Source: Microbacterium salsuginis
GTDB lineage: Bacteria > Actinomycetota > Actinomycetes > Actinomycetales > Microbacteriaceae
DNA length: 64,000 nucleotides
Assembly (NCBI RefSeq): GCF_012524205.1
Contig: NZ_JABACI010000002.1
Location: 62,001 to 126,000, forward strand
Direction: 5' to 3'
Position 1 is the stretch's first letter. The number at the start of each line of letters is the position of its first letter. Of the stretch, positions 1 through 64,000 are shown piece by piece. Position numbers and translations under genes: made by a program. The notes beneath the pieces were generated by a model. It had not been told where the DNA came from. It did no database searches and saw only the letters and a list, made by a program, of their open reading frames with translations.

Positions 1-490
1 TCAGAAAGCGGTACCGGATGCCGGAGCGCGAGGTGTGCCACCCCTGCGCCGGGTCCTCTCGCACCGCTCGCCATCCGTCGCGGTCCGGCGCACGGGTGTC
101 GCCGTCCACCTCGACGTCGAGCTCGGTCACCTCCAGGCGATCCGCCACCGAGATCGCCTCGCGATAGAGCTGGCCGCCGCCGATGATCCAGATGCGCTCG
201 GGATCGTCGGAGCCGGCCGCGGCGAGCGCGGCCTCGAGCGAGCCGGCGCGCTCGGCTCCGTCATCCGTCCAGTCCTCCTGGCGCGTCACGACGATGTTGC
301 GTCGCCCGGGCAGCGGGCGGAAGCGGTCGGGGAACGACTCCCAGGTGCGCCGTCCCATGACGACGGGAGCGCCCATCGTGACGGTCTTGAAGTGCGCCAT
401 GTCTTCGGGGACGTGCCACGGCATGCCGCCGTCGGCGCCGATCACGCCGTCGGCCGCCTCGGCCCAGATCATCCCGACCGGGGCGGTCAT
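1..490 (-). CDS. folA: dihydrofolate reductase, 3' end cut by window edge
   Basis: It should reduce dihydrofolate to tetrahydrofolate with NADPH in the cytoplasm, regenerating the folate that thymidylate synthase oxidises. The first 163 codons are visible, starting at ATG 490-488, and the frame is still open at base 1; the usual length is about 160-170 residues, so only a few codons are missing. Family motifs are clear: [17 protein letters not shown] near residues 15-31 with the catalytic-type acid Asp30, the NADPH-binding stretch MGRRTWESF, and [13 protein letters not shown] further on. The start overlaps the thyA stop as ATGA, so the two are translationally coupled, a common thyA-folA arrangement. 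A trailing TGA at bases 3-1 is out of frame and is not the stop. Confidence 0.95.
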
Positions 491-1296
491 ACCGCGACGG
501 CGCCGCGGATCGCGGGATGGTGCTGGTAGTCCTCCAGGACGAAGTCCTCGTACGTGTAGTCGAAGATCGACTCGGGCTTGCGGGTGATGCGCAGCGCCGG
601 GTACGGGTACGGCTCGCGGGTGAGCTGCTCGCGAACCTGATCGAGATGGTTGTCGTAGATGTGGCAGTCGCCGCCCGTCCACACGAAGTCACCCGGCTCG
701 AGGCCGGCTTGCTGCGCGATCATGAGCGTCAGCAGCGCGTACGAGGCGATGTTGAAGGGAACACCGAGGAAGAGATCGGCGCTGCGCTGATACAGCTGGC
801 ACGACAGCTTTCCGTCGGCGACGTAGAACTGGAACAGGGCGTGGCAGGGCGCCAGTGCCATGTCGGGGATGTCGGCGGGATTCCACGCCGACACGATCAG
901 CCGGCGGGAGTCCGGATTCGACCGGATCTGATCGAGCACCTGCGAGATCTGGTCGATCTGCTCGCCGGACGGAGTCGGCCACGAGCGCCACTGCACTCCG
1001 TAGACGGGCCCCAGCTCTCCTTCGGCGTCGGCCCACTCATCCCAGATGGTGACGCCGTTCTCCTGCAGCCACCGGACGTTCGACTCGCCACGGAGGAACC
1101 ACAGCAGTTCATAGGCGATCGACTTGAAGTGCACGCGCTTGGTCGTGATCAGGGGGAAGCCCTGCGAAAGATCGAAGCGGATCTGGCGCCCGAACGAGCT
1201 CGTGGTGCCGGTGCCGGTGCGGTCCGACTTGTGCGTGCCGTGCTCGAGCACATCGCGCAGCAGGTCCTCGTACGGGGTCGGGATCGGCGTCGTCAC
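487..1296 (-). CDS. thyA: thymidylate synthase
   Basis: It methylates dUMP to dTMP using methylenetetrahydrofolate. The product is 269 residues (E. coli ThyA has 264). The phosphate-binding RTGTGT lies near residues 26-31, and the nucleophile Cys151 sits in [11 protein letters not shown], followed by [14 protein letters not shown]. An open frame continues to ATG 1362, but I prefer GTG 1296: it follows a TATCGT box by 7 nt, the leaderless pattern seen throughout this window, and the extra 22 residues would extend beyond the conserved N terminus. It is the first gene of a two-gene operon with folA (4-bp overlap) and is divergent from the thioredoxin gene at 1404. Confidence 0.96.
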
Positions 1297-1303
1297 GGCT
1301 GCC

Positions 1304-1309
1304 ACGATA
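1304..1309 (-). promoter_or_regulatory. -10 box of thyA
   Basis: TATCGT on the minus strand lies 7 nt before GTG 1296, implying a leaderless thyA-folA transcript. Confidence 0.45.
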
Positions 1310-1389
1310 CCCGCGCCGGAGCCGGCGGGGGTCAGCCGCGGCGGGATGTCATCTTCCGCCATTGCGCCCAGCTCGAGCCCGAAAGGGGT

Positions 1390-1395
1390 TAGCCT
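1390..1395 (+). promoter_or_regulatory. -10 box of thioredoxin operon
   Basis: TAGCCT lies 8 nt before GTG 1404. No Shine-Dalgarno sequence is visible, so the transcript is probably leaderless or has a leader of 1-2 nt. Confidence 0.5.
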
Positions 1396-1403
1396 GATCT
1401 GCT

Positions 1404-1841
1404 GTGACCCTGGTCGGTGCTCTGATCGCCCTCGCCGTGCTGCTCGCGGCGACGGTGGCCCTCGGCGTCCTCCTCAATTGGAGCCAGTCCCGGCCCCGTC
1501 GCGACATCGCCCATGAGGTGGTCGAACCGCACCGCCTCGGGGCCGACGCCCTCGGCGAGTCCGCCACCCTGCTGCAGTTCAGCACCGAGATGTGCGCCCG
1601 CTGCCCCGGCGTGCACCGCACGCTCTCGACGATCGCCGACAGCCACCCGGGGGTGCGCCACCTCGACATCGACCTGACGCACCGCCCCGACATCGCGAAG
1701 CACTTCCATGTGCTCCAGACGCCGACCACTCTCGTGCTCGATCGCCACGGCGTCGTCCAGACCCGGTTCGGCGGCATCCCGAGCCGCGATGTGCTCGAGC
1801 TGGAGCTGAAGCGCCTCACCGCCGAGAACGCGAATGTCTGA
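1404..1841 (+). CDS. membrane-anchored thioredoxin-like protein
   Basis: Residues 3-24 form one hydrophobic N-terminal segment with no clear cleavage site, followed by a thioredoxin-like fold. The redox motif is Cys64-Ala-Arg-Cys67 (CARC) after LLQFSTEM. The family cis-proline is seen in LQTPTTLVL. The length of 145 residues suits one anchor plus one thioredoxin domain. Orientation of the soluble domain is inferred, not shown. The stop overlaps the ATG of the DUF4395 gene by 8 bp, and an OsmC peroxidase gene follows, so this appears to be a small thiol-redox cluster. The substrate is unknown. Confidence 0.85.
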
Positions 1842-2442
1842 CCGACCGGATGCCGCGTCTCGGCGCGGCATCGACCCGCGCGGACCCCGCTTCGCCGCCG
1901 CCATCACATCCGCGCTGCTGCTGATCGTGGTGTTCCTCGGACTCACCGGACTCTCGACGGCACAGCTGCCCGATGGCCGGATGCTTTCCGTCCCGTGGCT
2001 CGATCAGTCGATGGATTTCGCGTATGTGGCGGGAAAGCCCGCCTGGCTGATCACGTTCGCCAGCCCACTCCAGCGCTTCCTCGACCCCGCGTTCCTGCTC
2101 CTGCTCGTGGCGGCGCTGCTGTTCCTGTGGGGCGTCCTCTCGCCGCGCACCGCACCGTGGGGCGTGCTGTACCGCAAGACCGTCGCGCCGCGCCTGGCGC
2201 CCCCGACCGAGCTCGAGGACCCGCGTCCGCCGCGCTTCGCCCAGGGCGTGGGCCTCTTCGTCGCGGTCGTGGGCCTTGTCCTCCACCTGGCAGGGGTCCC
2301 CTGGGCACTGACGATCGCCGCGGCCGCCGCGTTCGTGGCGGCCTTCCTCAACGCCGTCTTCGGATTGTGCCTGGGCTGCCAGCTCTACCTGGTCCTGCAG
2401 CGGGCCGGCATCGTCGGCCGGGCGAGCCCGCGCTCAGCGTGA
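1834..2442 (+). CDS. DUF4395 integral membrane protein
   Basis: The 202-residue product has about four hydrophobic segments (near residues 21-43, 83-105, 139-155 and 158-180) and a conserved-looking Cys pair in GLCLGCQLYLVL close to the C terminus. This matches DUF4395 proteins, which often sit beside thioredoxin or sulfurtransferase genes in actinobacteria. Its start lies inside the thioredoxin gene (8-bp overlap). I infer that the membrane Cys pair exchanges electrons or sulfur with the neighbouring thioredoxin; no biochemical role is established for the family that I can state. Confidence 0.8.
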   Translation: MSDRPDAASRRGIDPRGPRFAAAITSALLLIVVFLGLTGLSTAQLPDGRMLSVPWLDQSMDFAYVAGKPAWLITFASPLQRFLDPAFLLLLVAALLFLWGVLSPRTAPWGVLYRKTVAPRLAPPTELEDPRPPRFAQGVGLFVAVVGLVLHLAGVPWALTIAAAAAFVAAFLNAVFGLCLGCQLYLVLQRAGIVGRASPRSA

Positions 2443-2492
2443 TCGACTCCTCGAGCACCGTCAACCCGTCGCGCCGCGGCATCCGTCGCCGT

Positions 2493-2498
2493 TAGGCT
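2493..2498 (+). promoter_or_regulatory. -10 box of OsmC gene
   Basis: TAGGCT lies about 50 nt before ATG 2548. The leader carries a GAGGAGG Shine-Dalgarno sequence just before the start. Confidence 0.45.
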
Positions 2499-2547
2499 GA
2501 CCGCGAAGCGCCCGGTGGTCGGGCGCACCACGATCGAGGAGGCCCCC

Positions 2548-2973
2548 ATGACCGTCACGAGCGAAGCCACCACCGCCTGGAAGGGCGGCCTTGCCGACGG
2601 ATCGGGCGAGGTGTCGTTCGTGTCGTCGGGGCTGGGCACCTTCGACGTCAACTGGAAGGCCCGCAGCGAGGGGTCGACCACGGTGACGACTCCCGAAGAG
2701 CTCATTGCGGCCGCGCACTCGTCCTGCTTCAGCATGGCGCTCTCGCACGCGCTCGCAGAGAACGGCACGCCCCCGGAGTCCATCGACACGACCGCGTCGG
2801 TCACCTTCAAGCCCGGTACGGGCATCACCGGCAGCCACCTCAACGTCAACGCCGTCGTCCCGGGACTCGAGCCCGAGGACTTCGAGCGCATCGCCCAGGG
2901 CGCGAAGACCGGATGCCCCGTCTCGCAGGCCCTCGCGGGCATCGAGATCACACTCGAGGCGACGCTTGCCTGA
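2548..2973 (+). CDS. OsmC/Ohr-family peroxidase
   Basis: The family reduces organic hydroperoxides through two reactive cysteines. Both are present: one in AAHSSCFSMALS (near residue 60) and one in KTGCPVSQAL (near residue 125). The product has 141 residues, normal for OsmC. I chose ATG 2548 because GAGGAGG lies just upstream; an in-frame GTG at 2515 lacks a ribosome site. The N-terminal form resembles the OsmC subfamily rather than Ohr. It follows the thioredoxin/DUF4395 pair and overlaps the start of the epimerase gene, fitting oxidative-stress protection. Confidence 0.92.
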   Translation: MTVTSEATTAWKGGLADGSGEVSFVSSGLGTFDVNWKARSEGSTTVTTPEELIAAAHSSCFSMALSHALAENGTPPESIDTTASVTFKPGTGITGSHLNVNAVVPGLEPEDFERIAQGAKTGCPVSQALAGIEITLEATLA

Positions 2974-3889
2974 ACCCGCAGCGGATGCCGCCCGCCGCAT
3001 CGTCGTGGCGGGGGCATCCGGTCTGATCGGGAGCGCCCTGGTCGACAGCCTCCGCGCGGACGGCGTGCGGATCACGACGCTCGTGCGCCGTCCCGCGGAA
3101 TCCCCCGACGAGGTCGAGTGGCTCACCGACGACCGTCCGCTGGACCCGGGCGTACTCGACGGGGCCACGGCCGTCGTCGGCCTGAACGGGGCGAGCATCG
3201 GGCGCTTCCCGTGGACGCCCGCTTACAAGAACACCCTGCTGTGGTCCCGCATCACGCCGACGCAGGCTCTCGCGCGCGCCATCCGGCAGCTGGGAACGGA
3301 TGCCCCGGCCTTCGTGTCCGCGTCGGCCGTGGGCTACTACGGCTCGGCGCCGGGAGTGCGTCTCACGGAGCGGTCGGAGCGCGGTGAGACCTTCCTCGCC
3401 GATCTGTGCGGTGAGTGGGAGGGCGCGGCGCGGGCCGCGGGCGATCATGCGCGGGTCGCACTGCTGCGCACGGCGCCGGTGGTCCATCGCGACGGCGTGC
3501 TGGCTCCCCTGCTCCTGCTGACGAAGGCGGGGCTCAGCGGGCCCATCGGCCGGGGCACGCAGGTGTGGCCATGGATCTCGCTCGAGGACGAGGTGCGTGC
3601 GATCCGCCACGTCATCGACGCCGGGATGGACGGCCCCGTCAACCTGAGCGGACCGACGCGCGCCACGGCGAACGATCTCGGATTCGCTCTCGCAGTGCGG
3701 ATGAACCGGCCGTTCCTGGTAAGGGCGCCGGAGTGGGGCATGAAGCTGGTGCTCGGCCGTGACGCGACGGAGGCGATCCTCACCGCCGACATGCACGTCG
3801 TACCTGACGTACTCGAGGGCAGCGGTTTCGGGTTCCGCCATGCCACGGTCGAGGCTGCGGTCGCCGCCGCGGTGCCCGCGGCATCCTGA
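2966..3889 (+). CDS. TIGR01777-type NAD(P)-binding epimerase (DUF1731 C terminus)
   Basis: The product of about 307 residues is a short-chain-dehydrogenase-like protein of the YfcH/TIGR01777 group. The Rossmann glycine motif is VVAGASGLIGSAL near the N terminus. The family signature region SASAVGYYG is present, and the C-terminal part has the DUF1731 character (VRAPEWGMKLVLG, DVLEGSGFGFRH). The proposed start is TTG 2966, which overlaps the OsmC stop and has GAGG 6 nt upstream. No ATG or GTG is better placed. The substrate of the family is unknown; a role in sugar-nucleotide or envelope metabolism is only inferred from the fold. Confidence 0.88.
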   Translation: MPEPAADAARRIVVAGASGLIGSALVDSLRADGVRITTLVRRPAESPDEVEWLTDDRPLDPGVLDGATAVVGLNGASIGRFPWTPAYKNTLLWSRITPTQALARAIRQLGTDAPAFVSASAVGYYGSAPGVRLTERSERGETFLADLCGEWEGAARAAGDHARVALLRTAPVVHRDGVLAPLLLLTKAGLSGPIGRGTQVWPWISLEDEVRAIRHVIDAGMDGPVNLSGPTRATANDLGFALAVRMNRPFLVRAPEWGMKLVLGRDATEAILTADMHVVPDVLEGSGFGFRHATVEAAVAAAVPAAS

Positions 3890-3899
3890 TCACCGCGCG

Positions 3900-4349
3900 T
3901 CAGCGTGCGGGGTCGGCGCGTTCGAGCCGGATCGCGGTGCGCACGGCCTCGCGGGCGCGTCGACGGTCGCCCGCCGCGTCGTACGCGAGGCCGAGTCGGT
4001 ACCAGGCGCGCCAGTCGTCCGGATGCGATTCGACGTCGGCCCGATACGCCGGGAACACGGCATCACCGTCGGCGCGCGCGACCCGGCCGCTCGGCAGCAG
4101 CGTCACCTCGTCCTGCGGCAGCGCGCCCTCCGCCTCCAGCCGGCGGCCGAGCTGCTGCGCCCTGATCCCGAACCACAGCTCCCGCACCAGGGCCCAGACG
4201 GCGATGATGGGCAGCACCAGCAGCGCGATCCCGAGGCCGATGCCCACCGGATCGCCGCTCACCAGCAGCAGCCACGCCCGCTGACCGACCAGCGCGATGT
4301 ACAGCGCGAGCAGCACCGCCATGACGGCGACGCCGATGCGTGCGCTCAT
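3900..4349 (-). CDS. small membrane protein with a C-terminal TPR-like helix pair
   Basis: The 149-residue product has two N-terminal transmembrane segments (about residues 6-30 and 35-58), a charged linker, and near the C terminus one tetratricopeptide-like unit (DWRAWYRLGLAYDAAGDRRRA). Its ATG overlaps the dapB stop as ATGA, so it is co-translated with dapB, although no lysine-pathway role is visible. I do not recognise a specific family. It may be a small scaffold; function unknown. Confidence 0.8.
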   Translation of the reverse strand: MSARIGVAVMAVLLALYIALVGQRAWLLLVSGDPVGIGLGIALLVLPIIAVWALVRELWFGIRAQQLGRRLEAEGALPQDEVTLLPSGRVARADGDAVFPAYRADVESHPDDWRAWYRLGLAYDAAGDRRRAREAVRTAIRLERADPAR

Positions 4350-5164
4350 GCGCTCGTGGTCCGGGCGACCTGACCCGGCACGCCTCCCTCGTCCACGGGC
4401 GGCTGGGGCGCCACAGCGGGCGCGGCCCGGCCGATGCCGATGTCGATCAGGCTGTCGAGGCCGACGACGACTCCGCGCGCGTCGCGGGCCGCGCCGAGGG
4501 CGAGACGGATGCCGGGGGCATAGGCGAGCGCCGGCTCCACGGTGTCGTGCACGATCGTGAGCGACTCCCCCGCACCGGACAGGATGGTCTCCTGCCGCGC
4601 CACGACACCCGGCCGGCGCAGCGAATGCACGGGCACGCTGGCCACCTGCTGCCCTCGGGCACGCTGATCCACGTGGGGAGACTCGACCGGTCCGACTGCT
4701 TCGCGTGCCGCGGCGATCAGCTCGGCGGTGCGGACCGCCGTGCCGCTGGGCGAGTCGATCTTCGTCTCGCGATGCGCCTCGACGATCTCGATCGACGGGA
4801 AGAACGGCGCCGCCGCGGCGGCGAGCGCCGAGCCGAGCACCGAGCCCAGGGAGAAGTTCGGGATGAAGACGGCGCCCGTGCCGGCGGCGTCGGCGAGCGG
4901 CCGGATGAGCGCGATGCGCTCGGCGGACCAGCCGGACGTGCCCACCAGCACATTGATGCCCCGCTCGATCGCGGCGCGCACGACGTCGATCGAGACCGCC
5001 GGGGTCGAGGCGTCGACCACGAGGTCCGCCCCCGCCAGCTCCGACAGCTCGGAACGGGACGACAGCACGGCCGCGACCTCGTATCCGGGCTCGGCCTCCA
5101 CCACGTCGCGGATGATTCCGCCGAGCTTGCCGGTGCCGCCCACGATGGCCACGCGCGTCGTCAT
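4346..5164 (-). CDS. dapB: 4-hydroxy-tetrahydrodipicolinate reductase
   Basis: It reduces hydroxy-tetrahydrodipicolinate in the diaminopimelate/lysine pathway using NAD(P)H. The nucleotide-binding motif VAIVGGTGKLGG is at residues 5-16. The catalytic pair is His131 and Lys135 in EAHRETKIDSPSGTA. The second histidine of the usual EAHH motif is Arg132 here. The product has 272 residues (E. coli has 273). ATG 5164 is preceded by TAGGAT at 7 nt and also by GGAGG, so either leaderless or conventional initiation is possible. An upstream in-frame extension to 5272 has no support. A small membrane protein is coupled downstream. Confidence 0.94.
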   Translation of the reverse strand: MTTRVAIVGGTGKLGGIIRDVVEAEPGYEVAAVLSSRSELSELAGADLVVDASTPAVSIDVVRAAIERGINVLVGTSGWSAERIALIRPLADAAGTGAVFIPNFSLGSVLGSALAAAAAPFFPSIEIVEAHRETKIDSPSGTAVRTAELIAAAREAVGPVESPHVDQRARGQQVASVPVHSLRRPGVVARQETILSGAGESLTIVHDTVEPALAYAPGIRLALGAARDARGVVVGLDSLIDIGIGRAAPAVAPQPPVDEGGVPGQVARTTSA

Positions 5165-5171
5165 GGCCTCC

Positions 5172-5177
5172 ATCCTA
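5172..5177 (-). promoter_or_regulatory. -10 box of dapB
   Basis: TAGGAT on the minus strand lies 7 nt before ATG 5164. Confidence 0.45.
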
Positions 5178-5215
5178 GGCGGGCAGGCACGACCGGCCGG
5201 GCGGGCGTCCGCGTC

Positions 5216-5221
5216 TACGCT
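5216..5221 (+). promoter_or_regulatory. -10 box of GNAT gene
   Basis: TACGCT lies 6 nt before GTG 5228 and 9 nt before GTG 5231. Confidence 0.45.
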
Positions 5222-5230
5222 GGTGGTGTG

Positions 5231-5731
5231 GTGACCCTGCGCCCCTCCCCCGTCGACGCCGCCGATGCCCATGAGCTCCTCGCGGAGTACTTCCGCTCGA
5301 GGACCGAGGGCTTCGCCGAGATCGACGTCTCATACACGACGACGTTCCCCGATCGCGCCGCGTTCGAACCGCCGCGCGGCGTGTTCATCGTGCTGGACGA
5401 CGACGAGGGCGCGGCGGTCGGCTGCGGAGGCATCCGTCGGCTGCCGCCCGGACCGCACGGGATGCGCTACGAGGTGAAGCACCTCTATCTGCGCCCGCAG
5501 ACCCGCGGGCGGGGCTGCGGACGCCTGCTCATGGACGAACTCGAGTCCCGCGCGCGGGAGCTCGGCGCACGCGAGCTCGTGCTCGACACCCACCACTCCC
5601 TCGAGGCGGCCGCCGCCCTCTACGCGCGGACCGGATTCGTGACGATCCCCCGCTACAACGACAACCCCAACGCCTCCCGCTGGTACAGCAAGGCGCTCGG
5701 CGAGGACGGAGCGGAGCCGCCTCTGCCGTAG
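5231..5731 (+). CDS. GNAT-family N-acetyltransferase
   Basis: The 166-residue product is a single GNAT domain. The acetyl-CoA pyrophosphate loop is the stretch LRPQTRGRGCGRLLM near residues 87-100 (the R/Q-x-x-G-x-G/A pattern), followed by a helix and the typical C-terminal AAALYARTGFVTIPRYNDNP. The acceptor substrate cannot be told from the sequence. Two adjacent in-frame GTGs (5228, 5231) sit 6-9 nt after a TACGCT box, so the transcript is probably leaderless. It is divergent from dapB and convergent with the ABC permease gene, with only 5 bp between stops. Confidence 0.88.
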   Translation: MTLRPSPVDAADAHELLAEYFRSRTEGFAEIDVSYTTTFPDRAAFEPPRGVFIVLDDDEGAAVGCGGIRRLPPGPHGMRYEVKHLYLRPQTRGRGCGRLLMDELESRARELGARELVLDTHHSLEAAAALYARTGFVTIPRYNDNPNASRWYSKALGEDGAEPPLP

Positions 5732-5736
5732 CCCCG

Positions 5737-7068
5737 TCAGCCGGCGCGCAGCGCGCTGACCGGCTCGATACGCGCCGCCCGCCGCGCCGGGATCCCACCG
5801 GCGACCAGGCCGACGACGGCGCCCAGGAGCGCGCCGCCGATCGCGACCAGCGGGTCGACGATCGGCGTCCATTGCTGCGCGAGTGAGACGCCCACGACCG
5901 CGATGACGCCGATGGATGCCCCGATCAGGCCGCCGAGGAGTCCGATCACGATCGATTCGATGATGAACTGCCCGGCGATCTGGCGCCCGGTCGAGCCCAG
6001 CGCGCGGCGCAGGCCGATCTCGGGCGTGCGCTCCATCACGGTGAGCATCGTGACGTTCGCGATGCCCAGACCGCCGGCGAGCAGGACGATACCCCCGAGG
6101 ATCAGGAACACGATGTTCACGTCGGCCTGCACGCTGTCGCCGAGTTCCGAACGCGACGACGGGGCCGACACGTCGAACGAGTCGGGCGCGTCGGGAGCGA
6201 GGGCAACGACGGCCTGCTCTGCCACCTGCTGCCCGGCGCCCGGGGCGATCCGGATGAGAAGCTCTTCGGCGGCACCCAGCGCGATGTCCGCGCGTGCGGT
6301 CGACATCGGCACCACCACGGCGTCCAGCAGGTCCGCCCGTCGCTCGGCCTCATCGAAGATGCCGATGACGGCATACGCCAGGCCCGCGATGAAGATCGAG
6401 GGCTGACTGTCGACCCGGTTGATGCCGAGCCGCTCTGCCGCGCGCTCGCCGAGCACGGCTACACGATCGGCGCGCGCGTTGTGCCCGGTGTCGAACATGC
6501 GGCCGGTCGCCAGCCGCCCGCCGGCGGCCTCCAGCAGGTCGGCCGTCGCGCCGAACAGGGGCGGCGGCGCCACCGCCGGCGCCGAGGGGTCGTTGACCGG
6601 AACGGCGGTGATCGTCTCGGTGCCGAGGTCGACCTCGCCGATCAGCGCTGCCGAGTCGACACCGACCAGGAGCGCCACCCGGTCTGCCGCATCCCAGGGC
6701 AGGCGCGACGTGGCGACGCTCGTCCCACTCGCCGTCTGCGCCGACGACGGCGCGATGACCACCTGCGTCGCCGCGACCGCGTCGAACTGACGGGCGATCT
6801 GCCCGGCCGTCGTCTGGGCGAATCCGAGGGTGGCCACGAGCGCGCCGATGCCCAGGACCGTTCCGAGCACTGTCATCACCAGTCGCGCCGGTCGCGTGCC
6901 GATGTCGGCGGTCGCCTCTGCCAGCAGATCGCCCATCGTGAAGCGGTCGGCGCGCGGCACCTTCGTCACCAGCGGTGACGCCGACATCGCGTCGTCGGGC
7001 GCTGGGTCCGCGGCATCCGGGGAGTCGGTGGGAACGGTGGCGTTCTCCTCGCCGATCGCGGTGGTCAT
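5737..7068 (-). CDS. MacB/FtsX-like ABC transporter permease
   Basis: This is the membrane subunit of an efflux-type ABC system. The 443-residue product has an N-terminal segment at about residues 62-84, a long extracytoplasmic MacB-like domain (about 90-300), then three C-terminal transmembrane helices around residues 320-430 containing the FtsX-family signature ERTPEIGLRRALGSTGRQI. One N-terminal plus three C-terminal helices is the MacB layout. The start overlaps the ATPase stop by 4 bp. It is the last gene of the lipoprotein-adaptor-ATPase-permease operon. The substrate is unknown. Confidence 0.9.
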   Translation of the reverse strand: MTTAIGEENATVPTDSPDAADPAPDDAMSASPLVTKVPRADRFTMGDLLAEATADIGTRPARLVMTVLGTVLGIGALVATLGFAQTTAGQIARQFDAVAATQVVIAPSSAQTASGTSVATSRLPWDAADRVALLVGVDSAALIGEVDLGTETITAVPVNDPSAPAVAPPPLFGATADLLEAAGGRLATGRMFDTGHNARADRVAVLGERAAERLGINRVDSQPSIFIAGLAYAVIGIFDEAERRADLLDAVVVPMSTARADIALGAAEELLIRIAPGAGQQVAEQAVVALAPDAPDSFDVSAPSSRSELGDSVQADVNIVFLILGGIVLLAGGLGIANVTMLTVMERTPEIGLRRALGSTGRQIAGQFIIESIVIGLLGGLIGASIGVIAVVGVSLAQQWTPIVDPLVAIGGALLGAVVGLVAGGIPARRAARIEPVSALRAG

Positions 7069-7742
7069 GCGACCTCCTGCAGACGGCCGTCCGCGATCCG
7101 GATGCTGCGGCCCGCGCGGGCGGCGACGGCAGGGTCGTGGGTGATCACGACCAGCGTCAGTCCATCGGCGTTCAGCTCGTCGAACAGATCGAGGACTCCT
7201 CCCGTCGTGTCGCCGTCGAGGTTGCCCGTCGGCTCGTCCGCGAGCACCAGGCTCGGACGGCTCACCACCGCACGGGCGACCGCGACGCGCTGCCGCTCAC
7301 CGCCCGAGAGCGTGCCGGGAAGAAAGTCGATGCGGTGCCCGAGGCCGACCCGCTCGAGCACCTCGCGCGCGCGCGGCTCGCGCTCGGCCCGCGCAACGCC
7401 GCTGTAGAGCATCGGCATCATCACGTTGTCGAGCACGCTCCGGCGCGCCAGCAGGTGGAAGGACTGGAACACGAATCCGATCCGGCGAGCACGGACGGCG
7501 GCGCGCTCATCCTCACCGAGTGCGCCGGTGAGGTGCCCCTCGATCCGGTACTCGCCGACACTCGGCCGGTCGAGCAGTCCGAGGATGTTCAGCATCGTGG
7601 ACTTGCCCGAGCCGCTCGGCCCCACGATCGAGACGTATTCCCCCGCCTCCACGCACAGGGAGGCGCCTTTCAGCGCCTGCACCTCGGGGGGTCCGGGAAA
7701 CGACCGTGTGACGTCGCGCAGCTCGATCAGGGGCGATGTCAT
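7065..7742 (-). CDS. ABC transporter ATP-binding protein (MacB/LolD type)
   Basis: The 225-residue ATPase has the complete set of motifs: Walker A GPSGSGKST near residues 41-49, Q-loop VFQSFHLLARRSV, signature LSGGERQRVAVARA, Walker B LVLADEPTGNLD and switch VITHD. It should energise the adjacent permease. Its start overlaps the adaptor gene by 4 bp and its end overlaps the permease gene by 4 bp, so the three are translationally coupled. Confidence 0.95.
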   Translation of the reverse strand: MTSPLIELRDVTRSFPGPPEVQALKGASLCVEAGEYVSIVGPSGSGKSTMLNILGLLDRPSVGEYRIEGHLTGALGEDERAAVRARRIGFVFQSFHLLARRSVLDNVMMPMLYSGVARAEREPRAREVLERVGLGHRIDFLPGTLSGGERQRVAVARAVVSRPSLVLADEPTGNLDGDTTGGVLDLFDELNADGLTLVVITHDPAVAARAGRSIRIADGRLQEVA

Positions 7743-9349
7743 CGGCCCACCACGACGAGGTCACCCTCCTCGAGCTCGCCCGACTCGACGGGGCGAACCT
7801 CGACCGAGCCGTCCGCGGCGAGCCCGGTCTCGACGTCGACCAGACGCGTCTCGGCCTGGTCGCCGTCACGCGGATCGCCGTCGACCACTTCGACTCGGCT
7901 CTCTCCGCCGGGGCCGGCCGTGACCGCGGCGAGCGGCACGAACAGCACTTCGCCCTCGGTCGCGCCGACGGGGATCGACACTCGCACGTTCGCCCCCTGC
8001 AGCTGCTGGATCTGCTCCGGTGTGAGCGGGTCAGGGGTGAAGCCGATCGTCCAGCGCCCGCTGGACTCCTCGCCGGGGGTCACCTCGGCGATCACGGCGC
8101 GGTGGCTGGCGCCGTCCGGCAGCTCGAACGATGCTTCGCCACCGACCTGCAGCAGGGTCGCGTCCGCCTCGGCGGCCGAGCCGGTCAGCTCGAGGGTGGC
8201 ACCCGACACCGTCATGGCGACGCCTTGGAGGATCGAGCCACGGGCCGCCGTCACGGCGTCCACGCGTCGCGGAAGCGCCGCGAGGTAGAGCACCTCACTC
8301 GAGGGCAGGAAGGGCAGCGCCTCCTCACGCGCTCGCGTGAGCGCCTCCTGCGCCTGAGCGACCTGCGAGCGTGCGGCATCGACGGCGGCACGCTGTGCCC
8401 GCGTGTCGGGCGCGGCCGCGACTTCGTCGCGGCGGAGCTTCGCCAGAGCGAGGGCGTCCTCGAGATCCGCCACGACGAGCGGGTCCAGCGGCACCGCCAT
8501 CCGGGCGGCGTCGAGCTGCCGCTGCGCGCTGGCCACCTGGTTGTCGGCTTCGCGGAGGGCCACCGCAGACGCGCCGCTGCCCGCACGGTTCAGTTCATCG
8601 TTGGCCGCGGCGAGCGACTGCTGCGCAGCTGTCACGCCTTCCGAAGCGGCCCGGACCGCCTCGTCGCCGCCCTCCGGCGGAGGCGGCGGGGCGTATCCCA
8701 CGAGGTCGTAGAGCGCCGGCACCGCAGCGGCGGCCGCCGCGTCGAAGACGTCGGATGCCGGATCCCCGGCGTTGATGCCGACCGCGGCCATCGCCTGCTT
8801 GAACTGCACCACGTCCGGCCCCGACATCCCGAACCGCAGAGTGCGGTACGCGGGGAGGTCTCCCGGCAGCACGATGACCGGCCTGCCGGCGATCTCGAGG
8901 GCCACAGCCAGGGGGCCGAACTCGGCACCGGCCTCGGGGACCCGGCCGGTCACGATCGCCGGCCCCGTGAGCGAGGAGGTGTCGAGGGTGATCTCGGCGG
9001 CGTCGGCGTAGCCGACCTCGCCGCGGATGGTGACGTCGTTGCTCAGCTCGCCGAACTCGACCGGCACCGTGATCAGGCCGGGCTCGGGAGGCTCCGCCCG
9101 CGCCGATGCCTCTGCGGGCGACACCACGAAGCGTCCGACGAGAAGCCCGACCACGAGGCTGGCCACGGCCACCGCCGCCACGATCCACAGCGCACGGTTG
9201 CCGTCGAACACGCGCCGCCAGCGCGTGAACAGGCCGGCGCGCGGCGGAACGGCGGCGGCCTCACCACCATCCTCGGCCTCGGCAATGGTCGTCCCTGTCC
9301 CGAGGATCTCGTCGAAGCTCTCGTCCTGCTGCTCTTGCGATCCCGCCAC
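7739..9349 (-). CDS. membrane-fusion-type efflux adaptor with peptidoglycan-binding motif
   Basis: The 536-residue product has a cytoplasmic N terminus rich in acidic residues, one transmembrane segment (about 53-75) and a large outer part. Residues about 165-190 (LRFGMSGPDVVQFKQAM) match the peptidoglycan-binding type 1 helix pattern. A long coiled coil follows (about 235-345), then beta-rich HlyD/MacA-like domains to the end. In a Gram-positive such an adaptor could link the MacB-like permease to the wall. The start is GTG 9349, one base after the lipoprotein stop. The end overlaps the ATPase start by 4 bp. Confidence 0.88.
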   Translation of the reverse strand: MAGSQEQQDESFDEILGTGTTIAEAEDGGEAAAVPPRAGLFTRWRRVFDGNRALWIVAAVAVASLVVGLLVGRFVVSPAEASARAEPPEPGLITVPVEFGELSNDVTIRGEVGYADAAEITLDTSSLTGPAIVTGRVPEAGAEFGPLAVALEIAGRPVIVLPGDLPAYRTLRFGMSGPDVVQFKQAMAAVGINAGDPASDVFDAAAAAAVPALYDLVGYAPPPPPEGGDEAVRAASEGVTAAQQSLAAANDELNRAGSGASAVALREADNQVASAQRQLDAARMAVPLDPLVVADLEDALALAKLRRDEVAAAPDTRAQRAAVDAARSQVAQAQEALTRAREEALPFLPSSEVLYLAALPRRVDAVTAARGSILQGVAMTVSGATLELTGSAAEADATLLQVGGEASFELPDGASHRAVIAEVTPGEESSGRWTIGFTPDPLTPEQIQQLQGANVRVSIPVGATEGEVLFVPLAAVTAGPGGESRVEVVDGDPRDGDQAETRLVDVETGLAADGSVEVRPVESGELEEGDLVVVGR

Positions 9350-9350
9350 G

Positions 9351-10322
9351 CTAGCGGCCCTGCTCCGCCGCGGCCTTGAGAGCGTCGAGGTCGGCCTTGT
9401 GGTCGGCGATGAACTCCTCCTCGAGCGCGAACTGAATGTCGAGCTGGACCTTGCGGTAGTCCGTCTCCTCGCGGCAGTCGAGGTCGGCGAGGGCGACCTC
9501 GATCTCGCGCTCCCCGATCTCGGCGAGCTTCGGATCGTCCTCGACCCACTCGGTCTGGTTCTCGTAGTAGGCGTTCAGCTCCTCGTTGAACTCCATCTGC
9601 GCGTCCATCTGCGCGTCATAGCCCGGATGCCCGGCGTCGGCCATGCAGGAGCTCCATGCCGCGTTGATCTCGTCGAACGCGTTCGACTCCTGGGTCTTGG
9701 TCCAGAACTCCTCCATCGCCTTCATGAGCGGCTCGAACTCGTCGGCCATCGCGGGGTTCTTCTGCTCGACCTCGTGCTGGGCCCAGCCGTAGCATCCCGC
9801 CTGCTCCCAGTCGTACTCGTACGAGCCGTCCTCGTTCATCTGGTCCTCGGGCATGGGCGGGCCGTGCAGCGTCTCGTAGAACGCCGTCTGCTCGGATTCC
9901 GGGAGGCTCATGATGTAGTCCTGGTTGGGATCCACCCACTCCTCCTGGTCGGTCGGCGGCTCCTCGCTCATCGGCGAGTTGATCATCCCGTAGCCGTACT
10001 GGGCCACCCACTCGCGGTCGTCGGGCTTCCACGCGTCGTCGGAGCCGAAAGAGATCGACGAGCCACCGGTGTTGGGGATGTACTCGAAGCCCTCCTCCGA
10101 CATGCACTCCGCGACGAGCTCCTCGCGCTCCGCGTTCTCCTTCTCGAACCGCTCGCGCTGCTCGTCCTCGGAGAGATCACCGCCCCACACCGCTGACATG
10201 TACTCGTTCAGGGGTGAGTCCTCGGGCTTCGGTGCACCTGAGCCTGACGGCCCCGAGCAGGCGGCGAGCGTCACCACGAGGCCGGTGGCGAGGAGGAGGG
10301 CGAGGGGCGTGCGTGTGCGCAT
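9351..10322 (-). CDS. acidic four-cysteine lipoprotein of the export operon
   Basis: The 323-residue product begins with a lipoprotein signal (MRTRTPLALLLA then VTLAAC, lipid-attachment Cys near residue 22). I chose ATG 10322 because the signal peptide begins there; the frame extends to 10439 without support. The mature protein is strongly acidic and carries four spaced cysteines in the contexts ECMSEEGFEY, AGCYGWAQ, SSCMADAGHPGY and DLDCREETDY, suggesting two disulfides. The pattern is repeated-looking (CM...G followed by an aromatic). I do not know a named function. It lies one base upstream of the adaptor gene, so it is probably a surface partner of that ABC system. Confidence 0.82.
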   Translation of the reverse strand: MRTRTPLALLLATGLVVTLAACSGPSGSGAPKPEDSPLNEYMSAVWGGDLSEDEQRERFEKENAEREELVAECMSEEGFEYIPNTGGSSISFGSDDAWKPDDREWVAQYGYGMINSPMSEEPPTDQEEWVDPNQDYIMSLPESEQTAFYETLHGPPMPEDQMNEDGSYEYDWEQAGCYGWAQHEVEQKNPAMADEFEPLMKAMEEFWTKTQESNAFDEINAAWSSCMADAGHPGYDAQMDAQMEFNEELNAYYENQTEWVEDDPKLAEIGEREIEVALADLDCREETDYRKVQLDIQFALEEEFIADHKADLDALKAAAEQGR

Positions 10323-10465
10323 GGCGGCTCCGTAGGGGGGAGGTCGAGCTGCTGGTGGGGTGCGGCGGTGCAGCCCCGTCACTCGTTTATGTCGGAACCT
10401 CCCCTCCCCCTGACAGCCTCTGGGGCGACCGTTGCACAACCGTTACTTCCGGCCGGCGAAGCGTG

Positions 10466-11068
10466 TCAGACGGGATAGACCTCGGGAAGCCCGGTGCGCA
10501 GCTCGACGGGCAGGTGCGACATGTCGTTGTGGGACAGGATCGTCCACGGGCGTCCCTGTTTCTGCGCGATCACGGTCAGCCCGCAGTGGGCCTGGTTGAG
10601 AGTCATCCAGCGCCATTCCGGCGCCTGCAGCACTTCGCGCACGAACCACGCGATCACGAAGTTGTGCGTGATGACGAGCTCGTGCACCTCGCCGCGCTTG
10701 CGCACCAGGAACTCGCTCACCGCATCGGACATCTGAGCCCGCCCCGCCTCGACCTCGGCCTCGGTCACGGAGCCGAAGAACGGCTCGAACACCGAGGGCG
10801 TCTCGTCGGTCATGCCCGTCGGCACGCAGTCGAACAGCAGTGCGGAGGGCTCCGGCGCAAGCGACGGCATCCGCTCGGACACCGCTCGTGCCGTCTCGCT
10901 CGCCCGCTCGAGCGGGGAGTGCCACACCGCATCGAACGGCACCCCCGACAGCCGGTCTGCGAGAAGCGCTGCCTGACGGCGGCCACGCGGCGAAAGGGGT
11001 CCGTCGACCAGTCCGTGCTCGGCGTTCTGATGCTCGCCATGTCGCACGAGGTAGATGTAGTGCGTCAC
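10466..11068 (-). CDS. histidine phosphatase family protein
   Basis: This is a phosphoglycerate-mutase-fold phosphatase of 200 residues. The catalytic RHG motif is in YIYLVRHGEHQ at the N terminus; the second histidine is in LVITHNFVIAWF. The phosphate-pocket Arg is in SPLERASETA. I chose GTG 11068 because YIYLVRHG begins right after it; ATG 11119 would add 17 unrelated residues. Substrate cannot be inferred. It stands alone between the lipoprotein gene and the aldo/keto reductase-like gene. Confidence 0.9.
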   Translation of the reverse strand: MTHYIYLVRHGEHQNAEHGLVDGPLSPRGRRQAALLADRLSGVPFDAVWHSPLERASETARAVSERMPSLAPEPSALLFDCVPTGMTDETPSVFEPFFGSVTEAEVEAGRAQMSDAVSEFLVRKRGEVHELVITHNFVIAWFVREVLQAPEWRWMTLNQAHCGLTVIAQKQGRPWTILSHNDMSHLPVELRTGLPEVYPV

Positions 11069-11176
11069 GCAGCTCACTCCGTCGGGGGTCGCGTGCCCGG
11101 ACGGGGCACCGCTTTCCACCCTACGTCACCGACGGATGCCGTTCCCGGGCTTGTGGAGAGGTCGGCGCGCCGCCGG

Positions 11177-12217
11177 CTATTCCGACGCGCGGGCGATGTC
11201 GGACAGCTGGGAGCGGCTGAGTCGCACCCCCACCCCCTGCACGAGTTCCTCGACGTGCTGGGGGGCGTACGCGTTGACGATCGGGGCCGTCACGAGTTTC
11301 TGCGACAGCAACCACGCGACGGCGACCGCTGCGTCGGGCACACCGAGCTCGGTGCCCACGGCATCGAGCGCCCGCAGCGTTCGGCTGCCGCGGCGGTTGA
11401 GATTCGCGGCCAGCTGCGCGCCGCGCACCGACAGCGACCCACGGAGGCGCGTACGCTGCCTGCCCGCGAGGAATCCGTGCTCGAGCGCGTGCGAGGGCGT
11501 CACGGCCATGCCCTGCGCGCCGGCCACGAGGCGCAGGTCGGCGTCGAACTCGTGACGCCGCAGGACGTTGAACGGGACATCCAGGACCGTGATGCGCGGA
11601 TAGCCCGCGGAGGCGAGGATGCGGGCCTCGACCAGCTGAGCGGCGCTGTAGCCCATCGCCCCGATGGCGGCGACCTTGCCCGACTCGACCAGCCACTCGG
11701 CGGTCGCCAGAGTGTCCTCGAGCGCGGTCATCGAGTCGGTCGACGCGTCGAGCGAGAGCACGTCGATGCGCTCGGTGCGCAGCCGCGTGAGCGAGGCCTC
11801 GACCGAGCGGATCAGATTGACCGGGCCGAGTCCGGGGTTGTCGGCGTGCCCGCCGACCCGCACCGCGAGCACCACGTCGTCACGCAGGCCGCGGGAGTGC
11901 AGCCATTGACCGATGATGTGCTCGCTGCGTCCGCCTGAGAAGCTGTCCGAGGTGTGGACGGCATTCCCGCCCAGCTCGGCGTACGCGTCGAGGATCGCAT
12001 GGCTCGACTCGAGGTCGACGTTCCAGCCGAACTCGGCTCCGCCGAGGATCAGCGGGAAGACCTCGACACCGCTCTCGCCGAGCGGCACGCGCACGTTGCT
12101 GCCCACCGACGGCCCCTGAACGGGGATGGGTGCGGAGGGGTGGACTCCGGGCGCGGCCGGGCCGGTGGCATCCGGGCTCGTCGGCGGGAGCGTCGAGTCA
12201 ACGCCGAAGTAAGCCAT
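11177..12217 (-). CDS. aldo/keto reductase-fold protein lacking the catalytic tetrad
   Basis: The 346-residue product aligns along its length with aldo/keto reductases (PLILGGAEFGWN, AVHTSDSFSGGRSEHIIGQW, then GKVAAIGAMGYSAAQL), after a Pro-rich N-terminal tail of about 40 residues. All four tetrad positions appear replaced: the Asp of the usual DTA is His88, the Tyr is Phe93, the Lys of the TK strand is Arg120, and the catalytic His is Asp157. It is therefore probably not a normal reductase and may be a binding or regulatory protein. ATG 12217 has GAGGGGG upstream; an earlier ATG at 12232 is less well placed. Confidence 0.85.
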   Translation of the reverse strand: MAYFGVDSTLPPTSPDATGPAAPGVHPSAPIPVQGPSVGSNVRVPLGESGVEVFPLILGGAEFGWNVDLESSHAILDAYAELGGNAVHTSDSFSGGRSEHIIGQWLHSRGLRDDVVLAVRVGGHADNPGLGPVNLIRSVEASLTRLRTERIDVLSLDASTDSMTALEDTLATAEWLVESGKVAAIGAMGYSAAQLVEARILASAGYPRITVLDVPFNVLRRHEFDADLRLVAGAQGMAVTPSHALEHGFLAGRQRTRLRGSLSVRGAQLAANLNRRGSRTLRALDAVGTELGVPDAAVAVAWLLSQKLVTAPIVNAYAPQHVEELVQGVGVRLSRSQLSDIARASE

Positions 12218-12429
12218 GTGCCACCCCCTCACGAAGCCCGGTGGGAGTCTTCGTGATCACTGTGTCCGCACCCCCCGGCGCGTACTTCGAGGGTAGGGCA
12301 GTCCGGACACCCGGCCGCTCACCGAGGCGAACTGTCGATAAACATTACATAACGGTTTCATCACGACGCGGCGTCGCACAGCGGGTTGTCCCCCGTTCGG
12401 TGGACCAGGGCGAGCCCTCCGCCGCAACG

Positions 12430-12473
12430 CCGGATGCCCGCCCCGCTCCGGAAGGAGCAGGACGGGCATCCGG
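12430..12473 (-). terminator. terminator hairpin after pnp
   Basis: An 11-bp perfect outer stem (12430-12440 with 12463-12473, containing GGATGCC) encloses an inner stem capped by a GGAA loop. It starts 25 nt after the pnp stop. No U-tract follows. Confidence 0.65.
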
Positions 12474-12498
12474 ACAGGCAGTCAGACCGCGATGCGAC

Positions 12499-14790
12499 TC
12501 AGCCCTCTGCGGGAGCCTCCGGACCGGGGTTGGCCGCGTCGCGACCCTCCTGGTCGGCCGGCTCTTCGAGCACCGGCTCGAGGGACAGCTTGCCGCGGTC
12601 GTCGATCTTGGTGATCTTGACCAGGAGCTTCTGACCGACCGACAGGACGTCGTCGACGTTCTCGACGCGCTTGCCGCCCGCGAGCTTGCGGACCTCGGTC
12701 ACGTGCAGGAGCCCGTCCTTGCCCGGAAGCAGCGAGACGAACGCGCCGAAGGTCGCGATCTTCACCACGGTGCCGAGGAACTGCTCGCCGACCTCCGGGT
12801 TCGTCGGGTTGGCGATCGCGTTCACCTGGGCGCGCGCGGCCTCCGCCGACGGACCATCGGTCGCGCCGATGTAGACGGTGCCGTCCTCCTCGATGGAGAT
12901 CTGCGCGCCGGTCTCGTCCTGGATGGCGTTGATCGTCTTGCCCTTGGGTCCGATCAGCTCACCGATCTTGTCGACCGGGATCTGGACGCTGATCACGCGC
13001 GGGGCGGTCGGCGCCATCTCGTCGGGACCGTCGATCGCGGCGTTCAGCACGCCGAGGATCGTCAGACGCGCCTCGTGCGCCTGCTGCAGCGCCGCGGTGA
13101 GCACCGACGACGGGATGCCGTCGAGCTTCGTGTCCAGCTGGATGGCGGTGACGAACTCGCTCGTGCCGGCGACCTTGAAGTCCATGTCGCCGAGGGCGTC
13201 CTCGGCGCCGAGGATGTCGGTCAGTGCGGCGTAGCGCGTCTGCCCGTCGACCTCGTCCGAGACCAGGCCCATCGCGATACCCGCGACCGGCGCGCGCAGC
13301 GGCACACCGGCGTTGAGGAGCGAGAGCGTGGACGCGCAGACCGAGCCCATCGACGTCGAGCCGTTGGAGCCGAGGGCCTCGGACACCTGACGGATCGCGT
13401 AGGGGAACTCCTCGCGGCTGGGCAGCACCGGCACGAGCGCGCGCTCGGCCAGGAAGCCGTGCCCGATCTCGCGACGCTTGGGGCTGCCCACACGGCCGGT
13501 CTCACCGGTCGAGTAGGGCGGGAAGTTGTAGTGGTGCATGTAGCGCTTGTGCGTGACAGGCGACAGCGAGTCGATCTGCTGCTCCATCTTGAGCATGTTC
13601 AGCGTGGTGACGCCCAGGATCTGGGTCTCGCCGCGCTGGAAGATCGCCGAGCCGTGGACGCGCGGGATGACCTGCACCTCGGCGTCGAGCGGACGGATGT
13701 CGGCAAGGCCACGGCCGTCCATGCGGACGCCCTCGGCGAGGATGCGACCGCGCACGATCTTCTTCGTCACCGACTTGTAGGCGGCGGAGAACTCGAGCGT
13801 CGCGACGGCCGGCAGCTCACCGGACTCGACGGCGGCGAGAAGCTCGGCCTTGACGGCGTCCTTCAGCTCGTCGTCGGCGTTCTGACGGGCCTGCTTGTCG
13901 GCGATCTGGTAGATCGGGACGAGCTTGTCATAGGCGCGGTGCGCGACGAAGTCGTAGGTCTCCTGGCTGTAGGGCAGGAAGACCGGGAACTCCTTGATCT
14001 CCTTCGCAGCGGTGTTCGCCACGACGTTCTGCGCGGCGACGAGCTGCTTGATGAAGGGCTTCGAGGCCTCGAGACCCTCGGCCACGACCTGCTCGTTGGG
14101 CTTGGTGGCGCCGCCCTTGATGAGGTTCCACGAACCCTCGGTCGCCTCGGCCTCGACCATCATGATCGCGACATCCTCGTTGCCGTCGGCGTCGGTGATG
14201 ACGCGGCCGGCGACGATGAGGTCGAAGACGGCCTCCTCGAGCTGGGTGACGGTCGGGAACGCGATCCACTGGTCGGCGTTCTCGCCGTGACCCGGGATGA
14301 GGGCCAGACGGACACCCGCGATCGGACCCGAGAACGGCAGTCCCGAGATCTGGGTCGAGAGGGATGCCGCGTTGATCGCGAGCGCGTCGTAGAACTCGCC
14401 GGGTGCGATCGAGAGCACCGTGACGACGATCTGCACCTCGTTGCGAAGACCCTCGACGAACGACGGGCGCAGCGGGCGGTCGATGAGACGGCAGACGAGG
14501 ATCGCCTCGGTGGAGGGGCGGCCCTCGCGACGGAAGAACGAGCCGGGGATCTTGCCCGCGGCGTACGAGCGCTCTTCGACGTCGACGGTCAGCGGGAAGA
14601 AGTCGAAGCCTTCGCGCGGGTGCTTGCCGGCGCTGGTGGCCGAGAGGAGCATCGTCTCCTCGTCGAGGTACGCGGCGACGGCACCCTGTGCCTGCTGCGC
14701 GAGTCGCCCGGTTTCGAACCGGACGGTGCGGGTGCCGAAGCGTCCGTTGTCGAGGACGGCTTCGGCGGCGGTGATTTCAGGACCTTCCAA
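12499..14790 (-). CDS. pnp: polyribonucleotide nucleotidyltransferase
   Basis: PNPase degrades RNA 3' to 5' by phosphorolysis. The product has 763 residues and the standard layout: first RNase PH domain (about 10-150), helical linker, second RNase PH domain (about 330-560, with [14 protein letters not shown] and [21 protein letters not shown]), then a KH domain ([14 protein letters not shown], about 610-670) and an S1 domain ([24 protein letters not shown]). The start is TTG 14790, placed by AAGGAGAG just upstream and by the family N terminus ([15 protein letters not shown]). A strong hairpin at 14815-14839 lies in the leader. rpsO, usually next to pnp, is 20 kb away in this window. Confidence 0.96.
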
Positions 14791-14814
14791 GAGGTCTCTC
14801 CTTCTTTGTTTAGG

Positions 14815-14839
14815 CTCGCACGCGCGTCTCGCGCACGAG
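14815..14839 (-). promoter_or_regulatory. leader hairpin upstream of pnp
   Basis: A 10-bp stem with two G-T pairs and a 5-nt loop lies 24 nt before the TTG start. In E. coli the pnp leader hairpin is cut by RNase III and then attacked by PNPase for autoregulation; the same role here is inferred from position only. Confidence 0.5.
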
Positions 14840-15087
14840 CTTGTGCGAAGGAGCAGGAACAGGCAGATGTCGGCGCGCGGCATGTCCGCGGGATTCGCCA
14901 GCGCTGGTCACCAGTAGAAGACCACCCGCCGCATCGCGTCGAGGAATCCACCACAGGGGACCAGCTAGCTGCCGGCCTGCTCCGTTGCTCATATGGAATT
15001 GAGCGGGCCGCCCAGAGGGCAACCCGAGACAGCTTATCAGCGGGCGCCCGAATCCCGGCATCCCTGGCGGGCGTCGGATGCCGCACC
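14840..15087. other. non-coding gap between pnp and the DUF5302 gene
   Basis: The stretch holds the presumed pnp promoter and leader. On the minus strand a TGATAAGCT sequence near 15028-15036 is a weak -10 candidate. A near-palindrome CTGGTCACCAG occurs around 14905. I see no convincing gene. Confidence 0.4.
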
Positions 15088-15093
15088 TAGGGT
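15088..15093 (+). promoter_or_regulatory. -10 box of DUF5302 gene
   Basis: TAGGGT lies 6 nt before ATG 15100: a leaderless start. Confidence 0.55.
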
Positions 15094-15099
15094 TGGAGC

Positions 15100-15282
15100 A
15101 TGAGCACCGACGACAAGCCGGCGAGCGCGGCATCCGACGAGATGAAGCGCAAGTTCAAGGAAGCCCTCGACAAGAAGAACGCCCAGCGCCGCGAGGGCGA
15201 GGCGCACCTGGATGCGGACTCCGGGATCCACGGCACTCACGGAGCCGTCACCAAGCGGGAGTTCCGGCGCAAGAGCGGGTAG
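15100..15282 (+). CDS. DUF5302 family small protein
   Basis: The 60-residue, highly charged product contains KRKFKEALDKKNAQRR in the middle and ends in REFRRKSG, the pattern of the actinobacterial DUF5302 family (C-terminal FRRKSG). It has no membrane segment. The function of the family is unknown. It has a leaderless promoter and is followed 15 bp downstream by another small acidic protein gene. Confidence 0.82.
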   Translation: MSTDDKPASAASDEMKRKFKEALDKKNAQRREGEAHLDADSGIHGTHGAVTKREFRRKSG

Positions 15283-15297
15283 GACGGCGGTGACGCG

Positions 15298-15483
15298 ATG
15301 AGCGACTTCAGGGAACGGATCCCGGACGACGAACGCGACGTCCCGCTCGATGACGAGGTGGAGTTCGAGACTCCGCCCCCGACGCTCGACCCGATGGAAT
15401 CCGTCGAGGCCGAGGCCGACGAGGTCATCGAGCATGAACGGGACGCCGCGATCGAGGCCGGCGAGATCGACCACGAGCGCTGA
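15298..15483 (+). CDS. small acidic protein of unknown function
   Basis: The 61-residue product is very acidic (long runs of Asp and Glu, for example MESVEAEADEVIEHERDAA) with no cysteine or membrane segment. It starts at ATG 15298, 15 bp after the DUF5302 gene, with GGCGGTG upstream, so it is probably co-transcribed. A strong terminator follows. I do not recognise a family. Confidence 0.7.
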   Translation: MSDFRERIPDDERDVPLDDEVEFETPPPTLDPMESVEAEADEVIEHERDAAIEAGEIDHER

Positions 15484-15504
15484 CGGGCCGATCCGACCAC
15501 GACA

Positions 15505-15538
15505 GGCTCGGGGCCCCGCCGCGGCGGGGCCCCGAGCC
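15505..15538. terminator. bidirectional terminator hairpin
   Basis: A perfect 16-bp GC-rich stem with a 2-nt loop lies between the convergent small-protein gene and dctA. Confidence 0.8.
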
Positions 15539-15558
15539 GTCCTCAGCGCCTGACCGAC

Positions 15559-17010
15559 TCAGCGGCTGAGCAGTTCCGCACGCTCGCGTGCCCGCTTCTC
15601 CTTCTCACCGGCCTCCGCGACCGCGGCCTCTTCGAGGCCCTGGACTCCGACCGCGTCCGGCGCATTCGACATGCCGTCGTGGTCGTCACCGGCCAGCGTC
15701 GTCTCGTCGAAAGGCAGGTCGCCGGCCAGGACGCTGCGAGCCCGGCTCGCGTCGAACTCCTTCGTCCATGAGCCGATCAGCACGGTGGCCACCGCGTTGC
15801 CGGTGAAGTTGGTGACGGCCCTGCCCTCCGACATGAACCGGTCGATGCCGACGATGACGCCGACACCGTTGACGAGGTCGGGACGGTAGGCCTGCAGGCC
15901 TCCGGCGAGCGTGGCAAGGCCTGCCCCGGTGACGCCCGCGGCGCCCTTGGAGGCGACGATCATGAACACCAGCAGGCCGATCTGCTCGCCCAGCGACATC
16001 GGGGCGCCCATGCCGCTCGCGATGAACAGCGACGCCATCGTCAGGTAGATCGCAGTGCCGTCGAGGTTGAACGAGTAGCCGGTCGGAACGGTGATGCCCA
16101 CGACGGGCTTCGAGACGCCGAGGTGCTCCATCTTGGCGATGAGGCGGGGCAAGGCGGACTCCGACGACGACGTGCCGACGATCAGCAGGTACTCCCGCGC
16201 GAGGTACTTCACGAGGGCGAAGATGTTGATCCGCGTCACCGCCCACAGCAAGGTGCCGAGCACGCCGATGATGAAGATCAGGCACGTCAGGTAGAACGCG
16301 ATCATCAGCGTGCCCAGCGCCCAGATCGCGGCGATCCCAGTATTGCCCACGACGGCCGCGATGGCACCGAAGGCGCCCAGCGGTGCCAGCCACAGGATCA
16401 TGCCGAGGATGCGGAACACCAGCGCCTGCAGGTGCTTGACGGCGTTCATGACGGGCGCACCGCGGTCGCCCATCTGCTGGAGCGCGAATCCCACGAGCAG
16501 TGCGATGAAGAGAACCTGCAGCACGCTCTCGCCGGTGAAGGCCGAGAAGAACGTGGTCGGGATGATCCCGAGGATGAACTCCTGGGTCGTCTTCGCCTCC
16601 GCGGTCGACTCGTAGCTCGAGCCGGCCATGTCCAGTCCCTCGCCCGGGTGGAGCATGTTGCCGACGAACAGCCCGATGGCCAGCGCGAACGTCGACATGA
16701 CCATGAAGTACAGCAGTGCCAGGCCGCCGATCTTGCCGACGGTGGCGGCCTTGGCGATCGACCCGACCCCGACGACGATCGTGCAGAAGATGATCGGGGC
16801 GATCATCATCTTGATCAGCGCGACGAAGCCCTCGCCCAGCGGCTTGAGGGCGACGCCGACGTCGGGCCAGATCAGGCCGACGGCCGCGCCGAGCACGACG
16901 GCGGCGATCACGGAGAGGTAGAGCCAGGTGTGCTTGTCCCATGCGCGCTTGCCGCGACGGAAGTTGAAGCCGGGAAGTGTGAACGAAGTCGTCCGGGTCG
17001 AGAGAGCCAT
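15559..17010 (-). CDS. dctA: C4-dicarboxylate:cation symporter, DctA type
   Basis: This DAACS-family transporter should import succinate, fumarate and malate with protons or sodium. The 483-residue product has eight membrane helices and the re-entrant loops. Family motifs are the serine-rich GTSSSESALPRLI (about residue 285), GYSFNLDGTAIY and the substrate-binding GIDRFMSEGRAVTNFTGN. The C-terminal 60 residues are a charged cytoplasmic tail. I prefer the second of two adjacent ATGs (17010): AGGAGG is 5 nt away, against 2 nt for the first. It is divergent from a CitA/DcuS-type two-component system that presumably senses its substrate. Confidence 0.92.
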   Translation of the reverse strand: MALSTRTTSFTLPGFNFRRGKRAWDKHTWLYLSVIAAVVLGAAVGLIWPDVGVALKPLGEGFVALIKMMIAPIIFCTIVVGVGSIAKAATVGKIGGLALLYFMVMSTFALAIGLFVGNMLHPGEGLDMAGSSYESTAEAKTTQEFILGIIPTTFFSAFTGESVLQVLFIALLVGFALQQMGDRGAPVMNAVKHLQALVFRILGMILWLAPLGAFGAIAAVVGNTGIAAIWALGTLMIAFYLTCLIFIIGVLGTLLWAVTRINIFALVKYLAREYLLIVGTSSSESALPRLIAKMEHLGVSKPVVGITVPTGYSFNLDGTAIYLTMASLFIASGMGAPMSLGEQIGLLVFMIVASKGAAGVTGAGLATLAGGLQAYRPDLVNGVGVIVGIDRFMSEGRAVTNFTGNAVATVLIGSWTKEFDASRARSVLAGDLPFDETTLAGDDHDGMSNAPDAVGVQGLEEAAVAEAGEKEKRARERAELLSR

Positions 17011-17044
17011 CATCGCCTCCTAGGGGTGAACAGTCGTTGTCCGG

Positions 17045-17064
17045 GTCGCACGGACGGGTGCGAC
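17045..17064. promoter_or_regulatory. inverted repeat, candidate operator between dctA and the sensor kinase
   Basis: Perfect 7-bp arms (GTCGCAC and GTGCGAC) are separated by 6 nt, 35 bp upstream of dctA in the divergent gap. It is a plausible site for the adjacent response regulator. Confidence 0.45.
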
Positions 17065-17189
17065 GTGAAGACAGCGTCCGCCTCCCTCGGCGGCGGGGTC
17101 GACTTGTGGTCGTATTGGTCCCGCCGATCAGGGCGCCGATCCAGGCGCAAGGGTCGAGGATGGAGCCACGGCCATCAACGAGGAGTGCC

Positions 17190-18452
17190 ATGTCGATGCG
17201 GACGAGCCCGGGCAGCGCGGCCTCGCGCGTGTTCCTCGTGGTCGCCGGGTCGGTCGCGCTGCTCGTGACGGTGCTCTCGGTGGTCCTCGTCCTCGACGCG
17301 CAGCGTTCGGAGCGCTCCGAAGCCGAGGAGGTGACTCGTGCCGTGGCGACGTCGCTGGCGGCGCTGCCGGAGGTCGCCGGTGCCGTCGGCGGTCCGGATG
17401 CGTCGCAACGGCTGCAGCCGGTCGCCGCGGACGTGATGGAGGTCACCGCGCTCGACTTCGTGACGATCATGACCCCTGATGGCGTGCGCGTCACCCACCG
17501 CTCACCGTCCGAGATCGGCAGGCAGTACCTCGGCACGATCCCCGAGGCGCCGGCAGTGCTCACGGAGGAGTTCACCGGCACGCTCGGCCCCTCGGTCCGC
17601 ACCATCGCGCCGGTGCAGGACGACGGTCGCCTCGTCGGCTGGGTGTCGGTCGGTGTCACCCTCGGCAGCATCTCGTCGCAGCTGCTGCCACGACTGCCGT
17701 TCGTCGTGTCGATCGCGCTGGCACTGCTCGGCGCGGGCGTGGTGGGCGCGCTGCTGGCCCGGCGCACCACGCGCCGGGTGGCCGGCGATCTGCCGGCAGG
17801 CTCGATCCGCGACGCCGTCGCCTCGTACGAGTCGGTCCGCACGCTCGGCGAGGCGCTGCGCGCCCAGACGCACGAGCACGGCAACCGCATGCACACGGCG
17901 GTGTCGCTCCTCGAGCTCGGCCGGACCGCCGAGGCCATCGAGATCCTCACCGAGACCTCGCGGCAGAGCCAGGCACTGGTGGATCAGGTCGCGGCTCGCC
18001 GCGACGGCGACCCCACCGTCGGCGCGCTGCTTCTCGGCAAGGCCGCACAGGCGCGCGAGCGCGGGATCCAGTGGTCGGCCGAGATCGATCCGGCCGCGCC
18101 GCGCAGCTCGCTCCCGCCGATGGACGCCGTCTCGGCGATCGGCAACATGATCGACAACGCGATGGATGCCGCGGCCTCCGGCGAAACGCCGCGCTGGGTG
18201 CGCGTCGTCTTCGCCCGAATGCCCGGCTCCCCCGCCCTGCGCGTCGAAGTGTCCGACAGCGGCGCCGGCATCGCCGACGACATCCGCGACCGGATCTGGG
18301 AGCACGGATTCTCGACGAAGCCGGCAGGCACCGAAGGGCGTGGCGTAGGACTGGCACTGGTGCGGTCGATCGTGACGGATGCCGGCGGCACCGTCGATGT
18401 GCGCCAGGATCCGACGACCTTCGTCGTGACGCTGCCGGCGAGGCATCCGTGA
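17190..18452 (+). CDS. CitA/DcuS-type sensor histidine kinase
   Basis: The 420-residue product has a transmembrane segment (about 12-33), an extracytoplasmic PAS-like sensor (about 34-175, with LDFVTIMTPDGVRVTHRSP), a second transmembrane segment (about 178-200), and then the kinase core. The phospho-acceptor is in LRAQTHEHGNRMHTAVSLL, the H-box form of the citrate/C4-dicarboxylate sensor family. ATP-binding boxes are NMIDNAMDA, SDSGAGI and GRGVGLALV. ATG 17190 has GAGGAG upstream. The stop overlaps the regulator start as GTGA. It faces dctA, so C4-dicarboxylate sensing is the likely role. Confidence 0.92.
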   Translation: MSMRTSPGSAASRVFLVVAGSVALLVTVLSVVLVLDAQRSERSEAEEVTRAVATSLAALPEVAGAVGGPDASQRLQPVAADVMEVTALDFVTIMTPDGVRVTHRSPSEIGRQYLGTIPEAPAVLTEEFTGTLGPSVRTIAPVQDDGRLVGWVSVGVTLGSISSQLLPRLPFVVSIALALLGAGVVGALLARRTTRRVAGDLPAGSIRDAVASYESVRTLGEALRAQTHEHGNRMHTAVSLLELGRTAEAIEILTETSRQSQALVDQVAARRDGDPTVGALLLGKAAQARERGIQWSAEIDPAAPRSSLPPMDAVSAIGNMIDNAMDAAASGETPRWVRVVFARMPGSPALRVEVSDSGAGIADDIRDRIWEHGFSTKPAGTEGRGVGLALVRSIVTDAGGTVDVRQDPTTFVVTLPARHP

Positions 18453-19129
18453 TCCGCGTCCTGGTGGTCGACGACGATGCGCTCACGCTGGAGCTGCACC
18501 GCAGCTATCTCGCACGGCTGGAGGGGTTCGAGCTGGCGGGCGAATGCACGGGTGCCCGCGCCGCGATCGAGGCGCTCCTCGCGGGCGCCGACCGGATCGA
18601 CCTGGTCCTGCTGGACGTCACGATGCCCGACGGCACCGGTGTCGACGTGCTGCGGCACGTGCGCGCCCGCGGCGCGACGGTCGACGTGATCGCGATCACA
18701 GGGGTCCGCGACGCCGAGGTGGTGCGCGGCATGGTCGCGCTGGGCGTCGCGCAGTATCTGGTCAAGCCGTTCACGTTCGCGGTGTTCCGCGAGCGGCTGG
18801 AGCAGTATCGCGAGTTCCGACGCCGGGCGGACGAGTCCGCGGGAGCGCCGACGCAGGCCGAGATCGACGCGATGCTCGGAGCGATGCATCCGGCAACGCC
18901 CGTCCGGCTCCCGAAGGGGCTCGCACCCGAGACGCTTGCCGTGGTCTCGGACGACGTCCGCCGCAACGGTCCCGCCTCGGCGGGTGAGGCGGCGCGGCGA
19001 CTCGGGATGTCGCGGGTCGCCGTGCGCCGGTATCTGGAGCACTTGACCGCGGAAGGCCGCGTCATCCGTTCGCCTCGCTACGGGACGGGCGGTCGGCCGG
19101 AGTCGGAGTATCGCTGGAACGCGGAGTGA
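18449..19129 (+). CDS. CitB/DcuR-type response regulator
   Basis: The 226-residue product has a receiver domain (about 1-120; acidic pocket VVDDD, phospho-acceptor Asp in LVLLDVTMPDG, switch Lys in LVKPF) and a C-terminal DNA-binding part with a winged-helix look (ASAGEAARRLGMSRVAVRRYLEHL). It starts at GTG 18449, inside the kinase stop. The expected target is dctA, perhaps through the inverted repeat at 17045-17064. Its end is 32 bp from the convergent GT4-SGNH gene. Confidence 0.92.
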   Translation: MIRVLVVDDDALTLELHRSYLARLEGFELAGECTGARAAIEALLAGADRIDLVLLDVTMPDGTGVDVLRHVRARGATVDVIAITGVRDAEVVRGMVALGVAQYLVKPFTFAVFRERLEQYREFRRRADESAGAPTQAEIDAMLGAMHPATPVRLPKGLAPETLAVVSDDVRRNGPASAGEAARRLGMSRVAVRRYLEHLTAEGRVIRSPRYGTGGRPESEYRWNAE

Positions 19130-19161
19130 GCCCCCGGCCGCGCATGACCCGTGGCGCGCGC

Positions 19162-21135
19162 TCAGCTCACCCTCGACCGTTCCCGCACGTCGCCACGTCC
19201 GCCGATCTCGGAGTAGTCGTCGTGCTTGGGAAGCAGGCCATCACCGGCCGTGCGACCGCGCAGGCGGCGCCAGACCCAGGGCAGCGCGTCGCGGCCCAGC
19301 CACGACCCCACGGGCATCGGGTCGTCGTCGGCGTGGAGCGCGGCGTCCAGTCCCGCCAGCGCCTCGGCGTCGGGCACACCCAGCGCCTCGGCGGCGCGAT
19401 ACGCCAGGAACCGGTGCCCCCGGGAGCGCAGGTGCACCTTGTCGTCGGCCCACAGGTCGAGGTCGCCGATCGCCGGCAATGCGTCCAGGTCGAGGAGGAT
19501 CGCCCCGGTCGCGGCGGCGATGCGACGCAGCTCGGACGCGTAGACGGCGAACCGGCGAGCGAAGATCCGGGCCGCACGCCGGCGAGGGAGGAACGGCGTC
19601 ACGAGCAGCACGTCGATGCCCGCGGCGCGCAGCGTCGCGATCCCCTGCTCGAGGGCGGCGGCGAGGCGCACGGGGTCGGCCCGCCTGCCCACGAGGTCGT
19701 TCGCGCCGATCAGCACCGAGACGAGGTCGGGCCGCAGCGCGAGCGCGCGCGGCAGCTGCTCGTGGAGCACGTGCTCGACCCGACGGCTGCGCACCGCCAG
19801 ATTCGCGTAGCGGAACGGCTCACGCTCGTCGCGGGCGTGAGCGAGCAGCTGCGCCAAGCGGTCGGCCCAGCCCCGGTACTGTCCCGGCGGCATGCGCGAG
19901 GCGTCGCAGAGGCCCTCGGTGAGCGAGTCCCCGAGCGCCACGTACCGGCCCCAGGGCCGCGGCTGCCCGGTGGCCGTGGCCGGCATCGCGGGCCGTGTCG
20001 CTCCTCGCTGCACCAGCGCATCGTCGATGGGCCGCAGCATCCGCGCCTCGTCGTAGTGCTCGACCAGCCGACGGCAGACGGCGTCCCACGTGCGGTCGCG
20101 AACCGATTCGCGGGCTGCGGCCCCGAACGCCCGGCGCTTGCCGTCGTCGCCGGCGAGATCGGCGACCCGGGCACGCAGGTCGCGGAGGTCGCCCGGGCGG
20201 TAGAGCCAGCCGTCGACGCTGGAGCGCACCAGGTCGAGCGGACCGCCGACGCCCGTCGCGACCACGGGCACTCCGCTGGCGAGCGCCTCCTGGATGGTCT
20301 GCCCGAACGTCTCGCTCTCGCCCGGGTGGACGAACACATCGAAGCTCGCCAGCGCCTCGGCGAGCGCCGACCCGGACAGGTGGCCGGTGAAGACAGCATC
20401 GGGGAGAGCCGCCTCAAGGCCGGGCCGCGCCGGTCCGTCTCCAACGACCACGAGGCGGGTTCCCTCGATGCCCGCCAGCGCAGCGAGGTCCGCAACCTGC
20501 TTCTCGGGGGCGAGCCGGCCCACATAGCCGACGACGGTCTGCCCCGGTGCGACGCGCGCGCGCCACGCGTCGCTGCGCCGCTCGGGGCCGAAGCGCTCGG
20601 TGTCGACTCCGCGCCCCCACCGGCGCAGCCGGTCGACGCCGAGCCCTTCCAGCTGGTGCAGCGACGCCGTCGAGGGTGCCAGCGTGAGCGTCGCCCGGCG
20701 GTGCAGGCGCGATACATGACGGCCGACGAGCGCGGACGCCTGCGGCATCCCGTACTTCTCGGCGTACGCGATGACGTCGGTCTGGTACACGGCGACCGCG
20801 GGGATCCGCAGCGCGTCGGCGGCGGCGAGGCCCTGCCACCCGAGCACGAAAGGCGAGGCGAGGTGGACCACGTCGGGCCGGAACTCGCGCAGGATCGCGG
20901 TGAGCCGGGCAGCCCGCGCGAACACGACGCGCACGTCGGGATAGGAGGGCAGCGGCACCGAGCGCAGCAGCTCGGTGCGCGCACCGTGCAGGTCGGCGGT
21001 GAACTCGCCCGCGCGCGGCGCGATCACCAGGGTCTCGTGGCCCTGGGCGGCAAGGTGACGAAGGACATGAAGCACCGACCCTGTCACCCCGTTCATGTGG
21101 GGCAGGAACGATTCGGCGAGCAGTGCGACTCTCAC
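19162..21135 (-). CDS. fused GT4 glycosyltransferase and SGNH/GDSL hydrolase
   Basis: One 657-residue frame contains two complete enzymes. Residues about 1-370 are a GT-B glycosyltransferase family 4 domain (VALLAESFLPHMNGVTGS, VGYVGRLAPEKQV, and PGESETFGQTIQEAL with the donor-binding Glu). After a 25-residue linker, residues about 395-600 form an SGNH hydrolase: block I ALGDSLTEG with Ser404, block III IGANDL with Asn479, and catalytic Asp565/His568 in ADDKVHL. I chose GTG 21135 because the GT fold begins there; ATG 21210 is an alternative. The fusion suggests glycosylation and deacylation on one cell-envelope glycolipid, which is inference. It is divergent from DedA. Confidence 0.9.
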   Translation of the reverse strand: MRVALLAESFLPHMNGVTGSVLHVLRHLAAQGHETLVIAPRAGEFTADLHGARTELLRSVPLPSYPDVRVVFARAARLTAILREFRPDVVHLASPFVLGWQGLAAADALRIPAVAVYQTDVIAYAEKYGMPQASALVGRHVSRLHRRATLTLAPSTASLHQLEGLGVDRLRRWGRGVDTERFGPERRSDAWRARVAPGQTVVGYVGRLAPEKQVADLAALAGIEGTRLVVVGDGPARPGLEAALPDAVFTGHLSGSALAEALASFDVFVHPGESETFGQTIQEALASGVPVVATGVGGPLDLVRSSVDGWLYRPGDLRDLRARVADLAGDDGKRRAFGAAARESVRDRTWDAVCRRLVEHYDEARMLRPIDDALVQRGATRPAMPATATGQPRPWGRYVALGDSLTEGLCDASRMPPGQYRGWADRLAQLLAHARDEREPFRYANLAVRSRRVEHVLHEQLPRALALRPDLVSVLIGANDLVGRRADPVRLAAALEQGIATLRAAGIDVLLVTPFLPRRRAARIFARRFAVYASELRRIAAATGAILLDLDALPAIGDLDLWADDKVHLRSRGHRFLAYRAAEALGVPDAEALAGLDAALHADDDPMPVGSWLGRDALPWVWRRLRGRTAGDGLLPKHDDYSEIGGRGDVRERSRVS

Positions 21136-21274
21136 GCGACCAGCGTGACGGCCCGACAGACGACCGGACGCCACAAAACGACCCCGGTGACGAGAGTTCA
21201 CCGGATGCACCGCTCCACGTCACCGGAGAGGCTCCGTTCCGTCGCCGTTCACCCTGGCCCGTTAGGAAGGAGGC

Positions 21275-21874
21275 GTGATCGACGAGCTGCTGACACAGAC
21301 GGCGCAGAGCCCGTGGGCGCTCCCCCTGCTGTTCGCGCTCGTCCTCGGCGACGCGTTCCTGGTGGTGATTCCGGGCGAAGCCGCGGTGACCGCGTTCGGT
21401 GCTCTCGCCGTGTCGGGCGGTGAGCCGCCGTTGGGCTGGGTGGTGGCGGTGGCGACGATTGCCGCACTGCTGGGCGACGCCGCCTGCTATCTCGTGGGAC
21501 GCACCGTCGGCCTGCAGCGCTGGCGATGGATGCGGGCGGCCCGCGTGCAGTCGGCGTTCGCGTGGGCGCAGGCCCGGCTCGAGCGTCGCTCTGCGCTGGT
21601 GCTCTTCACCGCGCGGTTCATCCCGTTCGCGCGCCTCGCCGTGAACCTCACCGCCGGCGCGACGCGGATCCGTGCGCCGCGGTACCTCGCAGTGGCGGGA
21701 CTCGCGGCGCTCGCATGGGCGCTCTACCAGGCCTTCATCGGCGCGGCCGTGGCGGCCGTCGTGCCCGGCGGACCGGTCGTGGCCGTCGTCGTGTCGGTGG
21801 CTCTCGCGGTCGGGATCGGCCTCACCGTGGACGCGGTGCTGGCGCGCCGCATGCGCACTCGGCGGCCGGAATGA
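21275..21874 (+). CDS. DedA family membrane protein
   Basis: The 199-residue product is a small DedA/SNARE-associated (VTT) protein. DedA members translocate lipids such as undecaprenyl phosphate or phosphatidylethanolamine. Visible features are PGEAAVTAFGALAV in the first re-entrant region, the conserved arginine region FTARFIPFARLAVNLTAG, and several membrane helices. AAGGAGG precedes GTG 21275. It is divergent from the GT4-SGNH fusion and overlaps the endonuclease gene by 4 bp. Confidence 0.9.
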   Translation: MIDELLTQTAQSPWALPLLFALVLGDAFLVVIPGEAAVTAFGALAVSGGEPPLGWVVAVATIAALLGDAACYLVGRTVGLQRWRWMRAARVQSAFAWAQARLERRSALVLFTARFIPFARLAVNLTAGATRIRAPRYLAVAGLAALAWALYQAFIGAAVAAVVPGGPVVAVVVSVALAVGIGLTVDAVLARRMRTRRPE

Positions 21875-22722
21875 CCGGTGGCGGCCAGGATGGAGTGGTG
21901 GCGGACATGACCTCGGCGGGATACGACGACGATTTTCTCGGCATCCGGGTTCCGCTCCCCCGCCCCGCCGGCGGGCGTGAGGTGCGCGAACTGCCGTACC
22001 CGCGCTTCACCGTGCTGCTCGATCCCGCGCGCACGCTCGCGGCCGTCACCGGGGTGAACATCGACGGTGCTGCGCTGCGGGATGTGCCGCGCACCGGCGA
22101 GTGGCGGCTCGATTCGAGGCTGCCCGTCGGCGAGCAGGCCGGGCCCGAGCTCTATGCCGCGAACGATCTCGATCGCGGGCACCTCGTGCGCCGGCGCGAT
22201 CCGGGCTGGGGTGGCGCGGCCGAGGCCCGGCAAGCCACCGAGGCGACCTTCTTCTACACGAACGCGGCGCCGCAGGCGGCTGCCTTCAACCAGTCGAAGG
22301 ACCTGTGGCTCGGGCTCGAGGACCACGTCCTGCAGTACGCAGACGCGACCGCGCAGCGGGTCAGCGTCTTCACGGCGCCGATCCTCGCGAACGATGATCC
22401 GGTCTATCGCGGCGTCGCCATCCCGCGGCGCTTCTTCAAGGTCGCCGCGTGGACGGCTGCCGCCGACGACGGGATGCCGCGACTGGAGGCGGCCGGGTTC
22501 GTGCTGGATCAGTCCGAGCTGCTCGACCTGCGCCAGGGCGCGCTGGCCGTACCGCGGCTGGGCGCCTTCCGCACGTTCCAGGTACCCATCGCCGAGATCG
22601 CCGGCCTCGCCGCCCTGGACCTCGGTCCGCTCACGGACGCCGATGTGCTCGCCGCCCCCGCCGTGCGGGGCGAGGGCGGCTGGCGCCCGCTCATCGGCCC
22701 GGGGGACGTTCAGCTGCGCTGA
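21871..22722 (+). CDS. DNA/RNA non-specific endonuclease (NUC1/EndoG family)
   Basis: This is a beta-beta-alpha-metal nuclease. The catalytic DRGH is in NDLDRGHLVRRRDPGW, and the metal-ligand Asn region is FFYTNAAPQAAAFNQ. The product is about 283 residues from ATG 21871, which overlaps the DedA stop; GTG 21898 and ATG 21907 are alternatives. Unlike many secreted members I see no signal peptide, so its location is unclear. Translational coupling to DedA is unusual. It converges on the FMN reductase gene with 15 bp between stops. Confidence 0.85.
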   Translation: MTGGGQDGVVADMTSAGYDDDFLGIRVPLPRPAGGREVRELPYPRFTVLLDPARTLAAVTGVNIDGAALRDVPRTGEWRLDSRLPVGEQAGPELYAANDLDRGHLVRRRDPGWGGAAEARQATEATFFYTNAAPQAAAFNQSKDLWLGLEDHVLQYADATAQRVSVFTAPILANDDPVYRGVAIPRRFFKVAAWTAAADDGMPRLEAAGFVLDQSELLDLRQGALAVPRLGAFRTFQVPIAEIAGLAALDLGPLTDADVLAAPAVRGEGGWRPLIGPGDVQLR

Positions 22723-22737
22723 TCGCCCGGAGCCGGA

Positions 22738-23388
22738 CTACTCCCCCGCGAGACCGCCGAGCAGGTGACCGAACGACCGGCCCTCACCGAGGTAGTTCGC
22801 CGGGTCGTAGGGATCGGCGTCCTCGACCGGCTGCCGCCGAGCGATCGCCTCGGCGAGCTCGCGGGCGCCGCGCTCGATCCGTTCGCCGAGCGGAGCGACC
22901 TGGTCAGCGGTGGCGCCCCAGTCGCTCGACGCGGCGAAGACACCCGTCGCGACGGGTTCGGCGTGCAGGTAGGCGAACAGCGGACGGATCGCGTAGTCGA
23001 TCGCGAGCGAATGGCGCGCGGTTCCGGCGTTCGCCCCGATCAGCACGGGCTTGCCGGTGAGCGCATTGGGGTCGAGTACGTCGATGAAGGACTTGAACAG
23101 CCCGGAGTAGCTCGTCGAGAAGATCGGCGTGACCGCGATGACGGCATCCGCCGACACCACCGCGTTGATCATCGACTCGAGCGCGGGCGGCGCGAACCCG
23201 GTGAGGAGGTTGTTGGTGATGTCGTGCGCGTAGTCGCGCAGCTCGAACACGTCGACCTCGGTCTGGACGTCGCGCTCTGAGAGGTGCTTCGCGGTCGCGG
23301 CGGCCAGGCGGTCGGCGAGCATCCGCGTCGAGGACGGGTTCGACAGGCCGGCGGAGATCACGGCGATGCGGCGTGGTGCGGAAGTCAT
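22738..23388 (-). CDS. NAD(P)H-dependent FMN reductase (CE1759 type)
   Basis: The 216-residue flavodoxin-fold protein has an N-terminal flavin phosphate loop (ISAGLSNPSSTRMLADRL) and VTPIFSTSYSGLFKSFID near the isoalloxazine site. It belongs to the reductase partner group of two-component flavin monooxygenases. The monooxygenase gene lies directly upstream on the same strand, 22 bp away, so the pair is probably one system: this protein supplies reduced FMN. Confidence 0.9.
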   Translation of the reverse strand: MTSAPRRIAVISAGLSNPSSTRMLADRLAAATAKHLSERDVQTEVDVFELRDYAHDITNNLLTGFAPPALESMINAVVSADAVIAVTPIFSTSYSGLFKSFIDVLDPNALTGKPVLIGANAGTARHSLAIDYAIRPLFAYLHAEPVATGVFAASSDWGATADQVAPLGERIERGARELAEAIARRQPVEDADPYDPANYLGEGRSFGHLLGGLAGE

Positions 23389-23410
23389 GTCTTCGTCTCG
23401 CTTCGCCGGC

Positions 23411-24631
23411 TCAGCGGCCGGAGTTTCCGAGCCCGAACGCGGCTCCGGCCTTCGCAGGCGTGTCCTGGTACGGGCTCTCGCCGACGAGGTTGTCGCCGCG
23501 GTTGGCGCCGGGAACGGCCTGACGCGGGGACTGGTCGCCGTACGCCGCCTTCACGAGGCTCGCGTGTGTCGGGGCATCCGGGACCTCCGCCGGCCGGTTC
23601 TTCTGCAGCTCGCGGCGCAGCACCGGGACCACTTCGCCACCCAGGATGTCGAGCTGCTCGAGGACCGTCTTGAGCGGCAGACCCGCGTGGTCGAGGAGGA
23701 ACAGCTGGCGCTGGTAGTCGCCGTACGTCTCGCGCATCGCGGCGTAGCGGTCGATCACCTGCTGCGGCGAGCCGACCGTGAGCGGCGTCATCTCGCTGAA
23801 GTCCTCGAGCGAGGGGCCGTGGCCGTAGACCGGTGCGTTGTCGAAGTACGGCCGGAACTCGCGGACGGCATCCTGCGAGTTGGCACGCATGAACACCTGG
23901 CCGCCCAGGCCGACGATCGCCTGCTCGGGCGTGCCGTGCCCGTAGTGCGCGAAGCGCTGACGGTAGAGCGTGATGAGCCGCTGGTAGTGCTCCTTGGGCC
24001 AGAAGATGTTGTTCGCGAAGAATCCGTCGCCGTAGTAGGCGGCCTGCTCGGCGATCTCGGGAGTGCGGATCGAGCCGTGCCACACGAAGGGCGCGACGCC
24101 GTCGAGGGGACGCGGGGTCGAGGTGAAGCCCTGCAGCGGTGTACGGAACTTGCCCTCCCAGTCCACGACGTCCTCACGCCACAGCCGGTGCAGGAGGTTG
24201 TAGCTCTCGATCGCGAGCGGCAGACCCTGACGGATGTCCTTGCCGAACCAGGGGTAGACCGGGCCGGTGTTGCCGCGACCCAGCATCAGGTCGGCACGAC
24301 CGCCCGACAGGTGCTGCAGCATCGCGTAGTCCTCGGCGATCTTCACCGGGTCGTTCGTGGTGATGAGCGTCGTGGCGGTCGAGACGATCAGGCGCTCGGT
24401 CTGCGCCGCGATGTAGGCGAGAGTCGTGGTGGGCGACGACGACCAGAACGGCGGGTTGTGGTGCTCGCCCAGCGCGAAGACGTCGAGCCCGACTTCCTCG
24501 GCGTGCTTGGCCACGGTGACGGCGGCGCGGATCTTGTCCGCCTCGCTGGGTGTGGTGCCGGTTGTCGGGTCCTCGGTGATGTCGCTCACCGAGAAGATGC
24601 CGAACTGCATCTGAGGTGTGCTGTCGTTCAC
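23411..24631 (-). CDS. LLM-class flavin-dependent monooxygenase (CE1758 type)
   Basis: The 406-residue luciferase-like TIM-barrel protein uses reduced flavin and oxygen. Motifs include FGIFSVSDIT at the start, DVFALGEHHNPPF, the phosphate-binding GRGNTGPVYPWFG, and PFVWHGSIRTPEIAEQA. The start is GTG 24631 with AGGAG 6 nt upstream. It is paired with the FMN reductase gene downstream. The substrate is unknown. Upstream is an AT-rich palindrome at 24653-24675 that may be the operator. Confidence 0.9.
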   Translation of the reverse strand: MNDSTPQMQFGIFSVSDITEDPTTGTTPSEADKIRAAVTVAKHAEEVGLDVFALGEHHNPPFWSSSPTTTLAYIAAQTERLIVSTATTLITTNDPVKIAEDYAMLQHLSGGRADLMLGRGNTGPVYPWFGKDIRQGLPLAIESYNLLHRLWREDVVDWEGKFRTPLQGFTSTPRPLDGVAPFVWHGSIRTPEIAEQAAYYGDGFFANNIFWPKEHYQRLITLYRQRFAHYGHGTPEQAIVGLGGQVFMRANSQDAVREFRPYFDNAPVYGHGPSLEDFSEMTPLTVGSPQQVIDRYAAMRETYGDYQRQLFLLDHAGLPLKTVLEQLDILGGEVVPVLRRELQKNRPAEVPDAPTHASLVKAAYGDQSPRQAVPGANRGDNLVGESPYQDTPAKAGAAFGLGNSGR

Positions 24632-24652
24632 GATCGCTCCTCGCGTTTTCTA

Positions 24653-24675
24653 TGCATGTGAATGTATCTCATGCA
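24653..24675. promoter_or_regulatory. palindrome upstream of the flavin monooxygenase pair
   Basis: TGCATG and CATGCA flank an 11-nt AT-rich centre, 21 bp upstream of GTG 24631. The size and symmetry fit a MarR- or TetR-like operator; no regulator gene adjoins. Confidence 0.45.
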
Positions 24676-24687
24676 ACGCGGCTGTGG

Positions 24688-25839
24688 TCAGGATATTCCG
24701 ATCCCGTGCGGAAAGACCGAATCGCGGCGCTGGAACTCGAGGATCGCCGGGTTGAGCACGCGACCGTCCGAGACCTCCGTTGCGCGGCGGATCGTCTCGT
24801 TGCCGGCCCACGCGGCCGGCCCGCCCATCACGATGGGGATGAAGGACTGCAGGGCCTCACTGATCTCCCAGCTGGCCGAGTTCCACAGATAGGAGGGACT
24901 GTGGTCCACGCCGTAGTAGTCGATGGAGCCGCCGACGGTGAACATCGGGTCTGCGAAGGACGTCGGCCGTGCCCACTCGAACCCCATCCCCTCGTCGCAC
25001 GAGACGTCGACGATCAGGCTCCCGGGGCGGAACGCGCCCAGATCGGTTTCGCGGAGATAAAGGAGCGGGCGGTTCGGGTCCTGCAGGGTGCAGTTGACGA
25101 CGATGTCGCTCTCGGCGAGGAAGGGCGCGAGAGGCACGCGGCCCTCGTCGGTGATCACTTCGCTGAGGTACGGCTCGTCGTCATGGTCGAACTGGATGAT
25201 GTGCGCGGCGTGGATGGGCGAGGCCACCGACGCCGTCCGCCGATTGGTCAGGACGCGGACGTCGTGGACGCCGTGCGCGCGGAGTGCGGTGACGGCACCG
25301 CGAGCGGTCGCTCCGAAGCCGATGACGACCGCGGTGAGACGTCGGCCGTAGTCGCCCGTCGCACCGCACAGCTGCAGCGCGTGCAACACCGAGCAGTAGC
25401 CCGCGAGCTCGTTGTTGATGTGGAACACATGGAGCCCGAAGGTGCCGTCGCCTCCCCAATGGTTCATTGCCTCGAAGGCGATGACCGTCAGCCGCTTGTC
25501 GATCGCCAGCTGGGTCATCCGCTCGTCCTGGACGAGGTGCGGCCAACCCCACAGCACCTGGCCGTCGTGGAGATCGCGGAGATCCTCCAACTGCGGCTTG
25601 GGCAGGAGCACGATGTCGGATGCCGCGATCACGTCTTCACGCGATGCGATGCGTCCGACGAGCGGGCGGATCTGGTCGTCGGAGACGCCGAACCGCACGC
25701 CGTACGCCTCTTCCACGATGATCCGGTCACGAAGGTCAAGCGGGAGGCGCTCGAAATGGCTGGGATGGATCGGAACGCGCCGTTCATCGGGTTTTCGCGA
25801 CGTACCGATGACGCCGAGGGTCGGTGCAGCAGCGGTCAT
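24688..25839 (-). CDS. AlaDH/PNT-family dehydrogenase, N5-(carboxyethyl)ornithine synthase-like
   Basis: The 383-residue product has the alanine dehydrogenase/transhydrogenase N-terminal form (TSRKPDERRVPIHPSHFERL) and a Rossmann domain (VVIGFGATARGAVTAL, about residues 172-187). The later stretch VDVSCDEGMGFEWARPTSF resembles N5-(carboxyethyl)ornithine synthases, which reductively condense pyruvate with ornithine; that specific reaction is inferred. ATG 25839 has GAGG upstream and a -10 candidate 47 nt away. Confidence 0.75.
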   Translation of the reverse strand: MTAAAPTLGVIGTSRKPDERRVPIHPSHFERLPLDLRDRIIVEEAYGVRFGVSDDQIRPLVGRIASREDVIAASDIVLLPKPQLEDLRDLHDGQVLWGWPHLVQDERMTQLAIDKRLTVIAFEAMNHWGGDGTFGLHVFHINNELAGYCSVLHALQLCGATGDYGRRLTAVVIGFGATARGAVTALRAHGVHDVRVLTNRRTASVASPIHAAHIIQFDHDDEPYLSEVITDEGRVPLAPFLAESDIVVNCTLQDPNRPLLYLRETDLGAFRPGSLIVDVSCDEGMGFEWARPTSFADPMFTVGGSIDYYGVDHSPSYLWNSASWEISEALQSFIPIVMGGPAAWAGNETIRRATEVSDGRVLNPAILEFQRRDSVFPHGIGIS

Positions 25840-25885
25840 GGTGGCCTCGTTCCGTGCGCAGGGCAGGAGAGTCCCCGGGCCCCCG

Positions 25886-25891
25886 ACGCTA
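25886..25891 (-). promoter_or_regulatory. -10 box of AlaDH/PNT gene
   Basis: TAGCGT on the minus strand, 46 nt before ATG 25839, between it and the glucosidase stop. Confidence 0.4.
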
Positions 25892-25896
25892 CACCT

Positions 25897-27642
25897 TCAT
25901 CCGTCGGTGGCCGCGCGCAGCACGACGGCCTCCCACGGTCGCAGCGAGAGCGCGGCACCTTCGAGGCCCGGCGGATCGGCGTAGTTGCCCAGCACGAGTT
26001 CGGCTCGCGCGCCGTTCATCCCCGCGACGGTCACCTGCTGGGGCTCGCCCGAGAAGTTGCCCGCCACGAAGAGCGACGGACCTCCGCCCGAGCGTGTGAA
26101 GGCGTACACGTGCGGATGCTCGGGCTCCACGAGGGCGAAGTCGCCCAAGCGCACCACCCGATCCTCGTGACGCAGCCGGATGAGCCGCCGGTAGTGATGG
26201 AAGACGGATGCCGGATCCGCACGCTCCGCCTCGGCGTTGACGCTCACGTGGTTGGGGTTGACGCCGATCCACGGCTCGCCGGACGTGAAGCCGGCCGAGG
26301 GGCCGGCATCCCATTGCACCGGAGTGCGGGCGTTGTCGCGGCTGCCGGCCGCGAGCGCCTCGACGAGCTGTTCGTCGGTCAGCCGTCCGTGGGCGCGCGC
26401 CTCGGCCGCGAACCGGATCGACTCGATGTCGCGATAGTCGGTGAGCTCGTCGAAATGCGCGTCGGTCATCCCGAGCTCTTCACCCTGATAGACGTACGGC
26501 GTGCCGCGGTGGAGGTGCAGGACCGTGGCGAGCATCGTGGCTGATTCGCGGCGGTACGCCCCGTCGTCGCCGAATCGCGACACGATACGAGGCTGATCGT
26601 GGTTGCACCAGTAGAGCGCGTTCCAGCCCGCGTCGAACAGTCCCGCCTGCCATCGCGCCATCGTGGCCTTCAGCGCCCGCAGATCCAGCGGGCGCAGATC
26701 GAAGCGGCCGCCGGGCCCGTGATCCAGGTGCATGTGCTCGAACGTGAACACCATGTCGAGCTCTTCCCGCGCGGGATCGGTGAACAGCCGCCCGTCCTCG
26801 ACCGTCGCGCCCGGAGTCTCGCCGACGAGCAGCAGCCCATCACGCCGTCCCTCGAACACCTCGCGATGCATCTCGTGGAGGAACTCGTGCAGGCGCGGCC
26901 CGTTCACGGTGTGGGCGCGGTTGTCGCCGTAGAGGCCGTCCCCGACCCCGTCGGCGAGCGACCCGTCGTCGCCGACGGTCTTCGAGATGAGGTTGATGAC
27001 GTCCATGCGGAAGCCGTCGATTCCCCGGTCGAGCCACCAGCGCATCATGTCGTAGATCGCCGTCCGCACCTCGGGGTTCTCCCAGTTGAGGTCCGGCTGC
27101 TTTCGACTGAAGAGGTGCAGGTAGTACTCGCCGGTCGCGCGGTCGAACTCCCACGCAGGTCCCGAGAAGTAGGACCCCCAGTTGGTCGACTCGGCGCCGG
27201 GCGATCCGGGCTCCATGCCCTCGCGCGGGGGGCGCCACCAGTACCAGTCGCGCTTGGGGTTGTCTTTCGACGACCGCGACTCGATGAACCACGGGTGCTC
27301 GTCACTGGTGTGGTTGACGACGAGATCCATCACGACCTTGATCCCCCGCTCGTGGAGCGCCGCGACGACCTCATCGAGGTCGGCGAGCGTGCCGAAGATC
27401 GGGTCGACGTCGCGATAGTCGCTGATGTCGTAGCCGTTGTCGTCCTGCGGGCTGCGGTAGATCGGCGAGAACCACACCACGTCCACCCCCAGCGCGACCA
27501 GATGGTCGATGCGCTGCAGCACACCGCGCAGGTCGCCGACGCCGTCGCCATCCGAATCCTGGAACGAACGCGGATAGATCTGATAGACGACCGCTCCGGT
27601 CCACCATGCCGGCGGGTCGTTCGGACTCATGGCCGATCGCAT
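25897..27642 (-). CDS. GH13 alpha-glucosidase (oligo-1,6-glucosidase type)
   Basis: The 581-residue cytoplasmic glycoside hydrolase has the full set of GH13 regions: DLVVNHTS (about 106-113), GFRMDVINL with nucleophile Asp214, LLVGETPG with acid/base Glu275, and NHDQPR with Asp349. Val215 follows the nucleophile, the residue seen in enzymes that prefer alpha-1,6 bonds such as isomaltose; maltases usually have Thr or Ala there. ATG 27642 follows TAAGGT by 6 nt (leaderless); ATG 27630 is an alternative. It has no sugar transporter nearby. Confidence 0.93.
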   Translation of the reverse strand: MRSAMSPNDPPAWWTGAVVYQIYPRSFQDSDGDGVGDLRGVLQRIDHLVALGVDVVWFSPIYRSPQDDNGYDISDYRDVDPIFGTLADLDEVVAALHERGIKVVMDLVVNHTSDEHPWFIESRSSKDNPKRDWYWWRPPREGMEPGSPGAESTNWGSYFSGPAWEFDRATGEYYLHLFSRKQPDLNWENPEVRTAIYDMMRWWLDRGIDGFRMDVINLISKTVGDDGSLADGVGDGLYGDNRAHTVNGPRLHEFLHEMHREVFEGRRDGLLLVGETPGATVEDGRLFTDPAREELDMVFTFEHMHLDHGPGGRFDLRPLDLRALKATMARWQAGLFDAGWNALYWCNHDQPRIVSRFGDDGAYRRESATMLATVLHLHRGTPYVYQGEELGMTDAHFDELTDYRDIESIRFAAEARAHGRLTDEQLVEALAAGSRDNARTPVQWDAGPSAGFTSGEPWIGVNPNHVSVNAEAERADPASVFHHYRRLIRLRHEDRVVRLGDFALVEPEHPHVYAFTRSGGGPSLFVAGNFSGEPQQVTVAGMNGARAELVLGNYADPPGLEGAALSLRPWEAVVLRAATDG

Positions 27643-27648
27643 CCCGAC

Positions 27649-27654
27649 ACCTTA
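27649..27654 (-). promoter_or_regulatory. -10 box of alpha-glucosidase gene
   Basis: TAAGGT on the minus strand, 6 nt before ATG 27642. Confidence 0.5.
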
Positions 27655-27681
27655 CTCCGCGGCCACTCCGCGCGCCCGGGG

Positions 27682-28563
27682 CTAGCCTGCGTCGGCGAAG
27701 AGGCGCAGCATGTCGCGCGCGAGCTGGTGCGGGGCGGTCTCGCACGGCGCGTGACCCGTCGGATAGGTCGCGACGCGCGCCCCGATCCGCTTCGCGTACT
27801 CGTCGTGCTGCGCCTGCGGCCACAGATCCTGCTCTCCGACCGCGATGAGCTTCGGAACGTCGACGGCCGCCACCTGGTCGGCGATGTCGGGCATCGACAT
27901 CATGAGTCCGACGACGTCGTCGATGCATGCCCGCTGGGTCACGGCCAGGCGTTCGCGCACGAAGGCGATGCGGCCGGGCGGAGTGCGATTGAGGTTGTAG
28001 CGGATGCCCCACAGGATCAGGCCCGCCGCCCGGTGCGGCGACATGTCGGAGATGGGCCCGATGTGCTTGACGCCGCGGAACACCTGACCCGTCGCAGGCG
28101 GTGCCGACATCAGCGTCAGGCTGCGGAACAGCTCGGGACGCTCCACGAGCGCCAGCTCGGTCACCAGTCCGGCGAAGCTGTAGCCCAGCACGTGCGCGGG
28201 CGCGCCGTCTTCGAGGATCGCGACGAGGTCGTCGACGAAGAGACGGTAGTCGTACTGATCCCGTGGGGGGTCCAGGTGCGCCGGTCCGGCCAGCACCGAT
28301 TCCCAGTGCCCGGCGAGGTCGAACGACTCCACGCGGTAGCCCGCCGCCGCGAGCACCGGCATCAGGAGCACGAAGTCCTCCTTCGAGCCCGCGACACCGG
28401 GCATCAGCACCACGCGCTGCGCAGCCGGATCGCCCAGGCGCACGCGAGCCAGACCGCCGCTCGGCGCAGCGAAGACATCCCGCTCCGTACCCGTCGGGAA
28501 GACGTGCCAGTCGAGGTCGGGAATGGCCTGGTCGCGCTCGAGCGCGTCGTCGATCGTCGTCAT
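27682..28563 (-). CDS. alpha/beta hydrolase
   Basis: The 293-residue alpha/beta-hydrolase-fold protein has the nucleophile elbow in VLGYSFAGLV, an oxyanion-type MPGVAGSKED, and a likely catalytic His in YPTGHAPCETAP near the C terminus. The acid is probably Asp in AVGEQDLWP. Substrate unknown. I chose ATG 28563; the frame continues upstream to 28773 but crosses the divergent promoter. It is divergent from the acyltransferase gene. Confidence 0.85.
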   Translation of the reverse strand: MTTIDDALERDQAIPDLDWHVFPTGTERDVFAAPSGGLARVRLGDPAAQRVVLMPGVAGSKEDFVLLMPVLAAAGYRVESFDLAGHWESVLAGPAHLDPPRDQYDYRLFVDDLVAILEDGAPAHVLGYSFAGLVTELALVERPELFRSLTLMSAPPATGQVFRGVKHIGPISDMSPHRAAGLILWGIRYNLNRTPPGRIAFVRERLAVTQRACIDDVVGLMMSMPDIADQVAAVDVPKLIAVGEQDLWPQAQHDEYAKRIGARVATYPTGHAPCETAPHQLARDMLRLFADAG

Positions 28564-28573
28564 CGCGCCGAAG

Positions 28574-28579
28574 AGACTA
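28574..28579 (-). promoter_or_regulatory. -10 box of alpha/beta hydrolase gene
   Basis: TAGTCT on the minus strand, 10 nt before ATG 28563. Confidence 0.4.
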
Positions 28580-28640
28580 CCGCTCGGCCTGCCACGCGAG
28601 TCGCAGCGGACGGCGGAATCGCCGGAATCGGGAGACGGGT

Positions 28641-28646
28641 TAGTCT
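28641..28646 (+). promoter_or_regulatory. -10 box of acyltransferase gene
   Basis: TAGTCT on the plus strand, 26 nt before ATG 28673; the short leader carries GAGGGGG. Confidence 0.4.
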
Positions 28647-28672
28647 GGTCTGCGCCGAGCGAGGGGGTGACG

Positions 28673-29845
28673 ATGACCAGCAGCGCTCCGCCAGCGGCGG
28701 CACCGCCGACCGGGTCGATCCCGCGGGCGCGGCGACGCACCCCGTTCTGGGACAACGCACGTTTCGCCTGCATCGTCCTGGTCGTCCTGGGTCACGCGGT
28801 GCAGCGCCTGACGTACGACTCCGACGTCGCGCTGGGTCTGTACCTGCTCGTCTACGCGTTCCACATGCCGGCGTTCGCGATCATCTCGGGGTACTTCTCC
28901 AAGTCCGAGTCGCCGACGAAGACGCAGATGGCCCGCGTCATCACCGACATCCTGGTGCCCTACGTGATCTTCGAGGGTCTGTGGACGCTCACGAAGTGGC
29001 TCGTCGAGGGCCGCGCGACCGCCAATCTGACGGAGCCTTCCTGGACGCTGTGGTTCCTGCTGGCGCTGGGCATCTTCCGCCTCGTGCTGCCCTACCTCGC
29101 GCTCCTGCGCTGGCCGCTGGTCTGGACGCTCGCGATCTCGATCGGGGCCGGCTACGTGCCGAACATCGACTCGACGTTCTCCCTCTCGCGCACCCTCGGT
29201 CTGCTCCCCTTCTTCGCGCTGGGCTGGTGGCTGCGCGAGCACCGAATCGTCGACCGCCTGAGGCTGCTCGACCGGCGACCGTGGTGGGCGATCCCGGGAG
29301 GGATCGGCCTGTTCGTGGTCGCGGGGTGGGCGGCCTGGTTCTTCGTCGACGGATGGCGCGAGATGAACCTGCGCGAATGGCTCTTCTACGACGACAACTA
29401 CGCCGCGATCGGTGGCACGCAGTGGTGGGCCGGCGGTGTGCGGCTCGCCCTGATGGCGGTCGCGCTCGTGCTCTCGGCTGCCTTCTTCGCCCTCATTCCG
29501 CGCGGCGGCCACTGGTGGACGCACTTCGGGCAGTACACGATGTACGTCTACCTGCTGCACTCGTTCGTGCTGTACCCCTTCCGAGAGAACGGGGTGCTGC
29601 GCCATGCCGAGCCGACCTGGATCTGGCTGCCGCTGGTGATCGTGCTGTCGGTGCTCATCGCGCTGGGCCTTTCGACCAAACCGGTGCGCCGCATCTTCCG
29701 GCCTCTCATCGAGCCACGGCCGACGTGGCTCTTCGCCGACCGCACGCTGGCCTCGCGTGAGGGCCGTCGCAACGATCCCACCGGCTCGCGGCGACCGCGG
29801 GAGGGAGACCGGATGCCGCGGCCCGACCCGCGTCAGAACGGCTGA
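28673..29845 (+). CDS. acyltransferase-3 family membrane protein
   Basis: The 390-residue product has about ten membrane helices and the acyltransferase-3 (OatA/NodX-like) start: FWDNARFACIVLVVLGHAV, where the conserved His lies in the first helix, then VYAFHMPAFAIISGYFSK. Such proteins O-acylate sugars or wall polymers on the outer side. ATG 28673 has GAGGGGG 5 nt upstream; GTG 28667 is possible. The charged C-terminal tail is cytoplasmic. Its last 13 bp overlap the convergent WYL gene. Confidence 0.88.
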   Translation: MTSSAPPAAAPPTGSIPRARRRTPFWDNARFACIVLVVLGHAVQRLTYDSDVALGLYLLVYAFHMPAFAIISGYFSKSESPTKTQMARVITDILVPYVIFEGLWTLTKWLVEGRATANLTEPSWTLWFLLALGIFRLVLPYLALLRWPLVWTLAISIGAGYVPNIDSTFSLSRTLGLLPFFALGWWLREHRIVDRLRLLDRRPWWAIPGGIGLFVVAGWAAWFFVDGWREMNLREWLFYDDNYAAIGGTQWWAGGVRLALMAVALVLSAAFFALIPRGGHWWTHFGQYTMYVYLLHSFVLYPFRENGVLRHAEPTWIWLPLVIVLSVLIALGLSTKPVRRIFRPLIEPRPTWLFADRTLASREGRRNDPTGSRRPREGDRMPRPDPRQNG

Positions 29846-30804
29846 GTCCGCGATCCTGCGGCCGCGCGCGTGTAGACGTCGGCCAGGTGCAGCAGGTGCG
29901 GCACGAGTTTGGACGGCGAGTCGACGGTGAAGTCCATGCCGAGCATGCCGATGTAGGCGGCGATGGTCTCGAGGCTGTCGGCGCCGGTGACGAGGACCGA
30001 GGTCCGCTCGTCGACGGCCTCCACCACTCCGACCGTGGGGTTGATGCGGGCGACCACGCGATCGGCGGGCGCGTCGATGCGCAGCCGGGCGTGCACCTTC
30101 CATCCGCTCGCGGCGATCGAGCGCAACGCGAAGGCGGTGTAGTCACCGCCGGGGACGGGCACCGGCGCGAAGGACCGCCGGGTCGGCATGCGCGGTTCGA
30201 CCCAGTCCAGCCGGAAGGTCTCCCACTCTCCGTCTTCAGGGTCCCGGGCGACCAGATACCAGCGGCGCTGCCAGCTGAGCACACGGTAGGGCTCCACGCG
30301 CCGCGGCTGTCCGCGATAGTCGAAGCGCAGCCACTCGACGTCGCGGACCGCCTGCGCGACGGCCCCCAGCGTCCGGGAGTCCACTTCGGGATCCGGCGCG
30401 TCGGTGCCGACGTTCTCGGGGGCGCGGTCCACGGTCGCCGCGACAGCGTCGACGGTCGCCCGCAGTCGCGCGGGCAGCACCTGCAGCAGCTTCGCGAGCG
30501 CGCGGGCTCCGGCATCCGCGATCCCCGTCACCCCCGGCGCGACTCGCAGTCCGATCGCCACCGCCACCGCCTCATCGTCCTCCAGGAGGAGCGGCGGCAT
30601 CTTGCCACCGGCGCCCAGCCGGTACGAGCCGGCACGGCCCCGCGTCGCATCGACCGGGTATCCCAGCGAGCGGAGGCGCTCGACGTCGTTGCGGATGGTG
30701 CGCGCCGAGACTCCGAGCCGTCCGGCGAGCTCCGGACCGGTCCAGCCCGCGCGTGCCTGCAGCAGACCCAGGAGCGCCAGCATCCGCGCCGACGTGTCAG
30801 CCAT
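29833..30804 (-). CDS. WYL-domain transcriptional regulator (YafY family)
   Basis: The 323-residue product has an N-terminal HTH (ELAGRLGVSARTIRNDVERLRSLG, about 24-48), a linker, then a WYL domain (about 140-215, with VEWLRFDYRGQPRRVEPYRV and RRWYLVARD) and a C-terminal WCX-like extension. WYL domains bind small ligands or nucleic acids. It is divergent from the epoxide hydrolase gene, its likely target. Confidence 0.92.
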   Translation of the reverse strand: MADTSARMLALLGLLQARAGWTGPELAGRLGVSARTIRNDVERLRSLGYPVDATRGRAGSYRLGAGGKMPPLLLEDDEAVAVAIGLRVAPGVTGIADAGARALAKLLQVLPARLRATVDAVAATVDRAPENVGTDAPDPEVDSRTLGAVAQAVRDVEWLRFDYRGQPRRVEPYRVLSWQRRWYLVARDPEDGEWETFRLDWVEPRMPTRRSFAPVPVPGGDYTAFALRSIAASGWKVHARLRIDAPADRVVARINPTVGVVEAVDERTSVLVTGADSLETIAAYIGMLGMDFTVDSPSKLVPHLLHLADVYTRAAAGSRTQPF

Positions 30805-30863
30805 GGCGCAACCTCTCGTGGCGGATTCGGGATATCAGGAACGAAACCTGCCTATATAGACCA

Positions 30864-30869
30864 TAACGT
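30864..30869 (+). promoter_or_regulatory. -10 box of epoxide hydrolase gene
   Basis: TAACGT, 7 nt before ATG 30877, in an AT-rich divergent gap shared with the WYL regulator gene. Leaderless. Confidence 0.5.
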
Positions 30870-30876
30870 CAGTGTC

Positions 30877-32016
30877 ATGAGCAACGCAACCGCCTCCACC
30901 GCCATCCGCCCCTTCCGCGTCGAGATCGCACAGGCCGATCTGGACGACCTCCAGGCCCGCCTCGCTCGCACCCGCCTGCCCCAGCCCGCGCCGGTCGACG
31001 ACTGGGAGTCGGGCACCCCGACGTCCTACCTCCGCGATGCCGTGGCGCGGTGGCGCGACGGGTTCGACTGGCGCGCCGCCGAAGCACGCATGAACGAGCA
31101 CCCGCACTTCACCACCGAGATCGACGGGCAGACGATCCACTTCGTCCACGTCACGTCGGCGCACGAGAACGCCACCCCGCTGCTGCTGGCCCACACCTAC
31201 CCGGGCTCGTTCGCCGACTACCTGGACGTGATCGGCCCCCTCGTGGACCCGGTCGCGCACGGCGGTCGCGCCGAGGACGCGTTCGATGTCGTCATCCCCG
31301 ACGCGCCCGGCTTCGGCTTCAGCCAGCCCGTCACCGAAGCCGGCTGGACCACGGCCCGCGTCGCCGCCGCGTACGACACCCTCATGCGCCGCCTCGGCTA
31401 CGAGTCGTACGGGATCCACGGCAGCGACAACGGCGCCATGGTCGCCCGCGAGCTCGGACTGCTCGACCCCGACGGCTTCCTCGGACTGCACGTGCTGCAG
31501 CTGTTCTCGTTCCCGTCGGGCGACCCCGCCGAGTTCGAGAAGCTCGAGCCGCAGGACTACGCCGGGCTCGAGCACATGCAGTGGTTCCAGTCCGTCGGCG
31601 GCTACAACACCATGAACGCCTCCCGGCCGCAGACCATCGCGGCCGGTCTGTCGGACTCCCCCGTCGGGCTGCTCGCGTACTCCGAGCTGTTCAACTCGTT
31701 CGGCAACGGCACGAGCCTGGTACCCCTGGACGCCATCCTCACCGAGGTGAGCATCGCGTGGTTCGCCAACGCGTCGGCCGGGATGTCGCGGGCCTACCGC
31801 GAGAACGCCCTCGCCGAGGCGGAACCACGCGTGAGCGCGGCACGCACCGGCGTCGCCGTGTTCGCCGACGACTTCCAGACGATCAAGGTCTTCGCCGAGC
31901 GCGACAACTCCCACATCGTGCACTGGAGCCGCTTCGAGCGGGGTGGACACTACGCCGCGCTCGAAGTCCCCGAGGTCCTCGCCGGCGACATCCGGGCCTT
32001 CTTCGCCACCGCGTGA
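30877..32016 (+). CDS. epoxide hydrolase family protein
   Basis: The 379-residue product has the epoxide-hydrolase N-terminal domain (FRVEIAQADLDDLQARLART) followed by the alpha/beta core. The nucleophile is Asp184 in IHGSDNGAMVA, and the catalytic His is in RGGHYAALEVPE. The oxyanion motif, normally HGxP, reads HTYPGS here with Thr107 replacing Gly. It should open epoxides or a related substrate. The start is leaderless, and the gene is divergent from a WYL regulator. Confidence 0.88.
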   Translation: MSNATASTAIRPFRVEIAQADLDDLQARLARTRLPQPAPVDDWESGTPTSYLRDAVARWRDGFDWRAAEARMNEHPHFTTEIDGQTIHFVHVTSAHENATPLLLAHTYPGSFADYLDVIGPLVDPVAHGGRAEDAFDVVIPDAPGFGFSQPVTEAGWTTARVAAAYDTLMRRLGYESYGIHGSDNGAMVARELGLLDPDGFLGLHVLQLFSFPSGDPAEFEKLEPQDYAGLEHMQWFQSVGGYNTMNASRPQTIAAGLSDSPVGLLAYSELFNSFGNGTSLVPLDAILTEVSIAWFANASAGMSRAYRENALAEAEPRVSAARTGVAVFADDFQTIKVFAERDNSHIVHWSRFERGGHYAALEVPEVLAGDIRAFFATA

Positions 32017-32024
32017 CAGCAGCA

Positions 32025-32062
32025 GCGGCGGTGCCCGGGACCACGGTCCCGGGCACCGCCGC
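32025..32062 (+). terminator. terminator hairpin after epoxide hydrolase
   Basis: A perfect 18-bp stem with a 2-nt loop begins 9 nt after the stop. Confidence 0.8.
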
Positions 32063-32104
32063 TTAACCCTGTGCAACAAAGGAGCGGATGCCGCGGCATC
32101 CGCC

Positions 32105-32110
32105 TAATCT
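32105..32110 (+). promoter_or_regulatory. -10 box of 2OG oxygenase gene
   Basis: TAATCT, 6 nt before ATG 32117. Leaderless. Confidence 0.55.
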
Positions 32111-32116
32111 CACCTC

Positions 32117-33136
32117 ATGACCGACCTCAACCTGCCGATCCTCGACCTGTCGCAGCTCGATCAGGGGCCTGATGCGGCCGCGCGCTTCCGCGACGACCTG
32201 CGCGCGGCCACCCACGACGTCGGATTCTTCTATCTCACCGGCACGGGTGTCACGCCGGAGCTCGAGTCCCGCCTCCTCAGGGTGGCCCGGGACTTCTTCG
32301 CGCTTCCCGAGGCCGACAAGCTCGCCATCGAGAACGTCAACAGCCCGCACTTCCGCGGCTACACCCGCGTCGGCGGCGAGCGCACGCAGGGCAGGGTCGA
32401 CTGGCGCGAGCAGATCGACATCGGACCCGAGCGCGAGGCGGTCGACGACCCCGCGGCACCCGACTTCGCGCGCCTGATCGGACCCAACCTGTGGCCCGCA
32501 GCGCAACCCGAGCTGCGCGACGTCGTGTCGGAATGGCACGACCACCTTTCGGGTGTCGCCCGCAGGCTGCTGCGCGCCTGGGCGCTCTCGCTGGGGGCGC
32601 CCGAGACGTACTTCGACGAGCACTTCGGCGAGCCGTCCACCCTCATCAAGATCGTCCGGTATCCCGGCAAGGAAGACCCCACGCCCCAGCAAGGCGTGGG
32701 GGCGCACAAGGACTCCGGTGTTCTCACGCTGCTCTGGGTGGAGCCCGGGAAGGGCGGCCTGCAGGTGGAGCGCGACGGAGACTGGGTGGATGCGCCGCCG
32801 GTTCCCGGCGCATTCGTCGTGAACATCGGCGAACTCCTCGAGTACGCGACGCAGGGCTACCTCATCGCGACGAAGCACCGAGTGATCTCGCCGCGTTATC
32901 CCGACGACCGCATCTCGGTGCCGTTCTTCTTCAACCCCGCCCTCGACAAGCGGCTGCCTCTCATCGAGCTGCCCGCCGCGCTGGCGGCGCAGGCCAGGGG
33001 CGTCACGCAGGACCCGACCAACCCGATCCACGCCCTGTACGGCGAGAACGCGCTGAAGTCCCGGCTGCGCGCCCATCCGGACGTGGCCGCGATCCACCAC
33101 GCCGATCTCGTCGCCGCGCGGGCCGCGGCATCCTGA
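32117..33136 (+). CDS. 2-oxoglutarate/Fe(II) oxygenase, isopenicillin N synthase family
   Basis: The 339-residue product has the DIOX_N N terminus (LPILDLSQL, THDVGFFYLTGTGV) and the 2OG-Fe domain. Iron ligands are His197 and Asp199 (GAHKDSG) and His254 (TKHRV). The 2OG-binding pair is Arg265 and Ser267 (RISVPFFF). The substrate is unknown. The gene stands alone on a leaderless promoter, upstream of the kinase/SurE pair. Confidence 0.92.
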   Translation: MTDLNLPILDLSQLDQGPDAAARFRDDLRAATHDVGFFYLTGTGVTPELESRLLRVARDFFALPEADKLAIENVNSPHFRGYTRVGGERTQGRVDWREQIDIGPEREAVDDPAAPDFARLIGPNLWPAAQPELRDVVSEWHDHLSGVARRLLRAWALSLGAPETYFDEHFGEPSTLIKIVRYPGKEDPTPQQGVGAHKDSGVLTLLWVEPGKGGLQVERDGDWVDAPPVPGAFVVNIGELLEYATQGYLIATKHRVISPRYPDDRISVPFFFNPALDKRLPLIELPAALAAQARGVTQDPTNPIHALYGENALKSRLRAHPDVAAIHHADLVAARAAAS

Positions 33137-33204
33137 ACCCGACCTCTCCCTTGCACGGCCCGCCCGGCCTCTGCAAGGGGGTGCCCGCGTCACGACGCAC
33201 GCCA

Positions 33205-33210
33205 TAGCGT
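33205..33210 (+). promoter_or_regulatory. -10 box of PfkB kinase gene
   Basis: TAGCGT, 7 nt before ATG 33218. Leaderless. Confidence 0.5.
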
Positions 33211-33217
33211 GGCCGAC

Positions 33218-34225
33218 ATGAGCGACGTGACGATTTTCGCGCCGTCCCCGACGCTCACGGTGACGGTCGAGGAGCACGGCGGCGAGCCCGACATCCACGT
33301 GCACGCCGGCGGCCAGGGCGTCTGGCAGGCGCGCATGCTGCTGCGACTGGGCGCGTCCGTGACGATGTGCTGCACCCTCACCGGCGAGGTGGGACGGATG
33401 CTGCGCCACCTGCTGGAGGACGAGGGCATCGGCGTCGCCGGCCTCGAACGTCCCGGAAAGGGGTCGGCGTACGTGCACGACCGCCGCGGCGGCGAGCGGC
33501 GGGTGATCGCCGAGACGGAGGGCGAGCCGCTGGCCCGGCACGACCTCGACGAGCTGTATGGTCTGACGCTGCGCGAGGGCCTGGCATCGGGCCTGGCCAT
33601 CTTGAGCGGCCCGGCCGGCGACGAAGCCCTGCCCGCCGACACCTACCGGCGACTGGCCGCGGATCTGCGAGAAGGGGGCGCGAAGGTCATCGTCGACCTC
33701 GCCGGTGAGAGGCTCGACGCCGCCCTGGAAGGCGGCGTCGACGTGCTGAAGGTCAGCGACGAAGAGCTCACGCGGGGCGGGTTCGTCACGAACGGCTCGG
33801 TCGCCGAGATCATGACGGCGATGCGAGCGCTCCACGGCAAAGGGGCCGAAGCGGTCATCGTGTCGCGGGCCACCGATCCCCTCCTCATCCTCGACGCTCA
33901 GGGATTCGCCGAAGTGACCCAGCCGCGCATGTCCGTCGCCGACACGCGCGGTGCGGGCGATTCGCTCACGGCAGGGGTCGCCGCCGGCATGGTGCGGGGC
34001 GAGCGACCGAGGGATGCCGTGGTCACCGGTGCTGCCGCCGGAGCCCTGAACGTCACACGCCACGGACTGGGCACGGGCGATGCCGACACGATCGCGAAGC
34101 TGCGCGAGTCGGTGACGGTCAGAGAGATCCTCGATGATTCCGCCGCGCACATCTCGCAGCCGGTCACCGGTCACGTGAGCCCGGACGGTCTCGCGGCCCT
34201 CGCCGAGCCGGAGGACGAGCGATGA
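33218..34225 (+). CDS. PfkB-family sugar kinase (1-phosphofructokinase-like)
   Basis: The 335-residue ribokinase-fold kinase has the N-terminal glycine pair region HAGGQGVWQARMLLRLG and the C-terminal ATP/anion-hole motif DTRGAGDSLTAG (242-253) with catalytic base Asp248; Arg replaces the usual Thr in DTTGAGD. The first part resembles FruK/tagatose-6-P kinases. The sugar is not predictable. ATG 33218 is preferred over GTG 33209 because of the leaderless spacing. The stop overlaps surE by 4 bp. Confidence 0.88.
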   Translation: MSDVTIFAPSPTLTVTVEEHGGEPDIHVHAGGQGVWQARMLLRLGASVTMCCTLTGEVGRMLRHLLEDEGIGVAGLERPGKGSAYVHDRRGGERRVIAETEGEPLARHDLDELYGLTLREGLASGLAILSGPAGDEALPADTYRRLAADLREGGAKVIVDLAGERLDAALEGGVDVLKVSDEELTRGGFVTNGSVAEIMTAMRALHGKGAEAVIVSRATDPLLILDAQGFAEVTQPRMSVADTRGAGDSLTAGVAAGMVRGERPRDAVVTGAAAGALNVTRHGLGTGDADTIAKLRESVTVREILDDSAAHISQPVTGHVSPDGLAALAEPEDER

Positions 34226-34968
34226 CGCGTGCACTCATCACCAACGACGACGGCATCGACGCGCCGGGACTGCACGTCCTCGCGCGCATGGCGCGGGATG
34301 CGGGGTTGGAGGTGACAGTCGCTGCCCCCGCACGCCAATCGAGCGGGTCGAGCGCCTCGATCGTGGCGGCAGAGGAGGACGGGCGCATCGCGATCGAGCG
34401 ACGGGAGCTTCCCGAGCTCGACGGCGTACCCGCCTTCGCCGTACGCGGCGGCCCCGGACTGATCGCGTTGATCGCCGCCCACGGCGCGTTCGGCGACCCC
34501 GCCGAGCTGGTTCTGTCGGGCGTGAATCACGGCGCGAACGTGGGCCGGGCCATCCTGCACTCCGGCACCGTCGGCGCGGCTCTGACCGGCGGGCTCAACG
34601 GGGCGTGGGGAGCGGCCGTGTCACTGGATGTCGGCATGAACCCGACCGAGTTCCACTGGGATGCCGCGGCCTCCGCCGTCGTGGACCTGCTGCCCTTCCT
34701 GCTCGAGCGACCGCGCGGGACCGTCATCAACGTCAACGTCCCGAACTCAGCCGCCAACCAGGGCGTGGCCGAGGCGGCGCTGGCCCCCTTCGGAATCGTG
34801 CAGACCACGCTGTCGGAGCGGGGGGTCGGCCACATCCGGCTCGCGGTCGAGGACCTGCCGAACACGCCCGAACCCGGCAGCGACGCCGCACTTCTCGCCG
34901 AGGGCTGGGTCACGCTGACCGGCCTCGACCCGGTCTCGCACGTGCCGCTCGGCTTCGCCACGCGCTGA
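34222..34968 (+). CDS. surE: 5'/3'-nucleotidase SurE
   Basis: The 248-residue product has the SurE metal motif ITNDDGIDAPG at the N terminus (Asp9, Asp10), the serine region APARQSSGSSASI, and SGVNHGANVG. SurE dephosphorylates nucleotides and other phosphomonoesters. Its ATG overlaps the PfkB stop, so kinase and phosphatase are made together. The C terminus is the normal SurE form. Confidence 0.93.
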   Translation: MTRALITNDDGIDAPGLHVLARMARDAGLEVTVAAPARQSSGSSASIVAAEEDGRIAIERRELPELDGVPAFAVRGGPGLIALIAAHGAFGDPAELVLSGVNHGANVGRAILHSGTVGAALTGGLNGAWGAAVSLDVGMNPTEFHWDAAASAVVDLLPFLLERPRGTVINVNVPNSAANQGVAEAALAPFGIVQTTLSERGVGHIRLAVEDLPNTPEPGSDAALLAEGWVTLTGLDPVSHVPLGFATR

Positions 34969-35008
34969 CCCGGATTCGGCCTCTGCCTCTGCTCGGCGAC
35001 AGCACGCG

Positions 35009-35088
35009 CGAAAACACCAGTCCGTCACGCGACACGCCGGGGACGGGGCATCCGCATCGGCGCGTCCTCGTCACCGACTGGTGTTTCG
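35009..35088. repeat. imperfect inverted repeat between surE and rpsO
   Basis: Arms CGAAAACACCAGTC (35009-35022) and GACTGGTGTTTCG (35076-35088) pair except for one extra A, with a 53-nt spacer whose inner edges (CGTCAC and GTCACC) also partly match. It lies in a gap with no gene; it could be a REP-like element or a structured RNA. Confidence 0.55.
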
Positions 35089-35117
35089 GCATGGGAGAGG
35101 AGGATGCCGGAGACGAC

Positions 35118-35148
35118 GAGAGCCGCCCCACACCGTGGGGCGGCTCTC
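35118..35148 (-). terminator. terminator hairpin after rpsO
   Basis: A perfect 14-bp stem with a 3-nt loop, 41 nt after the rpsO stop. It may also serve surE on the other strand. Confidence 0.65.
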
Positions 35149-35189
35149 CAAGAAAGTTTTGCGCGATTGAACGCTGGTCGCGATGTGCC

Positions 35190-35459
35190 TTAGCGGCGCA
35201 GTCCGAGACGCTCGATCAGCGACCGGTAACGGTTGATGTCGATGTCCTGGAGGTAGCCGAGCAGACGGCGGCGCTGACCGACGAGCAGGAACAGCCCACG
35301 ACGCGAGTGGTGGTCGTGCTTGTGCTCCTTGAGGTGCTCGGTCAGATCCTTGATGCGCTGCGTCAGCATCGCGACCTGCACCTCGGGGGATCCGGTGTCA
35401 CCGGGGTGCGTCGCGTACTCTTCGATGATCGCCTTCTTGACGTCTGCTTCCAGTGCCAT
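35190..35459 (-). CDS. rpsO: 30S ribosomal protein S15
   Basis: The 89-residue product is a full-length S15: [47 protein letters not shown] and the C-terminal [12 protein letters not shown]. It binds 16S rRNA early in small-subunit assembly. An AAAGGGG ribosome site precedes ATG 35459. pnp, the usual neighbour, is on the same strand but about 20 kb away. Confidence 0.98.
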
Positions 35460-35514
35460 AAAGTGATCCCCTTTCTCGTCGTTGCGCGGTGCCCGACGCC
35501 TGCTGCGTGAGCTC

Positions 35515-35542
35515 TCTTTATCCGCGGCCGATCAAACGGCAA
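35515..35542 (-). promoter_or_regulatory. promoter of rpsO
   Basis: On the minus strand, TTGCCG (35542-35537) and TAAAGA (35520-35515) are separated by 16 nt, implying a leader of about 50 nt. Confidence 0.5.
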
Positions 35543-35615
35543 CCTCAAGAGTCTACCAGCCCATCGCCCGGCCCGACCACCAGGCTCCCGCTGCGGACCG
35601 GCACGCGGCCGCCGC

Positions 35616-35621
35616 TACGCT
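35616..35621 (+). promoter_or_regulatory. -10 box before the MFS gene and its short upstream frame
   Basis: TACGCT, 7 nt before GTG 35629. Confidence 0.45.
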
Positions 35622-35628
35622 CGAACGC

Positions 35629-35703
35629 GTGCAGCACACCGCCCGCGACGCCCCCGGAAGCCGACGCGGACCGCTGATGGAGACCGCCGGGGTCGCCTCG
35701 TGA
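35629..35703 (+). CDS. possible 24-residue leaderless leader peptide
   Basis: A GTG 7 nt after a TACGCT box opens a 24-codon frame whose TGA overlaps the GTG start of the MFS gene. The peptide (VQHTARDAPGSRRGPLMETA then GVAS) resembles nothing I know. Support is positional only; it may be a coupling leader or chance. Confidence 0.35.
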   Translation: MQHTARDAPGSRRGPLMETAGVAS

Positions 35704-37013
35704 GCGCGGCCGGCGAGCATCGCAGCCACTTCATCGACCTGCGGCCGTTCCGCGCCAGTCCCGCGTTCGCGCGCATGTGGATCGGGTCCACCCTGGCCGG
35801 GCTCGGCGGGCAGCTGACCATCGTCGCGATCATGCTTCAGATGTACGACCTCACCGGCTCCACGTTCGCGGTGGCGATGATCGCGGTCGCGGGGCTTGCG
35901 CCGATGATCGTCGCCGGCATCTACGGCGGCATGCTCGCCGACGCGTTCGACCGGCGTGCCGTCGCGCTCATCGCCGCGACCGTGACGTTCGGCTCGACCG
36001 CGCTGCTCGCCGTCCTCGCCTGGACGCAGCTCGAGACGGTGTGGTGGCTGTACGCGCTCAGCATCGTCAACTCCGCGGCGAACTCGATCGTGCTGGCGAC
36101 GCGACAGGCGATCGTGCCACGCCTGCTCCCCCGCGAGCTGCTGCCCGCGGCATCGGCGCTCGGCGGCATCACGTTCGGGATCATGGTGATGGCCGGGCCC
36201 GCCCTCGCCGGCGTGCTGGTCGCCCTCACCGGCTACGCGTGGACGTACACGCTCGACGTGGTGCTGATGACCTCACTCTTCCTCGGACTGTGGACCCTTC
36301 CCACGCTCCGCCCCGAGGGCCAGATCGTCCGGCCCGGCCTCGAGTCGCTGCGCGACGGGTGGCGGTTCCTGCGCCGCGCCTCCAACATCCGCCTGCAGTT
36401 CATCCTCGACATCATCGCGATGACGTTCGGGCAGCCGTTGTCGCTCTTCCCGGCGATCGGCGCGGTCCTGCTCGGCGGCGGACCCATCACGACGGGACTG
36501 CTCACGGCGTCGGTGGCCGCGGGCGCGTTCGCGTCCAGCCTGTTCTCGGGTCGTGTCGGGGCCGTTCGGCGGCAGGGCCTGGGCATCGAGCGGGCGATCA
36601 TCGTCTACGGTGGCGCGATCACGGCCCTCGGTCTCGTTCTGGGGTCGGCCATGCTCGGGTGGTTCTCCCCAGGGGAGGTGGACGAAGACACCCCCAACGT
36701 CGTGCTCATCGGCCTCGCCTGCGCCGCGCTGGCCGTGTCGGGCGCCGCTGACAACGTCAGCTCGATCTTCCGCAACACGATGGTGCAGGCTGCAGTGCCC
36801 GATTCCATCCGCGGAAGGCTGCAGGGCATCTTCATCGTGGTGGTCACGGGCGGCCCGCGCCTGGGCGCCCTCTACGCCGGCACGCTCGCGACACTGACCG
36901 CCCTGTGGTTCCCGCCGCTCCTGGGCGGATTCATCATCATCGCGCTCGTGGCGACGCTCGTGCGATTCAGCCCGCTGTTCCGCGCCTACGACGCCGAGAA
37001 CCCGGTGCCATAG
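35700..37013 (+). CDS. MFS transporter (EntS/MFS_3-like)
   Basis: The 437-residue product has about twelve membrane helices and the MFS loop 2-3 signature form GGMLADAFDRRAVALI. The N terminus (FIDLRPFRASPAFARMWIGSTLAGLG) is typical of enterobactin-exporter-like MFS_3 proteins, so drug or siderophore export is possible but not shown. It starts at GTG 35700, overlapping the stop of a short upstream frame. Confidence 0.88.
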   Translation: MSAAGEHRSHFIDLRPFRASPAFARMWIGSTLAGLGGQLTIVAIMLQMYDLTGSTFAVAMIAVAGLAPMIVAGIYGGMLADAFDRRAVALIAATVTFGSTALLAVLAWTQLETVWWLYALSIVNSAANSIVLATRQAIVPRLLPRELLPAASALGGITFGIMVMAGPALAGVLVALTGYAWTYTLDVVLMTSLFLGLWTLPTLRPEGQIVRPGLESLRDGWRFLRRASNIRLQFILDIIAMTFGQPLSLFPAIGAVLLGGGPITTGLLTASVAAGAFASSLFSGRVGAVRRQGLGIERAIIVYGGAITALGLVLGSAMLGWFSPGEVDEDTPNVVLIGLACAALAVSGAADNVSSIFRNTMVQAAVPDSIRGRLQGIFIVVVTGGPRLGALYAGTLATLTALWFPPLLGGFIIIALVATLVRFSPLFRAYDAENPVP

Positions 37014-37084
37014 CGGAACGGTCGCGCATCGGCGGATTTCGGACGTCGCACCGGCCCAGGCGTCGGCGCCGCCGACCGCGCGCG

Positions 37085-37090
37085 TACCGT
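37085..37090 (+). promoter_or_regulatory. -10 box of DMT transporter gene
   Basis: TACCGT, 6 nt before GTG 37097. Leaderless. Confidence 0.5.
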
Positions 37091-37096
37091 GGCCTC

Positions 37097-38128
37097 GTGA
37101 CCACCATCGAGACGCCGCCTGCGACCCGCGCCGCGCGCGCACCGTCCGCGCGCTGGGTCACGATCCAGTTCGTGCTCGCCGGCATCGTGTGGGGCGCGAG
37201 CTTCCTGTTCATGAAGGTGTCACTCACCGGGATCTCACCCGCCCAGGTCGCGTGGACGCGCATCCTCCTGGGTGCGCTCACGCTGGGCGCGCTGGTGCTG
37301 CTGCGGCGCGAGCGCCTGTCACGCAGCGTGCGCGTGTGGGCGCATCTCCTGGTGCTCGGCCTGACGTTCTGCGTCATCCCGTTCCTGCTGTTCTCCTGGG
37401 CTCAGCAGCACGTCAGTTCGGGCGTCGCGAGCATCTTCAACGCGACGACGCCGATCATGACGGCGATCATGGCGTGGCTCGTGTTCCGCGTCGAGCGCCT
37501 CAAGGCTCTGCAGGTGCTCGGCATCGGCGTCGGCATCCTCGGGGTCGTCGTGATCATCGCGCCATGGCAGGGCGTGGCGCTCGACGGCAGCCTCGTCGCG
37601 GAACTCGCCATCCTCGGCGCGACCGCCAGCTACGGATTCAGCTTCGCGTACATGCGGCGCTTCGTCTCGAGCACGGGGATGTCGGCGATCGCGTTCACGT
37701 TCGGCTATATCGCCATGGCGGCCGCCGTGATGGCGGTGCTCACCCCGTTCCTCGTGCTGACGCCGGTGCGGCTGGACGTGCCGATCGTCGTCAGTCTGGT
37801 GCTGCTCGGCTGCCTCGGCACGGGCATCGCATACGTCTGGAACCAGAACACGGTGCGCGCGTGGGGACCCACCCGCGCATCGACGGTGACCTACATCACG
37901 CCGGTGGTCGGCGTGATCCTCGGGGTGCTGATCCTCGGCGAGACGATCAGCTGGAATGAGCCGGCCGGCGCGCTGGTCGTGTTCCTCGGGATCCTGCTGG
38001 CGCAGGACCGGCTGCGCCCGGGCCGGCGGCGTAGAAACGATGAAGGGACGGATGCCGCGAGCCCACGGCATCCGTCCCCCTCCTCGGCGGTCAGTCCTGC
38101 TGCAGAGCGCCCTGCAGGTCGAGCGTGA
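37097..38128 (+). CDS. EamA/DMT-family transporter
   Basis: The 343-residue product has ten membrane helices in two EamA repeats (FVLAGIVWGASFLFMKVSL in the first, LAILGATASYGFSFAYMRRF in the second). Such proteins export amino acids or other metabolites. The last 30 codons run through a terminator hairpin (38045-38078) and overlap the 3' end of the convergent YceI gene by 38 bp; this charged, Ser/Pro-rich tail follows the last helix. It starts leaderless at GTG 37097. Confidence 0.9.
   Translation: MTTIETPPATRAARAPSARWVTIQFVLAGIVWGASFLFMKVSLTGISPAQVAWTRILLGALTLGALVLLRRERLSRSVRVWAHLLVLGLTFCVIPFLLFSWAQQHVSSGVASIFNATTPIMTAIMAWLVFRVERLKALQVLGIGVGILGVVVIIAPWQGVALDGSLVAELAILGATASYGFSFAYMRRFVSSTGMSAIAFTFGYIAMAAAVMAVLTPFLVLTPVRLDVPIVVSLVLLGCLGTGIAYVWNQNTVRAWGPTRASTVTYITPVVGVILGVLILGETISWNEPAGALVVFLGILLAQDRLRPGRRRRNDEGTDAASPRHPSPSSAVSPAAERPAGRA
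38045..38078. terminator. hairpin inside the 3' end of the DMT gene
   Basis: A perfect 13-bp stem containing GGATGCC/GGCATCC with an 8-nt loop, 13 bp beyond the YceI stop; it probably ends the YceI transcript. Confidence 0.65.
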
Positions 38129-38657
38129 TCGTGATGTCCTTGCCGACGAGCACGCCACCGGTCTCGAGCGCGGCGTTCCAGGTCAGGCCGAAGTCCTCGC
38201 GGTTGACGATCGCCTTCGCGGTCGCACCGGCCTTGTAGTTGCCCCACGGGTCGATGCCGAAGCCGCCGAACTCGAAGTCGAACGTGACGGGCTTGGTCAC
38301 GCCACGGATGGTGAGGTCGCCGTCGACCAGGAAGTCGCCGTCCTGCACGCGCACGCCGGTCGAGCGGAACTCCATGGTGGGGTGGTTCTCGGCGTCGAAG
38401 AAGTCCGCCGAACGCAGGTGGTTGTCGCGGCCGTCATCCTTCGTGTCGACCGAAGCGACGTCGACGCTGGCCTCGACCTTCGCCTCGAGCGGGTTCGCCG
38501 GTGCGATCAGGGTGGCGCTCTTGAGTCCGAAGGTGCCGCGCACCTTCGAGATCATCATGTGGCGCACGCTGAACGAGACCTCGCTATGCGCGGGGTCGAG
38601 CACCCAGGTGCCCGTCTTGTAGCCGGGAACGTCGATCGTGGTGGCGGTGTCGGTCAT
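38091..38657 (-). CDS. YceI family protein
   Basis: The 188-residue product is a cytoplasmic YceI lipocalin-like barrel: GTWVLDPAHSEVSFSVRHMM near the N terminus, LRSADFFDAENHPTMEFRST, and GDLTIRGVTKPVTFDFEF. Family members bind polyisoprenoids. There is no signal peptide. ATG 38657 has AAGGA 5 nt upstream, better than ATG 38663. Confidence 0.93.
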   Translation of the reverse strand: MTDTATTIDVPGYKTGTWVLDPAHSEVSFSVRHMMISKVRGTFGLKSATLIAPANPLEAKVEASVDVASVDTKDDGRDNHLRSADFFDAENHPTMEFRSTGVRVQDGDFLVDGDLTIRGVTKPVTFDFEFGGFGIDPWGNYKAGATAKAIVNREDFGLTWNAALETGGVLVGKDITITLDLQGALQQD

Positions 38658-38775
38658 GCTCATCCTTCGTCTCGGGGCCCGTCGCGGTGCGCGACGAGCA
38701 TTACCCCGGTCCAACGCGGATGTCCGAGGTATCTATTCCCGTGAATGCAAAAATTCAGACGCCGGATGCCTCGCG

Positions 38776-39726
38776 TCAAGCCGCCGCGGCGCGACGTACC
38801 CGACCCGGGGTCTCGCCGGTGGTGCGCGAGAACGCGCGGCTGAACGCCGCCTCCGAGCCGTACCCGTGCGCAGCGGCGACGGCCGCGACGCTCTCGCCGC
38901 TCGCGAGCATCGCGCGCGCCGCGCGCATGCGCGCTGCCACGACATAGGCCATCGGCGGCACTCCCACCATCGCCGTGAACCGCGCCGCGAAGGCCGAACG
39001 CGACATCGCGGCCCGTCGGGCGAGCTCGGCAAGCGTCCAGGGGTGCCCCGGTTCGCGATGGATGGCAGCCAGGGGCGCGCCCAGGAGCGGATCGCGCAGG
39101 GCGGCGAGCCAGCCCGTCGCCGCATCCGGCTCATCTGCGAGCCATGCCCGGACGGTCTCGACGACGAGCACGTCGGCGAGGCGGGTGGCCACCGCCTCAC
39201 CACCCGGCCGCGGATCGCGCAGCTCGCCCGCCAGCAGCGGGACCAGGGCCGCCATCACGGGATGCCGCGCCGAATCCACCTGGACGACCGCAGGCAGCAC
39301 GGCGAGCATGTCGTTGACCGCCGGCGAGTCGAAGGCGACGACGCCGCACAGCATCGCCAGCTCGGCGTCCTCTTCGGCAGCACCGAGCCGCAGCACCGAG
39401 AACGCGTCGCCCAGCAGTGTCTGCGGTAGCAGGTCGGCGCGCCCGAGAACGGGAGCACCCGGGCGTGTCGCGACGCGGTGCCCGATCCCCCGCGGGACGA
39501 GGGCCAGCATGCCGGCGTCGAGCCGCTGCGACTCCTCGCCGTCCACCTCGAGGAAGGCGGTGCCGCGCGCCACGATATGGAAACTCAGTGTGTCGGGGAA
39601 CTCCGGCATCGACACCGCCGCCTCGCCGGCGGCCTCCGTCCACGAGTAGAACGCCCCGCGCATCCGAAGCTGGTACAGCGCCTCCGTGAGCGGGTCCTCG
39701 CGGTCCCAGGGCATCGGCGTCGCCAT
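38776..39726 (-). CDS. AraC-family transcriptional regulator
   Basis: The 316-residue product has an N-terminal cupin_6 sensor domain (about 25-200) and C-terminal double HTH (TLAELARRAAMSRSAFAARFTAMVG and VAAVAAAHGYGSEAAFSRAFSR). It is divergent from an NAD(P)-binding reductase gene, a frequent pairing in which the regulator controls its neighbour. The 108-bp divergent gap is AT-rich. Confidence 0.93.
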   Translation of the reverse strand: MATPMPWDREDPLTEALYQLRMRGAFYSWTEAAGEAAVSMPEFPDTLSFHIVARGTAFLEVDGEESQRLDAGMLALVPRGIGHRVATRPGAPVLGRADLLPQTLLGDAFSVLRLGAAEEDAELAMLCGVVAFDSPAVNDMLAVLPAVVQVDSARHPVMAALVPLLAGELRDPRPGGEAVATRLADVLVVETVRAWLADEPDAATGWLAALRDPLLGAPLAAIHREPGHPWTLAELARRAAMSRSAFAARFTAMVGVPPMAYVVAARMRAARAMLASGESVAAVAAAHGYGSEAAFSRAFSRTTGETPGRVRRAAAA

Positions 39727-39834
39727 TCAGCCTCCTTGGACGATCGATCAAGTAATGCGTACATCTGACGATAGAACATCCAAACCGGCGATGCCAGAGT
39801 CGGAGACATCCCCTCCCCGACGAATGGAGACACC

Positions 39835-40482
39835 ATGAACATCCTCGTGATCGGAGCAACCGGCGGCTCCGGCCGCGCCGTGTGCGACGCCCTGCTCGAA
39901 CGCGGCCATCGCGTGACCGCCCTGGCCCGGCGCGCCTCGCGGCTCACGCCTCGTGCCGGCCTGGAGCGGGTCGACGGCGATGCCACCGACCGCGCCACCC
40001 TCGACCGGCTCCTCCCCGGCCACGACGCGGTCGTGGTGACGCTCGGCATCTCCGAGCCGATGCTCCGCGTCCGGCTGCGCGGAGCACAGGGCACCCCGGA
40101 CGACGTCCGCTCCCGCGGCACCGCCGAGCTCATCCGTGCCGCCCGCGCCGCCGGCGTGCGGCGCGTCATCGTGCAGTCGTCCTATGGCGTCGGCCCGACG
40201 AGAGACCTGCTCGGCCTGGTCGACCGCGCCTTGTTCGCGCTCATGATCAAGCCGCAGATCTTCGACTCCGAACTGCAGGAGAGCCTGCTGCGCGGGTCGG
40301 AGCTGGACTGGACGATCGTCCAGCCTGTCCACCTCACCGACCACGAGGCGGCCGAGCGGTTCACGTCGACCGACGGCCGCACCCGCAACCGCAAGGTCAC
40401 GCGGCGTGCGGTCGCAGAGGTCCACGCCGACCTGGTCGAGCAGCACAGCATGATCGGCGAGACGGTGTCGGTGTCGGGCTGA
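39835..40482 (+). CDS. NAD(P)-binding atypical SDR
   Basis: The 215-residue product has the Rossmann motif VIGATGGSGRAVCDALL and the NmrA/HSCARG-like pattern; SSYGVGPTRD replaces the classical catalytic motif. It may be a reductase or redox sensor. Divergent from the AraC regulator. A strong hairpin follows. Confidence 0.88.
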   Translation: MNILVIGATGGSGRAVCDALLERGHRVTALARRASRLTPRAGLERVDGDATDRATLDRLLPGHDAVVVTLGISEPMLRVRLRGAQGTPDDVRSRGTAELIRAARAAGVRRVIVQSSYGVGPTRDLLGLVDRALFALMIKPQIFDSELQESLLRGSELDWTIVQPVHLTDHEAAERFTSTDGRTRNRKVTRRAVAEVHADLVEQHSMIGETVSVSG

Positions 40483-40505
40483 GTCGACGACCGGTACAAA
40501 GACGG

Positions 40506-40542
40506 AAGGGACGGATGCCGTGGCTCACGGCATCCGTCCCTT
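40506..40542. terminator. bidirectional terminator hairpin
   Basis: A perfect 17-bp stem with a 3-nt loop, containing GGATGCC/GGCATCC, between the convergent SDR and FKBP genes, with TT after it on the plus strand. Confidence 0.8.
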
Positions 40543-40557
40543 GCACGTGGGCGGGGG

Positions 40558-40926
40558 TCAGCCGACCGCGATGAGGTCGATGATGAAGATGAGGGTCTTG
40601 CCGCCCAGGAAGTGCCCGCCAGCGGGGCCGTAGGCGAGGTGCGGCGGGATGACGAGCTCGCGGCGTCCGCCGACCTTCATGCCCGGGATGCCGTCCTGCC
40701 AGCCCTGGATGAGGCCGCGGAGCGGGAACTGGATGCTCTCGCCGCGGTTCCACGACGAGTCGAACTCCTCGCCGGTCTCGTACTCGACGCCCACGTAGTG
40801 GACGGTCACGGTGTCGCCGGGCTTCGCCTCGGCGCCCTCGCCCACGATGATGTCGCGGACGACGAGGTCGGCGGGCGCCGGGCCCGCGGGTGCGTCGATC
40901 TCGGGCTTGGTTCGGTCGTCAGTCAT
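40558..40926 (-). CDS. FKBP-type peptidyl-prolyl isomerase
   Basis: The 122-residue cytoplasmic PPIase has the FKBP core: VTVHYVGVEYETGEEFDSSW, GLIQGWQDGIPGMKVGGRRE, IPPHLAYG and TLIFIIDLIAV. No signal peptide is present. ATG 40926 begins MTDDRTKPE; the frame extends upstream to 40959 without support. Confidence 0.94.
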   Translation of the reverse strand: MTDDRTKPEIDAPAGPAPADLVVRDIIVGEGAEAKPGDTVTVHYVGVEYETGEEFDSSWNRGESIQFPLRGLIQGWQDGIPGMKVGGRRELVIPPHLAYGPAGGHFLGGKTLIFIIDLIAVG

Positions 40927-41002
40927 GGAACCATCCAAGCACGCTCGCCGCGAGCGCACGCGGCGAGTTCGCCGAGAGGGAAACCGAGCCGTCCTGCTTC
41001 AG

Positions 41003-41055
41003 AACTCAGCGCTCGGTGCCGCGGCGATGCCTGCGTGTCAACCGAGCGCTGAGTT
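41003..41055. repeat. perfect 15-bp inverted repeat between FKBP and PrsW genes
   Basis: Arms AACTCAGCGCTCGGT (41003-41017) and its exact complement (41041-41055) enclose 23 nt. It lies 44 bp after the PrsW stop and upstream of the FKBP gene. It could be a terminator or a small palindromic repeat element. Confidence 0.65.
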
Positions 41056-41098
41056 GGCCTGACTTCAGGATGCCGAGGCACCTCAGCGGTGTCAAGAG

Positions 41099-42325
41099 CT
41101 ACGGAGCGAACATCGCGGCGCGTGTCGCGGCGGTGCGCGAGAGCAGTTCGCGCTCCTCCGACGCGGCATGCGGGTCGCGCCCGGTGAGGGCCCGCTGCCG
41201 CGTCGCCGCGAGCGCGGTGGCGTCGGCGATGAACCCCTTCATGAGCGGTGTGCGGTCGCCGCGGAGGGTGCGCGCCCACGCCATCGCGGTCCGGCGGCCG
41301 GCCGACGTGGCCAGCATGTCGACCTCCTGCGGGGTGAACCAGCCGGCCGCGGCGTATTCGCCGAGGCGCCGCCGGGTCAGGCGCGATTCCTCGCGGCGCA
41401 AGGCGATCACCCCGAGGATGAAGCCGGCGAACAGCGGGATCTGCAGGGTGAGGTACAGCACGAAGAAGTCGCCGAACAGGGCGGACCCGTTCCACAGGGC
41501 GTGCAGGGCGATCGCCCCGGCCAGGCCCAGCAGCCACGGGCCCACCGCCTGACCCGCCGTCACTCCGCGACGTGCGGCGAGCCCGAGGGCGAAACCCGTC
41601 ACGCTCGTGAACATGACGTGCGCGAAGGGAGACAGGATGCCCCGCACGAAGAAGGTCGCCGACGTCTCGGCAGCGCCGCCCTCGATGAACGCCAGCGCGA
41701 AGTACTGGATGTTCTCGGTGAACGCGAAGCCGGCGCCGACGAGGGCGCCGTAGACGATGCCGTCGACGGGACCGTCGAACGCCCGCCGCGCGGTGGCGAA
41801 GATGAGGAAGACGCCGATCCCCTTGGCCAGCTCCTCGACGATCGGTGCCTGCACGACGACGGAGAACGCCTCGCGCAGCGGGGACGCGTCGACTCCGATG
41901 GCGAGCGTGATGAGCAGGTCGACTCCGAGTGCGATGCCGACCGCGGCGACGGCTCCCCACGCCACGGCGAGGACGAGCAGGCCGCGGGGCTCGGGTTCCC
42001 ACCGATCGACCAGCCGCACCGCGAACAGCACACCCGCCAGGGGAAGCAGCGCCAGCACCATGCCCACGAGCGATGCTCCCGGCCCGATCGCGTTGAGGAA
42101 GTACCCCACCAGCGCAACCAGCACCAGGACGAGCAGCCCGACGATCCAGATGGTGGCGGTCCGCCCCCGCCGCGGAGCCGCGCCCGCGACCGGGACCGGC
42201 GCGGGTGAGGTGGCCGGCGGTGCGATCACGGCGGGAGCCGCGTGACGGGGCTGCGACAGCGCCGACGCGAATTCGGGCGGGGTGAGCGAGGGCCGGGGCT
42301 GAGCGGGGCCCTGATCGTGCGTCAT
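41099..42325 (-). CDS. PrsW-family intramembrane protease
   Basis: The 408-residue product has a Pro/Ala-rich cytoplasmic start (1-55) and about eight membrane helices. The glutamic protease motifs are present: APIVEELAKG (Glu164, Glu165), FAFTENIQYF (Glu204), PFAHVMFTS (His236) and LHALWNGSAL (His275). PrsW cleaves anti-sigma factors in Bacillus; no sigma/anti-sigma gene is nearby here. Leaderless start at ATG 42325. Confidence 0.93.
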   Translation of the reverse strand: MTHDQGPAQPRPSLTPPEFASALSQPRHAAPAVIAPPATSPAPVPVAGAAPRRGRTATIWIVGLLVLVLVALVGYFLNAIGPGASLVGMVLALLPLAGVLFAVRLVDRWEPEPRGLLVLAVAWGAVAAVGIALGVDLLITLAIGVDASPLREAFSVVVQAPIVEELAKGIGVFLIFATARRAFDGPVDGIVYGALVGAGFAFTENIQYFALAFIEGGAAETSATFFVRGILSPFAHVMFTSVTGFALGLAARRGVTAGQAVGPWLLGLAGAIALHALWNGSALFGDFFVLYLTLQIPLFAGFILGVIALRREESRLTRRRLGEYAAAGWFTPQEVDMLATSAGRRTAMAWARTLRGDRTPLMKGFIADATALAATRQRALTGRDPHAASEERELLSRTAATRAAMFAP

Positions 42326-42331
42326 GCGCCC

Positions 42332-42337
42332 AGCCTA
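42332..42337 (-). promoter_or_regulatory. -10 box of PrsW gene
   Basis: TAGGCT on the minus strand, 6 nt before ATG 42325. Confidence 0.55.
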
Positions 42338-42371
42338 GAACCGACGCGCCGCCTCTCCGGAAGCGGCCAGG

Positions 42372-42377
42372 TAGGTT
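42372..42377 (+). promoter_or_regulatory. -10 box of FAH-family gene
   Basis: TAGGTT, 6 nt before ATG 42384. Confidence 0.5.
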
Positions 42378-42383
42378 GGAAGG

Positions 42384-43247
42384 ATGCGCTTCGCCCACGT
42401 CGTCCCGCCCGGATCTGACGCCCCGCGGCTCATCCTGGTCGATGGCGATGAGGCCGTGTTCGTCGACGAGCTGTTCGACGGCGCGCCCCGGCTGCTCGAA
42501 CAGCTCATCGCCGGCGGCGATGACCTGCTGGAGCGCGTGCGAGAGACCGCGCCGACCGGGACGAGGCATCCGCTCTCCGGTCAGCGGTACGCGTCCGCCG
42601 TGCTCTCCCCTCCCGTGATCCTCGCGATCGGACTGAACTACGCGGCCCATTCCAGCGAACTGGGGCTGAAGACCGACTCGACGCCGACCGTGTTCGTGCT
42701 GTGGCCGAACTCGCTGGCCGGGCACGACGACACCACCATCTGGCCGCGCTCGCTCAGCGAGTCCGTCGACTACGAGGCCGAACTCGGCGTGATCATCGGA
42801 AGCCCCGCGAAGGATGTCGCGCCCGAGACCGCTCTCGAGCACGTGTGGGGCTACACCGTCGTCAACGACATCACGGCGCGCGACATCCAGTACTCCGAGG
42901 CGCAGTGGTCCCGCTGCAAGTCGTTCGACGGGTTCACGCCGACAGGCCCCTTCGTCGTCACCGCGGACGAGGTCCCCGACCCGCAGGACCTCCACATCTG
43001 GACGGTGCTCGACGGGCGGACGATGCAGGATGCCACGACCGCCCAGATGGTGCGGCCGGTCTCGACTCTGATCGCACACCTCTCGAAGTCCGCGACGCTG
43101 CTGCCGGGAACGCTCATCTCGACGGGGAGCCCGGGTGGAGCGGGCTATTCGCGCGACCCGCAGGTGTTCCTGCGCGACAGGTCGACGGTCACCGTCGGGA
43201 TCGACGGCATCGGCTCGCTCACGACGCACTGCCGCATCCTGGACTGA
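42384..43247 (+). CDS. fumarylacetoacetate hydrolase family protein
   Basis: The 287-residue product has an N-terminal cap and a FAH core: AIGLNYAAHSSELG, metal-ligand region SVDYEAELGVIIG, and GYTVVNDITARDIQ. The family hydrolyses or decarboxylates 3-oxo acids, often in aromatic or sugar-acid catabolism; the substrate here is unknown. Leaderless start. Confidence 0.92.
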   Translation: MRFAHVVPPGSDAPRLILVDGDEAVFVDELFDGAPRLLEQLIAGGDDLLERVRETAPTGTRHPLSGQRYASAVLSPPVILAIGLNYAAHSSELGLKTDSTPTVFVLWPNSLAGHDDTTIWPRSLSESVDYEAELGVIIGSPAKDVAPETALEHVWGYTVVNDITARDIQYSEAQWSRCKSFDGFTPTGPFVVTADEVPDPQDLHIWTVLDGRTMQDATTAQMVRPVSTLIAHLSKSATLLPGTLISTGSPGGAGYSRDPQVFLRDRSTVTVGIDGIGSLTTHCRILD

Positions 43248-43251
43248 ATGC

Positions 43252-43288
43252 GAAGAGGGCGGACCCGCGTCGCGGATCCGCCCTCTTC
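43252..43288. terminator. bidirectional terminator hairpin
   Basis: A 12-bp outer stem (43252-43263 with 43277-43288) and a 4-bp inner stem, between the convergent FAH and DUF4190-like genes. Confidence 0.8.
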
Positions 43289-43307
43289 ACTGGGCGCGAG
43301 ACTCAGC

Positions 43308-43790
43308 TCACGGGCACGTGATCGTGAGCCCGGACGTCGTCGTGTGCGTGCCGGAGCCGACCTGCGCGCAGAACTCGGCGATCTGGGCTGCACCGGCGGC
43401 GGCGATGCTCACCAGCGCGATCACCACGATGATCGTGATCACCAGGAAGACCGAGCCGAGGATGATCGCGGCCAGCGCCCAGCCGTTCTTGTGCCCGGCC
43501 TTCTTGCTCTGCACGAGCGCGACGATGCCGAGGATGAGGCCGATGAGCGACGCGAAGAATGACACGATGAACGCGACGATGCCGAGCGTCTTGCCCGGGA
43601 CGGGCGCGTTCTCCGGAGCGCCGTATGCGGGCGGCGGTGCCGTGGGATACCCGGAGGCGGCGGGCGCCGCTGCCGGCGCTGCCGCCGGCGGAGCGTCGTA
43701 GGCGGGCGGGGCGTCGTAGGCCGGCGGCGCCGGCGGCACGCTGCCCGAGGCGGGCGGCGCGGGGTCGGCGGGGTTCTGCGGATCGGTCAT
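43308..43790 (-). CDS. DUF4190-like proline-rich membrane protein
   Basis: The 160-residue product has a Pro/Ala-rich N-terminal half with repeated PPAYDA units, then two membrane segments separated by QSKKAGHKNGWALAAIILG, the DUF4190 pattern, and a short C-terminal outer tail with two cysteines. Function unknown. Confidence 0.82.
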   Translation of the reverse strand: MTDPQNPADPAPPASGSVPPAPPAYDAPPAYDAPPAAAPAAAPAASGYPTAPPPAYGAPENAPVPGKTLGIVAFIVSFFASLIGLILGIVALVQSKKAGHKNGWALAAIILGSVFLVITIIVVIALVSIAAAGAAQIAEFCAQVGSGTHTTTSGLTITCP

Positions 43791-43873
43791 GTCGTTTCCT
43801 CTCGATGGCGGGGGCTGAGCACGACCGTATCGGCACCGGCGACCGCGGGCAATCGTCCGCGCCGGGATCCGGA

Positions 43874-45361
43874 CTACGGAGTCCGCGGATCGTCGCCGTG
43901 CTCGCTGGCCGGATCACCCACCGGCGGGATCACCGGGATCGCCGCCGTGATCGCCTCAAGCCCCGACAGGCGCGCCGGCGAGAGCTGCTTGACGACGTCC
44001 TCGCGCGACATGAGCCCGGCCTCGACGACGAGGTCGGCGACGCTACGACCTGTCAGCAGCGCGGTCTTGGCGAGGGCTGCGGCGGCGGAATAGCCGATGA
44101 ACGGCGTCAGCGCGGTGATCACGCCGACCGATGAGCCCACCATGCCGCCCAGCCGCTCGCGGTTCGCGGTGATGCCCTCGACGCAGTTGACGCGCAGGGT
44201 GTGCATGCCGCGGCGCATCCAGGTGATCGACTGGAAGATCGAGTGCGCGATCACGGGCTCGAATGCGTTGAGCTGCAGCTGGCCGCCCTCGACCGCCATG
44301 GTCACCGTAAGATCGGCGCCCGCCACTGCGAACGCGACCTGATTCACGACCTCGGGGATCACCGGGTTCACCTTGCCGGGCATGATGCTGGACCCTGCCT
44401 GCCGCGCCGGCAGATTGATCTCGCCGAATCCGGCCTGCGGACCGGACGAGAGCAGACGCAGGTCGTTGCAGATCTTCGACAGCTTGATCGCGTTCCGCTT
44501 GAGCGACGACGAGAACGACATGAACGCCCCGGTGTCGCTCGTGGACTCCACGAGGTCGGTGGCGAGGTCCAGGTCGAGCCCGCTGATCTCGCGCAGGTGC
44601 CGGAGCACCGCCTGACCGTACCCGGGATGCGTCGTGATGCCGGTGCCGATCGCCGTGGCGCCCATGTTGATCTCGTAGAGCAGGTACGCGTTCTCTTTGA
44701 GCCGGCTGTGGTCCTCGCCGAGCGTCGTGGCGAATCCGTGGAACTCCTGACCGAGCGTCATCGGCACCGCGTCCTGAAGCTGCGTACGTCCCACCTTCAG
44801 CACGTCGTGGAACTCGACCGCCTTGGCCAGGAAGGCCTTGCGCAGCAGATCGAGCTCATCCAGCAGCGTGAGCAGATCCAGCCCCAGCCCGACCTTGATC
44901 GCTGTCGGGTAGACGTCGTTGGTCGACTGGCTGCGATTGGTGTCGTCGATCGGCGAGAGGAAGGCGTAGTCCCCCTTCTCACGGCCGGCGAGCTCGAGCG
45001 CGATGTTGGTGATGACCTCGTTCGCGTTCATGTTGGTCGACGTGCCGGCGCCGCCCTGGATCACGCCCACGACGAACTGGTCGTGGTACTGACCGTCGAT
45101 GACCAACTGCGCGGCGCGATCGATGAGGTCGGCCTTCTCGGCGTCGAGGACGCCGATCTCCTTATTGGCCCGTGCGGATGCCTGCTTGACCATCGCGAGC
45201 GCCTTGACGAGGTCCTTGTAGACCGAGATCGGCCGCTTCGAGATGGGGAAATTCTCCAGCGCGCGGGCGGTGTGGATGCCCCAGTACGCGTCGCCGGGGA
45301 TCTCCAGCGATCCCAGGGAGTCGGTCTCGGTGCGGGTTCGCATCATTGCGTCCAGTGCCAT
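43874..45361 (-). CDS. aspA: aspartate ammonia-lyase
   Basis: It interconverts aspartate and fumarate plus ammonia. The 495-residue product has the fumarase/aspartase signature loop GSSIMPGKVNP (323-333) with the catalytic serine, TSTNMNANEV (107-116) and GRTQLQDAVPMTLGQE. A fumarate lyase cannot be wholly excluded, but the sequence around the signature and the length fit AspA. ATG 45361 or ATG 45346 could be the start. The C4-dicarboxylate importer dctA in the window would share its product pool. Confidence 0.93.
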   Translation of the reverse strand: MALDAMMRTRTETDSLGSLEIPGDAYWGIHTARALENFPISKRPISVYKDLVKALAMVKQASARANKEIGVLDAEKADLIDRAAQLVIDGQYHDQFVVGVIQGGAGTSTNMNANEVITNIALELAGREKGDYAFLSPIDDTNRSQSTNDVYPTAIKVGLGLDLLTLLDELDLLRKAFLAKAVEFHDVLKVGRTQLQDAVPMTLGQEFHGFATTLGEDHSRLKENAYLLYEINMGATAIGTGITTHPGYGQAVLRHLREISGLDLDLATDLVESTSDTGAFMSFSSSLKRNAIKLSKICNDLRLLSSGPQAGFGEINLPARQAGSSIMPGKVNPVIPEVVNQVAFAVAGADLTVTMAVEGGQLQLNAFEPVIAHSIFQSITWMRRGMHTLRVNCVEGITANRERLGGMVGSSVGVITALTPFIGYSAAAALAKTALLTGRSVADLVVEAGLMSREDVVKQLSPARLSGLEAITAAIPVIPPVGDPASEHGDDPRTP

Positions 45362-45497
45362 GTGTGCAGTCCTCGTGGGTCGATCACAGCGGTGTGCGGA
45401 GATGCCTCGAGACTACCCGCGCGCCGCTCGGCGGCCGCTGTCCACGAAGTACAACCGCATCGCTCGGCCATACGCCGCGGCGAACCCGCGCGCCGCG

Positions 45498-46409
45498 TCA
45501 CGGGCGCTTGCGCGAGAAGGCCTCGAGCCTTTCCTCCGGCGTCAGCCGCGACATCCGCTCGAGCCACTCCGCCGAGAAGTAATCGCCGGTCGGAGCGTCG
45601 ACGACGGGCACGACCGCGTGCGTGATGGTGTCGTCGTACACGTGGACGAGGTGGAACGACTGACCGGCGTCCATGCCGTTGACGTCCACCGCCGGCCGCG
45701 CGAGATTCATCGTGTAGCAGCTCGCTGCGGCGACGCTCACGGGCACGCCCGCGAAGGTCCCGCTCGTCGAGTAGTGCAGGTGTCCGGCGAGGATCGCGCG
45801 CACGTCGGTGCCGGCGATCGCCTCGGCGAAGCGCCCCTGATCCCGCAGCTCGAGGATGTCGAACAGCGGCACGTGCGAGGGCAGCGGCGGGTGGTGGAGC
45901 GCCAGGATCGTGCCCAGCGGAGCCGGCACCGCCAGGACCTCGCTCAGCCACTCCAGCTGCCGCATGTCGAGGTCGCCGTGATGCCAGCCCGGGACGGTCG
46001 AGTCGAGTGCGATCAGGCGCAGACCGTCCAGATCCCACACGCCCGTCACCGGCTCCTGCGTCGGCTCCAGATCGAGCAGGCTCCGCCGCAGCTCGGGCCG
46101 CTCGTCGTGGTTGCCCGCGATCCACACGACCGGCGCGCCGAGCCGCTCGGCGAACGGCTCCACGACCGCCCGCAGAGCCGCGTACGCCTCCGGCTCACCC
46201 AGATCCGTCAGATCGCCGGTGAAGACGACGGCGTCGGGACGGATGCCGGTGGCCTCAGCCGCCTCGAGGGTGCGCGCGAGGTTCGCCGCGGTGTCGAACC
46301 GCCCGCCGAGCGGGCGATTGCCCGCCAGCAGGTGCGTGTCGCTGAGATGCAGGAGGGTCCGCCTGGCAGGCGGATACTGACCGAGTTGGACCGATGCCGC
46401 AGGGGTCAT
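45498..46409 (-). CDS. metallophosphoesterase (CpdA-like)
   Basis: The 303-residue calcineurin-like phosphoesterase has all metal boxes: LSDTHLLAG, VFTGDLTDLG, IAGNHDERPE, LALHHPPLP and LAGHLHYS. The set is that of 3',5'-cyclic-nucleotide phosphodiesterases of the CpdA class; cAMP as substrate is inferred. Leaderless start at ATG 46409. Confidence 0.9.
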   Translation of the reverse strand: MTPAASVQLGQYPPARRTLLHLSDTHLLAGNRPLGGRFDTAANLARTLEAAEATGIRPDAVVFTGDLTDLGEPEAYAALRAVVEPFAERLGAPVVWIAGNHDERPELRRSLLDLEPTQEPVTGVWDLDGLRLIALDSTVPGWHHGDLDMRQLEWLSEVLAVPAPLGTILALHHPPLPSHVPLFDILELRDQGRFAEAIAGTDVRAILAGHLHYSTSGTFAGVPVSVAAASCYTMNLARPAVDVNGMDAGQSFHLVHVYDDTITHAVVPVVDAPTGDYFSAEWLERMSRLTPEERLEAFSRKRP

Positions 46410-46415
46410 GCGCTC

Positions 46416-46421
46416 AGCCTA
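46416..46421 (-). promoter_or_regulatory. -10 box of CpdA-like gene
   Basis: TAGGCT on the minus strand, 6 nt before ATG 46409. Confidence 0.55.
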
Positions 46422-46478
46422 AGCGGTGGTCGCGACGCCCGCGCCGGCGATGCGGGCCGCGTCGCGGCATCCGTTCCG

Positions 46479-46811
46479 TCAGTGGTTGAAGACGATCAGC
46501 AGGATGCCGCCGACGACGGCGGCTGCGCAGACGCTGAACGAGCCGTACGCTCCAACGAGTGCCAGCCGCTTCTGCGCGTCGGTGAGCGGGTTGCGCTTGG
46601 CCGCCTTCGCCGCGGCCTTCTCGGCCCGGCGCGCCTCCTTCTCGGAGATGACGGTGATGGCGTCGGTGAACTCCGCGGGGGCGACCACCGGCGGTCGTCC
46701 CGCGCGGACGAGGAGTCGCAGTCCCAGCGCGTAGAACCCGACCACCAGGACGGCCGCGGTGAGGGCGGCGGCGAACACCTGGACGAACGCGAACCAGTCG
46801 ATCGCGATCAT
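46479..46811 (-). CDS. small membrane protein coupled to the Pit transporter
   Basis: The 110-residue product has two membrane helices (about 8-30 and 85-107) joined by a charged loop with EKEARRAEKAAAKAAKRNP. It starts inside the Pit stop (ATGA). I do not recognise a family, but the position suggests an accessory subunit of the phosphate transporter. Confidence 0.8.
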   Translation of the reverse strand: MIAIDWFAFVQVFAAALTAAVLVVGFYALGLRLLVRAGRPPVVAPAEFTDAITVISEKEARRAEKAAAKAAKRNPLTDAQKRLALVGAYGSFSVCAAAVVGGILLIVFNH

Positions 46812-48109
46812 CGCGCGCCTCCGTCCTTCGGGGGCCGCGTCGATCGCTCGGCAGCCTTGGCGGCCTTGGCCGCCTTCTTCGCGGCGGTCTGCTCCGCCGC
46901 GCGCGTGCGCGCCTCCTCGCGGGCGATGGCCCGCTGGCGGCGGGTGGGCGGCGGGTTGCGCTTGACCTTGACGGCGCGGCCCGATTCCGCCACCTCGCTC
47001 ATCGCATTGGACGCGGTGACCTCGTTGCGACGCGAGCGCAGGAAGATCGCGAGGATCACCGCGGCGGCGAGCACGGCGTCGATGATGATGCCCCAGAAGC
47101 CGAGCCAGGTCACGATGAGCGCGGCCAGAGCACCGACCGCACCGGCAGCGGGCAGGGTGAGCACCCAGCCCACCATGATGCGGCCCGCGGTGCGCCAGCG
47201 AACCTGCGAGCCACGTCGCCCGAGTCCCGATCCGATGACCGAGCCCGACGCGACCTGCGTGGTGGACAGCGCGAAGCCCAGCGCGCTGGATGCGAGGATC
47301 GTCGCCGCGGTCGAGCTCTCGGCGGCGAAGCCCTGTGCAGGCTTGACGTCGGTGAGCCCCTTGCCGAGCGTGCGGATGATGCGCCAGCCGCCCATGTAGG
47401 TGCCCAGCGCGATCGTGACCGCACACGCGAAGATGACCCACCACTCGGGCTCAGGGTGGTCCTGCAGACCGACGGTGATCAGCAGCAGCGTGATGATGCC
47501 CATCGTCTTCTGCGCGTCGTTGGTGCCGTGCGCCAGCGCCACGAGCGACGACGTGAAGATCTGACCGATGCGGAAGCCGTCACGTCCGTCGGGCTTGCCG
47601 TCGTAGCGGCGAGTCAGGGCGTACGCGATCTTGGTCACCGTGAACGCGATGATCCCCGCCGTCAACGGCGCGATGAGCGCGGGCAGGATCACCTTCGACA
47701 TGACCACGCCGAAGTCGATCGCGGTGACGCTGACGCCCACGATGGTCGCGCCGATCAGTCCGCCGAACAGAGCGTGGGACGAGGACGAGGGCAGGCCGAG
47801 CAGCCACGTGAGCATGTTCCACGTGATGGCGCCGATGAGGCCCGCGAGGATCACCGCAGGAAAGACCGACTCCGAGATCTGATCCTCGTAGATGATGCCG
47901 CCCGAGATGGTCTTCGCCACCTCCGTCGACAGGAATGCACCGACGAGGTTGAGCAGTGCCGCGAGCAGCACCGCGGTCTTGGGCTTGAGCGCACCGGTGG
48001 CGATCGGCGTCGCCATGGCGTTGGCGGTGTCGTGGAAGCCGTTCGTGAAGTCGAAGAACAGCGCCAGTGCGATCACCAGCACGACGGTGATGAGGGTTGC
48101 GGTTTCCAC
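46808..48109 (-). CDS. inorganic phosphate transporter, PiT family
   Basis: The 433-residue product has about ten membrane helices and the two PiT signatures: FDFTNGFHDTANAMATPI at the N terminus and ALAHGTNDAQKTMGII in the middle. The C-terminal tail is Lys/Arg-rich. GTG 48109 has GGAAAG 6 nt upstream; longer upstream frames have no support. A direct repeat like a PHO box lies 61 bp upstream. It is coupled to a small membrane protein gene. Confidence 0.94.
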   Translation of the reverse strand: METATLITVVLVIALALFFDFTNGFHDTANAMATPIATGALKPKTAVLLAALLNLVGAFLSTEVAKTISGGIIYEDQISESVFPAVILAGLIGAITWNMLTWLLGLPSSSSHALFGGLIGATIVGVSVTAIDFGVVMSKVILPALIAPLTAGIIAFTVTKIAYALTRRYDGKPDGRDGFRIGQIFTSSLVALAHGTNDAQKTMGIITLLLITVGLQDHPEPEWWVIFACAVTIALGTYMGGWRIIRTLGKGLTDVKPAQGFAAESSTAATILASSALGFALSTTQVASGSVIGSGLGRRGSQVRWRTAGRIMVGWVLTLPAAGAVGALAALIVTWLGFWGIIIDAVLAAAVILAIFLRSRRNEVTASNAMSEVAESGRAVKVKRNPPPTRRQRAIAREEARTRAAEQTAAKKAAKAAKAAERSTRPPKDGGAR

Positions 48110-48169
48110 CGTTCGCTTTCCGGGAAGAAGGGATGTGGATGCCGACGGGATCGGCGTGACGAACGAAGA

Positions 48170-48191
48170 GTTCACCAGGTGTTCAGGAACC
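48170..48191. promoter_or_regulatory. candidate PHO box (two 11-nt direct repeats)
   Basis: GTTCACCAGGT and GTTCAGGAACC stand directly adjacent, giving GTTCA at an 11-nt period, the spacing and core of actinobacterial PhoP boxes. It lies between the Pit gene and the molybdopterin oxidoreductase gene. Confidence 0.55.
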
Positions 48192-48354
48192 GGCAACCGG
48201 CCAGAAAGAATCCTACATCGGCGGTCCCGCGGTTCAACTCGCCCGGCTGCGGTGTGAATGCCGCCGGCCGGCATGCTCGCGGCTTCCAATCCGCTTCCGT
48301 CCCCGCCGCGAACAACCACCGGGCGCAACGGCGTCGGCGACGGAGGGGCGGCAC

Positions 48355-49932
48355 ATGCGAACGCGGATGGCAGGGGCACGCTTCTGGTTGCTGGCCGCGG
48401 GTGCCGGCGTCGTCTCGGCGGCCGTGCTGCTCGCCACCGCCGAGCTGGTGGCTCTGGTCACCGCCCGCGAGGTCAGCCCGCTGCTGGCCGTCGGCTCGTT
48501 CGTCATCGACATCGTGCCGCAGCCGCTCAAGGAGCTGGCTATCAGCACCTTCGGCGAGTACGACAAGATCGCGCTGCTGGCCGGCCTCTGCCTCGCCGTC
48601 GTGGTGGCGTCGTCGATCGCCGGGCTGGTCGAGCTGGCCAGGCCGCTGTGGGGCGTCGCACTGCTCACCGTCGGCGCCGCTCTGGCGACAGCCGCGATCC
48701 TCACCCGGGCCGGCGCGACCACGTTCGCCTTCCTCCCGCCGCTCGCCGGCGCTGCCGCCGGCGGCGCGGTGCTGTGGCTGCTGACGCGGCGGCTCCGCGC
48801 ATGGCGTGATGCCGCGTCGGCCCCCTCCCCCGAATCCGACGCGGCCACCGGATCCGCCGTCGCGCCGAACCGTCGCGCCTTCCTCACGTTGGCCCTGATC
48901 TCGGCCGCAGCGGCGGTCGTGGTCGGTGTGGGAGCACGGGCGGTGTCGGTGGCCACGAGCTCGATCGCCGGCATCCGTGACGCGCTTCGTCTGCCGGCAC
49001 CGCGCTCGAAGGTGTCGATTCCCGCGGGCGCCGAGCTCGACGTGCCGGGTCTCTCGCCGCTCATCACGCCGAACAGCGACTTCTACCGCGTCGACACCGC
49101 CCTCACGGTGCCTTCGATCGACCCACAGTCCTGGCGGCTGACCATCGACGGCATGGTGGAGCAACCGCTCGAGCTCACTTTTCAGGAGCTGCTGGACCGC
49201 GGGCTCGACGAGTATGCGATCACTCTCACCTGCGTGTCGAACGAGGTCGGCGGCGGTCTCGTCGGAAACGCCATCTGGACCGGCGTGCCGGTGCGCGATC
49301 TGCTGCGACTGGCGAAGCCCACCGGGGGTGCGGACATGGTGCTCTCGCGCAGCGTCGACGGCTTCACCGCCGGTACGCCGCTCGAGACTCTCACCGACGA
49401 TGACCGCGACGCCATCCTCGCCGTCACGATGAACGGCGAGCCGCTCCCTTTCGAACACGGATTCCCGGTGCGCATGGTGGTGCCGGGCCTCTACGGCTAC
49501 GTGTCGGCGACCAAATGGCTCACCCAGCTCACGGTGACGACGTTCGAGAAGGACGAGGCGTACTGGACGCCGCGCGGCTACAGCGCCAAGGCCCCCATCA
49601 AGATGTCGTCGCGCATCGACACCCCGCGCGCAGGCACGCCCATCGACGCCGGAGCCATCGCGATCGCCGGCATGGCGTGGGCGCAGACGATCGGCATCGA
49701 GCGGGTCGAGGTCTCGATCGACGACGGCGACTGGCAGCCGGCGGAGCTGTCGGCGCCGCTCAACGACGACACCTGGGTGCAGTGGCGGCTGGCGTGGGAG
49801 GCGACGCCGGGAACGCACTACATCACGGCGCGCGCGGTCGACAACGACGGGACGGTCCAGATCCAGGAGCGCGCGCCCATCGCGCCCGACGGCTCGACCG
49901 GCTGGCAGCGTCTGCTCATCACCGTCCGCTGA
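48355..49932 (+). CDS. membrane-anchored molybdopterin-dependent oxidoreductase (sulfite-oxidase fold)
   Basis: The 525-residue product has four membrane helices (about 8-35, 70-90, 97-117, 120-145), a possible fifth (about 175-195), then an extracytoplasmic SUOX-like domain. The Moco Cys ligand is Cys293 in ITLTCVSNEVGG; GYSAKAPIKMSSRID and the C-terminal dimerisation domain follow. It is comparable to YedY/MsrP- and sulfite-oxidase-like proteins. No haem subunit is adjacent. GGAGGGG precedes ATG 48355. Confidence 0.92.
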   Translation: MRTRMAGARFWLLAAGAGVVSAAVLLATAELVALVTAREVSPLLAVGSFVIDIVPQPLKELAISTFGEYDKIALLAGLCLAVVVASSIAGLVELARPLWGVALLTVGAALATAAILTRAGATTFAFLPPLAGAAAGGAVLWLLTRRLRAWRDAASAPSPESDAATGSAVAPNRRAFLTLALISAAAAVVVGVGARAVSVATSSIAGIRDALRLPAPRSKVSIPAGAELDVPGLSPLITPNSDFYRVDTALTVPSIDPQSWRLTIDGMVEQPLELTFQELLDRGLDEYAITLTCVSNEVGGGLVGNAIWTGVPVRDLLRLAKPTGGADMVLSRSVDGFTAGTPLETLTDDDRDAILAVTMNGEPLPFEHGFPVRMVVPGLYGYVSATKWLTQLTVTTFEKDEAYWTPRGYSAKAPIKMSSRIDTPRAGTPIDAGAIAIAGMAWAQTIGIERVEVSIDDGDWQPAELSAPLNDDTWVQWRLAWEATPGTHYITARAVDNDGTVQIQERAPIAPDGSTGWQRLLITVR

Positions 49933-49953
49933 GCCGGTGCCCGGGGGCTCGAC

Positions 49954-49959
49954 TAGCGT
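49954..49959 (+). promoter_or_regulatory. -10 box of oligopeptidase gene
   Basis: TAGCGT, 6 nt before GTG 49966. Confidence 0.55.
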
Positions 49960-49965
49960 AGACAT

Positions 49966-52101
49966 GTGACCGTCGACGACACGCTTGCCGCAGCATCCGC
50001 CCGTACATCCGCACCGATCGCCGAAGCCCGGCCGATCGTCCGCACCCACCACGGTGATGAGGTCGAGGATCGCTACGAGTGGCTCCGCGCCAAGGAGGAC
50101 GCCGCCGTCATCTCGCACCTCGAAGCCGAGAACGCCTACACCGAGGAACGCACCGCGCACCTCGCGGGACTGCGCGAGCGCATCTTCGAGGAGATCAAGG
50201 GCCGCACCCTCGAGACCGACCTGTCGGTGCCGACGCGGCGCGGCCAGTGGTGGTACTACGGGCGCACCGTCGAGGGCAAGCAGTACGGCATCCAGTGCCG
50301 TGCGCCGCTCGCGTCGCCCGACGACTGGACGCCGCCCGAGCTGTCGCCCGATACCGAGGTCCCGGGCGAGCAGATCCTGCTCGACGGCAACATCGAGGCC
50401 GAGGGGCACGAGTTCTTCTCGCTCGGCAGCTTCGAGGTCTCGAACGACGGAACGCTGATGCTCTACGGCGTCGATGTCGCCGGCGACGAGCGCTACACGG
50501 TGCGCGTGCGCAACCTCGTCACCGGCGAGCAGCTGCCCGACGAGATCCCCGAGACGTTCGCGGGCGCCACGTTCTCACCCGACGGCCGGTTCATCGTCTA
50601 CACCACCGTCGACGACGCCTGGCGCCCCGACACCGTGTGGCTGCACGAGCTGGGCACCTCGGTCGACGACGACGCCAAGCTCTTCCACGAACCCGACGAG
50701 CGCTACTGGGTCGGGGCCGGATTCACGCGCAGCGACCGCTACCTCGTGATCGGGCTCGGCTCGTCGATCACGTCGGAGGAATGGCTCGTGGATGCCTCCG
50801 ACCTGCGCTCGGAGCCGCGCGTGGTGTGGCCGCGCGTCGAGGGCGTCGAGTACGAGAGCGCGCACGCCGTCGTGGACGGCGAGGACGTGCTCTTCGTCCT
50901 GCACAACGACGGCGCCCTGGACTTCGAACTCGTGCGGGTCCCCGCATCCGATCCCGCCGGCGGCCGCTCCGTCGTGATCCCCCACCGTGCCGGCGAGCGG
51001 TTGCTCGGCGTGTCGACCTTCCGCGACTGGGGCGTGCTCGGCTACCGCCGCGGCGGTCTGGCGCGTCTGGGCATGCTCGACTACGCCACCGGTGAGGTGA
51101 GTGAGATCGAGTTCGACGAGCCGCTGTACTCGGTCGGGTCCGGCGGCAACCCGGAGTGGGCTCCCCCGCTGCTGCGCGTGGGCTACGGCTCGTTCGTGAC
51201 GCCCGGGACGGTGTACGACCTTGATGTGGCCACGCGCGAGCTGCATCTGCGCAAGCGCCAGCCGGTGCTCGGCGGCTACGAGCCCGAAGACTACGCGCAG
51301 TCGCGCGTGTGGGCGACCGCGCAGGACGGCACCCAGATCCCGATCTCGCTCGTCTACAAGCGGTCGTTCGGCGAAGTCGGGGACGCTCCGCGTCCGCTGC
51401 ACCTGTACGGCTACGGGTCGTACGAGCACTCGATCGAACCCGGGTTCTCGGTCGCCCGCCTGTCGGAGCTCGACCGCGGCGTCGTCTTCGCCGTGGCGCA
51501 CGTGCGGGGCGGCGGCGAGATGGGCCGCCAGTGGTACGAGGACGGCAAGCTACTGAACAAGCGCAACACGTTCACCGATTTCGTCGACAGCGCGCGGCAC
51601 CTGGTCGAGGGCGGGTACACCACGCCGTCCCAGATGGTCGCGGAAGGCGGTTCGGCCGGCGGGCTCCTGATGGGCGCCGTCGCCAACCTTGCCCCCGAGC
51701 TGTTCGCCGGAGTCCTGGCGGATGTGCCGTTCGTCGATGCCCTCACGACGATCCTCGATCCGTCGCTGCCGCTCACCGTGATCGAGTGGGACGAGTGGGG
51801 CGACCCGCTGCACAACGCCGACGTCTACGCCTACATGAAGTCGTACTCGCCGTACGAGAACGTGCGGACGGATGCTGCGTACCCGAAGATCCTCGCGGTG
51901 ACCTCGCTCAACGACACCCGCGTGCTGTACGTGGAGCCGGCGAAGTGGGTTGCGCGGCTGCGTGAGGTCGGCGCCGACGCCCTGCTGAAGTGCGAGATGG
52001 TCGCCGGCCACGGCGGCGTCAGCGGCCGCTACAACGCGTGGCGCGAGCGCGCGTTCGAACTGGCGTGGCTGCTCGACGTGCTCGGCGTCGCCGACGCCTG
52101 A
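49966..52101 (+). CDS. oligopeptidase B-like S9 family peptidase
   Basis: The 711-residue cytoplasmic serine peptidase has a beta-propeller domain (about 75-420) and an alpha/beta-hydrolase domain. The catalytic Ser563 is in EGGSAGGLLMG, the Asp in SLNDTRVLY and the His in AGHGGVSGRYN. The family cuts after Lys/Arg in short peptides. GGGEMGRQWYEDGK is a typical S9A segment. Leaderless GTG start. Confidence 0.94.
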   Translation: MTVDDTLAAASARTSAPIAEARPIVRTHHGDEVEDRYEWLRAKEDAAVISHLEAENAYTEERTAHLAGLRERIFEEIKGRTLETDLSVPTRRGQWWYYGRTVEGKQYGIQCRAPLASPDDWTPPELSPDTEVPGEQILLDGNIEAEGHEFFSLGSFEVSNDGTLMLYGVDVAGDERYTVRVRNLVTGEQLPDEIPETFAGATFSPDGRFIVYTTVDDAWRPDTVWLHELGTSVDDDAKLFHEPDERYWVGAGFTRSDRYLVIGLGSSITSEEWLVDASDLRSEPRVVWPRVEGVEYESAHAVVDGEDVLFVLHNDGALDFELVRVPASDPAGGRSVVIPHRAGERLLGVSTFRDWGVLGYRRGGLARLGMLDYATGEVSEIEFDEPLYSVGSGGNPEWAPPLLRVGYGSFVTPGTVYDLDVATRELHLRKRQPVLGGYEPEDYAQSRVWATAQDGTQIPISLVYKRSFGEVGDAPRPLHLYGYGSYEHSIEPGFSVARLSELDRGVVFAVAHVRGGGEMGRQWYEDGKLLNKRNTFTDFVDSARHLVEGGYTTPSQMVAEGGSAGGLLMGAVANLAPELFAGVLADVPFVDALTTILDPSLPLTVIEWDEWGDPLHNADVYAYMKSYSPYENVRTDAAYPKILAVTSLNDTRVLYVEPAKWVARLREVGADALLKCEMVAGHGGVSGRYNAWRERAFELAWLLDVLGVADA

Positions 52102-52182
52102 GCCCTGCAGCTCCCCGGGAGGCGGCGACGGCTCCCACCCGGCCTCTGCGGCCGGCCCTCTCCGTCGAGGAAGCCCGCGACC

Positions 52183-53211
52183 TCAGCCGAAGAGGGCGGC
52201 GGCCTCTTCGTAGCGGTAGAGGGGCACGGTGTTGAGCTCGCCGAGCGCCTCGGCGAAGGGCACGCGCACGATGTCGGTGCCGCGCATCGCGACCATCTGG
52301 CCCCATGCGCCGTCGACGACCGCGTCGGCGGCGTGCAGACCGAGCCGCGTCGCGAGGACGCGGTCGAAGCCGGAGGGCGAGCCGCCGCGCTGGATGTGCC
52401 CCAGCACGGTCGAGCGCGTCTCGATGCCGGTGATGCGCTCGATCTCGGGCGCGAGGACCTCGCTGATGCCGCCGAGGCGCGGACGGTTGAACGCGTCGAG
52501 ACCCTTGTCGCTGAAGGCCTCGTCCATGCCCGTGAGGGTGAAGCCCTCCGACACCACGACGAGCGGTGCGCGGCCACGGTCGTGCGCCTTGGTGACCTGC
52601 GCGCAGATCTCGTCGATCGACATCGGCACCTCGGGGATGCAGATCGCGTGGGCACCGGCGGCCATGCCCGCGTGCAGCGCGATCCAGCCGACGTGGCGCC
52701 CCATGACCTCGGCGACCATGCAGCGCTGGTGCGAGTCGCCGGTGGTGCGCAGGCGGTCCATCGCGTCGGTCGCGATGTTGACGGCGGTGTCGAAGCCGAA
52801 CGAGTAGTCGGTGGCGCGCAGGTCGTTGTCGATCGTCTTCGGCACGCCGAGCACGTTGATGCCGTCATTGGCGAGACGGTTGGCCGCCGCGAGGGTGCCT
52901 TCTCCGCCGATCGCGATGATCCCGTCGATGCGGTGGCCGTACATCGTCTTGGCGATGTTCTCGGCTCCCCCGCGCGGGCCCTCGTACGGGTTCGTGCGGC
53001 TGGTGCCGAGGATCGTCCCGCCCACCTTCGACAGGCCCTTGACCTCGTGGCGCGTCAGCGGGAAGAAGTCGCCGTCCACGACACCCCGCCAGCCGTCGCG
53101 GATGCCGACGAACTCGAGGTCGTACGTCGTCGTGCCCTTGAGCACCACGCCGCGGATGACCGCGTTCAGTCCGGGGCAGTCGCCGCCACTCGTCAGGATG
53201 CCGATCTTCAT
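52183..53211 (-). CDS. pfkA: 6-phosphofructokinase, group III
   Basis: The 342-residue glycolytic kinase has ILTSGGDCPGLNAVIRG at the start, GGEGTLAAANRL near 102-113, PKTIDNDLRATDYSFGFDTA, and GHIQRGGSPSGFDR. Gly at the position corresponding to E. coli Gly104 (GGEGT, not GGEDT) indicates ATP rather than pyrophosphate as donor, while the Lys of PKTIDND marks group III. ATG 53211 has GAGGAA upstream. Confidence 0.95.
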   Translation of the reverse strand: MKIGILTSGGDCPGLNAVIRGVVLKGTTTYDLEFVGIRDGWRGVVDGDFFPLTRHEVKGLSKVGGTILGTSRTNPYEGPRGGAENIAKTMYGHRIDGIIAIGGEGTLAAANRLANDGINVLGVPKTIDNDLRATDYSFGFDTAVNIATDAMDRLRTTGDSHQRCMVAEVMGRHVGWIALHAGMAAGAHAICIPEVPMSIDEICAQVTKAHDRGRAPLVVVSEGFTLTGMDEAFSDKGLDAFNRPRLGGISEVLAPEIERITGIETRSTVLGHIQRGGSPSGFDRVLATRLGLHAADAVVDGAWGQMVAMRGTDIVRVPFAEALGELNTVPLYRYEEAAALFG

Positions 53212-53228
53212 AGCTCAAGTTCCTCGCT

Positions 53229-53266
53229 GTCGGGTGAAGAGAGTCGGCGACGCTGCCTCACCCGAC
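53229..53266 (-). promoter_or_regulatory. inverted repeat over the pfkA promoter
   Basis: Arms GTCGGGTGA and TCACCCGAC, perfect over 9 bp with a 20-nt spacer. The upstream arm overlaps the TAATGT -10 box; a candidate operator. Confidence 0.5.
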
Positions 53267-53270
53267 ATTA
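53265..53270 (-). promoter_or_regulatory. -10 box of pfkA
   Basis: TAATGT on the minus strand, giving a leader of about 45 nt. Confidence 0.45.
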
Positions 53271-53326
53271 GTGCCGGATGCCGCCGCCTGCCACACGCCG
53301 CAGGGCCGTCGACTCCTCCGTCGGGA

Positions 53327-54406
53327 TCAGTCGCGTTCGCGGCGCCAGACTCCGTCGTCTCGCCGCCACCGCTCCTGGTCAGCGGGTCGCGCAGACACGC
53401 CGCGGAACCAGTACGTCTCGTCGGGATTCCATCCGGCGAGGACCGAGGCGTGTGATCCGTCGAGATCGATCGATCGCGTCGCCGCTGAGAGGTAGCCGGT
53501 GACCGTGAGGTGCACGCCGTCGGCTTCGGTCGCGACGCCCGACCAGTCCGGGATCACCCACCGACCGTCGCGACCGGTGACTCGATACCAGTCGTGGCGG
53601 CGGGAGGCGGTGACGTCGAGGGGATGCCTCCGGCACAGGTCTGCCCAGTCCTCAGGGCTCCGGATCTCGATCACGCGGGACGGGTACGCGTCCACAGGCA
53701 GGGCGACCGCGTCATCGCCTCCGAGGGAATCCTCGACGAACCACAGCCCCGCCGGACCGTCGTCAGAGAAGGCGCGAGAGGTGCGCACGAGTCCGAAAGG
53801 CGGTGTCGACCACCACTCGCCGCTCCAGTTCGCGGTGACATCCGCGGGCCGTTCCGCTGCCGCTCGGACGTCGTCGTCCAGGACATGCCGGCGCCACGCG
53901 GCGAGCTCGGCGCCGAGTTCTGCAGGCGGCCGCCCGCCACCCTCCCGCGGCGTGGCCCATTGGTTGCGCTCGTCGACCGGAGAGAGCCACCATCCCGCAT
54001 CGGGGCCCGACGCGATGACCTCTGCGACCCGTCGGAGCGGTGCTGAGAAGTCCTCCTCGGCGGCCAGCCGGTCGGCGCCATCGGCTTCCTGCCAATAGCG
54101 GGCGTTGCCGACCGAATCGGCGAGGGCGTCGCGCAGCAGGGCCCGCGACGGCGACTGCAGCGGAATCGTGGCGAATGCCTCCGCTGCCTGCGAGGGCGAC
54201 ACCGTCGGTGGCACGAACCTCTCAGCTTTCACGTCGCCGAACAGCTGGGCCAAAGTACCCGATCCCAAGGCGTAAACGGCCCAGGCGACGGCGGTCGCGG
54301 CATCCTGCGCATCCGGCGTCCCGCGCCGCGCGCAGGCCATCGCGAACTCGAAGCACAGGCGGCGGCCGCGTGGGCCGGCCAGCAGTGCATCGACGTTCAT
54401 GGTCAT
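53327..54406 (-). CDS. unknown protein, 359 residues
   Basis: I do not recognise the family. The product is soluble, Trp- and Arg-rich, with no signal peptide or membrane segment. It opens with a helical region (LCFEFAMACARRGT), has a mixed middle (ATPREGGGRPPAELGAELAAW) and ends in beta-rich, aromatic segments (HDWYRVTGRDGRWVIPDWSG, WNPDETYWFRG). ATG 54406 is 6 nt after TAGGGT, so the start is well supported. Flanked by pfkA and the SNF2 gene. Confidence 0.78.
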   Translation of the reverse strand: MTMNVDALLAGPRGRRLCFEFAMACARRGTPDAQDAATAVAWAVYALGSGTLAQLFGDVKAERFVPPTVSPSQAAEAFATIPLQSPSRALLRDALADSVGNARYWQEADGADRLAAEEDFSAPLRRVAEVIASGPDAGWWLSPVDERNQWATPREGGGRPPAELGAELAAWRRHVLDDDVRAAAERPADVTANWSGEWWSTPPFGLVRTSRAFSDDGPAGLWFVEDSLGGDDAVALPVDAYPSRVIEIRSPEDWADLCRRHPLDVTASRRHDWYRVTGRDGRWVIPDWSGVATEADGVHLTVTGYLSAATRSIDLDGSHASVLAGWNPDETYWFRGVSARPADQERWRRDDGVWRRERD

Positions 54407-54412
54407 CCCGCC

Positions 54413-54418
54413 ACCCTA
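54413..54418 (-). promoter_or_regulatory. -10 box of the unknown 359-residue protein gene
   Basis: TAGGGT on the minus strand, 6 nt before ATG 54406. Confidence 0.55.
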
Positions 54419-54446
54419 ACTACGATGACGCACGCCGCAACCGAGA

Positions 54447-54479
54447 GGAGGACGCGCGCCTGGCAGGCGCGCGTCCTCC
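54447..54479 (-). terminator. terminator hairpin after the SNF2 gene
   Basis: A perfect 14-bp stem with a 5-nt loop, 17 nt after the helicase stop. Confidence 0.8.
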
Positions 54480-54495
54480 CTCGATGCGATGCGTC

Positions 54496-56646
54496 TTACT
54501 CGGCGCCGAGCGCCTGACGCGTGAGATGCATGAGCGCCGAGAGCTGCACCGAGTCGCTCGACTGCGGGTCGACGGCTTCGCCGTCGAGGGCGCGCTGTGC
54601 GAGCCCCTGCTTGGAGTCGATGAGCTCGGCGATCTTGGTGTCGATCGTGTGCGCCGCGATGATGCGCCACGCCGTGACCGGCTCGTCCTGGCCGATGCGG
54701 TGCACGCGGTCGATCGCCTGCGTCTGCTCGGCGGCCGTCCACGACAGCTCGGCGAGGACGACGTTGGAGGATGCCTGCATGTTGACGCCGACGCCTGCAG
54801 CGGTCAGCGAACAGACCGCGATCCCGACATCGGGGTCGTTGTTGAACGCGTCGATCGCCTGCTGCCGCGCGGTGGTGGTCTGGTCGCCGCGCAACGACAC
54901 GGTCTTCAGCCCGACACCGGCGAAATGGGCCTCGGCGGCATCCATGACGTCGATGTGCTTGGCGAAGAACACGACCTTGCCGACCGAACGCTGCAACTGG
55001 GCGGCATAGTCTGCGGCGAGCAGGGCCTTGGCCTGACCGATTTTGCGGACCATGGTGAACACGTTCTCCGAGCCCGTGCCGGCGGCCTTGGACTCCTCCA
55101 GCTCGTTCTGCGCCACGAGACGCACGATGTCGGCATCCACCTCGCCCGGAGCGAGTCCGCGATCACCGCGCGCCTCGATGATCCGACGGTAGCGAGCGGC
55201 GAGGCGCTCGCCGAGCTCGCGCTCGGCCTGGCGGATCGAACGGCCGAACTCGTCGTCCAGCTCGACGGGCAGGTCCGCGACGAGCTTGTCGGGAAGGTCG
55301 GCGGCGACATCCTTCTTCTTGCGCCGAACGATGCCCATCGAGATCACGGCGTTGCGCGCCTCGGGGTAGAACGCCTTGTCGGCGGGCGTGAGCCCGGTCT
55401 CGTCCAGCTTCTCCATCAGCACCGGACCGGGCTTCTCGCCGGTGGTCCAGCCCAGGAACCGCCAGATCGCGTCGAAGTCCTCGACGTCGTTGATGAGCGG
55501 CGTGCCGGTGAGTGCGAGCAACAGCGGGTTGCTGACCTGTTCCCGGATGCGGGACGCCAGAGCCAGCACGTTCTGCGAGCGCTGCGACGTGAGGTTCTTG
55601 ATGAAGTGCGCCTCGTCGACGACCATGCCCTTCAGCCCGAGCGAGCTGAGCCAGGAGAGGTGGCGATCGAGGATCTCGTAGTTGACGATGAACACGTCGG
55701 CGAAGGCGTCGATGTTCTCGCCGTCCCCGTGGATGACGGTCGCACGTCGCTGCGGTGTCCAGCGCTCGACCTCGCGCGCCCAGTTCATCTTGACGACGTT
55801 CGGGACCACGGCCAGCAGCGGGTACGCGTTCGCGACGGATGCCGCGAGCACCGACTCCGCGGTCTTGCCCAGGCCGGGTTCGTCGGCGAGCAGGAACGAG
55901 CGGTGCCCCATGCGGACCGCTTCGAGGAAGCGGGACTGGTGCGGCATGACCTCGAGGCCCCGGGGCGACAGCCGGTCGAACTCGGGCACCTCGGGGAGAT
56001 CCATCGAAGCCGCGGCACCGCCGGCGCCGGTCTCGAACGCCTTGTACAACGGGCCCATCAGCTCCCAGCTGTCCAGGCGCCGGCGCGGAGTCTCCTTCGG
56101 CGCGCGAACGGACAGATCGGGCGCGAGGAACGGATTCGCCATCTGGCGCGCTTCGACCTGCGGAGGGATGACCTGCCGTTCGGCGAGCGCTGCAGGAACG
56201 ACGGGCACCGCAACCGGGGCGACGTCCGTGATGATGAGCTCGTCCGGCGGCAGTTCCGCCCCGGACTCGAGCAGCCAGTCGCGCCGCATGCGTCGCGCGA
56301 CGGGTGACGTGGCCTGATCGACCTCGAGCAGCTGGATCAGCGACGTGTCGCGAGCTGCCGTCTTCGCGAGGATGGTGGCCACGCCGTCGAGCCGCTTGAG
56401 CAGCTCCGCGCGCACAGCATCCGTCAATTCGGTGTCCGCCTTCACGCGGGCGCGCTCCTCGCGCACCAGGAAGGCGATCACCTGGAACTTGACGCGGTTT
56501 GTCGGTCCGAGCTTGCCGCGCTGAGCCTTGGCCTCGACCTCGCGCACCTTGCGGGCGAGGATCGGGATGATCGGAGCCTCGTCGTCGCGACGTGCGGACG
56601 AGGTCTTGCGGCGACGCTGCGCCGTCTGGGGTGCCGTGGTCGGCAT
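54496..56646 (-). CDS. SNF2-type DEAD/DEAH-box helicase
   Basis: The 716-residue product has an N-terminal region of about 230 residues with no motif I know, then an SNF2 ATPase: motif I ADEPGLGKTAES with Lys261 (Pro replaces the usual Met of DEMGLGKT), motif II DEAH (344-347), LTGTPLIND, and motif VI DRVHRIGQ in the C-terminal helicase lobe. It would translocate on double-stranded DNA. No methylase or nuclease gene adjoins. AGGAGGAGC precedes ATG 56646. Confidence 0.92.
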   Translation of the reverse strand: MPTTAPQTAQRRRKTSSARRDDEAPIIPILARKVREVEAKAQRGKLGPTNRVKFQVIAFLVREERARVKADTELTDAVRAELLKRLDGVATILAKTAARDTSLIQLLEVDQATSPVARRMRRDWLLESGAELPPDELIITDVAPVAVPVVPAALAERQVIPPQVEARQMANPFLAPDLSVRAPKETPRRRLDSWELMGPLYKAFETGAGGAAASMDLPEVPEFDRLSPRGLEVMPHQSRFLEAVRMGHRSFLLADEPGLGKTAESVLAASVANAYPLLAVVPNVVKMNWAREVERWTPQRRATVIHGDGENIDAFADVFIVNYEILDRHLSWLSSLGLKGMVVDEAHFIKNLTSQRSQNVLALASRIREQVSNPLLLALTGTPLINDVEDFDAIWRFLGWTTGEKPGPVLMEKLDETGLTPADKAFYPEARNAVISMGIVRRKKKDVAADLPDKLVADLPVELDDEFGRSIRQAERELGERLAARYRRIIEARGDRGLAPGEVDADIVRLVAQNELEESKAAGTGSENVFTMVRKIGQAKALLAADYAAQLQRSVGKVVFFAKHIDVMDAAEAHFAGVGLKTVSLRGDQTTTARQQAIDAFNNDPDVGIAVCSLTAAGVGVNMQASSNVVLAELSWTAAEQTQAIDRVHRIGQDEPVTAWRIIAAHTIDTKIAELIDSKQGLAQRALDGEAVDPQSSDSVQLSALMHLTRQALGAE

Positions 56647-56828
56647 GCTCCTCCTGAGCGTGAGTGCCGGATCGGGACCGGCGATGATCGGATGATGACA
56701 CCGATGGTTGAGCGTGCTCCCGCGGGCGGCGCGCACGCCGTCACGAACGCGGGATCGGAAGCGATCGTCGACGGCCGCGGGCACTCGCTTCTGCGAGCTG
56801 CGACATCGTCAGCGGTCTTCCTCGCCCC

Positions 56829-56834
56829 ATTCTA
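56829..56834 (-). promoter_or_regulatory. possible -10 box of the SNF2 gene
   Basis: TAGAAT on the minus strand about 180 nt before ATG 56646, implying an unusually long leader; no good -35 is seen. Confidence 0.3.
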
Positions 56835-56886
56835 AGGGGAATGACGCTCAATCGGGAGAAAGAGAGCCCGAACAAGTTGACGAGCC

Positions 56887-57546
56887 TCAGCCCCAGAGGG
56901 TCGCGACGACGTCCTCGGTGTAGCCGTCGGGCGAGAAATTGATCCACGCGGTGGTGACCACCGCGCCCTCACCGAGGTAGTGCGTCTCGCCGCGCGTGTA
57001 CTCCTGATCGTCGAGCGTGATTCCGCGCTGCTCGATACGGCAGATCGTGCCGTCGCCGAGCGGTTCGCACCCGAACCCGGCAGCCGGCAGGGTCTCGGCG
57101 AGTGCGGCGCTCTGGGCGTCATCGATCACGGTGACGTTGGTCGCCAGCCCGAACTCGCTGGGCTCGCCCCACGAGCAGCGGATCGTGGGGGCGCCGCCGT
57201 GGATGATCTCGAGCAGCTCCGCGTTCTCGGTCGACAGCATCGTCACGCCGGGGTCGTTCAGCGGCGGGTTGGCGGCCTCCAGCTCGGCGAGCATCTCGGC
57301 GGAGTAGATCTCCTCGCACGACGACGGCAGCGCGAACCCGGCGTCGGGCAGCTCGGTCTCGACCGGGCTCACCGACGGGCCGGGGGTCGGAGCCTCGAGC
57401 GATGTGGTCGAGCTGGGCTTCGGCGTCTGGCCGGGTTCCGGCTGGCATCCGGTCGCCACCATCGCCACTGCCGACGCGGCGACGACTGCCACCATGATGC
57501 GCCGCGCCGCACTCCGAGCACCGAGCTCCTTGCCACGTCGAAGCAT
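56887..57546 (-). CDS. lipoprotein, DUF3558-like
   Basis: The 219-residue product has a lipoprotein signal with lipobox VATGC (Cys near residue 34), a Thr/Pro/Ser-rich linker, and a C-terminal domain with PSSCEEIYSAEMLAEL and IRCSWGEPSEF, a pattern like DUF3558 lipoproteins of actinobacteria. Function unknown. GGAGG precedes ATG 57546. Confidence 0.78.
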   Translation of the reverse strand: MLRRGKELGARSAARRIMVAVVAASAVAMVATGCQPEPGQTPKPSSTTSLEAPTPGPSVSPVETELPDAGFALPSSCEEIYSAEMLAELEAANPPLNDPGVTMLSTENAELLEIIHGGAPTIRCSWGEPSEFGLATNVTVIDDAQSAALAETLPAAGFGCEPLGDGTICRIEQRGITLDDQEYTRGETHYLGEGAVVTTAWINFSPDGYTEDVVATLWG

Positions 57547-57623
57547 GTCACCTCCGTCAATACCGTGCTCCGAGCCTACGGTGCGAGGTCCGGACGGCCC
57601 GGGTGACGCGGCCGGTGAGCGGC

Positions 57624-58523
57624 TCAGTCCGAACCGGCGTATGCCCGCTGCCACTCCGAGAGCGTATGGGGGTCGTCGGTGACGATGCCGTCCACGCCGA
57701 GCGCGGTCACGGCATCCCAGTGGGCATCGCGGTTGAGGGTGTAGACGACGACGCGCGCATCGGCCGCGTGCAGCTGGTCGACGATCTCGGGGCGCGCGAG
57801 CACGGCTTTGCGGCTGACGACCACGCCACGCGCTCCGGCTTCGGCGACCGCGCTGACGACATCGGTCGGCACGTGCTTGAGGATCAGCAGGCGCGACACG
57901 ACATCCGAGGCGGCGGCGGCGAGGGCCAGCGTTCGTGCGTCGAAGCTGGCGAGCGCGACGCGGTCTTCGAGATCGCGTGCCGTCACGCCGGCCACAGCGG
58001 AGCCGACCGCTGCGGCATCCCACTCCCCCTTCAATTCGACGATCGCGCGCCCGCCGGACGGAGCGAGCGCATCGAGGAACTCCTCGAGCGTGGGCACGCG
58101 CGTCCCGGCGTACCGCGGGTCGAACCAGGATCCGGCGTCGAGCGCCCGCACTTCGGCGAGCGTGAGCTCCGCGATCCGGCCGTGGCCATCGGTCGTGCGA
58201 TCGACCGTGGCGTCGTGCATGAGCACGGGATGCCGGTCGAACGTGAGTGCGACATCGACCTCGACGTAGTCGAAACCTCCCGCCAGGGCGGCGGCGATGG
58301 CGGGCAAGGTGTTCTCGGGCGCCGTCGCGGCACCGCCGCGATGGCTGGCGATGAATGCGGCATCGCCTGGAGTCCGTGGGTCACCCAGCAGCTCGCGCGC
58401 ACTGACGCGTGACGGCGCCGCAGCGAGCACGGCGATCACCATGCCGGCCGCCGCGAGAACGCAGACGATGAACAGGGCGTGGGTCCTGTCGCGGGCGCGA
58501 TCGGACACCGCGGAGTGGGGCAT
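57624..58523 (-). CDS. membrane-anchored glycerophosphodiester phosphodiesterase
   Basis: The 299-residue product has one N-terminal membrane segment (about 15-36) and an outer GDPD TIM barrel. Catalytic residues: His61-Arg62 and Glu70 (SHRGGAATAPENTLPA), Glu88 and Asp90 (YVEVDVALT), His103 (LMHDATVDRT). It should release glycerol-3-phosphate from glycerophosphodiesters outside the membrane. The promoter has an inverted repeat and an 11-nt direct repeat. Confidence 0.92.
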   Translation of the reverse strand: MPHSAVSDRARDRTHALFIVCVLAAAGMVIAVLAAAPSRVSARELLGDPRTPGDAAFIASHRGGAATAPENTLPAIAAALAGGFDYVEVDVALTFDRHPVLMHDATVDRTTDGHGRIAELTLAEVRALDAGSWFDPRYAGTRVPTLEEFLDALAPSGGRAIVELKGEWDAAAVGSAVAGVTARDLEDRVALASFDARTLALAAAASDVVSRLLILKHVPTDVVSAVAEAGARGVVVSRKAVLARPEIVDQLHAADARVVVYTLNRDAHWDAVTALGVDGIVTDDPHTLSEWQRAYAGSD

Positions 58524-58545
58524 CGGGCATGTCCTCCGGGTCGTG

Positions 58546-58569
58546 CACCACGTCCTCGTCGACGTGGTG
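58546..58569 (-). promoter_or_regulatory. inverted repeat at the GDPD transcription start
   Basis: Perfect 9-bp arms CACCACGTC/GACGTGGTG with a 6-nt spacer lie immediately downstream of the -10 box; a candidate operator or leader hairpin. Confidence 0.5.
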
Positions 58570-58575
58570 CCGACC

Positions 58576-58581
58576 ACTCTA
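58576..58581 (-). promoter_or_regulatory. -10 box of GDPD gene
   Basis: TAGAGT on the minus strand, about 52 nt before ATG 58523. Two CGTTAC repeats 11 nt apart (58589-58605, plus strand) cover the region just upstream. Confidence 0.45.
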
Positions 58582-58601
58582 CATGCGCCGTTACCTTTTC
58601 G

Positions 58602-59825
58602 TTACTCTTTCTGCCGGAGCGCGACGACGGCGTCCCACAGTGCGTCCGCGACCTGCCGTTTGGTGCCGTTCCGCGTGGCCACGACGCCGCCCGCGGCGTC
58701 CAGGATCGTCAGCGCGTTGTCGTCGGATTCGAACCCCTTCGACCACCCCACCTCATTGACGGCGAGGAGGTCGGCCCCCTTGCGCGCCGCTTTGCGTCGT
58801 CCGCGCTCGAGCAGCGTCTCGCCGTCGCCGGGGGTCTCGGCCGCGAAGCCGACGACCGTCTGTCCGTCGCGCCGTCGGCCGACCAGACCCGCGAGCAGGT
58901 CCTCGTTCTCGATGAGGTCGAGCGTGATGCCGCCGTCCGGTGCCGTCTCCTTCGTGCGCTTGCGCGGTGACACCTCGGCCACGCGGTAGTCCGCCACGGC
59001 CGCCGCCATCACGACGACGTCCGCGGCCTCGGCGGCGCCGGCCACCCGCTCTCCGAGCTCGACGGCCGTGCCGGCTCGCTCGACGGAGATGCCGGCGCGG
59101 GAGGATGCCTCGGCGAGGACGCCGTCGTCGACGTGCGCGGCGATCAGCCGCACGTCGGCACCGCGGTCGGCCGCGGCGAGCGCCACCGCGATGCCCTGCC
59201 TTCCACTCGACCGATTGCCGATGAAACGCACGGGGTCGATGGGCTCGCGCGTGCCGCCCGCGGTCACGACGACCCGCAGGCCCTCGAGGTCCCGCGGTGC
59301 GGCGCCTGCCGCGGCCAGCGCCGCGTTGAAGATCGCCTCGGGCTCTGACATCCGTCCCGGCCCGCTGTCTCCGCCGGTCAGTTCGCCGTCGTCGGGACCG
59401 ACCAGGATCACACCACGCTCCCGCAGTGTGGCGATGTTGTGCGCCGTCGCTGGGTGTCGCCACATCTCGGTGTGCATCGCCGGCGCGACGACGACCGGTG
59501 CTGTGGTGGCGAGTAGGGTCGTTCCGAGAAGGTCGTCCGCGAGTCCCGCGGTCATCTTCGCCAGGGTGTTCGCCGTCGCGGGCGCCACGATCACGAGATC
59601 GGCCGACTGGCCGAGCGCGACGTGCCGCACGCGTGCGACGTCGTCGTGGACGGAGGTGGTCACCGGGTGGCGGCTGATCGACTCCCAGGTGGGAAGTCCG
59701 ACGAACCGCAGGGCATCGTCGGTCGGCACGACGTGGACCTCGTGCCCCTCCTTCACCAGGAGGCGCACGAGCTGCACCGTCTTGTAGGCGGCGATCCCGC
59801 CCGTGACTCCGACTACGACGAACAC
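58602..59825 (-). CDS. coaBC: bifunctional phosphopantothenoylcysteine decarboxylase/phosphopantothenate-cysteine ligase
   Basis: It makes phosphopantetheine from phosphopantothenate and cysteine in coenzyme A synthesis. The 407-residue product has the FMN-dependent CoaC half (VGVTGGIAAYKTVQLVR, PATANTLAKMTAGLADDLL, VAPAMHTEMW, where His stands at the usual Asn as in other actinobacteria) and the CoaB half (VVTAGGTREPIDPVRFIGN, AAAVADYRV). The start is GTG 59825; GGAGG directly abuts it, so initiation may be leaderless from an imperfect CAAGAT box. Confidence 0.95.
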   Translation of the reverse strand: MFVVVGVTGGIAAYKTVQLVRLLVKEGHEVHVVPTDDALRFVGLPTWESISRHPVTTSVHDDVARVRHVALGQSADLVIVAPATANTLAKMTAGLADDLLGTTLLATTAPVVVAPAMHTEMWRHPATAHNIATLRERGVILVGPDDGELTGGDSGPGRMSEPEAIFNAALAAAGAAPRDLEGLRVVVTAGGTREPIDPVRFIGNRSSGRQGIAVALAAADRGADVRLIAAHVDDGVLAEASSRAGISVERAGTAVELGERVAGAAEAADVVVMAAAVADYRVAEVSPRKRTKETAPDGGITLDLIENEDLLAGLVGRRRDGQTVVGFAAETPGDGETLLERGRRKAARKGADLLAVNEVGWSKGFESDDNALTILDAAGGVVATRNGTKRQVADALWDAVVALRQKE

Positions 59826-59873
59826 CCTCCGATCTTGGCACGACACCGGATCGCGACAGGCAGGAGCTGAAAG

Positions 59874-60593
59874 ATGTGCACCGTCGTCATCCGTGTTCCC
59901 GCGTCGGCCGACCAGCCGACGCGCGTGCTGGCGATCCGCGACGAAGACCCTGCCCGCCCCTGGAACCCGCTCGGGCGGTGGTGGCCCGAGCCGCACGCGG
60001 GCATCGTCGGCGTGCGGGACGTGCGTGCCGGAGGCGCGTGGCTTGCGGCCGAGCCCGAGACCGGGCGGCTCGCCGTGCTGCTAAACCGCGCGGACGTGTC
60101 GACCCGCCCGGAATCCGAGCTGGTATCCCGCGGGGGCATCGTGCTCGAATCGGTCGCCGGCCGCTCCCCCGTCGGCGAGCCCGCGACCCACGGCTTCAAT
60201 CTCGTCGAGGTCGCCGGCCCCCGCGCGCGTGTGCTGACATGGAACGGCTCTGCACTGCGTGCGGTGGATCTGGCACCCGGCACGCACATGATCGCGCACG
60301 ACGACGTCGACGACCCCACGACGCCGCGGATCGCGCGGTGGCTGGGCGAGTTCCGCGCCGCCGAACCCATCGACGGCGAACGATGGTGGATGCCGTGGGT
60401 CGCCGTCTTGCAGAGGTCGGCGGAGCTGGGCAGCACCGATGACCGCGCGATCATCCGCGACAACCGCCCCCACGGCTACCCGACGTTGTCGCTCCTCGCG
60501 TGCGTCGCGTCGGTGTCGCCGCACGACATCGACGTGCACTACGGCGAGCTGGCCGAGCCCGGCCACTGGGGTGCAGGCCTCGAGCTGGCCTGA
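59874..60593 (+). CDS. NRDE/TANGO2-family protein
   Basis: The 239-residue product starts MCTVVIRV, the Ntn-like Cys2 start of the NRDE (TANGO2) family, and AIRDEDPARPWNP takes the place of the NRDE motif. The biochemical role of the family is not settled. GGAG precedes ATG 59874. Divergent from coaBC. Confidence 0.86.
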   Translation: MCTVVIRVPASADQPTRVLAIRDEDPARPWNPLGRWWPEPHAGIVGVRDVRAGGAWLAAEPETGRLAVLLNRADVSTRPESELVSRGGIVLESVAGRSPVGEPATHGFNLVEVAGPRARVLTWNGSALRAVDLAPGTHMIAHDDVDDPTTPRIARWLGEFRAAEPIDGERWWMPWVAVLQRSAELGSTDDRAIIRDNRPHGYPTLSLLACVASVSPHDIDVHYGELAEPGHWGAGLELA

Positions 60594-60649
60594 CCCGCCA
60601 CCCCGAGGCATCCTGCACCTGCTCCGCCATCTCCCGTCGCGCGGACTCA

Positions 60650-60750
60650 GAATCGGATCCGCCGCAGCGGATGTTCGCCGCGCCACGCCGGTCGCTGGAT
60701 GCCGCAACGCGGCGAGTCGCCGGCCCGGTCCGCACCTGCGGATCCGATTC
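60650..60750. repeat. long inverted repeat between NRDE and LysM genes
   Basis: Perfect 13-bp arms GAATCGGATCCGC (60650-60662) and GCGGATCCGATTC (60738-60750) enclose a 75-nt GC-rich spacer that can fold further. No gene lies here. Confidence 0.6.
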
Positions 60751-60796
60751 GCGGTCGGCGAGCGACAAGCTCTGGTCCCGGCGACCTCGCACCCGG

Positions 60797-60802
60797 TACA
60801 TT
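60797..60802 (+). promoter_or_regulatory. -10 box of LysM-like protein gene
   Basis: TACATT, 7 nt before ATG 60810. Confidence 0.45.
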
Positions 60803-60809
60803 CGCGATG

Positions 60810-61526
60810 ATGAAACTCTCGGCCAAGATCACCGTCGCGACGTCCGTGCTGGTCGTGGCCGGCCTTGTCGCCCTTGCCGCTCCTGCAGTCGCCACCTTCG
60901 GTCAGGCCGCGCACAGCGCAGCGGAGGGGGTGGGCAGTTTCGCCGAGACTCTGGAGCCGACCGCCGCCGCAACGCTCGAACTCCCGGCCACCGAGCCGGC
61001 GGCCGTCGTCGACACCGACCCGTGTGCGGAGCGGGCCTGGATCAACACGGGTCGCATGCACGCCAGCCTGAGCGGCGATCTCGTCGACATGGGCGCTCGC
61101 GACCTCGCCGCTGGCACCGTAGGCCTCGACGACGAGGGTCGGGTCAAGACGTACACCGTCGCGCCCGGTGACGCGCTCTTAGCGATCGGCGACCGATTCT
61201 GCATCGAGAACCCGCTGGCCATCAGCGGCCTCAACCACACGCACATGATCGCGCCCGGCGAGGTGCTGCTGCTCGCTCCTGACAGCTCGATCCCCTGGGT
61301 CGACTACTACATCCCGCCCGACGCGCCTGGAGGATTCGAACAGGTCCCATATCAGCTCGCACTGCAGGCCATGAGTCGGGCCGCTCACGCGGGCGACGTC
61401 GATGCCATGCGCACCATCTTCGCGGACGGTCTGCGAGAGATGTTCCCCCGTCTGGCTGACGCCGACCTGATCGCGCAGGCGCTCGACCGAGGCGACCTCG
61501 ACGTTCTGCGCCAGATGTTCGCATAG
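60810..61526 (+). CDS. secreted LysM-like protein
   Basis: The 238-residue product has a signal peptide (MKLSAKITVATSVLVVAG, likely cleavage after APAVA). The middle has a LysM-like repeat (VKTYTVAPGDALLAIGDRF, then GLNHTHMIAPGEVLLL), which binds peptidoglycan. The C-terminal 70 residues are helical and acidic. The second of two adjacent ATGs fits leaderless spacing. Confidence 0.85.
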   Translation: MKLSAKITVATSVLVVAGLVALAAPAVATFGQAAHSAAEGVGSFAETLEPTAAATLELPATEPAAVVDTDPCAERAWINTGRMHASLSGDLVDMGARDLAAGTVGLDDEGRVKTYTVAPGDALLAIGDRFCIENPLAISGLNHTHMIAPGEVLLLAPDSSIPWVDYYIPPDAPGGFEQVPYQLALQAMSRAAHAGDVDAMRTIFADGLREMFPRLADADLIAQALDRGDLDVLRQMFA

Positions 61527-61535
61527 CCAGCAAGT

Positions 61536-61571
61536 GAAGGCCCCGCTTCCCACCCGGGAGGCAGGGCCTTC
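61536..61571 (+). terminator. terminator hairpin after LysM-like gene
   Basis: An 8-bp stem, one mismatch and a 7-bp inner stem, beginning 9 nt after the stop. Confidence 0.7.
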
Positions 61572-61585
61572 TCCGTTCCCGGGGC

Positions 61586-61729
61586 CTAGTCGGTCGTTCC
61601 CGACCGCACCCAGTTCTGGACGCACCAGATCACGTTGTACAGGTTGAACGGGGCGACGTCGTAGGTATCCCACCGCTGCCCGAGGCGGGCGGTCCAGGCG
61701 GGGATGCGGCCGCAGCGGCGGTCAAGCAC
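61586..61729 (-). CDS. small protein coupled to the truncated aldehyde dehydrogenase
   Basis: A 47-residue frame starts at GTG 61729, whose G is the last base of the dehydrogenase stop TAG. The product (RRCGRIPAWTARLGQRWDTY, then VAPFNLYNVIWCVQNWVRSG) is basic and then aromatic/hydrophobic with two cysteines. The family is unknown to me. The overlap and plausible composition support a real gene. Confidence 0.5.
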   Translation of the reverse strand: MLDRRCGRIPAWTARLGQRWDTYDVAPFNLYNVIWCVQNWVRSGTTD

Positions 61730-62592
61730 TAGACCAGGCTCTTGGTGTGCCAGACGGTCTTGGTCTCGGTGAAGGCGGCGATTCGCTGCAGGCTCGGGGC
61801 CGCGGCATCCGTCCCGTTCTCGGGAGGAAGGACGCGTGTGAGCGTCTCGGCGGCAGCGATCTGCAGATCGACCCAGTCCAGGTCGCCGGCGCCGACGAGG
61901 TCGAGCGCATGCACGTCGGGGTGGGACGCCAGCCATGGCGCGAGCTCGGCGGGCGAGCCGGTCAGCACGTTGACGACACCGCCGGGCACATCCGAGGTGG
62001 CCAGCACCTCGGCGAGCGAGATCGCCGACAGCGGGTAGCGCTGCGCCGCTACGACGACCACCGAATTGCCGGTCACGAGTGCCGGGGCGATGGCCGAGAC
62101 CAGCCCGACGAGGGCCGTGTCCTGCGGGGCGATGACGCCGACGACCCCGGTGGGCTCGGGCACGGAGATGTTGAAGTAAGGGCCGGCGACGGGGTTGCCG
62201 TTGCCGGCAACCTGCCCGAACTTGTCACACCAGCCGGCGTACCAGACCCAGCGGTCGATCGCTTCGTCGACTTCTGCGGTCGCGGCCGACGCCGACACCC
62301 CGGTCTGCTGCACGATCTCGTCGACGAACTGCGCGCGGCGGCCCTCGAGCAGCTCGGCCACGCGATACAGCACCTGACCGCGGTTGTAGGCGGTGGCGCC
62401 CGACCAGCCCTTGACGGCGCCACGAGCTGCGACGACAGCATCCCGTGCGTCCTTGCGGGAGGCCAGCGCCGCATTGGCCAGGAACGCGCCCTTGTTCGAG
62501 ACGACCTCGTAGGTGCGGCCGGACTCGCTGCGCGGGAAGGCGCCGCCGATGAAGAGCTTGTACGTCTTCGGAACGCTGAGTCGCTTGCTCAT
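61729..62592 (-). CDS. truncated aldehyde dehydrogenase-family protein (ALDH16 second-domain-like)
   Basis: The 287-residue product matches only the N-terminal, NAD-binding part of aldehyde dehydrogenases (KLFIGGAFPRSESGRTYEV, VVGVIAPQDTALVGLVSA, VVNVLTGSPAEL). It stops before the ELGGK strand and has no catalytic cysteine domain; usual length is about 480. It starts at ATG 62592 overlapping the stop of the full-length ALDH gene. The pair resembles the two-domain ALDH16 protein split in two, whose second domain can be inactive. A structural partner role is inferred. Confidence 0.85.
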   Translation of the reverse strand: MSKRLSVPKTYKLFIGGAFPRSESGRTYEVVSNKGAFLANAALASRKDARDAVVAARGAVKGWSGATAYNRGQVLYRVAELLEGRRAQFVDEIVQQTGVSASAATAEVDEAIDRWVWYAGWCDKFGQVAGNGNPVAGPYFNISVPEPTGVVGVIAPQDTALVGLVSAIAPALVTGNSVVVVAAQRYPLSAISLAEVLATSDVPGGVVNVLTGSPAELAPWLASHPDVHALDLVGAGDLDWVDLQIAAAETLTRVLPPENGTDAAAPSLQRIAAFTETKTVWHTKSLV

Positions 62593-64000
62593 GCGCGCGC
62601 TCCCTTCAGGTAGGCGGCCAGTCCGTGGCGGCCGCCCTCGCGACCGTACCCGGATTCCTTGTACCCGCCGAACGGCGAGGACGGGTCGAATCGGTTGAAC
62701 GTGTTCGCCCACACCACGCCAGCGCGCAGCCGATCGGCCACGGCGAGGATGCGGGAGCCCTTGTCGGACCAAATGCCCGCCGACAGCCCGTAGGGAGTGT
62801 TGTTCGCCTTGTCGATCGCCTCGGACGGCGTGCGGAAGGTGAGCACCGACAGCACCGGCCCGAAGATCTCGTCGCGGGCGATGCGGTGGCTGGCCTGCAC
62901 ATTCGTGAAGATCGTCGGCGCGAACCAGAAGCCGTTGTCGGGGATGACGCAGTCCGCGCTCCAGCGCTCTGCGCCCTCCTCCTCGCCGATGCGGCTGAGC
63001 TCGCGGATGCGGTCCAGCTGCTCGCGCGAATTGATGGCGCCGATGTCGGTGTTCTTGTCCAGTGGATCGCCCAGCCGCAGCGTCGACAGGCGGCTCTTGA
63101 GTCGGTCGACGACCTCATCGTGGATCGACTCCTGCACGAGCAGCCGGCTGCCGGCGCAGCACACGTGGCCCTGGTTGAAGAAGATGCCGTTGACGATGCC
63201 CTCGATCGCCTGGTCGATCGGAGCGTCTTCGAACACGATGTTCGCGGCCTTGCCGCCGAGCTCGAGCGTCAGCTTCTTGTCGGTGCCGGCGACGGACTTC
63301 GCGATCTCGCGACCCACGCCGGTCGAGCCGGTGAAGGCGACCTTGTCGACATCGGGGTGCCGCACGATGGCCGCCCCCGTCGACCCTGCACCGGTGACGA
63401 TGTTGACGACGCCGGGCGGCAGGTCGGCCTGCTGCAGGATCTCGGCGAAGATGAGTGCCGACAGAGGCGTCGTCTCGGCCGGCTTGATGACGACGGTGTT
63501 GCCCGCGGCGAGCGCCGGTGCGATCTTCCACGCGAGCATGAGCAGCGGGAAGTTCCAGGGGATCACCTGTCCGGCGACACCGAGCGGCTTCGGGTCGGCC
63601 CCGAGGCCCGCGTAGTCGAGCTTGTCAGCCCAGCCTGCGTAGTAGAAGAACCACGCGGCGACCAGCGGCACGTCGACGTCGCGGCTCTCCTTGATCGGCT
63701 TGCCGTTGTCGAGGCTCTCCGCGACCGCCAGCTCGCGGGCGCGCTCCTGCACCAGGCGCGCGATGCGGAAGAGGTACTTGCCCCGGTCGCGTCCGCTCAT
63801 CTTCGACCAGGTCTTGTCGAAGGCGCGACGGGCGGCGACGACCGCGGCATCGACATCCGCCTCGCTCGCCGAGGCGATCGTGGCGATGTGCTTCTCGTCG
63901 GCCGGAGAGATGGTGGCGAAGGATTCGCCCGTGCCCTCCCGGAAGTCGCCGTCGATGAAGAGGCCGTACTCGGGCTTCAGTGAGAGGATCGCCCGGGACT
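62589..64000 (-). CDS. aldehyde dehydrogenase, 5' end beyond window
   Basis: It oxidises aldehydes with NAD(P). About 470 codons are visible and the frame is open at base 64000. Motifs: VIPWNFPLLMLAWKIAPALA, KLTLELGGKAANIVFEDA with the catalytic Glu, and NQGHVCCAGSRLLV with the catalytic Cys; EIFGPVLSVLTF near the C terminus. Full length is expected to be about 480. Its stop overlaps the start of the truncated homologue by 4 bp. The substrate is unknown. Confidence 0.94.
   Translation of the reverse strand, partial: SRAILSLKPEYGLFIDGDFREGTGESFATISPADEKHIATIASASEADVDAAVVAARRAFDKTWSKMSGRDRGKYLFRIARLVQERARELAVAESLDNGKPIKESRDVDVPLVAAWFFYYAGWADKLDYAGLGADPKPLGVAGQVIPWNFPLLMLAWKIAPALAAGNTVVIKPAETTPLSALIFAEILQQADLPPGVVNIVTGAGSTGAAIVRHPDVDKVAFTGSTGVGREIAKSVAGTDKKLTLELGGKAANIVFEDAPIDQAIEGIVNGIFFNQGHVCCAGSRLLVQESIHDEVVDRLKSRLSTLRLGDPLDKNTDIGAINSREQLDRIRELSRIGEEEGAERWSADCVIPDNGFWFAPTIFTNVQASHRIARDEIFGPVLSVLTFRTPSEAIDKANNTPYGLSAGIWSDKGSRILAVADRLRAGVVWANTFNRFDPSSPFGGYKESGYGREGGRHGLAAYLKGARA

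Follow-up and report, generated by a model that had tools for sequence, protein, structure and literature searches.

The 64,000-nucleotide stretch of the Microbacterium salsuginis genome analyzed here (the window) carries a gene whose single frame encodes a GT4 glycosyltransferase (GT) and an SGNH hydrolase, with a DedA-family gene diverging from it (Table 1). Pfam places Glyco_transf_4 at residues 15-181 (E = 2.5e-27; 96.4 bits against a cut-off of 28.5), Glycos_transf_1 at 195-343 (9.8e-24; 84.2 bits against 26.4) and Lipase_GDSL_2 at 400-575 (3.7e-27, above the curated cut-off); frame and Pfam thus bear out the initial annotation, which had read one uninterrupted frame with both enzymes and a short linker. 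The start codon is a GTG at 21135; the 42 alignment rows, trimmed to the residue that aligns with it, all open with a start codon read as M. A GTG at 21210, also in frame, is a possible alternative. In the predicted model, the C-terminal tail forms helices at residues 590-600 and 612-625, a possible membrane-contact element.

Table 1. Features of the fusion locus, in window coordinates.
Feature	Position	Strand	Remarks
GT4-SGNH fusion gene	19162..21135	-	single open frame including stop; 657 aa
GT4 (GT-B fold) glycosyltransferase domain	20008..21135	-	residues ~1-376; Pfam and PimB' fold match
EX7E motif of GT4 (E275, E283)	20287..20313	-	invariant, 52/52 homologues
Linker	19948..20007	-	residues ~377-396; length differs among homologues; low pLDDT at 388-390
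SGNH/GDSL hydrolase core	19378..19947	-	residues ~397-586; Pfam, model and fold matches
Catalytic serine codon Ser404 (GDSL)	19924..19926	-	52/52
Block III Asn479	19699..19701	-	52/52
Block V Asp565-x-x-His568	19432..19443	-	52/52
C-terminal tail with conserved PWxxRRLRGRTAGDG..KH segment	19165..19377	-	basic and Trp-rich; alignments
Divergent intergenic region	21136..21274	.	between the fusion and DedA genes
DedA-family (VTT domain) membrane protein	21275..21874	+	Pfam VTT, 8.2e-21

The fused frame is conserved and old. The initial annotation had named homologues encoded by two separate genes, joined here by a sequencing error, as the finding that would overturn it; this was checked, and the homologues keep the fused frame. 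With 52 distinct homologues and both domains in one frame at 66 of the best 80 named loci, an artefact is ruled out and its residual probability is negligible: nothing was found in its favor, and one genome (G001) shows the reverse, a full-length match whose frame is split by a frameshift inside the SGNH part. The count for the named loci treats L247, whose contig ends within the GT, as not fused and L201, whose contig starts within the GT, as fused. Full-length matches occur in 19 of the 23 genus genomes, the M. salsuginis genome included, and were not found in the other four (G004, G008, G013 and G017). The closest named matches among the best 80 loci are from Microbacterium (82-85%), and the fused loci in this set come from Microbacterium, Agromyces, Leifsonia, Schumannella, a Cryobacterium metagenome-assembled genome (MAG) and further MAGs named only to higher rank. 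In the family and order searches, few candidates were scored per genome; among the matches listed, the fusion is present in at least 26 of 299 sampled family genomes and at least 9 of 85 genera, and in 396 sampled order genomes no GT row from outside the family reaches past residue 444. Pairwise dN/dS ratios are low in both parts (11 pairs: 0.08-0.22 for the GT, 0.03-0.29 for SGNH), and both domains are therefore maintained by purifying selection.

A GT tree was built from 72 rows, among them 27 of the 121 fused ones (a set in which some genomes appear twice, e.g., as L002 and L180); all fused rows in it fall into a single clade (SH-aLRT 97). Five GT-only rows are nested within it: three from isolates (L240, L241 and L248) and two from MAGs (L245 and L246). 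The topology fits one fusion event followed, by parsimony, by four losses of the SGNH domain. Two strains of M. aurantiacum differ in this respect: Sa12 has the fusion (L220), and GX14001 has the GT alone (L241). SGNH paralogues are present elsewhere in the M. salsuginis genome; separately, in Microbacterium indicum DSM 19969 (L203:8001-10814) a single stop separates the fusion gene from an in-frame downstream stretch that encodes another SGNH protein and resembles a tandem duplicate of the domain.

The DedA identity of the divergent neighbor, also proposed initially, is upheld by its VTT domain. The neighborhood is conserved: the two genes adjoin divergently at 57 of the 66 fused loci among the best 80 named ones. 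A close copy of DedA is absent from all four fusion-less genus genomes, where the best match is at most 39% or, in G017, a remnant; two fused control genomes have copies at 80% and 62%. In G017, a deletion (scar at L170:5740-5970) has brought the very end of the SGNH domain up against the very end of DedA, which indicates that the pair was lost together. The GT-only MAG loci L245 and L246 retain the DedA neighbor. The DedA protein scores 45.9 bits against the NCBIfam UptA model, below its cut-off of 250, and is not assigned to UptA.

The initial annotation credited both enzymes with complete motif sets. This holds for the catalytic residues: Ser404, Asn479, Asp565 and His568 of the SGNH domain, together with E275 and E283 of the EX7E motif of GT4 enzymes, are invariant in 52 of 52 distinct homologues (own included; one is clipped N-terminally by a contig end). 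It does not hold for block II, where classical SGNH enzymes have a Gly and the fusion has Ala447, present in 42/42 fused rows and matched by Ala in at least 90% of the 49 rows of a wider alignment. The assignment to the SGNH superfamily stands despite Ala447 because the Pfam match and the fold comparison both uphold it. The backbone NH of Ala447 could still serve the oxyanion hole, and the substitution does not discriminate between acyl transfer and hydrolysis.

An AlphaFold model of the whole protein (pLDDT 83.1, pTM 0.63) shows two domains, one GT-B and one SGNH; because a fold search with this model listed GT matches and barely tested the SGNH part, the latter was folded separately (pLDDT 92.9, pTM 0.90). 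The GT part has the GT-B fold of the retaining GT4 enzymes, with Z scores of 33.7-37.2 to MshA, BshA, PimB' and PimA (PimB': Z 35.5, rmsd 2.5, 347 residues aligned). The SGNH part matches 3rjt (Z 20.7, rmsd 2.7, 189 aligned) and TesA (4jgg, Z 19.7), and its fold neighbors, among them TesA/lysophospholipase L1, Streptomyces phospholipase A1 and an M. smegmatis aryl esterase, are mostly hydrolases, with a sugar acetyl esterase, the acetyl-xylan esterase Axe2 (Z ~20), among the top ties. TesA and the aryl esterase have the SGNH fold in common with the fusion (Z 17.6-19.7) at 20-24% identity over the aligned part; their solved chains extend no further than an SGNH domain. No evident transmembrane segment was found in the fusion protein, in which the highest 19-residue mean hydropathy is 1.55; since this leaves no membrane-spanning stretch, the SGNH domain should, judging from the sequence, be cytoplasmic.

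The GT domain shares the GT4 fold and motifs with the lipid mannosyltransferases MgtA, PimB' and PimA of Corynebacterium and Mycobacterium, and the solved PimB' and PimA chains, unlike the fusion, are of GT length only. MgtA (NCgl0452/Rv0557) uses GDP-mannose, and the fusion GT may be an ortholog of it. MgtA is described as making mannosyl-glucuronosyl-diacylglycerol (PMC3229680). In a profile search against solved structures, a UDP-glucose enzyme (2.8e-17) ties with PimB' (3.4e-17) at the top, and PimA is likewise near the top; the folds of UDP-sugar GT4 structures match the domain equally well or better than those of PimB' and PimA. This tie and the equally good UDP-sugar folds count against a firm choice of GDP-mannose as the sugar donor. 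The best NCBIfam match is NF053787 (GlcN_PG_synth, a GlcNAc-phosphatidylglycerol synthase model; E = 8.4e-47), and membership in this family was rejected, the score being 159.7 bits against a curated cut-off of 480.

Coupling of this kind of GT to SGNH genes extends beyond the fusion. In sampled genomes of three other families, the GT gene is followed by a second GT gene and then by an SGNH gene in an operon (f10, 8/8; f9, 6/8; f14, 1/6), and an SGNH gene lies directly after the GT gene in G578 (f6), G113 (f1) and Arthrobacter sp. Bz4. The GT and SGNH genes of the Arthrobacter strain (L243:8001-9941) share one reading frame, interrupted by a single stop and a short spacer, so that in this natural arrangement just one stop codon separates the pair from being a fusion. 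Most unfused relatives of the GT that were sampled nevertheless lack such a neighbor: an SGNH gene within ~4-5 kb of the GT is found in 1/21 genomes of f6, 0/11 of f7, 0/4 each of f8 and f12, 0/1 each of f2, f15 and f18, and in 1/16 unfused cases of f1. Six of these 16 f1 GTs form a divergent group (49-52% identity), and the four of them that were placed in the GT tree fell outside all others. Family f6 corresponds by similarity to Micrococcaceae, the GT of Arthrobacter sp. ISL-85 being 89% identical to that of L098. One f6 genome, G027, carries two SGNH genes related to the direct neighbors elsewhere on its contig, so a genome with no SGNH gene next to its GT may still have the enzyme.

An SGNH tree of 19 of the 121 fused SGNH rows, the unfused partners and 15 paralogue rows (matches shorter than 180 residues excluded) resolves three separate lineages: the fused domains (bootstrap 92, SH-aLRT 94), the direct neighbors (L100, L161 and L243) and the operon SGNHs. 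The fused and the directly adjacent SGNHs separated once the paralogue rows had joined the tree, and on the strongly supported branches the adjacent state by itself must have changed at least twice. These sequence comparisons indicate that GT-SGNH coupling arose repeatedly, with different SGNH lineages. That different SGNHs were repeatedly recruited to a single kind of GT speaks most strongly for a pathway shared by the two.

Candidate products come from lipid chemistry. Microbacterium, Micrococcus luteus and Arthrobacter atrocyaneus have all yielded glycerolipids with an acylated mannose, and 1-O-acyl-3-[alpha-Glc-(1-3)-(6-O-acyl-alpha-Man)]glycerol is reported from Microbacterium strain DSM 12583 (PMC10786734). 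Testacosides A-C of M. testaceum bear only one acyl group each, a C15-C17 branched chain on O-6 of the mannose, and their glycerol is free; testacoside D, from the same species, is a mono-acylglycerol with its chain on the glycerol and O-6 free (PMC10786734). The text of the testacoside paper mentions neither glycosyltransferase nor SGNH (PMC10786734). M. testaceum FXH-28, a strain other than the testacoside producer, has the fusion (L187). An open-literature search on dimannosyl lipids returned nothing. To our knowledge, no gene has been assigned to the acylation of mannose in these glycerolipids.

A comparable activity is that of PatA (Rv2611c), a PF03279 member that would perform a similar reaction by acylating a mannose attached to a lipid; its family differs from SGNH and is missing from the Microbacterium genomes examined. 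Rv2611c is described as an acyltransferase of phosphatidylinositol mannosides (PMC3229680). A PF03279 protein was considered as the mannose acyltransferase of the M. salsuginis genome and rejected, since 0 of 23 genus genomes (G000-G022), including the four without the fusion, carry one; PF03279 proteins do occur in the C. glutamicum control and in 12 of 15 genomes sampled from other families. That PF03279 is missing says nothing about its substitute. How phosphatidylinositol mannosides fare in a genus without this family may merit a look.

The likeness to PimB' and PimA, the known Microbacterium mannolipids and the absence of PF03279 together suggest mannosylation of a glycerolipid and movement of an acyl group to the mannose. 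The best reading, which we hold tentatively and would not yet back against the sum of its competitors, is that the fusion is a bifunctional glycolipid-synthesis enzyme, cytoplasmic and peripheral to the membrane, that mannosylates a glycerolipid and then transfers an acyl group to that mannose. The GT4 domain would attach an alpha-linked sugar, most likely mannose, to a glycerolipid such as diacylglycerol; Ser404 of the SGNH domain would take an acyl group from the same or a neighboring lipid and pass it to O-6 of the new mannose; and the product would be the 6-O-acyl-mannosyl glycerolipid core known from Microbacterium, to which a second, separate glycosyltransferase would add the outer sugar. 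A homolog of the operon's second GT was sought in the M. salsuginis genome as this outer-sugar transferase and rejected: the best match is the fusion's own GT domain, and the others are weak. The acyl step is the weaker half of the reading, the fold neighbors of the modeled SGNH domain being mainly hydrolases.

The fusion may be the maker of the unusual mannose lipids of Microbacterium. A more specific version, rather improbable as a whole, is that one polypeptide combines a mannolipid synthase with an intramolecular transacylase: diacylglycerol would be mannosylated and its glycerol-bound acyl group moved to O-6 of the mannose, a CoA-free cytoplasmic replacement of PatA that would explain the 6-O-acyl-mannosyl glycerolipids of the genus, the same coupling having been built independently in other actinobacterial families. 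Several observations count against the best reading. Among the matches listed, the fusion is found only in the minority of sampled family genomes given above (at least 26 of 299). Arthrobacter and Micrococcus are reported with 6-O-acyl mannolipids, yet most unfused relatives of the GT have no SGNH gene nearby, and one lies beside the GT in 1 of 21 f6 genomes. PF03279 is missing also from the four genus genomes without the fusion, and the UDP-sugar matches of the GT and the mostly hydrolytic fold neighbors of the SGNH domain weigh against it as well. The earlier proposal that the two activities act on the same envelope glycolipid is strengthened in one part, that they serve one product, by the single origin and conservation of the fusion, by the GT's coupling to two other SGNH lineages in further families and by the 6-O-acyl-mannose lipids known from Microbacterium. 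The product could be an envelope glycolipid, on which an acyl group would be added, moved or removed.

Several other readings compete with this one. An unlikely but serious contender makes the SGNH domain a deacylase, which would convert the glycosylated lipid, or the lipid acceptor, into a lyso-glycolipid while 6-O-acylation is done elsewhere. The nearest solved SGNH folds, esterases, the thioesterase/lysophospholipase L1 and phospholipase A1, are those expected of such an enzyme, and the acylation states of the testacosides, with a single acyl group in A-C and a mono-acylglycerol with free O-6 in D, imply that deacylation occurs in the genus or during work-up (PMC10786734). Fused to a biosynthetic GT, however, a deacylase would counteract lipid anchoring, which is an argument only, and in a genus without PF03279 acyl transfer needs some other enzyme. 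It is improbable that the domain handles a short acyl group, as an acetylesterase or acetyltransferase acting on O-acetyl groups of a mannosylated lipid or lipoglycan: Axe2 is among the tied folds, but fold rank is uninformative on chain length, and the known Microbacterium lipids have C15-C17 chains on mannose (PMC10786734). The SGNH domains of AT3-SGNH fusions, thought to carry out the final acyl transfer to glycans, lend this idea a precedent, although they act outside the cytoplasm (PMC9558356) and the present protein has no evident transmembrane segment.

The remaining alternatives concern the sugar and the meaning of the fusion itself. That the GT uses a UDP-sugar (glucose or GlcNAc) on phosphatidylglycerol or diacylglycerol, with the SGNH domain editing that lipid, seems slightly more improbable still: GlcN_PG_synth is its best NCBIfam match and UDP-sugar GT4 structures fit as well or better, but the GlcN_PG_synth score is far under the cut-off and the GDP-mannose enzymes PimB' and PimA are among the best profile matches. 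There is very little room for a fusion that merely couples the expression of two enzymes acting on different molecules. The GT-only versions inside the fused clade (the three isolate and two MAG loci) and the SGNH paralogues elsewhere in the genome would be compatible with it; two other SGNH lineages coupled to the same kind of GT would be unlikely without a shared pathway.

No description of a GT4-SGNH fusion was found in the open literature, a coverage outside which most subscription papers fall, in line with the initial annotation, which knew of no characterized example; domain databases may well display the arrangement. Nearest among described proteins are the AT3-SGNH fusions (OafA/OafB, OatA), in which SGNH is likewise joined to another enzyme and a sugar is acylated, but there SGNH is paired with a membrane acyltransferase and located outside the cytoplasm (PMC9558356), whereas here the partner is a GT, there is no evident transmembrane segment and no AT3 Pfam match was found in the protein. 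The novelty is that of a conserved, apparently uncharacterized variant with a testable product, not of a new enzyme class. The fusion offers a concrete one-gene candidate for mannose acylation, for which strains that naturally have the GT alone, such as M. oryzae ZSM5, provide ready controls; if the best reading is true, SGNH domains would join the intracellular enzymes of lipid-linked sugar acylation.

The wider neighborhood has features of its own. Downstream of DedA, the window encodes a DNA/RNA non-specific endonuclease (21838-22722, + strand; Endonuclease_NS, 1e-38), a relative of which lies at most 8 kb away in 14 of the 53 fused named loci with long flanks. On the other side (15559-19129), a possible dicarboxylate transporter gene on the - strand adjoins a sensor kinase/response regulator pair, all named by eye; relatives of the kinase and of the regulator are each near 24 of the same 53 loci.
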